Shown: piece after piece, positions 1-31,036 of the stretch | Numbering within the stretch: position 1 is the first letter of the stretch | How the letters are laid out: the number at the start of each line of letters is the position of its first letter | Origin: Ectocarpus siliculosus | Lineage: Eukaryota; Sar; Phaeophyceae; Ectocarpales; Ectocarpaceae | NCBI GenBank assembly: GCA_000310025.1 | Contig: FN648849.1 | Coordinates: 1-31,036 of the forward strand | Length of the DNA stretch: 31,036 bases | Direction: 5' to 3' | Notes under the pieces: generated by a model | Seen by the model: the letters and a program-made list of their open reading frames with translations, nothing else | What the model was told of the DNA's origin: nothing | The model's database searches: none | Translations under genes and position numbers: made by a program

Positions 1-29
1 AAAAAAGTCATTGTATCAAATTGTGGCAT
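1..29 (-). CDS. atp8: ATP synthase F0 subunit 8, 5' fragment at window edge
   Basis: Reading the minus strand from 29 to 1 gives ATG and then the residues MPQFDTMTF. This is the classic opening of mitochondrial ATP8 (M-P-Q-L/F-D). Only nine complete codons and part of a tenth lie inside the window. ATP8 is a small single-span membrane subunit of the complex V peripheral stalk. It lies downstream of rps14 on the same strand, separated by 133 nt of noncoding sequence. The call rests on the start motif and context only; the rest of the gene is outside the window. Confidence 0.72.
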
Positions 30-162
30 ATAATTTTTAAAGAGTAAATTACTTATACTATAATATAACCCCAACTCAACCCCCATATACCCCCTTCCTT
101 AATATTAAAGGTTTGTTTACTTCAAGAAGCTAACTTTTTGTACATTTATTTTAATATACTGC
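30..162. other. rps14-atp8 intergenic spacer with G-rich minus strand
   Basis: This 133-nt AT-rich spacer has no ORF or tRNA that I can see. On the plus strand it holds three C-runs of four or five (69-72, 80-84, 90-94) plus a CC at 97-98. The transcribed minus strand is therefore locally G-rich just upstream of atp8. It may be a processing, promoter or structural element; no function is shown. Confidence 0.5.
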
Positions 163-453
163 TTACCAACAAGATTTACGGAAACCTTGAAAATCTCCTT
201 TTGATACCAAACGACGAAACTTTAACCTAGATATTTTTAAAAAACTTATAACAGCTCGAGATCTACCAGTTTTTATACAGTGATTATGAACTCTACTTAA
301 ACTACTTTGTCTTGGGAGCTTAGATTTTTCTAATTGAGCCCACCAGCGTAATGATACTTCTAAGTTTTGATTAGTTGCTACAGCTTGGAGAGTTTTTCGT
401 TTAGATTCGTATAAAGCAAAAGATTGACGACGCTTGTAATCTAAATTTCTCAT
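163..453 (-). CDS. rps14: Small ribosomal subunit protein uS14m
   Basis: The gene encodes 96 residues, the normal length for mitochondrial S14. The C-terminal half has the S14 signature: an R-S-R-A-V block followed by F-K-I-S-R-L-K-F-R-R-L and the terminal G-x-F-Q-G-F-R-K-S-C-W. S14 sits in the head of the small subunit and helps to assemble it. The start chosen is the ATG at 453-451, which overlaps the nad3 stop in an ATGA arrangement. An upstream in-frame TTG at 459 would add only two residues and is less likely. Translation is probably coupled to nad3. Confidence 0.95.
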   Translation of the reverse strand: MRNLDYKRRQSFALYESKRKTLQAVATNQNLEVSLRWWAQLEKSKLPRQSSLSRVHNHCIKTGRSRAVISFLKISRLKFRRLVSKGDFQGFRKSCW

Positions 454-812
454 TCCCAATCTAAACTACCAATTTGCCAAGCATAAATAAAACCAACGAC
501 TAATTCAAAAAGAAAGTCTAGCATAGACCAATAACCTATTGAAGGTAACTGACTTAAAGAAACTGACCAGGGGAAAAGAAAAATAGTTTCTATATCAAAA
601 AGAAGAAAAAGGATTGCTACAAGATAAAAACGAACATCAAAAGCATTACGAGCATCTTCATAAGGATCAAAACCGCACTCATAAGAAGATAATTTTTCAG
701 TATCCGCATCTGAAACAGCTAAAATAAACGAGGCGCCAAAAATAACGCCGGCTAAAGCAAGGCTAAACCCTAAAAAAATTAATACAGGATAATATTCTTT
801 TAAGAAAAACAT
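450..812 (-). CDS. nad3: NADH dehydrogenase subunit 3 (complex I)
   Basis: The 120-residue protein is standard for ND3 (NuoA). It has a hydrophobic N-terminal helix, the loop E-K-L-S-S-Y-E-C-G-F-D-P containing the conserved cysteine of the active/deactive switch, then F-L-L-F-D-I-E-T-I-F-L-F-P-W and a C-terminal helix. It is a membrane-arm subunit next to the quinone site. The gene ends with TGA, which shows TGA is a real stop here, and that stop overlaps the rps14 start by 4 nt. nad11 ends 7 nt upstream of the nad3 start, which suggests a common transcript. Confidence 0.97.
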   Translation of the reverse strand: MFFLKEYYPVLIFLGFSLALAGVIFGASFILAVSDADTEKLSSYECGFDPYEDARNAFDVRFYLVAILFLLFDIETIFLFPWSVSLSQLPSIGYWSMLDFLFELVVGFIYAWQIGSLDWE

Positions 813-819
813 AGTGATT

Positions 820-1443
820 TTAATTTATATTTAATTTTATCCAACAAACTGGACACAATTCTATAACTCCACCTGAAGTTTCAGTTTTTAATACACTTTC
901 TTTAAACATTCCAATCTCAGAATGACCTCCTCTATTAGAAGTACCTATCAAATCTTTACCCCCAATTTGGTGCGTATATCGTACACATCTCGTACAAAGA
1001 ATACATCGTCGCAAAACTGTTTTTATTAGGCTACCCCAAAAGGTATCACCTAAAGAATTTTTAAAAAAAAGAAATCTCCCTCTATCAGACCCATAATTAA
1101 AACTTTGCTCTTGCAACTCACATTCCCCTCCTTGATCACATACAGGACAATCTAAAGGATGATGCAAAAGTAATAATTCCATAACGGACTCTTGAGCTTT
1201 ACGAACAAGGGCTGTGTTTGTAAAAATTCTTAGATTAGGTAAAAAGGGTAAAGCACACGAGGCTTGAGGCTTTGGTGATTTACTAACCTCAACAAGACAC
1301 ATACGACAGTTACCCGCAACAAAAAGTTTATCATGATAACAAAACCTAGGAACCTGCGCCCCCGCAGCCTGACAAGCTTGTATAACAGTGGAACCTTTTC
1401 TTACCCAAACAATAAGATCATTTATAGATATAGTAAGCAGAAT
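820..1443 (-). CDS. nad11: NADH dehydrogenase subunit 11, Fe-S domain only
   Basis: This is the N-terminal Fe-S region of the 75-kDa subunit (NuoG), which relays electrons in the complex I peripheral arm. Visible Fe-S ligands include Q-A-C-Q near the start, F-C-Y-H, G-N-C-R-M-C, H-H-P-L-D-C-P-V-C-D-Q-G-G-E-C and R-C-I-L-C-T-R-C-V-R. The reading frame stays open above the first ATG (1302) and the upstream codons encode the essential ferredoxin-like segment (I-V-W-V-R-K-G-S-T-V-I-Q-A-C). The true start must therefore be a non-ATG codon near 1443-1429; I chose ATT at 1443, giving 207 residues. The protein stops just after C-P-V-C, so the large molybdopterin-like domain is absent. In brown algae that domain is thought to be nuclear-encoded. 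Confidence 0.9.
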   Translation of the reverse strand: MLLTISINDLIVWVRKGSTVIQACQAAGAQVPRFCYHDKLFVAGNCRMCLVEVSKSPKPQASCALPFLPNLRIFTNTALVRKAQESVMELLLLHHPLDCPVCDQGGECELQEQSFNYGSDRGRFLFFKNSLGDTFWGSLIKTVLRRCILCTRCVRYTHQIGGKDLIGTSNRGGHSEIGMFKESVLKTETSGGVIELCPVCWIKLNIN

Positions 1444-2360
1444 TAAGATAATACATCTAAATTACCCTCCCTTAAGTCTCTAGAAATTTTCTTTTCTTTT
1501 ATTGAAAAAACAGCATTTTTAGATTCTCGACCTAATTGACGGTATAAAGATTCAGGGCAATTTTTTTGTAATGTTAAACTAATAGCCCCTACCATAGCTA
1601 TTAAAAGAATAACACCAGCTATAATTAATAATATAGCATAAGTTGAATAAAGTAGATAACTTGGATCATTTAAAGCGCAAGACGAATCAAATTCAATGAA
1701 CCACATTTTATTAGAAACATAAGAAGAGTCCACGCTTTCTTTATGAAACAATAAACGAAAAAATTCTGTAAGGCCCTCAGAATCACATAAATTAAACCAA
1801 TAATCTACTTTTTCGTCAACAGATTCAATAAATGTTTTTTGGGCTTTTTTATTTGAAGCATTGAACTCACTTATATCTTTTATTTTATTTAAATGACCCT
1901 CCGCTATTTCATTATTTACCATAGATTGAAAATTTTCTTTAATATATTCTTCATACTTTACTATATTAAAAAGAACCAATGACCCTATATAAGTCGTTGC
2001 AAATAACTTTATTAGATTTTGCAACTCTTCACTCCATCCTACTGCGATTAAAAAAAAAAGAAAGGTTAAACCTATGGCATACACTAATCGTTTTTTTTTT
2101 GCTGACCAAGGATTTTCAATAGCTTTAACATCTAGCATCATAACTACAAACAATACCAGCACAGCAATAGCACCAGCATAAACCAAAAGAAAAAGTAAAG
2201 CAATAAATTCAAGACCTAATAAAAAAGCAATCCCTGAACCTAGAAAAAAAAGTAATACAAGATAAAGTCCACTATATACCGGATTTTGTGTACTTGTAAC
2301 TTTAACCCCTAAAATGGCTCCAAGGCATGAAATAATAATAAAAATTATAGGATCGACCAT
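1443..2360 (-). CDS. nad6: NADH dehydrogenase subunit 6 with in-frame insertion
   Basis: ND6 (NuoJ) is a proton-channel membrane subunit of complex I. Residues 1-110 match the family, including the [21 protein letters not shown]-type helix. The C-terminal core S-Y-L-L-Y-S-T-Y-A followed by [10 protein letters not shown] is also intact near residues 234-260. Between them, about residues 112-228, lies a hydrophilic, charged segment with no counterpart in ordinary ND6. It makes the protein 305 residues instead of roughly 200. Its frame is open throughout with no stop or intron signature. The start overlaps the nad5 end by 16 nt. Confidence 0.92.
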
Positions 2361-4330
2361 AAAGCTATAAAAGTAAATAATACCTGTATTGGTAAGAATT
2401 TAAAACCAAAAATAAACCACACACCAAATAAAAGATTACTCCACCCTAGTATTACTAAATAATGGTATAAATAACCTGAATGCCATAAACGGGATTTATT
2501 TACTTGATCTAATAATACATTTGAAAAACCAAAAGGCCCTAGACTTTCAATAAGACCACGATCTATTGATTTATAAGTAAAATGATAACCAAGGTCTAAA
2601 GTATTTTGAGTAATAAAATCATTATATATTTTATCGAATAACCATTTACGGTTAAGAAAAGTATATAATTTACGACCTAATATAGAAGTTTTAAGAAGAA
2701 ATAAGTTACGGCTATAATTTCTATATAGAATAAATGAGGAGAAACCTCCTAAAATACTAAGGCAAAGAGGTAATATCTTTATACCTGTAGACATAAATTC
2801 AGCGTCTATTATACTAATATTACTAGGTAAGAAAAATAAAGCATTTCCCCAAAAATCAGTACCTAAACCAATGAAAAGATCTCTACTAAAGTACCCTATA
2901 AACATACTAGGTACCGCTAAGATACCTAGTACTATGCCCATAGGCCAACTACCTTCGGACGCAGAAAGTAAAAAAGTTCTACTACCATTAGGTTCAGATA
3001 AAAAACATAAAGCTAATAGTCTAATAGAGTAAAATGCAGTACAAAATGCTGCAAAACTTCCTAACCAATAAGCGAAATGTGACGCACTAGAATAGGTAGC
3101 ATAACCTACTTCAAGAATTACATCTTTTGAATAAAATCCTGTAAGAAAAGGCATACCCATAAGAGCTAAAGAACCAATAACCATCATAGCGTATGTAAAA
3201 GGCAATAGTCGACGTAATCCGCCCATTTTTCTCATATCTTGCTCGTCACCAACAGCGTGTATAACAGAGCCAGCCCCAAGAAAAAGAAGAGCTTTAAAAA
3301 AAGCATGATTTGCTAAATGGAATACAGCTACTGAGTAATTTGATAAACCACAAGCAAATATCATATAGCCTAATTGACTACAAGTAGAATAAGCGATAAC
3401 TCGTTTTAAATCGTTCTGAACTAAAGCAGTTGTTGCTGCAAAAAAAGCAGTCATACCACCTATGATGCTTATAATAAAAAGTGCATCAGGGCAGTACTCT
3501 AAAAGTGGAGAACAACGAGCTAAAAGGAATACACCAGCAGTAACCATAGTAGCCGCATGAATAAGAGCAGAAACGGGTGTCGGACCTTCCATTGCATCAG
3601 GCAGCCAAGTATGTAATCCTAGCTGCGCAGATTTTCCTACAGCCCCTACAAATAGAAGAATACCTATTAAATTTAAAGCATTAAATTCAAAATTAAAGAA
3701 TAATAATGTAAAATTAGATAATTGCGGAGCTAAAGAAAAAACTGTAGCATAATCTACAGCCCCAAAACATATAAAGACTCCAAAAATACCAAGAGCTAAA
3801 CCAAAATCTCCAACTCTATTAACCAACATAGCCTTAATAGCCGCTTTATTAGCTTGAATTCTAGTAAACCAAAAATTTATTAATAAATAAGAACAAAGAC
3901 CAACTCCTTCCCACCCAACAAACATTTGAACAAAATTGTCCGCGGTTACTAGAATTAGCATAAAAAACGTAAATAATGACAAGTAACTCATAAAACGTGG
4001 TAAATGAGGATCGCCCCCCATATACTCCGTAGAATATAAATGTACAAGCGTAGATATAAAAGTAACAACAATAAGCATAACGACAGTTAAACTATCAAAG
4101 CAAAAAGCCCAATCAACATGGAAAGAATCAGATTCTAGCCAAGGCATTAAATACAAGTACGTAGAACTTCCCCCTAAGCCTACCTCATAAAAAGCGAGGC
4201 CACTTAAAAAAAAGCTAAGACCAACACAAGATATTGTTATTAAACCAGAACCACGCCCACCAAGAAAACGTCCAAAAAATCCTGCGACAAGAGAGCCAAG
4301 AAGGGGTAAAAAAACTATGTTCAAATACAT
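2345..4330 (-). CDS. nad5: NADH dehydrogenase subunit 5 (complex I)
   Basis: The 661-residue antiporter-like subunit (NuoL) pumps protons at the distal end of the complex I membrane arm. Clear family blocks are [56 protein letters not shown] and [12 protein letters not shown]. Length is normal for stramenopile ND5. The ATG at 4330 directly follows the aberrant tRNA-like element, and the 3' end overlaps nad6, so nad5 and nad6 are likely co-transcribed. Confidence 0.98.
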
Positions 4331-4332
4331 CT

Positions 4333-4420
4333 TAGTTCCTTACGGGATTTGAACCCGTACCTTTGCCCTTAAAGGCAATATCATTCTAGGTATTAAACCA
4401 TACGTTAGACTAAAAGAACT
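4333..4420 (-). tRNA. Aberrant tRNA-like element (tRNA-Glu-like, UAA in loop)
   Basis: The minus strand folds an acceptor stem AGTTCTT/AGGAACT, a good T arm (ACGGG, TTCAAAT, CCCGT) and a TTGCC/GGCAA anticodon-like stem. That stem closes a loop of only six bases, TTTAAG. The D region carries about 15 extra bases forming a small GGT/ACC hairpin. The sequence resembles trnE at 11533-11604 in the D, anticodon-stem and T-arm segments. A normal class II tRNA-Leu(UAA) exists elsewhere (27972-28057). This is either a diverged tRNA of unknown identity or a tRNA-Glu-derived pseudogene kept as an RNA-processing punctuation mark between nad4 and nad5. Confidence 0.55.
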
Positions 4421-4436
4421 TTTTGCTAAAATTAAC

Positions 4437-5885
4437 CTACATCCATAAATTAGCCCAAACTAAATTTGAAACCGCAGCATGCATTGCAGAAAAAAAAACA
4501 TTTGGATAAATCCCCATAAAAAGAGTACCTATAACTAAAGGTAAAAATAATATAAACTCACGCAAACTTAAATCGAAGCCAACAAGCTTAACATTACCGT
4601 AAGCTATACGATTAAATAGCCATAAAGAATAACCCCCCCCTAAAATCATAGAAGTAGCAGCAAAAAAACAAGCAGTAGTATTTGCCTCAAAGGCTGAAAC
4701 TAATAAAAGAAATTCCCCGATAAAACTAGAAGTACCTGGTAAACCAAGATTAGCCATAGTAAAGAAAAGAAAAATAATTATAAAAATTGGCATAGTATGG
4801 GTCAAACCTCCGTAATATTTAACAACTCTACTATGCCAACGATCATAAAGTACCCCTATTATTAAGAAAAGAGCCGAAGACACAAAACCATGACTTAAAC
4901 TTTGTAATATAGCAGCTTCTACTCCAATCACTGTTCCTGTAAATAATCCAATCATTACTAAATTCATATGCGCAACTGATGTATATGCAATTAATCTTTT
5001 TAGATCCGTTTGACGTATAGCAGTAAGTGAAGTATAAACTACACCTAATAAACTTAGACTAAAAACAAAAGGCGTGAAATATACAGAAGCTTCAGGGAAA
5101 AGCCCTAAAGAAAAGCGTAAAAATCCATAAGAACCTAACTTTAAGAGTATCCCCGCCAAAATAACTGAACCAGCCGTAGGTGCCTCAACATGAGCCTCGG
5201 GCAACCAAATATGTACGGGTAACATAGGAACTTTAGCAGCGAATGAAGCAAAAAAAGCTAACCAAAGCCATTTTTGATCATAATTTGAAAAACTAACTGT
5301 CGCTAAAGATTCATAATTAGTGCTACCTGCAAAAAGATATATATATATTACACCAATTAACATAAATAATGATCCAAAAAGAGTATAAAGAAAAAACATG
5401 TAAGCTGCACGTATTTTTCTTTGACGTGAACCATAAATACCAATAACTAAAAACATTGGTATTAAAACGGCTTCAAAAAAGATATAAAAAAATAATAAAT
5501 CTAAATTAGTAAAGACTAAAAGTAATACTAACTCCATGCTTAAAAAACTAATTAAATAAGTTTTAATATCCCCTTTATCAAAAGACCATGAAGCTAGAAG
5601 ACATAAAGGGAAAATTAAAGTTGTAAGTATAACAAAAAAAAGAGAAATTCCATCAATACCTAAAACTAAATTGATATTTGCAACGGGTAACCACAACCAA
5701 TTAACAACGTATTGAAATTTAGGTGTAGATTGATCAAAACCTAGCCAGAGTAGAAGAGAAAATACAAATACTACTGAAGTTATAAAAAGAGCGTATTGCC
5801 TCATTAATAACTTTTTATCCGAAGGAATAGCAATTAAGCCAGCAATACCTAAAGAAAGAAATATAAAGAGAAGAGTTAAGAGCAT
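4437..5885 (-). CDS. nad4: NADH dehydrogenase subunit 4 (complex I)
   Basis: The 482-residue antiporter-like subunit (NuoM) pumps protons in the complex I membrane arm. Diagnostic blocks include [60 protein letters not shown] and [14 protein letters not shown]. The ATG start at 5885 overlaps the last 10 nt of cox2, and the 3' end lies 16 nt before the tRNA-like element. The length is standard. Confidence 0.98.
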
Positions 5886-8800
5886 AATCTTTTACCAACC
5901 CAAGTTAAGTATTCATCTTGACTAACCGCTTGAACTACGATGGGCATAAAACCGTGATTAACTCCGCAAAGTTCGCTACATTGGCCATAGAAAACACCTT
6001 CCCGCTTAACAAACATAAATACTTGATTTAAACGACCAGGACAAGCATCTACTTTAACGCCTAAGCTTGGTACAGCCCACGAATGAAGAACATCCGCAGA
6101 AGTAATAAGCATACGTATATGTGTATTAGTTGGGACAAATAAACGATTATCTACTTCGAGTAGACGGAAAACTTTACCTGCTTTACCCGTACCTAAAGCC
6201 TCTGGAATTACTAAATCTTCATCAGCTATAAGATATGAATCAAAATTAATACGCTGTATTTCTTCATCTTCTTCAGTATGAATATTAGATAAATCTTCTT
6301 TAATAGAATTTATCTCCTCTTTAATCTTTGCATTTTTTTCAATTTCTTCAACAACCATAGAGCTAAAAGATTTATCTAAAAGAGTTAATAAAGTATTCGC
6401 TTCAGTTTGATCAACAGTTTTTAATAAATCTGCAAAAGTCTGTAACATTTCTTTTTGTAATCCTTCTTGATTATAAGAAATTTCTCTATCTTGAGATTTA
6501 AATAAAATATCTTTTATTTCCGCACTAGATTTTGACCCTTTTTTATCATCAGGATTTCCAGCTTCACTATTACCTTCTATATTAGAGTTATCTATTCCAG
6601 AATTGTCATCTCTAAGGTGAGAAAACTGAACATTAAAAGGTTTAACTTCATTTGATAAAGGAATATCTAGAGTTTTAGATACTCGAGCAGAAAGCCATTT
6701 AATATTAGCTAATTCTGATTTAGCGAGCAATACTTCTTTGTAAGACCTTGATTGAAGAAGGCCAGGATTTAATTTAATATCTAGAGGTGATAATTCTAAT
6801 CTTGTTAGATTAAGTTGCTCTATACGACTTGCTAGACTTAATAAAGTATTTTTATGAAGCTCCCTTAAAGTTCCTAAATAAGGATTATCATAATCTTTAG
6901 ACAAATCAAGAGTCACTTTTTCAAGTATCACTTTTGACTTATTTAATATATCGTAAGCTTTAGCGTAATCATCTTCTGCACCATCTAATTGTTCTTTTGT
7001 ACTAACTAAGCAGCTTTGAGCATAGTCTTTAATTAACTTATTGGAATCTATATCATTTAAACTGTTCTCAAGAACTGAACCTAAATAACAAGTTTTACTA
7101 TTTATCATTGCGTCAGATAAACCTTTCTCCGCTCTATCTAGAATTAACTTAAAAGTTTTTGAATTGTTTAATTCAAAATCAGATAAAGCTTTAGTATAAA
7201 TTACTTTTGCGACACTTAACTTAATACCAGCGACATCTTTTTCGATGTTGCTTAAAGTCTCTAAATCAGAGTGATCTTGCTTTAATAAATTAATTAAAGC
7301 TTTACCCTTATTTAATTCAGATGCAAGCAAATCACCTCCGATTTGACTTAATTGATTTTCTGCAGCATAAAAAGATTTCTTAGCAAACTCTAATTGTGCA
7401 CTATCTGTTTTTAATTGAGCTTTTACAAAGGCTAAATCTTCATTATGAATTTCCCAAAGATAATTTGGGTAATACTCAGTAGGCTTTCCTTCAACTGGGG
7501 TTTGTTTTTCTAGTAAACCAGTATCCTCGAAAACTTTTTCAGTTTTTTCTAAATTAGTATTTACTATCTTAAGTCTATCTTCAGCTGCGGATAAATCTAA
7601 TTTAGTGCTGCGTACTTTTAAAACAGCTTTATCAAAGTCTTCTTTAAGATTTTCAAACTTTTTTTGAGCTAACTCTAAATTAGCTTGAAAATTTACCGGT
7701 TCCTCTTTTAATTTAGTACCTGTCAAATTTACTTGAGCATTCTTAAAAACATTTTCAGCACCTTCTAACCTAGCTTGAGTTCTATCCATGATACTTTTAG
7801 CTTTGTTAAAGGATGCTTGCGCCTTTTCTAATCTTAAATCAGCTCTATCTGAGATATCTTGAAAGGTTTTTAGTTCATCTTCTGAATTTGCTAAAATAAT
7901 TTTACCTCTCATAAATTCTTCTACTGCTGGTATAACTTCTCCCTCCATTGCCATAAACTGAGCCTTTGCATTATCTGCTATTGCATTAGATCTATTACGC
8001 TCTTCAAAACTAAGGTCTCTTTGCGCTTTCCCTAAAAGGTAATTAGCTCCATTTAACTTCTCACCTGCCTGTAAAAAAACAAGTCTTTCACCATCTGATA
8101 ATTTTTTAATGGCTAATCTTAAAAAGTCATTCCAAGAATAATAACCATTATTATTAATCCAAATACTTCTAATTAAAAGAGGATCAGCAATAGCTAATGA
8201 AGCGTCTGCTTGTAAATACTCTGCTGTCAACTTATTAACGTTCGCTGCCGCTAATTCAATTTTAGACCAGTGTGAATAAAGTTTAGCATTATTTAATTCA
8301 GACAAAGCATTATTAAATTCAAATCTAGCGAAATTTGAAGCTATAACTGCACTATCTAAAGCAAACTTGCTACTATAATTTTCTCTTTCCCATCTTGTCA
8401 ATCTTAACTGATGCTCAATTAACTGTGTATCAATTAATTTATCTTCAGATAACTCTGCGACGGGTATAGCTTTTTTAAATTTTCTTATGTCTTGTCTCAT
8501 ATTTTCTATAAGTTCAGAAAAAGGCGTATTATCACTCTCTGGATCTACGGCAGCATTAGTACAAATACGTTTAGAAACAAAAGCCTCTGAGGCTGCTATT
8601 CTTAAATTTACATCATCTTTTTCATATTTTTTTTCCGCTGAAACAAGCTCACACCACTCCCAATATGGGTTGGACTTATCAAAATCTATTAAATCTGAAA
8701 TAATTGAACCATCATCATTAGAATCATTGTCAGATCCTGGTTTTTTACCACTATCAGAACCTTGATTATCAGATAAGGCATCTAAGGATTTAATTAAATC

Positions 8801-9715
8801 CTTATTTGTTGTTCCTAATTCGACATTCTCAGTAATTCTTAAGGATTGCTTAAAAAGTTTTAAAATTTTAATTATTAATTCTTGTTGTTCCGGAATAAGC
8901 GAACCTTTTTCTAAAGTCTCCTTTGCTGATGCTAATATATTTACCATTTCATCAGAAGAATAACAAAATATACTAAGAGAATCTTTTCTAAACTCATTTT
9001 TTAAAAGAAGTGAATTAATAACCCTTAAACGTAAAGAAATCATTTCAATAACCTTGTCAGGAAGTTCATCTAAATTGTTGTTATCAAGATAGCTTAAAAG
9101 ATCTTTAACCAAAGTAACCTGAGTTTGCTTTTCTCCAGAACCCACCTCTATATGAGCAGATTCGATGATTCCTACCCAAAATTTTAAGATTTCTTGAATA
9201 TTTTCAATAGGGGGTAAATCATACTTACTTACTTCTGGAACCACATCAAAATCAGAACATTCATAAGACCAATACCATTGGTGACCTACTACTTTTATTG
9301 TAAGACTTGGATCAATAACTTCATCCATAGCATATAATAAATTGTACGAAGGTATACTTATAACCATTAAAATACCTGCAGGTATTATAGTCCAAACTAC
9401 TTCAAGTAATGTTGAATGTGTAAATCCTACAGGATTTGAATGAGCTGACTCATTAAATAAAGTTAAGGACTTGTACAATAGCCAACCAACAAGACAAGCT
9501 ATTAATATCATAAAAGCCATTAAAAAACCATTAAAAAAAATAATACCCTCCATTACAGGGGTTGCAGGGTCTTGAAAGCCTATTTGCCATGGATGTGAAG
9601 CATCCATATTTGCAATAATGCAAGCATGCCCTACAAAAAAGAAAATAATAAAGGATATCTTAGCAAAAAAAAGAAAAGGAATCATTTTAAAAATATTTTT
9701 AAGTGGAATATTCAT
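5876..9715 (-). CDS. cox2: Cytochrome c oxidase subunit 2 with giant in-frame insertion
   Basis: COX2 receives electrons from cytochrome c through its CuA centre. Residues 1-157 give the normal N-terminal part: a hydrophobic leader, two membrane spans and G-H-Q-W-Y-W-S-Y-E. Residues 1156-1279 give the normal CuA domain, with ligands H1211 (V-L-H-S-W), C1246, E1248, C1250, H1254 and M1257. Between them are about 1,000 extra residues, so the protein is 1,279 long instead of about 260. The insert is hydrophilic and looks mostly alpha-helical. It has Ala/Glu/Lys-rich stretches near 620-930 and Asp/Asn/Ser/Gly-rich linkers at about 317-338 and 1036-1064. The frame is open throughout. Large cox2 insertions are known from brown algae; their fate in the protein is unclear. 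Confidence 0.97.
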
Positions 9716-9760
9716 AATATATACTTAATTGGTAATTATTATATTACCCTAGAAAAAAAC

Positions 9761-10915
9761 CTATTTAGATAAAGCTCTAAAAGCTAAAGTCTTCTCTAAC
9801 CATCCAACGAATAACCCCCCAAAAACAAAAAAAGCAAAGTAGCCTATTGAAACAACAGCACCAATCACTTTAAAGTAATCATCCACTGGAGTAGTACCTG
9901 ACCAAGCAAGTAAACAAAAATCAGCAACAAAAAGCCAAAAAACTACTGCATAAATTGGACGAAAATTGGCACTACGTAATATTGAAGTATTTAACAAAGG
10001 ATATAAAAAAATAATAGCAATCGCACCACCCATAGTAAGAATACCCCCTACTTTATTAGGTATTACCCTAAGAATAGCGTAAAAAGGTAAAAAGTACCAT
10101 TCTGGTACAATATGTGCTGGTGTGCCATAAGGATCCGCTTCTAAATAATTATCTGGGTCTCCTAAGCTATTAGGAAAGTAAAAAATAACCACAGATAATA
10201 CAGATAGAAGAACAAAAAAAGCTACTAAATCTTTTACATACATATATGGGTAAAAATTAACGTTTGCTGTCTTTGTTTTTATCCCTAAAGGATTATTTGA
10301 ACCATCTTTGTGTAACAGACCTAAATGAACAAATACTAAACCTGCTATAATAAAAGGTAATAAATAATGTAAACTAAAAAAACGATTAAGAGTTGGGTTT
10401 CCTACAGTAAACCCCCCCCAAAGCCACATAACAACTTCTTTACCTATAAAAGGAAATATCGAGAATAAACTAGTAATAACAGTAGCACCCCAAAAACTCA
10501 TTTGACCCCAAGGCAGAACATAGCCTATAAAAGCAGTTGCCATCATTAAAACATAGATTAAAGCACCTGACCACCATAATTGTTGACGCGGTTCCATGTA
10601 TGAACCATAATAAAGACCTCTAAAAATATGAGCGTAAACAACAATGAAAAAAAAAGAAGCTCCATTGGCATGCATATAACGAATCAACCACCCACTTTTT
10701 ACATCACGCATAATATGCTCAACACTAGAAAAAGCATAATGAGTTTCGCCTGCATAATGCATCGCTAAAAAAGCCCCACTTAATATTTGAATAACAAGGC
10801 AAAAACCAGCCGATGATCCAAAACTCCAATTATAATTTAAATTCATAGCTGTAGGGTAATCAATAATATGAGAATCTACCCAACTAAGTATAGAGTTTAA
10901 ATTTAACCTTGACAT
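9761..10915 (-). CDS. cob: Cytochrome b (complex III)
   Basis: The 384-residue protein is the catalytic quinol-oxidising subunit of complex III. Haem-ligating histidines appear as pairs 14 apart: H82 and H96 (Y-M-H-A-N-G-A-S and Y-A-H-I-F-R-G), and about H183 and H197. The Qo-site motif P-E-W-Y near residue 271 and [13 protein letters not shown] are intact. The ATG at 10915 shares one base with the nad9 stop (TAATG), which implies coupled translation. A spacer of 45 nt separates its end from the cox2 start. Confidence 0.98.
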
Positions 10916-11487
10916 TAACGAGATATATTATTTTGTGACCAAGGGATATGAAAATTAAATGAACGAAACTCTTGACTTAATTCAATAGGCTCACAAACAA
11001 CAACTCTTTGATCTTCATCATAACGTAATTCAAGATAACCACTTAAAGGAAAATCTTTCCTAAGAGGGTGCCCTTCAAAACCATAATCAGTAAGAATTCT
11101 ACGTAAATCCGGATGATTAGAAAAGAATACTCCAAACAAATCCCAAATTTCACGCTCCCACCAATTAGCAGAAGGAAATAAACTTACTACAGAGGGTAAA
11201 GGATTTACTTCATCTGTATGTGTTTTAATTCTAATTCTAGAGTTACACCTAACATTAAGTAAATCGTATACGATTTCAAAACGTTCTTCTCTTTCAGGAT
11301 AATCTACCCCAGAAATAGATGTAAGCATTTGAAAATTTCCATTGCTATGATGATGTAAAAAAGTTAGTGTAGCCAACAAATGCTTTTTCGCTACACTAAT
11401 AACAATCTCATGGCCAAACACTTGAAATGTTTGAACAGGTAAAAGCCGTGTAAGGCTTTTAGCGTATACAATTAAAGAACGGAACAT
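10915..11487 (-). CDS. nad9: NADH dehydrogenase subunit 9 (complex I 30-kDa)
   Basis: The 190-residue protein matches NuoC/30-kDa of the complex I peripheral arm, near the quinone-binding module. Clear signatures are [14 protein letters not shown] and [27 protein letters not shown]. The ATG start at 11487 is 45 nt downstream of trnE, which may act as the upstream processing site. The stop shares one base with the cob start. Confidence 0.97.
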
Positions 11488-11532
11488 TATTATAAAAAAT
11501 ATTTTTTAAACTAATAGAATTCACTAAAATTA

Positions 11533-11604
11533 AATCCTTTACGGGAATTGAACCCGTATCTTCGCCGTGAAAAGGCAACGTCCTAACCATTAGACGAAAA
11601 GGAC
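11533..11604 (-). tRNA. trnE: tRNA-Glu (UUC)
   Basis: The 72-nt cloverleaf has acceptor GTCCTTT/AAAGGAT, D arm GTCT/GGAC, anticodon stem TTGCC/GGCGA with loop TTTTCAC (anticodon TTC) and T stem ACGGG/CCCGT. It lies between trnI and nad9 on the same strand. Confidence 0.93.
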
Positions 11605-11636
11605 TTAAAACAAAAAATTTATTTATTTTATTGAAT

Positions 11637-11708
11637 TGGGCCCGAATCGGATTGAACGATCGACTTTACGCTTATCAGGCGTACACTCTACCACTGAGTT
11701 ACGAGTCC
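11637..11708 (-). tRNA. trnI: tRNA-Ile (GAU)
   Basis: The 72-nt cloverleaf has anticodon stem TACGC/GCGTA closing loop CTGATAA (anticodon GAT) and acceptor GGACTCG/CGGGCCC with one A-C mismatch. It sits between cox1 and trnE. Confidence 0.93.
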
Positions 11709-11754
11709 AAAAAACAATTACCCTATTAGAATAGACAATCTAAAGATTACTCTT

Positions 11755-13350
<1,596 letters not shown>

Positions 13351-13357
13351 TTAAGTA

Positions 13358-14842
13358 CTAAAAGAAAAGGCCTAACCCAACTTTATAACTTAATAAATAA
13401 AAAAGATTAGGGCTAAATAAAAAAAAAATAATAATTAAACCACTTAACACTAAAACAATAGAAGCACCCTTCGTTAAAGGAGCAAAAAAGAACCAATTAT
13501 TATTTTTTTCAAAATAAAAAATCTTTATAAGCCTTATGTAATAAAATGCTGAAATAACACTAGTTAAAACAGCAAAAACAGCTACAATAAAGAAAGAAGA
13601 ATCTATAAGACCAATAAAGATATTTAATTTTGCAAAAAAACCCCCAAAAGGCGGTATACCCGCTAAAGAAAATATCATTAATACTACCCCAAAACCTAAA
13701 AAAGGATTTGAACGAATTAAACCAATAGCATCCGCAAAAGTAAGTAAAGAACTATTTGAGGTTAAATCAAGATGTAAAACATAAACCCATAAAAAAGATG
13801 CTGTTAACATATAAAAAACTAAATAAAATAAAACTGCTTGAATACCTTCTATACTACCACTTGCTAGTCCCAAACATAAAAAACCTACATGGCCCACACT
13901 ACTGAAAGCAAGAATTCTTTTTATCTTAGTCTCACCTAAACCACAAAGACACCCTATAAAAAGACTTAATAAACCACAGATACAAAAAAAGTCTTCCCAA
14001 AGAGTTGGGAAAAGAGACCAAAAACTTGTAAAAGCGATACGTAAAACTACAACGAAAAAAGCAACTTTAGGTACAAGAGCAAAAATTAAGCTAACTAAAG
14101 TAGGTGCCCCTTCGTAAACATCTGCTATCCACATATGATAAGGGGCAGCTCCTAATTTAAATAATAAAGCAGATACTAGACAAACGAGCCCAAAATAAAT
14201 AAAAGCTGAAGAAACATATAAGTTTTCTGTTAATAAAGCTAAAGAAGCTAAATTTGTAGTACCTAATGAAAAATAAATTAAAGACGACCCAAACAAAAAA
14301 AATATAGAAGCAACAGAACCAAGAATAAAATATTTTAACCCAGCTTCTGCTGAAAAATATGAATTTTTTTTCCAAGCAGCCAAAACATAAAAAATAAGTG
14401 ACAAAAATTCCATACTCAAATAAATAGAAAGAAGATCGTAGGATGAAATTAATAAGCATAAACTTAAAGCAATGCCAAGAATAAATACAAAAAACTCATA
14501 GGCCCGAAAACGAGCAGAAAACATATAAGATTCACTCACTGAAACACAAAAAAGAAGCCCAATAAAAATAATAAATTTGGCCCAAGTACTTAAATGATCT
14601 GCTATAAAAATAGCATTCCATAAAGTTTGTGATTCAACAGGATTATTAATAACTAATAGCAAACTTAAAAATAAGATTGCAGTAGTTAATCGAACCATAC
14701 TTGATGTAAGATAACTATGTAAAGAAGCTGCAATTACACCTAAAAAACTACCATGCAACAAAACAACTAAAATAGAAATTGCAAGAAATAGCTCAGGCAA
14801 AAAAGCCACAGTATCATTTTGAAATATTAAAGCAAATTTCAT
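13358..14842 (-). CDS. nad2: NADH dehydrogenase subunit 2 (complex I)
   Basis: The gene encodes a 494-residue antiporter-like subunit (NuoN) of the complex I membrane arm. Family blocks are S-M-E-F-L-S-L-I-F-Y-V-L, F-K-L-G-A-A-P-Y-H-M-W-I-A-D-V-Y-E-G-A-P-T, K-I-K-R-I-L-A-F-S-S-V-G-H and F-S-L-A-G-I-P-P-F-G-G-F-F-A-K. I chose the ATG at 14842. A GTG at 14878 is in frame but would place twelve codons inside trnR. The start lies 3 nt from the trnR 3' end, and the stop is 10 nt from the cox1 start. Confidence 0.97.
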   Translation of the reverse strand: MKFALIFQNDTVAFLPELFLAISILVVLLHGSFLGVIAASLHSYLTSSMVRLTTAILFLSLLLVINNPVESQTLWNAIFIADHLSTWAKFIIFIGLLFCVSVSESYMFSARFRAYEFFVFILGIALSLCLLISSYDLLSIYLSMEFLSLIFYVLAAWKKNSYFSAEAGLKYFILGSVASIFFLFGSSLIYFSLGTTNLASLALLTENLYVSSAFIYFGLVCLVSALLFKLGAAPYHMWIADVYEGAPTLVSLIFALVPKVAFFVVVLRIAFTSFWSLFPTLWEDFFCICGLLSLFIGCLCGLGETKIKRILAFSSVGHVGFLCLGLASGSIEGIQAVLFYLVFYMLTASFLWVYVLHLDLTSNSSLLTFADAIGLIRSNPFLGFGVVLMIFSLAGIPPFGGFFAKLNIFIGLIDSSFFIVAVFAVLTSVISAFYYIRLIKIFYFEKNNNWFFFAPLTKGASIVLVLSGLIIIFFLFSPNLFYLLSYKVGLGLFF

Positions 14843-14845
14843 GCG

Positions 14846-14920
14846 TAACACTTTATAGGATTCGAACCTACGACCCACGATTTAGAAGACCGATGCTCTA
14901 TCCACTGAGCTAAAAATGCT
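14846..14920 (-). tRNA. trnR: tRNA-Arg (UCU)
   Basis: The 75-nt cloverleaf has acceptor AGCATTT/AAGTGTT, loop CTTCTAA (anticodon TCT) and a T arm with TTCGAAT. It lies 3 nt upstream of the nad2 ATG, so its excision would free the nad2 5' end. Confidence 0.92.
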
Positions 14921-14958
14921 AAAAAGGGGGTACTTTAATTAAAAATTCTTTATTAAGA

Positions 14959-15708
14959 CTAATGAAGAACTATAGCATCATTTATGTATATACAACTTAA
15001 AATTGTAAATACGTAAGCTTGAATTAGAGCAACTGCTAATTCAAGACCAAAAAGAATAACTAGAACTCCTAAAGGTACAACATGAGCTACCAATAATAAT
15101 CCACCGCTTCCCATCATAGCCCAAGCAAAGCCGGCAATTACTTTTAACAAAGTATGCCCTGCCATCATATTAGCAAAAAGACGAACAGCAAGACTAAGAG
15201 GCTTAAAAATATAAGAAACTATTTCTATTGGTACAAGTAAAAAAGCCAAAACAATTGAAGTACCCCCTGGAAGAAATAAGCTTAGCATATGAAAACCATG
15301 GGTAGAGCCACAAATAATCATAACGCCAATAAACACCGTAAGAGCTAAAACCATTGTTTGGATAAGATGACTAGTTATGGTAAAAGAATATGGAACAAGC
15401 CCAGATACATTTGAAATTAGGATAAAACTAAAAACTACAAATAAAAATGGAAAATATTTTTGTCCTTGCGGGCCTACACTATCCCATATTAAACCTGCTG
15501 TACTAATATATAAACTTTCTAAAACCAATTGCCATCTTGTTGGAAAACAATTTAAACCATAAAAAGATAAACAATAAAATAAAAAAATAAAAAAAGTTAA
15601 ACTTACACAAGTGGTTATCATTGCGTTAGTTATAGAGAAATCAAATAGATTCGCACCAAAACTTAACAAAGGAAGTATTTGAAATTGTTCTAAGGGACTA
15701 TTAAACAT
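14959..15708 (-). CDS. atp6: ATP synthase F0 subunit 6
   Basis: The 249-residue protein is the a-subunit of complex V, which forms the proton half-channels facing the c-ring. Signatures include the block S-L-A-V-R-L-F-A-N-M-M-A-G-H, with the essential arginine, and the C-terminal E-L-A-V-A-L-I-Q-A-Y-V-F segment. Its length is normal and the start is ATG at 15708. The gene is followed by trnR and preceded by a 137-nt AT-rich spacer. Confidence 0.98.
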   Translation of the reverse strand: MFNSPLEQFQILPLLSFGANLFDFSITNAMITTCVSLTFFIFLFYCLSFYGLNCFPTRWQLVLESLYISTAGLIWDSVGPQGQKYFPFLFVVFSFILISNVSGLVPYSFTITSHLIQTMVLALTVFIGVMIICGSTHGFHMLSLFLPGGTSIVLAFLLVPIEIVSYIFKPLSLAVRLFANMMAGHTLLKVIAGFAWAMMGSGGLLLVAHVVPLGVLVILFGLELAVALIQAYVFTILSCIYINDAIVLH

Positions 15709-15845
15709 TAAATAAATTTTTAAAATAACACTAAAAGCTATAATAGAGTATTTTTACACGATTAGTTTCAAAAACACTTAAATTAATAAATTTTGTCTAA
15801 AAATAAAAAGATATAAGTCTAATAAAAAAAAATTTGTGCCTAAGT
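15709..15845. other. AT-rich spacer upstream of atp6
   Basis: This 137-nt stretch has no recognisable gene or tRNA on either strand. It is AT-rich with several A and T runs. It may hold the atp6 5' untranslated region. Confidence 0.4.
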
Positions 15846-16040
15846 TTAATTAAAACTTTTAAACCCGTGATAAATTTTTATTTGACGATTTTTTGTACTT
15901 AAATTATTTTTAAATATAACATTAATCGTTTTGTAAGATCCTATATGTATTTTTTTTATCTTAAACTCTTTATTAAATTCAATATATTGATATAAAACTT
16001 GAAGATCTTGATTTAAAAGCCTAATATTTTTGCGTATCAC
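15846..16040 (-). CDS. Small basic ORF, possibly ribosomal protein bL31m
   Basis: A 64-codon ORF, rich in Lys, Ile and Asn, lies between cox3 and atp6. It has no internal ATG near its start. The frame opens with GTG at 16040, or with ATA or other alternative codons close by, so the start is uncertain. The N-terminal residues R-K-N-I-R, the short length and a late segment L-S-T-K-N-R-Q loosely recall bL31 (K-N-I-H-P at the start, S-K-x-H-P late). rpl31 is a known brown-algal mitochondrial gene not otherwise found in this window. The match is too weak to assert; it could also be an unidentified conserved ORF or noncoding. Confidence 0.4.
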   Translation of the reverse strand: MIRKNIRLLNQDLQVLYQYIEFNKEFKIKKIHIGSYKTINVIFKNNLSTKNRQIKIYHGFKSFN

Positions 16041-16064
16041 ACTAAAAGATTCTATTTATAATTA

Positions 16065-16883
16065 TTAAGCTATAACATTAAATCCCCACCAATATATTGT
16101 AAGAAAAAGAAATAGCCAAACAACATCAACAAAATGCCAATACCAAGCAGCAGCTTCAAACCCAAAATGATGCTGACGACTAAAATGGCCTAAAAACAAT
16201 CTAATAGTACAAATACTTAAAAAGATTGTTCCTATAATAACATGAAAACCATGGAAACCTGTAGCCATATAAAAAACTGAACCGTACACTCCATCTGACA
16301 TACTAAAAGGAGCTGCAGAATACTCAAAACCTTGCATAGCTGTAAATGCTATAGCAAAACCTAAAGTAATCCCTAAACCTTGCATGGCCTCTTTTTTAAA
16401 ACCTCCTACTATTGCATGATGAGCCCAAGTAACACTAGCACCAGATGAAAGAAGTAATATAGTATTTACAAAAGGTAAGCCCCAAGGACTAATAGCAATA
16501 ATATCTGTAGGAGGCCAAACACCACCAATATTAAAAACAGGTGAGATAGACGAAGTAAAAAAAGCCCAAAAGAAAGCAAAAAAAAACATTACTTCAGAAA
16601 CAATAAAAAGAATCATACCCATACGTAAACCTTGTTGAACAGCATAAGTGTGCTGCCCTTCAAATAATGCCTCGCGTATAATATCTCTCCACCAAGTAAA
16701 CATAACGTATAAAATAGTAAAAACCCCTAAGCACAATAATTCCCCCCCACCTACGTAGTTATGCATAAATAGCACTCCACCAAAAGTTAAACTCAAACCC
16801 CCAAATGCAGCCACTAATGGCCAAGGACTTGGATCAACTAAATGAAATGGATGCCGTTGAACCATTTTAGCTTTAGCTTTCAT
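16065..16883 (-). CDS. cox3: Cytochrome c oxidase subunit 3
   Basis: The 272-residue protein is the seven-helix COX3 of complex IV, which supports proton uptake and stability of the catalytic core. Signatures are H-P-F-H-L-V-D-P-S-P-W-P-L near the start, W-R-D-I-I-R-E, F-F-W-A-F-F-T-S-S, G-F-H-G-F-H-V-I-I-G-T and W-Y-W-H-F-V-D-V-V-W-L-F-L-F. The start is ATG at 16883; another ATG at 16865, six codons later, is also possible. A TTG at 16895 would overlap trnY and is rejected. Confidence 0.97.
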   Translation of the reverse strand: MKAKAKMVQRHPFHLVDPSPWPLVAAFGGLSLTFGGVLFMHNYVGGGELLCLGVFTILYVMFTWWRDIIREALFEGQHTYAVQQGLRMGMILFIVSEVMFFFAFFWAFFTSSISPVFNIGGVWPPTDIIAISPWGLPFVNTILLLSSGASVTWAHHAIVGGFKKEAMQGLGITLGFAIAFTAMQGFEYSAAPFSMSDGVYGSVFYMATGFHGFHVIIGTIFLSICTIRLFLGHFSRQHHFGFEAAAWYWHFVDVVWLFLFLTIYWWGFNVIA

Positions 16884-16894
16884 TAAAATGAGCA

Positions 16895-16975
16895 AGAAGA
16901 AGGTAGGATTCGAACCTACGATGGAAAACCAACAGATTTACAATCTGCCACTATTAGCCACTCAGTCACTTCTTC
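16895..16975 (-). tRNA. trnY: tRNA-Tyr (GUA)
   Basis: The 81-nt class II tRNA has acceptor GAAGAAG/CTTCTTC, loop TTGTAAA (anticodon GTA) and an extra variable arm. It lies just upstream of cox3. Confidence 0.94.
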
Positions 16976-17033
16976 ACATACATCTATTTTTGATAAATAA
17001 ACTGACTTTGTTTTATATCTTGTGAATTCCTAC

Positions 17034-17303
17034 TCAACTAAAATAGATACCTATTAAAAATCTAAAAAACTCCATATCAGCCAATCGTATATAAAATAAA
17101 ATGAACTTTTTTAAAAGTATCATACGGAGTAAAAAAGGGCTTAGTAAGCCTTTTAAAGTATTTAATGACAAAGTATACTGGAAGTGGGTATAAAAACGTA
17201 TAAGGCTCTGTAAAATGGCTCCCAGAATATTTTTATTATTAGGCTTTGACTCGAATTTCATATAACACGAAGAATTCACTCTTATAGGTTTAATTTGATA
17301 CAA
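17034..17303 (-). CDS. Unidentified ORF, possibly diverged rps10
   Basis: An open frame of about 90 codons lies between rps11 and trnY. It has no good ATG at its 5' end: TTG at 17303, or ATG at 17261 giving 75 residues. The product is basic and hydrophobic, with many Leu, Phe, Ile and Lys. A central stretch (L-S-L-N-T-L-K-G-L-L-S-P-F, then K-K-F-I-L-F-Y-I-R) can be laid loosely over the S10 core (L-P-x-K-x-x-x-T-V-L-R-S-P-H, then S-R-E-Q-F-E-I-R). rps10 is expected in brown-algal mitochondria and is not otherwise visible. The match is suggestive only; the ORF could be noncoding. Confidence 0.35.
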   Translation of the reverse strand: MYQIKPIRVNSSCYMKFESKPNNKNILGAILQSLIRFYTHFQYTLSLNTLKGLLSPFLLRMILLKKFILFYIRLADMEFFRFLIGIYFS

Positions 17304-17339
17304 TATTTTACTATTACTTTTAGCTGATAACTAAAGATT

Positions 17340-17816
17340 TTATGAATTTTTAGGTTTTGTACGTATCTTTTTACGACGTGTTTTAGAAGGGCGGCATCCA
17401 TTATGAGGGTAATTTTTTAATAACTCTATTAAAGAGATCTTAACTTTTTTTTTACTTAAACCTACCATAACACCTTTACGCGCTTTATTTATATTAAAAT
17501 CTAAATAAACAACAATTTCTGTATAACCTAAATTTTCTACTTTATCCCCAAATAATTCACCTAAAAGTATACCGCGCTTAAAAACGTTTTCCCTTTCATT
17601 AAATTCATTTTCATACTCCGGTACTCTTAAAGAGCAACTTGTTTTTACTTTTTTATCTTGCGCGTCCAATAAAATACAAAAGATATTTTTATTCGTACTT
17701 TTTATATAAACATTACCTCTTTTAACGTTAGCTTCTTTTTTATTATGTTGAAGAATTTTTGACATGGACGAAAAATTTATAGACTTTAGCTTAAGACTAC
17801 GATCTTTAATTAACAT
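17340..17816 (-). CDS. rps11: Small ribosomal subunit protein uS11m
   Basis: The 158-residue protein matches S11, a platform protein of the small subunit that contacts the mRNA exit. The core starts at N-V-K-R-G-N-V-Y-I-K-S-T-N-K-N-I-F, and the C-terminus has the family-specific H-N-G-C-R-P-S-K-T-R-R-K-K. The N-terminal 28 residues are a nonconserved basic extension. The start is ATG at 17816, which overlaps the 3' end of rps13 by 11 nt. The rps13-rps11 pair is a bacterial alpha-operon remnant. Confidence 0.93.
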   Translation of the reverse strand: MLIKDRSLKLKSINFSSMSKILQHNKKEANVKRGNVYIKSTNKNIFCILLDAQDKKVKTSCSLRVPEYENEFNERENVFKRGILLGELFGDKVENLGYTEIVVYLDFNINKARKGVMVGLSKKKVKISLIELLKNYPHNGCRPSKTRRKKIRTKPKNS

Positions 17817-18165
17817 TTAATTTTAAAGAAGGTCTTTTTTTAGCGTTAGTATGCGTACGTTGACCACGTACAGGCAACCCTTTCTTATGTCGTAATCCTC
17901 TATAAGTTGAAATAGAACATAGACGACGTATTTTATTATTTTGAAACCGACGAAGGTCAGAACCTAAAGGAAGAGATGTAGCTTCAGCAAAATTTTCTAA
18001 AATTTTACCTTTTAAAAAAGTAATATCACTTCCTCGAGAATCTGAACCAAATCCGGCCTTTTTGCATAAATTTTTAGACTGTGATGAGCCAAGACCATAA
18101 ATATGAGATAATGACTGCACCAAAACTTTATCTTCTGGGATAGAAGTACCGATAATATAAGGCAT
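17806..18165 (-). CDS. rps13: Small ribosomal subunit protein uS13m
   Basis: The 119-residue protein matches S13, which contacts P-site tRNA and the large subunit at the head bridge. Visible signatures are Y-I-I-G-T-S-I-P near the start, the helix-hairpin-helix-like H-I-Y-G-L-G-S-S-Q-S, and the C-terminal Y-R-G-L-R-H-K-K-G-L-P-V-R-G-Q-R-T. I chose ATG at 18165; the frame extends to 18201 but would run into the divergent rpl2 gene. The 22-nt gap to rpl2 is a divergent strand switch. Confidence 0.95.
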   Translation of the reverse strand: MPYIIGTSIPEDKVLVQSLSHIYGLGSSQSKNLCKKAGFGSDSRGSDITFLKGKILENFAEATSLPLGSDLRRFQNNKIRRLCSISTYRGLRHKKGLPVRGQRTHTNAKKRPSLKLNVN

Positions 18166-18187
18166 AAATAGAATTTTAATATATTTT

Positions 18188-18952
18188 ATGAAACAAAACA
18201 AACAATTTTTTATACCTAAACCTCTTAAATCACAAACAAAATACTGGAACTCCTCTACAGGCCGAAACCATAAAGGTCGTATAACGGCATGGCACCGAGG
18301 AGGTGGACACGCAAAATTATATAGGCTTATAGACTTAAAACGAAAACATACTCAAGGTATTGTTATTGGTTTAGAATATGATCCAAATCGATCTGCTTTT
18401 TTAGCAAGAGTTTTTAACCCGGATACAAAAAAACAAAATTATATTATCGCGCCCAATAAAATAAAAAAAGGTGACGTTATAAGATCAAACTCTCAACGTA
18501 ATGGCTATCAAAATGGTCATAGTAAAGAATTACGTTACATCATGTCAGGAACTTTAATACATAATCTAAGTATATCTCCTGGAGAAAATGCTAAAATCTT
18601 AAGAGCACCTGGCGCTTATGGATTAATTTTAAGAAGAACTAAAACATTAGCAAAGATACGATTAAAATCTGGTCAATATAGATGGTTTGATATAAAAACT
18701 ATAGCAACAAATGGTATTATCGGAAATACTAATAATAGGTTTAATAAACTTAAAAAAGCAGGACAATCACGATGGATCGGGCGCCGACCTATAGTCCGAG
18801 GAGTCGCTATGAATCCTATAGACCATCCCCATGGCGGAGGTGAAGGAAAAACTTCAGGTGGAAGACCATCGTCTACCCCATGGGGCAAACCAACAAAAGG
18901 ATTACTAACCAAACGATTTAGAGTACAACCAAAACCTAATGTCAAGATCTAG
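18188..18952 (+). CDS. rpl2: Large ribosomal subunit protein uL2m
   Basis: The 254-residue L2 protein supports the peptidyl-transferase centre. The C-terminal signature [13 protein letters not shown], including the critical histidine, is intact and followed by P-W-G-K-P-T-K-G. The N-terminal part has [11 protein letters not shown] and H-R-G-G-G-H. It is the first gene of a plus-strand cluster that keeps the bacterial S10-operon order L2-S19-S3-L16. The stop overlaps the rps19 start by 14 nt. Start ATG at 18188. Confidence 0.97.
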
Positions 18953-19202
18953 CTGGAAAACACCATTTATTGATAAAAGTCTTTTAAAAAGATTAACACG
19001 AGAGCTTGAAAAAAAACCTACATGGTCTCGTCGCTCAACAATATATCCAGCAGCTGTTGGATTAAAAATACATATACATAATGGCAAGGATATGATTGCA
19101 CGAAAAATTAAACCTGAAATGGTAGGACACAAATTAGGAGAATTTGTAGCAACACGAAAACCATTCATACCAAAAAAAAAAAATACAAAAAAAAAAAAAT
19201 AA
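18939..19202 (+). CDS. rps19: Small ribosomal subunit protein uS19m
   Basis: The 87-residue S19 sits in the head of the small subunit with S13. It shows W-K-x-[23 protein letters not shown] and [13 protein letters not shown]. The C-terminus is a Lys-rich tail encoded by long A runs, a likely slippage site for sequencing or replication. It starts inside the rpl2 3' end and its stop directly abuts the rps3 ATG. Confidence 0.97.
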
Positions 19203-20024
19203 ATGGCACAAAAAGCTCACCCTATTATTTTACGAACCACTAATAACCCATACCAAGGGCCAACTCATTGGAACGAAGCAAAATCTTATTACATAATATC
19301 CACCATACATAAGCTTATAGAATCATGCTGCTCAGAAACTAATCATTATTTAAATAAAATACAAATAAATAGACACCTCGGATTTATTATTATAGAAATT
19401 GATCTTATACATTTACACTTTAGATCAAAAAGGCGCTTTGTATCTAGACGCTATAAAGAGAATAAAAAAAATAAAAAAAAACAATCTTGGACCATCGTAG
19501 CTTGCAGACTATATACGGCGACTAAATTAATTCAACGCTTCGTAGGAACAAAAAAAGTAGCTTTAAAAATTAATAGACTAAAAGCTTATACAAGATCAAT
19601 ACCTAAGCCTGCACGAAAACAACTCGCATACTTTAGCAAAGGCTTTAACCGTGCAAAATATGATTATGCTAGATACGGTATGCAACTTATGTATTTATTA
19701 CTAAAAAATAAAGCAAACGCTACCAGCTTTTTAAATTTTTTAAAACAAAATATATGTTCAAGACAAAGACGAAAAAGACATTATCAATTTTTAGGATATA
19801 TTAAACAAGCTTTAAAAGCTTTAGAACCTTATAAAGAAATTCAAGGTTTCAAAATACAAATAAAAGGAAGATTTACGCATAAGGCTAAAGGACGAAGTCG
19901 TTCCTGGAAACATCAAATAGGATCAATGCCTTTAAGTCAATTAGATAAAAATATTCAAGCTCAATATGCACAAACCCAAACAGCATACGGAAGCGTTGGT
20001 TTAAAAATTTGGATTTGTAAATAA
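19203..20024 (+). CDS. rps3: Small ribosomal subunit protein uS3m
   Basis: The 273-residue protein is S3 at the mRNA entry of the small subunit. It begins M-A-Q-K-A-H-P-I-I-L-R. The C-terminal domain is clear, with F-K-I-Q-I-K-G-R-F-T-H-K-A-K-G-R-S-R-S and a late A-Y-G-S-V-G-L-K-I-W-I (family G-x-x-G-V-K-V-W-I). The middle is lengthened and lysine-rich, as in many mitochondrial S3 proteins. Start ATG at 19203 follows the rps19 stop with no gap, which suggests translational coupling. Confidence 0.95.
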   Translation: MAQKAHPIILRTTNNPYQGPTHWNEAKSYYIISTIHKLIESCCSETNHYLNKIQINRHLGFIIIEIDLIHLHFRSKRRFVSRRYKENKKNKKKQSWTIVACRLYTATKLIQRFVGTKKVALKINRLKAYTRSIPKPARKQLAYFSKGFNRAKYDYARYGMQLMYLLLKNKANATSFLNFLKQNICSRQRRKRHYQFLGYIKQALKALEPYKEIQGFKIQIKGRFTHKAKGRSRSWKHQIGSMPLSQLDKNIQAQYAQTQTAYGSVGLKIWICK

Positions 20025-20032
20025 AAAAATTA

Positions 20033-20446
20033 ATGCTGATACAACCTAAAAAGACTAAATATCGTAAATACTTTAAAACCCGAAAAATACCAAATAATTC
20101 GACAAAAACACATAAATTAAAAACTTTAAATTGTTTTGCCCTAATCGCTACAGAGTCTGGATTTTTAAATGGCAAACAACTAGAAGCAGCACGTCAAAAT
20201 ATTAGGCGTAAAGTTAAACGAGAGGGGAAACTTGAAATCTCTGTTTTCCCTGATATTGCTGCTAGCCAAAAAGCCTCTGCAGCCCGTATGGGTAAAGGTA
20301 AGGGTAAAGTAAACCATTGGATTGCTGCTTTATCCGCGGGTAAAACTATATTTTTATTATACGGTGTAGAAGCTGAACAAGGTATTCCAGCTTTACAATC
20401 AGGTGCAAATAAGCTTCCAGTGAAATCAAAAATTTATCAACTTTAA
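20033..20446 (+). CDS. rpl16: Large ribosomal subunit protein uL16m
   Basis: The 137-residue L16 protein, part of the A-site region and central protuberance, starts with M-L-I-Q-P-K-K-T-K-Y-R-K. Further signatures are F-G-type basic N-terminal segments, E-A-A-R-Q-N-I-R-R-K-V-K-R, R-M-G-K-G-K-G-K-V-N-H-W and A-L-Q-S-G-A-N-K-L-P-V-K. The stop shares one base with the next ORF start (TAATG). Confidence 0.96.
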   Translation: MLIQPKKTKYRKYFKTRKIPNNSTKTHKLKTLNCFALIATESGFLNGKQLEAARQNIRRKVKREGKLEISVFPDIAASQKASAARMGKGKGKVNHWIAALSAGKTIFLLYGVEAEQGIPALQSGANKLPVKSKIYQL

Positions 20447-20832
20447 TGTTTACACCAAGAAAACGACATTTACGTAAAAAAAGATTTTTTTTGTCTAAAC
20501 AAAAAACTTTTGCTCTTTTTAATGCCAGTAATTTAAAAACATCAAAGATCACAGAAATACGATTATTTTTAAAAAACGCAAAATTATATTTTATACCCTT
20601 ATATTTAAACCCTCCTAAACTTGGTTTAGGATATCCTCTTATTATAATAATTTATAATGAACTCAAGGACATGCAAAAAAATATACCAATAATAGCATCA
20701 AAAGTAGACTGTATAGGTGTATCTATAGAAAAAAAATGGTACCCTATAAAAAATTTTGAAAACACTAATTTAAAAAATTTAGACAAAAAGATTTTAAGTC
20801 TTTTTTTATTACAAATAAAGAAAATAAAATAA
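20446..20832 (+). CDS. Unidentified 128-residue ORF after rpl16
   Basis: An ATG-initiated ORF overlaps the rpl16 stop by one base (TAATG), so it is positioned as a translated member of the ribosomal-protein cluster. The product is very basic, especially the N-terminus (M-F-T-P-R-K-R-H-L-R-K-K-R), with a hydrophobic central I-I-I-I-Y stretch. I do not recognise a family. In the bacterial order, L29 and S17 would follow L16, but no signature of either is visible. An ORF of about 129-130 codons is reported from brown-algal mitochondria, which this may match. A rapidly evolving ribosomal protein is a plausible inference. Confidence 0.65.
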   Translation: MFTPRKRHLRKKRFFLSKQKTFALFNASNLKTSKITEIRLFLKNAKLYFIPLYLNPPKLGLGYPLIIIIYNELKDMQKNIPIIASKVDCIGVSIEKKWYPIKNFENTNLKNLDKKILSLFLLQIKKIK

Positions 20833-20843
20833 AACCTAAAAAA

Positions 20844-20916
20844 AGCGAAAAAAGGGATTTGAACCCTCAGCTTTAAGCTTGGCAAGCTTACACTCTACCA
20901 ATTGAGTTACTTCCGC
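20844..20916 (-). tRNA. trnG: tRNA-Gly (GCC)
   Basis: The 73-nt cloverleaf has anticodon stem TAAGC/GCTTA with loop TTGCCAA (anticodon GCC). It lies at the convergent junction with the plus-strand ribosomal cluster, 11 nt from the end of the 128-residue ORF. Confidence 0.93.
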
Positions 20917-20921
20917 TTTTC

Positions 20922-21461
20922 CTACTTTTCATTAGGAATAAAACAAAGTTGTAAACTCTTTCCAAGAGCTACGACCTCATCTTTTGTTTTTGTTGTAAAA
21001 TGAAATTGACATTGAAGAGAACCTAAATCTTCAAAATAAGGAAATAAAGGTACCAATTCCTGAAAAGTAAAAATATCTTTTAAAAGAAAACAATATAGAT
21101 TTTTATGCGCTGGGGGCCGTAAGCCTTCAAACTGTTTTATACGAGGTAATACATCAAATAAAAGTTTATATAAAAAAGCATACATGTTTGACCCCCGGAG
21201 AGTAATTTTGCCTCCTACACTTTCCTTAGACCCAATATTTTTTTTATGAGTTGGTCTTTGTTGAGTAAAATAAGGCATTTGACCCGTAATAATTTTTAAA
21301 GCTGCAAGAGACCCAATAACGTAATTTTCGTTAACACTATCTCCCCCAAGGCATAAACTAATTTTTTTTTGTACAGGCAATAAAGATGCTGTTGAAAGAT
21401 TTTCGCTAAGAATTAAATCTTTTTGAACTACGTCATAATAATGTTTTTGAAAAGAATGCAT
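20922..21461 (-). CDS. rpl5: Large ribosomal subunit protein uL5m
   Basis: The 179-residue protein matches L5, which binds 5S rRNA and contacts P-site tRNA. The signature G-Q-M-P-Y-F-T-Q-Q-R, the segment K-E-S-V-G-G-K-I-T-L-R-G-S-N-M-Y-A-F-L and F-T-F-Q-E-L-V-P-L-F-P-Y-F-E are visible. Length is standard. Its presence is consistent with a mitochondrion that keeps a 5S rRNA. It is paired with rpl14, 8 nt upstream. Confidence 0.93.
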   Translation of the reverse strand: MHSFQKHYYDVVQKDLILSENLSTASLLPVQKKISLCLGGDSVNENYVIGSLAALKIITGQMPYFTQQRPTHKKNIGSKESVGGKITLRGSNMYAFLYKLLFDVLPRIKQFEGLRPPAHKNLYCFLLKDIFTFQELVPLFPYFEDLGSLQCQFHFTTKTKDEVVALGKSLQLCFIPNEK

Positions 21462-21469
21462 AAAAATTG

Positions 21470-21856
21470 TTAAATTATTCTTTTAGCCATTGCGGCCAAT
21501 TTTGCCCATTTTAAACCTCTTAATCGTGACGGAAGAACTGCCGATATTCTAGTACCAAGAGGCTTTAATTGTGGTGTTACGAGAACTACAGAATTGGAAC
21601 TAAAACTTTGTCCTACCCCACTTTTATTACGATAAAGTTTACGTGTTTGAACAATTACCCCATGGTGAACTTCTGATTTGTTCATTTTTAACCTTACTCG
21701 CCTCCCATAACGTGGCCTTAAAGTTTGAACCGCAACAAGAACGATATCTCCAACCCTAGCAGACATTCTCCCACCTTTTTTTTTTACTTTAATACATTTC
21801 ACTAATTTAGCTCCTGAATTGTCTACAACTTTAAGAAGAGTTTGAGTTCGAATCAT
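21470..21856 (-). CDS. rpl14: Large ribosomal subunit protein uL14m
   Basis: The 128-residue L14 protein starts M-I-R-T-Q-T and continues L-L-K-V-V-D-N-S-G-A-K, the family hallmark. Further blocks are V-G-D-I-V-L-V-A-V-Q and S-N-S-V-V-L-V. I chose ATG at 21856; an upstream in-frame start would enter trnL. Most L14 proteins end shortly after the P-L-G-T-R-I-x-x-V segment, and here the last residues (L-R-G-L-K-W-A-K-L-A-A-M-A) fit the usual end. Confidence 0.95.
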   Translation of the reverse strand: MIRTQTLLKVVDNSGAKLVKCIKVKKKGGRMSARVGDIVLVAVQTLRPRYGRRVRLKMNKSEVHHGVIVQTRKLYRNKSGVGQSFSSNSVVLVTPQLKPLGTRISAVLPSRLRGLKWAKLAAMAKRII

Positions 21857-21862
21857 ACTTAA

Positions 21863-21944
21863 TACTTCCAGCCGGAGTCGAACCAGCACGTCAAAAGACA
21901 AAAGATTTTGAATCTGCCGTGTCTACCACTTCCACCATAGAAGC
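21863..21944 (-). tRNA. trnL: tRNA-Leu (CAA)
   Basis: The 82-nt class II tRNA has acceptor GCTTCTA/TGGAAGT, a loop TTCAAAA (anticodon CAA) and a long variable arm. It sits between nad4L and rpl14, 6 nt from the rpl14 start. Confidence 0.92.
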
Positions 21945-21948
21945 CTTT

Positions 21949-22251
21949 TTAAGATTTTAATAAAGATGCTTGATCAATACGAATACTTCCCCGAACACGA
22001 AAATAAACTAAAATAATTGCTAAACCTACCGAAGACTCACAAGCTGCAATAACTAAAATAAAAATAGCAAATATTTGCCCCGTAAGGTCCCCTAAGCAAG
22101 CAGAAAAAATAATAAAATTTAAACTCACTGAAAGAAGAGCAAGCTCTAAAGACATAAGAACAACAACAATATTTGTTCTATTTAAAATAACTCCTCCCAC
22201 ACCGATAACAAATAATAAAGTCGATACAAAAAAGAAATGAATAAAGTCCAT
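21949..22251 (-). CDS. nad4L: NADH dehydrogenase subunit 4L (complex I)
   Basis: The 100-residue, three-helix subunit (NuoK) shows the typical L-N-R-T-N-I-V-V-V-L-M-S-L-E-L-A-L-L-S-V motif with the conserved membrane glutamate, and a second helix-borne segment A-A-C-E-S-S-V-G-L-A-I. It contributes to proton transfer in the membrane arm. Start ATG at 22251; the stop lies 4 nt from trnL(CAA). Confidence 0.97.
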   Translation of the reverse strand: MDFIHFFFVSTLLFVIGVGGVILNRTNIVVVLMSLELALLSVSLNFIIFSACLGDLTGQIFAIFILVIAACESSVGLAIILVYFRVRGSIRIDQASLLKS

Positions 22252-22274
22252 ATTTAGTTTTAAATATTGTAAAT

Positions 22275-22778
22275 TTAATGACGAATAGCAAAATGAACTT
22301 TTCTTTTATTAGATATTGCTAATTTATTAACCTTATATCTTTTTGCTACAACCTTTCCCTTACTCTGGGATGCTTGAAGTAGTTCTTGACTTAAGCTTTC
22401 CCAAAGTGGTGAAAGAGAAAGCTGAGACCTCTCTCGACTTGTTTTTAAAATAGATCTCATCCCTAAATTTAGACCACAAGTAGGTGAGATGACCCGCGGC
22501 AAATAAACGTTAAACGATTGCTTATTGCGGCGCTTTTTTGGTTTTGGTTTTATGCGTACCGCAATATCTTGCTTAACCGCAATAATTCCTAAATAAAATA
22601 TATGAGTCGCTTGGCCAGGGTATACCTTATCCAAGACCTGAAGAGCTTTAAATAAAATTTTTTCAGCCTTAGATCTTTTACCATGTCGCATTAAAAGATT
22701 AATCATTTTTGTTATAAGAGGATCACTCTTAATTCTATTAAGATGCACAAAATTATTTTTATCTTCTTTAGCTAGCAT
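22275..22778 (-). CDS. rps7: Small ribosomal subunit protein uS7m
   Basis: The 167-residue protein matches S7, the primary binder of the 3' major domain of small-subunit rRNA. Signatures are [16 protein letters not shown], a basic beta-hairpin replaced by [11 protein letters not shown], and the closing [14 protein letters not shown]. Start ATG at 22778 overlaps the rps12 stop by 7 nt, preserving the bacterial str-operon order S12-S7. Confidence 0.95.
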
Positions 22779-23158
22779 CCTTTATCAAGTTTTTTTGTCC
22801 CATACTTGGAGCGAGAAGTTTTACGCCCAGGCAAACCTTCTAGGTCTAACTTATTACGAATTAAGCGATATTTAACACCTGGCAAATCAGGCACACGACC
22901 ACCTCGAACTAAAACTTGAGAATGTTCTTGCAACCTATGAACTTGACCAGGGATATAAGCAGTTAATCTTACTTTATTGGATAGACGTATCTTAACAACT
23001 TTACGACGAGCTGAATTAGGTTTTTTAGGAGAACAAACAAATACTTTTAGGCAGACTCCTCTTTTTTGAGGACAACCTCGAAGGCCTACACTTTTTGCTT
23101 TTGTTGCCTTTTTACCTTTACTCTTTTTAAACCATTGATTAATATTTGGCTTTGACAT
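22772..23158 (-). CDS. rps12: Small ribosomal subunit protein uS12m
   Basis: The 128-residue S12 acts in decoding accuracy. Signatures include [21 protein letters not shown], the V-K-I-R-L-S-N block and [14 protein letters not shown] chose ATG at 23158, which immediately follows the trnL(UAG) 3' end; an ATG at 23164 two codons upstream would overlap the tRNA. Confidence 0.97.
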
Positions 23159-23240
23159 TACCAAGAAGGGGAGTTGAACCCCTATCCTATTAAGGACTGG
23201 AACCTAAACCCAGCGTGTATACCAATTCCACCACCTTGGC
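23159..23240 (-). tRNA. trnL: tRNA-Leu (UAG)
   Basis: The 82-nt class II tRNA has anticodon stem CTGGG/TCCAG around loop TTTAGGT (anticodon TAG) and acceptor GCCAAGG/TCTTGGT. Its 3' end touches the rps12 ATG, so tRNA excision would expose a nearly leaderless rps12. Confidence 0.92.
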
Positions 23241-23242
23241 CT

Positions 23243-23314
23243 CTGGAGTCGGAGGACTCGAACCTCCGATCCCCGTACCAAAAACGGGCGCCTTACCAAC
23301 TTGGCTAGACTCCA
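23243..23314 (-). tRNA. trnQ: tRNA-Gln (UUG)
   Basis: The 72-nt cloverleaf has acceptor TGGAGTC/GACTCCA, anticodon stem CCCGT/ACGGG and loop TTTTGGT (anticodon TTG). Confidence 0.94.
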
Positions 23315-23325
23315 CTTTTTTATAA

Positions 23326-23398
23326 TCGGTTCGGCAGGACTTGAACCTACATTGGTAGCTTCATGAGAACTATGTTTTACCAATTAAACTACGAACCG
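23326..23398 (-). tRNA. trnM: tRNA with CAU anticodon (elongator Met likely)
   Basis: The 73-nt cloverleaf has acceptor CGGTTCG/CGAACCG, anticodon stem TAGTT/AGCTA and loop CTCATGA (anticodon CAT). The first pair is C-G and the stem lacks the three G-C pairs of initiator tRNA, so it is probably elongator Met. A lysidine-type tRNA-Ile cannot be excluded. Confidence 0.85.
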
Positions 23399-23409
23399 TT
23401 AAATAATTA

Positions 23410-23538
23410 TTATTTATCCCCTTTTATTTTATAAGCCTTAATCTTTTGTTTAGTTGTTTTGACGAGCCGTGGGAAATCAGCAAAAAAAAGAAGACCTAAA
23501 AAAATTAAAAATAGGAATTGCAAAAAACTTACTCGCAT
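23410..23538 (-). CDS. tatA: TatA-like 42-residue protein
   Basis: An ATG at 23538 opens a 42-codon frame ending in TAA at 23412. The protein has one N-terminal membrane span (about residues 4-20, rich in Leu and Phe). It is followed by F-F-A-D-F-P-R-L-V-K and a Lys-rich amphipathic stretch to the end. This is the TatA layout: a short transmembrane helix, a hinge with a conserved F and P, and a basic amphipathic helix. TatA would multimerise around TatC to pass folded proteins. tatC lies 131 bp away on the opposite strand, with trnW between them. Known short brown-algal ORFs of about 41 codons fit. Identity is by pattern, not alignment. Confidence 0.72.
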   Translation of the reverse strand: MRVSFLQFLFLIFLGLLFFADFPRLVKTTKQKIKAYKIKGDK

Positions 23539-23576
23539 AATGACTAATTTTAAAAATTTAAATCTTTTTTAACCTA

Positions 23577-23650
23577 CAGAAAGAGAGGGACTCGAACCCC
23601 CAACCTTTGGCTTTGGAGACCAAAGTTCTACCAATTGAACTATCTTCCCT
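23577..23650 (-). tRNA. trnW: tRNA-Trp (CCA)
   Basis: The 74-nt cloverleaf has anticodon stem TTGGT/GCCAA with loop CTCCAAA (anticodon CCA). It reads UGG only, which agrees with TGA being used as stop in nad3 and rps8. The acceptor stem contains several G-T pairs and one mismatch. Confidence 0.9.
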
Positions 23651-23669
23651 AAGCTCATCTTTTTAATCA

Positions 23670-24434
23670 ATGAAAAGACTTCAATTATCTATATACTATA
23701 TACAAGAACTTAATTATCGTTTAGCTTACGCAGCTTTAGGTACAACATTAATTTTTTTTACAACATACACGTATAAACAAGGCTTAATTTTTTTATTATT
23801 ACCTAAAGGTTTATCTCATTTTGTAAGCGCAGGGCTTACTGAAATTTTTTTTACTTATATACAACTTTGTATTATTTTAAGTATAAGCTTCGGTATTTTT
23901 TTAATTGCCTCCCAAAGTTACGTATTCCTACGACCTGGCATGTACACATATGAGTCAAGCACTTTTTTAAAACTTATCATAAGTGCTTTTTGCTTTTACA
24001 CCTATATATATATATTAGTTTTTCCTGCACTGATTAAAGTATCATGGGAACTCTTTTTAACCTACTCACAAAATTTTACCCCAATAAATTTAACATTTGA
24101 ACCCAGATTAAATAATTATTTAGATCATATACAACAATTAAACAAAATATTAATTTTCAGTTTTCCTTGTTTACTTACTCTAAACTTATTTCAAAAATAT
24201 ACAAATAAACAATTGTGGGTAAAACATCGAGGTATAGCTTATATAATAGCTTTTTTCATTGCTGCATTTATAACCCCTCCTGATATAATAAGCCAGATAC
24301 TTGTAGGAGCCCCTTTAATTTTTTTTTTTGAGATTCAAATAATATTATGGGCTTTTTACAAAGAATATAAAAAACAACTACTAGTTAGGCAACCAATCAA
24401 ATCCCATAAGAATACCTTGAGAAATAAAGAATAA
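23670..24434 (+). CDS. tatC: Sec-independent translocase protein TatC
   Basis: The 254-residue multi-span protein is the TatC receptor of the twin-arginine translocase. Family-like residues are E-L-N-Y-R-L near the N-terminus, the segment [11 protein letters not shown] at about 90-100 (family F-x-x-P-G-L-x-x-x-E) and [12 protein letters not shown] in the last third. It belongs to the mitochondrial ymf16/tatC family. In mitochondria, Tat is thought to insert folded cargo such as the Rieske protein. It is one of few plus-strand genes. Its last 54 nt overlap the nad1 3' end on the opposite strand. Confidence 0.93.
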
Positions 24435-25361
24435 AGCTAAGGCTAGCGGTAAAAAACACTTCCAACCTAACTTCATTAATTGATCATAACGATAACGAGG
24501 TAAAATCGCGCGCATCACAATAAATAAAATGACAAAAAAAGAGATTTTTAAGCCAAACCAAATTCCATCTGGTAGGATACCAATACCGAAAGGAGATAAC
24601 CAGCCACCTAAAAAACAAATAGATGTTAAAGCCCCCATAACTAACATGTTAGCATACTCCCCTAAAAAAAATAAAGCAAAACCCATTGCTGAATACTCAA
24701 CATTATAACCCGAGACTAATTCAGCTTCAGCCTCTGGCAAATCAAAAGGATGACGATTTGTCTCTGCCAGACAACCTATAAAAAACATTATGCTTACTGG
24801 TAAAAGAGGAAACACAAGCCAAATATCTAGTTGAGCAATAACTATTTCAGTTAAATTTAGAGTACCCACACACAAACAAACGTTAATTAAACTAATACCC
24901 ATTGAAATCTCGTAAGAAACCATTTGAGCAGCAGATCGCAAAGCCCCTAAAAACGCATACTTAGAGTTACTAGACCAACCTGAGATTAAAACACCATAAA
25001 CACCTAGAGAAGATACTGCTAAAAAATATAAACCTCCCAGCTGAGTATCAGCAATAACATTACCAAAGCTAAAAGGAATAACTGCCCAACTAATCAGGCT
25101 TAAAATAAAAGTACAAAGAGGAGCAAGTACAAAGAGAACAATATTTGCATTAGTAGGCAAAACAGTTTCTTTTACAAAAAGTTTAAGACCATCAGCTAAA
25201 GGCTGAAGTAAACCCATATAACCAATAACGTTAGGACCTCTTCGTCTTTGAATACCTGCCATAATTTTTCGTTCCGCTAAAGTAAAATAGGCAACAGCAA
25301 TTAAAAGAGGAATCACAAGATCAATAATATTTAAAAGAATAGTTAGAAAAGTTAGCCACAT
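24381..25361 (-). CDS. nad1: NADH dehydrogenase subunit 1 (complex I)
   Basis: The 326-residue ND1 (NuoH) forms the quinone chamber entrance at the junction of the two complex I arms. Hallmarks are [54 protein letters not shown] and [13 protein letters not shown]. Start ATG at 25361; TAG stop. The 3' end is overlapped by tatC in opposite orientation. Confidence 0.98.
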
Positions 25362-25393
25362 ACTAGTTTTAAAATTTAAAATAACACACTACA

Positions 25394-26191
25394 TTATAAA
25401 TACCCATATTTAGATACCCAAAGTGCTTCATCTATGTTAGCTCTAAAAGGAAATAAAGCAAAAGCACACGCATCAGAAGAAAGTATAAAACTTAAATTAG
25501 AATAATCTGTTTGAATCCATTTCGGAGTAGGCTGAAGATGAAGCTCTAATTTATAACGATGAGATAAACGCCACCGCTCTAAACGTACATGAGGGGATCT
25601 AAAACGTTTATAGCGAGCTACAAGTCGAGCTCTAATAGCAGCTCGCTGCGTCGGACAAAATTCTACAAAATCTCCCTTTTGTAACACAAACCCCCCGTGT
25701 CCTATTTTTTTTCCATTGACTAAAACTTTATTATGCAGAATGGCTTGACGGCTATAATAAATTGAATGAAAAAAACCTAATCGATACAAACACATATCTA
25801 AACGGCCTTCAAGCGAGCTTAATAATTTTAAAGAAGAATCTTTTGATTTGAAACCAGACTGACAAAAGCCTTTAAAAGCTTTATGACCTAAATCACCATA
25901 AAAACGTTTAAGACATAACAATAGCGATAAAGTGTTACGATAACCTATACGATTATACTTAAAAACTTGATTTGGTCTTGTACGTGGCTTAAGGAATCTA
26001 TAATCATGACATATAGGATGACGATATCTATTAATATTTATAAGAGGACGATGGCGACGTTTTTGACTTCGTAAAATAGCTATTATACTATCCCATTTAG
26101 GACGAAGAAAAGTTTTTTCTTTTGATAAAAGATCTCCCCAAATATTTGTTCTAGACCATAAACAAGATTTATATCTATTTTTAAGCCTCAT
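25394..26191 (-). CDS. rps4: Small ribosomal subunit protein uS4m
   Basis: The 265-residue protein carries the S4 RNA-binding domain at about residues 128-178 (L-E-G-R-L-D-M-C-L-Y-R-L-G-F, then R-Q-A-I-L-H-N-K-V-L-V-N-G-K-K-I). The N-terminus is Arg-rich and diverged, and the C-terminus extends beyond the domain. S4 is a primary assembly protein of the small subunit. Start ATG at 26191 overlaps the rps2 end by 11 nt; the order rps8-rpl6-rps2-rps4 is typical of brown-algal mtDNA. Confidence 0.93.
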   Translation of the reverse strand: MRLKNRYKSCLWSRTNIWGDLLSKEKTFLRPKWDSIIAILRSQKRRHRPLININRYRHPICHDYRFLKPRTRPNQVFKYNRIGYRNTLSLLLCLKRFYGDLGHKAFKGFCQSGFKSKDSSLKLLSSLEGRLDMCLYRLGFFHSIYYSRQAILHNKVLVNGKKIGHGGFVLQKGDFVEFCPTQRAAIRARLVARYKRFRSPHVRLERWRLSHRYKLELHLQPTPKWIQTDYSNLSFILSSDACAFALFPFRANIDEALWVSKYGYL

Positions 26192-26798
26192 CTTTATTAA
26201 AATTCTTAGACCCTACCCGTGGACCTTTACCTAAAAGACTTATGATTTGATTTTTTTTTTTAGACCCTTTTGACATTCGTTTACCTTGAACACAACTTGT
26301 ATATACAGTACCAAAAAACCAATCAGATAAAAAAGGAGATTCAATATTTAAATTAAAAGGATACGATATTCTACTCATAGTAGAACTTCCAACACCCACA
26401 AGTAATAAACATTTTCTATGAGCCTCCACTAAATTTTCTTTTTCTACGCTTGTTAAAAGTACTAAATCTGCATCTTTTGACTTTGTTATAGAACCTCTTT
26501 CCCATTTTAGAAAATTTATGTTAGAATCTTGTCCAAAACGAGATTGCATTGAAACATCATCACCGATAAAAAGGATTTTACCCTCACTGGATATTATATT
26601 TTTTAAGACTTCTATCGTTGCACGAATACCATATAAACTTTTTTCAAGATCATAAAAAGAATAAATATTTCGTTTACCTAAAAGAAAAGGGTGCAAAGTT
26701 TTTGAAATTTGAGAATACTCATTCCGTGGGAAAGGAACTAAATAACCAGAAGAGCCAATAAAAAGAGAAAAAAGACGTGAATGCTTTTTATTGAACAT
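26181..26798 (-). CDS. rps2: Small ribosomal subunit protein uS2m
   Basis: The 205-residue protein matches S2 of the small-subunit head/body junction. Visible parts are F-L-L-G-K-R-N-I-Y-S-F-Y-D-L-E-K (family G-x-R-N-x-x-I-x-D-L), G-K-I-L-F-I-G-D-D and the late P-F-N-L-N-I-E-S-P-F-L-S-D-W-F-F (family I-P-x-N-D). Start ATG at 26798 shares a base with the rpl6 stop (TAATG). Divergence from bacterial S2 is high but the position in the cluster supports the call. Confidence 0.85.
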   Translation of the reverse strand: MFNKKHSRLFSLFIGSSGYLVPFPRNEYSQISKTLHPFLLGKRNIYSFYDLEKSLYGIRATIEVLKNIISSEGKILFIGDDVSMQSRFGQDSNINFLKWERGSITKSKDADLVLLTSVEKENLVEAHRKCLLLVGVGSSTMSRISYPFNLNIESPFLSDWFFGTVYTSCVQGKRMSKGSKKKNQIISLLGKGPRVGSKNFNKDEA

Positions 26799-27289
26799 TA
26801 AGTTTTTTTACCTTCTTTGCATACTATTATTTCATCTGCATAAAGAACCCCAGCTCCTTTATAAGAGTCTGGGAATCGGTAGCTTCTTATACTACTTGCA
26901 AAATTTTGTAATGTACCATAATTAGCAGAAATTAAAGAAAAAGTTTTTTTATTAAACCTAATTGAAATATCTTTAGGAATATCTAATATAACAGGTTTAC
27001 TATAACCTAAAGAAAAAATGAGTTTTTCTTCTTCTTTTCTTACCCGGTAACCAATACCTTTAAGACTTAATTCTATGGTATAGCCCAAAACTACACCTTG
27101 AACTGCTTGCCTAAAAATAGAACTATAGTAAGGTGTTAAGTAAGGTAAAAAAATGACCATATCACCCTTGCGATGAAGATTACTAACAGAATCAAAGACG
27201 ACTCTTCCTTTATTACCTGATACATAAACTTTACCATTATTACTTGAACACTTAACTCCTATTGGTAATCTAAATACTGGAGTTGTCAT
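26798..27289 (-). CDS. rpl6: Large ribosomal subunit protein uL6m
   Basis: The 163-residue protein matches L6, near the factor-binding site of the large subunit. The C-terminal repeat is clear (Y-R-F-P-D-S-Y-K-G-A-G-V-L-Y-A-D-E-I; family P-E-P-Y-K-G-K-G-I-R-Y), as is L-K-G-I-G-Y-R-V. It follows rps8 with a 4-nt ATGA overlap, an order retained from the bacterial spc operon (S8-L6). Confidence 0.93.
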   Translation of the reverse strand: MTTPVFRLPIGVKCSSNNGKVYVSGNKGRVVFDSVSNLHRKGDMVIFLPYLTPYYSSIFRQAVQGVVLGYTIELSLKGIGYRVRKEEEKLIFSLGYSKPVILDIPKDISIRFNKKTFSLISANYGTLQNFASSIRSYRFPDSYKGAGVLYADEIIVCKEGKKT

Positions 27290-27657
27290 CCAACGTATGC
27301 TAAAATTTCACCTCCTTCTCCCTTGCTTATAGCTTTTTCTGATGTCATAATACCTTTAGTTGTTGAGACTATCAATGTACCAAAATTATCCGATACCCGA
27401 GAAAGATCTAATAACGAAAGATAAAGACGATCGCACGGCTTGGAAAGAATAACTAACCGAGTACATATTGGAGAACCATCATGGTACCTTAAAAAAATAG
27501 TAAGAATACCCTTATCTGTTTTTTTATAGCCACGTATTAAATTTTCTTTCCAAAGGATATCTAAAAATTTAGTACAAAAGCCAACTTCTTTAAAAGAAAC
27601 TCCAAAATGATATACCATATATCCATTGCGTAATTTATTAATTATCTTTGCAAGCAT
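27286..27657 (-). CDS. rps8: Small ribosomal subunit protein uS8m
   Basis: The 123-residue S8 binds the central domain of small-subunit rRNA. It shows an N-terminal I-I-N-K-L-R-N-G-Y and the C-terminal signature V-S-T-T-K-G-I-M-T-S-E-K-A-I-S-K-G-E-G-G-E-I-L-A-Y (family S-T-x-x-G-x-M-x-x-x-x-A). It stops with TGA overlapping the rpl6 ATG. Start ATG at 27657 is 7 nt from the trnF 3' end. Confidence 0.95.
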   Translation of the reverse strand: MLAKIINKLRNGYMVYHFGVSFKEVGFCTKFLDILWKENLIRGYKKTDKGILTIFLRYHDGSPICTRLVILSKPCDRLYLSLLDLSRVSDNFGTLIVSTTKGIMTSEKAISKGEGGEILAYVG

Positions 27658-27663
27658 TTCTTT

Positions 27664-27736
27664 TGTTTGAGATCGGGCTTGAACCGACGACCTAAGGATT
27701 TTCAGTCCTTCACTCTACCAACTGAGCTACCCAAAC
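27664..27736 (-). tRNA. trnF: tRNA-Phe (GAA)
   Basis: The 73-nt cloverleaf has acceptor GTTTGGG/CTCAAAC and loop CTGAAAA (anticodon GAA). It is the last member of a six-tRNA block upstream of rps8. Confidence 0.95.
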
Positions 27737-27741
27737 TATCT

Positions 27742-27814
27742 CTCTTCAAGTCGGACTTGAACCAACGACTTTATGGTTAACAGCCACATGCTCTACCAAC
27801 TGAGCTATTGAAGA
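27742..27814 (-). tRNA. trnN: tRNA-Asn (GUU)
   Basis: The 73-nt cloverleaf has acceptor TCTTCAA/TTGAAGA and anticodon stem TGTGG/CCATA with loop CTGTTAA (anticodon GTT). Confidence 0.94.
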
Positions 27815-27887
27815 AGGCTTGAGAGGGATTTGAACCCTCATTTTTGGGTTTGCAACCCAATGCATTAAACCATTATACTATCTAGCC
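27815..27887 (-). tRNA. trnC: tRNA-Cys (GCA)
   Basis: The 73-nt cloverleaf has anticodon stem TTGGG/CCCAA, loop TTGCAAA (anticodon GCA) and acceptor GGCTAGA/TCAAGCC with one A-A mismatch. It directly abuts trnN with no spacer. Confidence 0.93.
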
Positions 27888-27889
27888 AG

Positions 27890-27964
27890 GGCGGGCGAGG
27901 GGAGTTGAACCCCCGTCTTCCAGAGCCACAACCTGACACTCTAACCAACTGAGTTACACTCGCC
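27890..27964 (-). tRNA. trnH: tRNA-His (GUG)
   Basis: The cloverleaf has loop TTGTGGC (anticodon GTG). The genome encodes the G at position -1 opposite a C at position 73, the identity feature of tRNA-His; the span includes both. Confidence 0.93.
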
Positions 27965-27971
27965 AATCTAG

Positions 27972-28057
27972 ATGCGACTTATCGGACTTGAACCGATACT
28001 CTTTAAATAGAAACAGATTTTAAGTCTGACGTGTCTACCAATTTCACCAAAGTCGCA
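27972..28057 (-). tRNA. trnL: tRNA-Leu (UAA)
   Basis: The 86-nt class II tRNA has acceptor TGCGACT/AGTCGCA, loop ACTTAAAAT region with anticodon TAA and a long variable arm. It supplies the normal UAA-reading leucine tRNA. Confidence 0.94.
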
Positions 28058-28064
28058 AAATAAT

Positions 28065-28137
28065 TAGCGGAGAAGGGAGTCGAACCCCCGACATTTGGGA
28101 TATGATTCCAACATTCTAACCACTGAACTACACCGCC
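28065..28137 (-). tRNA. tRNA with CAU anticodon (Ile-lysidine type or Met)
   Basis: The 73-nt cloverleaf has stem TTGGA/CCCAA and loop ATCATAT (anticodon CAT). The D arm with AGTGGTTAGA resembles bacterial tRNA-Ile(CAU), whose C34 becomes lysidine. The acceptor is G-rich with a G-T first pair. Elongator or initiator Met is possible, so identity is left open. Confidence 0.8.
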
Positions 28138-28190
28138 TATTTTACAAATTTCTCTAAAACATTATTTTTTTATCACTGGAGAATTTTATC

Positions 28191-28548
<358 letters not shown>

Positions 28549-28731
28549 GATTAAATAATGTCAATTTATATTAGCTACCTTACCGATACCAATTCACGCA
28601 TAATATCACAATGCATAAGAATCCTTAATTACAAGGTCTAGATTCAAATCAGATTGTACGTTACTTATTATTTAATTGTACTTGAGTTAAAACAAAGAGT
28701 TGTGAGAAATAAAATAATTATTTAATCTCAT
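28549..28731 (-). ncRNA. Gene-free stretch; candidate diverged or permuted 5S rRNA
   Basis: This 183-nt gap between trnD and trnV holds no ORF or tRNA. On the minus strand, a hairpin at 28658-28630 has a TACAA/TTGTA stem enclosing CTGATTTGAATCTAGACC. It resembles the helix III/loop C region of 5S rRNA (plant mitochondrial GATCCCATTCCGACCTCGAT), and AATTAAGG follows it, as A-rich AGTTAAG follows loop C. Brown-algal mitochondria are reported to encode unconventional, permuted 5S rRNAs, and rpl5 is present here. The match is weak and ends cannot be set; it could equally be plain spacer. Confidence 0.25.
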
Positions 28732-28804
28732 CGAAAAAGACGGGATTTGAACCCGCGACCACCGACATGACAAACCGGCACTCTACCAACTGAGTTACTT
28801 TTTC
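28732..28804 (-). tRNA. trnD: tRNA-Asp (GUC)
   Basis: The 73-nt cloverleaf has acceptor GAAAAAG/CTTTTTC, stem CCGGT/GTCGG and loop TTGTCAT (anticodon GTC). Confidence 0.94.
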
Positions 28805-28825
28805 TTATACTTAATAAACATAAAT

Positions 28826-28898
28826 TGGAGATAAAGAGATTTGAACTCTTGACTTCGCGCTTGCAAAGCGCACACTCTACCAACTGAGTTATATCCCC
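28826..28898 (-). tRNA. trnA: tRNA-Ala (UGC)
   Basis: The 73-nt cloverleaf has acceptor GGGGATA/TATCTCC, stem TGCGC/GCGCG and loop TTTGCAA (anticodon TGC). Confidence 0.94.
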
Positions 28899-28998
28899 TT
28901 AGCCTAACATAAGATCAATATTTAAAAAAGATTCATTTAAAATTTATAGTTTTAATATTGCTTTTATTTACTCTATTACCTACTTTGTAATTAGGGGC

Positions 28999-29060
28999 AT
29001 ATTGTTAGATATAGTAGGGGGTACATTAATTAATGTACCCCCTACTATATCTAACAATAT
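28999..29060. repeat. Perfect 62-bp palindrome (31-bp arms, no loop)
   Basis: Every base from 28999 to 29029 pairs with its partner from 29060 back to 29030, around a centre of ATTAAT. Each arm contains GATATAGTAGGGGGTACATT and its complement. Both transcripts can form a very stable hairpin, and the DNA could extrude a cruciform. It lies in the 173-nt spacer between trnA and trnK, beside the 3' end of rnl. Candidate roles are transcription termination or RNA processing, a replication-related structure, or a mobile hairpin element. The rest of the spacer (28899-28998) has no visible gene. Confidence 0.97.
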
Positions 29061-29071
29061 AATCTTTTCGT

Positions 29072-29145
29072 TGGGCGTATTGGGAGTTGAACCCAAGACC
29101 CTCGGATTAAAAGTCCACCACTCTAACCAACTGAGCTATACGCCC
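29072..29145 (-). tRNA. trnK: tRNA-Lys (UUU)
   Basis: The 74-nt cloverleaf has acceptor GGGCGTA/TACGCCC and loop CTTTTAA (anticodon TTT). It follows the rnl 3' end within a few bases and probably defines it by processing. Confidence 0.94.
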
Positions 29146-29149
29146 AAAA

Positions 29150-29732
29150 TTTTTGGGTATTAGTACGAGTCAGCTAAAAACTTTACAGCTCTTACACTTC
29201 TCGCCTATCAAAGTGGTAATCTTCCACTCCCCTATGAAAATTTAACTTGAGGAGAGTTTCTCGCCTAAAGGTCGATTATCTCTTCTCGATGTAGCTACCC
29301 GGCGTTGCTCCTTTGGGAACAACCGGAACACAAGGGATCGAGTTTTCCCGGTCCTCTCGTACTAAGGTTTAGTCCTCGGAATTTTCAAACACCTACAGAA
29401 GATAGGGACCAAACTGTCTCACGACGTTCTAAACCCAACTCACGTACCACTTTCGTCGGCGAACAGCCGAACCCTTGGAACCTTTTCCAGCTCCAGGATG
29501 TGATGAGTCGACATCGAGGTGCCAAACGAACCCGTCGATAGGGGCTCTAGAGGATCATTAGCCTGTTATCCCCGGCGTACCTTTTATCCATTGCGCGATA
29601 GCCTTTCCACAAAGAACTACCGGATCACTATGACCGACTTACGTCCCTGATCGAAATGTCTTTCTTACAGTCAAGCAGGCTTTTGCCATTATACTCGATT
29701 CTCCTTATAGGGAGATGAGCCTACCTTTGTAT

Positions 29733-29777
<45 letters not shown>

Positions 29778-29913
29778 AGCAAACACTGTCCCGTAGTTAG
29801 TAAGTCAACAGATCTCGGAGTGGTATTTCACTATTGCCTCGTTAATCTCTGGCGAAAAAAAGTCATAAACTCCCACTTATTCTACACTTAAGTCTTTGAA
29901 TTACAATGCTTGC

Positions 29914-29944
<31 letters not shown>

Positions 29945-30030
29945 CAGCTGCAGGATGGTCGCATCTTCACGACCTATGTAATTTCACTGAGTCCCTGTTG
30001 GAGACAGCGGGGAAGTCGTTACACCATTCA

Positions 30031-30087
<57 letters not shown>

Positions 30088-31036
30088 AGCCGCCGTTTAC
30101 CGGGGTTTGACCTCAATGCGTAAACATCAAAGCTTTACCTACCGGCACCGGGCAGGTGTCAGTCCCTATACATCCTCTTGCGAGTTAGCAGAGACCTGTG
30201 TTTTTAATAAACAGTCGCTACCCCCGATTTTGTGCCAAAAATAAGAGCTTGCGCTCCATATTTTTACTCCTTATTCCGAAGTTACAGAGTCATTTTGCCG
30301 AGTTCCTTCAACAAGGTTATCTCAAAGCCTTAGTGTGCTCCACCTGTCCACCTGTGGCGGTTTAAGGTACGGTTTTAAATAAAGTGCCTTTTTCTTGGAA
30401 AAAATAATTTACCTTTGACAAAATTCAAAGATAAAGTGAATTTTTCGTCAGCAACCTTTAACAGTTTAATCTTACCCATTACCGCAAGCTTTGGCTTGCT
30501 AGCTTAGGGACCGTTTTAATTCGAGGTTTTAACCTCTCACGACCTAGCTTTACTTAGGATCGTAAACCTTGGACTTACGGCTACAATACTTTAATTTTAT
30601 TGTTTTATGCTACTCATGCAAGTATTCTCGCTTCCGATATCTTCACAATAGCTTACGCCATAGCTTTTACGACCTACGGAAAGTTCTGCTACCATAAAAG
30701 TGTATTTAAAACTTTTATCTGAGGATTCGGTAATAGTTTTAAGCCCTCAAAATTGGCGGGACTTTTGCTCTAGGTCAGTGAGCTGTTACGCTGTCTTAAA
30801 AGAATGGCTGCTTCCAAGCCTACCTCCTGACGGTCTCAGAGCAAATATCACCTTTACCACTGAAACTATTTTGTGGACCTTAACCTACAGTCTGGGCTGT
30901 TTCCCTTTTGAGTATGAATCTTTGCATACATACTCTGTCTGCCCTGAATGAATAAATCTGTATTCGGAGTTTGCAAAAGTTCAGTAAGAGATAATCTCCC
31001 CTTTACTTACACAGTGCTCTACCCCAGATTTTCTTT
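29150..31036 (-). rRNA. rnl: Large subunit ribosomal RNA, 3' portion (partial)
   Basis: The minus strand carries domains II (part) to VI of the 23S-like rRNA. The sarcin-ricin loop AGTACGAGAGGACCGG is found near 29345-29362. The domain V core GGGATAACAGG is near 29562-29573, and GCTGACTCGTACTAATA marks the 3' end near 29160. At the right edge, GGGGTAGAGCACTGT corresponds to about E. coli position 990-1000. The 1,887 nt here nearly equals the matching E. coli span, so no intron interrupts this part. The 5' third lies outside the window. Short open frames inside it are chance. Confidence 0.96.

Follow-up and report, generated by a model that had tools for sequence, protein, structure and literature searches.

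Enlarged cox2 genes of brown algae are reportedly the subject of works by Oudot-Le Secq from 2001 and 2006. A large in-frame insert in cox2 is described from the Fucales, Desmarestiales, Laminariales and Ectocarpales in the accessible text of PMC5695614, where it is called highly conserved and a single ancestral insertion event in brown algae is argued for; the enlarged genes measure 3,129-3,921 bp, against 687-906 bp without the insert, and the structure and assembly of the oxidase with the insert are said to be still to be explored. The insert is restated in a review (PMC7194472, accessible part), and a literature search, in which subscription papers mostly fell outside, returned no expression, protein, RNA or structure data for any brown-algal insert.

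The same place in COX2 is altered in other lineages. Ciliate COX2 (Tetrahymena, Paramecium and Euplotes) has an in-frame insert at the brown-algal site, published as an independent event, and split COX2 breaks at this site as well (PMC5695614). In the accessible parts of the respective papers, the Euplotes insert is weakly constrained and has no known relatives (PMC2779199), the solved complex shows a Tim hexamer recruited by the Tetrahymena insertion (PMC10060162) and a clam with a cox2 insertion produces an enlarged protein (PMC9895450). Split COX2, encoded by separate genes or transcripts, is found in chlorophycean algae, apicomplexans, dinoflagellates and Campsomeris/Dielis wasps. In Campsomeris plumipes fossulana a continuous ORF bridges both cox2 halves, but the transcript is processed to give several mRNAs, cox2a and cox2b among them, and the blots speak for two chains (accessible text of PMC5374615); an open frame alone is therefore no proof of a single chain. 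Ciliates, chlorophytes and wasps have each enlarged or split this loop on their own, which makes it well suited to studying how large insertions in an essential enzyme are tolerated or used.

The window analysed here, a stretch of 31,036 nucleotides from Ectocarpus siliculosus (contig FN648849.1), is by its sequence brown-algal mitochondrial DNA, with a GC content of 0.331, 20 tRNAs (ARAGORN), part of the large-subunit rRNA and nad, cob, cox, atp, rps/rpl and tatC genes. Its cox2 is 3,840 bp long, inside the published brown-algal range, with no internal stop and one terminal stop, and is laid out as follows.

5876..9715, minus strand: cox2 open reading frame, insert included, 1279 amino acids in the standard code (ORF listing, Pfam and solved-chain matches)
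9248..9715, minus strand: N-terminal COX2 part, residues 1-156 (COX2_TM match, hydropathy, alignment ends)
6251..9247, minus strand: in-frame insert, residues 157-1155, 999 amino acids (frame position, alignment gap)
5876..6250, minus strand: C-terminal CuA-ligand part, residues 1156-1279 and the stop (Pfam match, ligand letters)
5876..5885, minus strand: cox2/nad4 overlap of 10 bases, ATGCTCTTAA (sequence)

Insert size and place, the cob-cox2-nad4 neighbourhood and the Fucophycidae overlap are all as in the published enlarged genes, and no difference from these was found in a comparison of such described features. According to the accessible text of PMC9202911, the overlap ATGCTCTTAA is highly conserved in Fucophycidae, whereas Dictyota dichotoma has no such overlap. 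The insert is an already known, published lineage trait of four brown-algal orders (PMC5695614), and the original prediction had rightly stated that large cox2 insertions are known in brown algae. Through it, a gene for a core respiratory subunit has grown to four to five times the normal length in major lineages of seaweeds.

The original prediction had described an in-frame insertion of about 1,000 residues at 6251-9244, following residue 156 and preceding residue 1156. A stop-free stretch of 999 residues was indeed found between two COX2 halves on the minus strand, the coordinates being correct to within one codon (F156 = 9250-9248, D157 = 9247-9245, R1155 = 6253-6251, I1156 = 6250-6248). 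The N-terminal part consists of a leader-like hydrophobic stretch, two membrane helices and the HQWYWSYE strand of the CuA domain; 19-residue hydrophobic windows start at residues 11, 58 and 103, and COX2_TM (PF02790) matches residues 41-126, so both N-terminal helices are intact, as had been claimed. The same is true of the six named CuA ligands, whose letters are present at H1211, C1246, E1248, C1250, H1254 and M1257. What did not hold was the placing of the insert between the membrane spans and the CuA domain. The COX2 profile (PF00116) was hit as two stretches, the better covering residues 1151-1264 (profile positions 17-120 of 120), and since the first profile positions precede the insert, the latter is placed inside the CuA domain, near profile position 16/17; judged from the sequence, it breaks up the domain past the first of the conserved strands.

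The solved chain 7jro_b aligns to residues 34-160 and 1152-1276 and to nothing in between, which marks residues of approximately 157-1155 as extra, and in the three alignments to solved COX2 chains that were shown the N-terminal match stops at residues 156-160. Elsewhere the two halves are matched by separate chains: residues 28-155 by 9f5x_2B and 1183-1276 by 9f5x_2C, and residues 104-153 by 9fq7_4P and 1182-1270 by 9fq7_4N. PDB chain 7w5z_C2 (604 aa), which we take to be Tetrahymena COX2, aligns only over residues 1184-1272 (phmmer). The loop that holds the insert presumably adjoins the face on which cytochrome c docks, and likewise the tryptophan through which electrons enter. In the wasp the COX2 split falls within the cytochrome c binding interface (PMC5374615). 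At the start of the N-terminal part, a 36-residue extension with a strongly hydrophobic stretch (9608-9715, minus strand) precedes MDASHPWQ and is possibly a cleaved leader.

The openness of the insert is far from what its composition would give. In 500 first-order Markov simulations the mean number of in-frame stops was 87.6 (minimum 67) and the longest open stretch was 119 codons, compared with no stop in the insert; in the remaining five frames 44-166 stops were counted. In synonymous codon usage the insert correlated at 0.86 with the membrane-protein genes of the window and likewise with its ribosomal-protein genes (0.95 between these two sets), while the shifted frames gave 0.36-0.50 (the two on the same strand) and 0.19-0.77 (antisense). 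The sole ORF of at least 60 amino acids on the other strand of the insert encodes 92 amino acids and has no Pfam match; the insert of Campsomeris plumipes fossulana, by contrast, holds five other-strand ORFs (PMC5374615).

The insert alone would weigh 112.8 kDa, with a pI of 4.91, a net charge of -41 and a GRAVY of -0.47, and has no membrane-like stretch (top 19-residue hydropathy 0.94, compared with 2.2-2.7 in the N-terminal part). No family scored above its cut-off in Pfam or NCBIfam searches; the NCBIfam matches xseB (E 0.1) and CzcB (E 0.35) and the weak Pfam matches (E 1.7 and above) were dismissed as helix look-alikes. No PDB chain matched the insert at E up to 10. Using tblastn, whole COX2 matched nothing in phages and 441 plasmid records, all with less than 80% query coverage; the best 20 of these cover 14-20%, each in two joined pieces, as expected of coxB, and the insert alone had no plasmid match. 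A pattern scan gave no IMG/VR match for whole COX2, and of the stretches it returned for the insert (18 in GTDB genomes and 5 in IMG/VR) none was confirmed by tblastn. No relative of the insert was thus found in the viral, genome, phage and plasmid collections, among which there was no algal genome collection. Internal protein repeats did not exceed those of 60 block-shuffled controls, the best self-repeat score being 38 over 30 residues (control mean 36.7, maximum 47) and 47 over 50 residues, at residues 618/676 (control mean 36.1, maximum 49). DNA repeats within cox2 are few and short, and no target-site duplication was seen, the longest word common to both junctions having 8 bases against a chance mean of 7.3 and a maximum of 12 in 300 shuffles.

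Structure prediction, which had been proposed as a check on the insert, succeeded in part. For the whole insert the model was of low quality (mean pLDDT 38, pTM 0.29) and contained helices but no strand, whereas the 225-residue segment 596-820, modelled alone from one sequence, reached a mean pLDDT of 67.7 and a pTM of 0.46, with long helices at 597-666, 673-732 and 758-819. The ten-residue blocks of this segment had a pLDDT of 78-94 in residues 616-665 and of 79-93 in residues 676-725; values elsewhere were lower, including the first 20 residues (43-59) and the turn (57). The feature predicted from the segment model and a heptad test is:

7523..7918, minus strand: predicted antiparallel coiled-coil hairpin in the insert, residues of approximately 600-731

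The heptad registers of the first two helices were matched by 1 and 0 of 500 shuffles, and that of the third (758-818) by 47 of 500, for helix segments that were picked after the model was seen. Across the insert a strong register was found in six of 69 overlapping windows, where about 0.7 would be expected, five of them in 619-730 and one at 899-940; with so few, most of the insert has no clear coiled coil. Helical periodicity of hydropathy was above that of shuffles (z of at least 1.9) in four of eight insert segments and not in the other four. A Foldseek search with the 225-residue segment returned generic coiled coils with no match at E <=0.001, identities being 11-20% among the best 50 of 1147 matches. 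Antiparallel packing of the first two helices is suggested by this search, in which hairpins could be superposed on the segment, among them the colicin receptor-binding domain 2ysu_B (rmsd 2.4 A over 122 columns). The Smc arm 5xg2 and the colicin receptor-binding domains 2ysu and 1ujw resemble the predicted hairpin in general shape; this likeness is generic, at low identity, and is no evidence of descent. One long antiparallel coiled-coil hairpin in an acidic, soluble chain is therefore fairly well supported as a prediction, and offers a concrete, testable structure for the insert. The all-helical insert models and the predicted hairpin are new here; the hairpin was not found in the accessible text of PMC5695614, whose own structure prediction of the full protein misplaced the CuA centre.

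Retention, excision and function as two chains remain real alternatives for the fate of the insert. The reading towards which we lean is that the insert stays part of one COX2 polypeptide of approximately 144 kDa and forms a helical arm in the intermembrane space, in the way that the insertion of ciliate COX2 is retained. The uninterrupted frame, the host-like codon usage and the report in four orders together make translation as one chain the best explanation, and retention is favoured by the Tim hexamer recruited by the Tetrahymena loop insertion and by the enlarged protein made in the clam. The cox2 frame would be translated as a single precursor of about 144 kDa, its two helices would enter the inner membrane and the remainder would be exported to the intermembrane space, probably by the Oxa1/Oxa2 (Cox18) route; Oxa1 and Oxa2 homologues are present in Ectocarpus (PMC3097184, accessible part). 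The insert would loop out of the CuA domain past its first strand, so that the ends of the loop could stay close and the domain could still close. What is retained would be an acidic arm, for the most part helical, that includes one or more long coiled-coil hairpins. By analogy with the Tetrahymena insertion, the most likely role of the insert would be to act as a scaffold for binding, on the side of complex IV that faces the intermembrane space. A more tentative and rather doubtful proposal is that the retained acidic coiled-coil arm, emerging from the CuA loop next to the face where cytochrome c docks, is a scaffold of brown-algal complex IV dedicated to docking or to supercomplexes; it would mean that brown algae and ciliates independently made the same COX2 loop an intermembrane-space platform.

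Mobile elements occur in organelle cox genes, and the 3-kb segment might be an intein, or a spliced group I or group II intron to which an ORF is fused, although this is barely credible here. Pfam listed no domain of the reverse transcriptase, LAGLIDADG, HNH or intein kind, the insert lacks an end of the intein type (HN[CST]) and it shares its codon usage with the host genes. The only Rfam match in 5800-9800 is a sub-threshold SmY on the plus strand, and the 21 gathering-score RNA matches in the window include no intron family; on the sequence, an intron as the origin of the segment is very unlikely. Separate mRNAs made by RNA processing, or internal initiation, would leave the insert as an independent product joined to COX2 only in the DNA frame, for which the processed Campsomeris transcript is a precedent and in-frame Met codons at residues 1090 and 1120, ahead of the CuA part, could serve. 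We think this improbable: with no stop in 999 codons the first half could end only by RNA processing, the accessible text of PMC5374615 treats ORF continuity separately for a second Campsomeris species, and for brown algae an in-frame insert is described from all four orders (PMC5695614).

Cleavage is a stronger competitor, though still unlikely in our estimate. The whole precursor would be translated, an intermembrane-space protease would excise the insert and COX2 would work as two chains, one with the helices and HQWYWSYE and the other with the CuA ligands, as in chlorophyceans and several alveolates. The insert lies at the natural COX2 split site (PMC5695614, PMC5374615), as the original prediction had noted for chlorophytes and alveolates, and the halves are matched by separate PDB chains (9f5x_2B/9f5x_2C and 9fq7_4P/9fq7_4N), but the split genes or transcripts of those lineages differ from the one open frame here, which is known at the DNA level. 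Two Imp1 homologues and one Imp2 homologue occur in Ectocarpus (PMC3097184), yet no cleavage site was recognised, and an excised insert of 113 kDa would need a function of its own to stay open across four orders. The four Cys residues of the CuA part (1225, 1246, 1250 and 1278) fit the Cys enrichment reported for split or enlarged COX2 (PMC5374615), which does not discriminate between cleavage and retention because enlarged COX2 has it as well.

Constraint on cox2 was assessed from a Sargassum table (accessible part of PMC5243773). Over 73 coding sites, with a stop-to-stop change scored as synonymous and with one orf39 site (missense), one orf129 site (stop) and non-coding sites omitted, whole cox2 had 8 nonsynonymous and 7 synonymous sites, compared with 19 and 39 in the other named genes (Fisher P = 0.23). 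No stop arose among the 15 cox2 changes, which is weak evidence, as the probability of this without selection is 0.46. One published Ka/Ks of 1.029 for cox2 (PMC11354929, accessible part) speaks for weak constraint.

On the minus strand the genes surrounding cox2 run trnY, cox3, atp6, trnR, nad2, cox1, trnI, nad9, cob, cox2, nad4, nad5, nad6, nad11, nad3 and rps14, the same order from trnY to rps14 that the accessible part of the Dictyota coriacea mitochondrial table gives; unlike in that table, trnE adjoins trnI here, its trnN and trnD were not found there, and atp8 was not located. ARAGORN reads trnK-trnA-trnD-trnV on the minus strand. The published Ectocarpales order is trnK-trnD-trnA-trnV (PMC11354929), so that trnK and trnV flank trnA and trnD in both, but with the two inner genes swapped. 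Among the orders treated in that paper the window is closest to Ectocarpales, and by its sequence it probably belongs there or to a near relative. The nad5-nad4 spacer (4331-4436, minus strand) holds a tRNA-like sequence at 4400-4342, which scored 22.9 bits against an Rfam gathering score of 29 and was not called by ARAGORN; order-specific tRNA genes occur between nad4 and nad5 (PMC11354929). The cox3-atp6 spacer (15709-16064, minus strand) has 356 bases and only a 64-codon GTG frame with no Pfam match; orf379, which some Fucales have in this spacer (PMC5695614), is absent. A short nad11 (820-1302, minus strand, 160 aa) shows only iron-sulphur/ferredoxin-like parts in Pfam, and the molybdopterin-binding part of nad11 has diverged strongly in brown algae and is encoded in the nucleus in Ectocarpus (PMC3423374). 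Finally, the atp9 (ATP-synthase C) frame with a GTG start (28526-28191, minus strand) overlaps trnV (28548-28477), and the true atp9 start is probably further downstream than the listed GTG.
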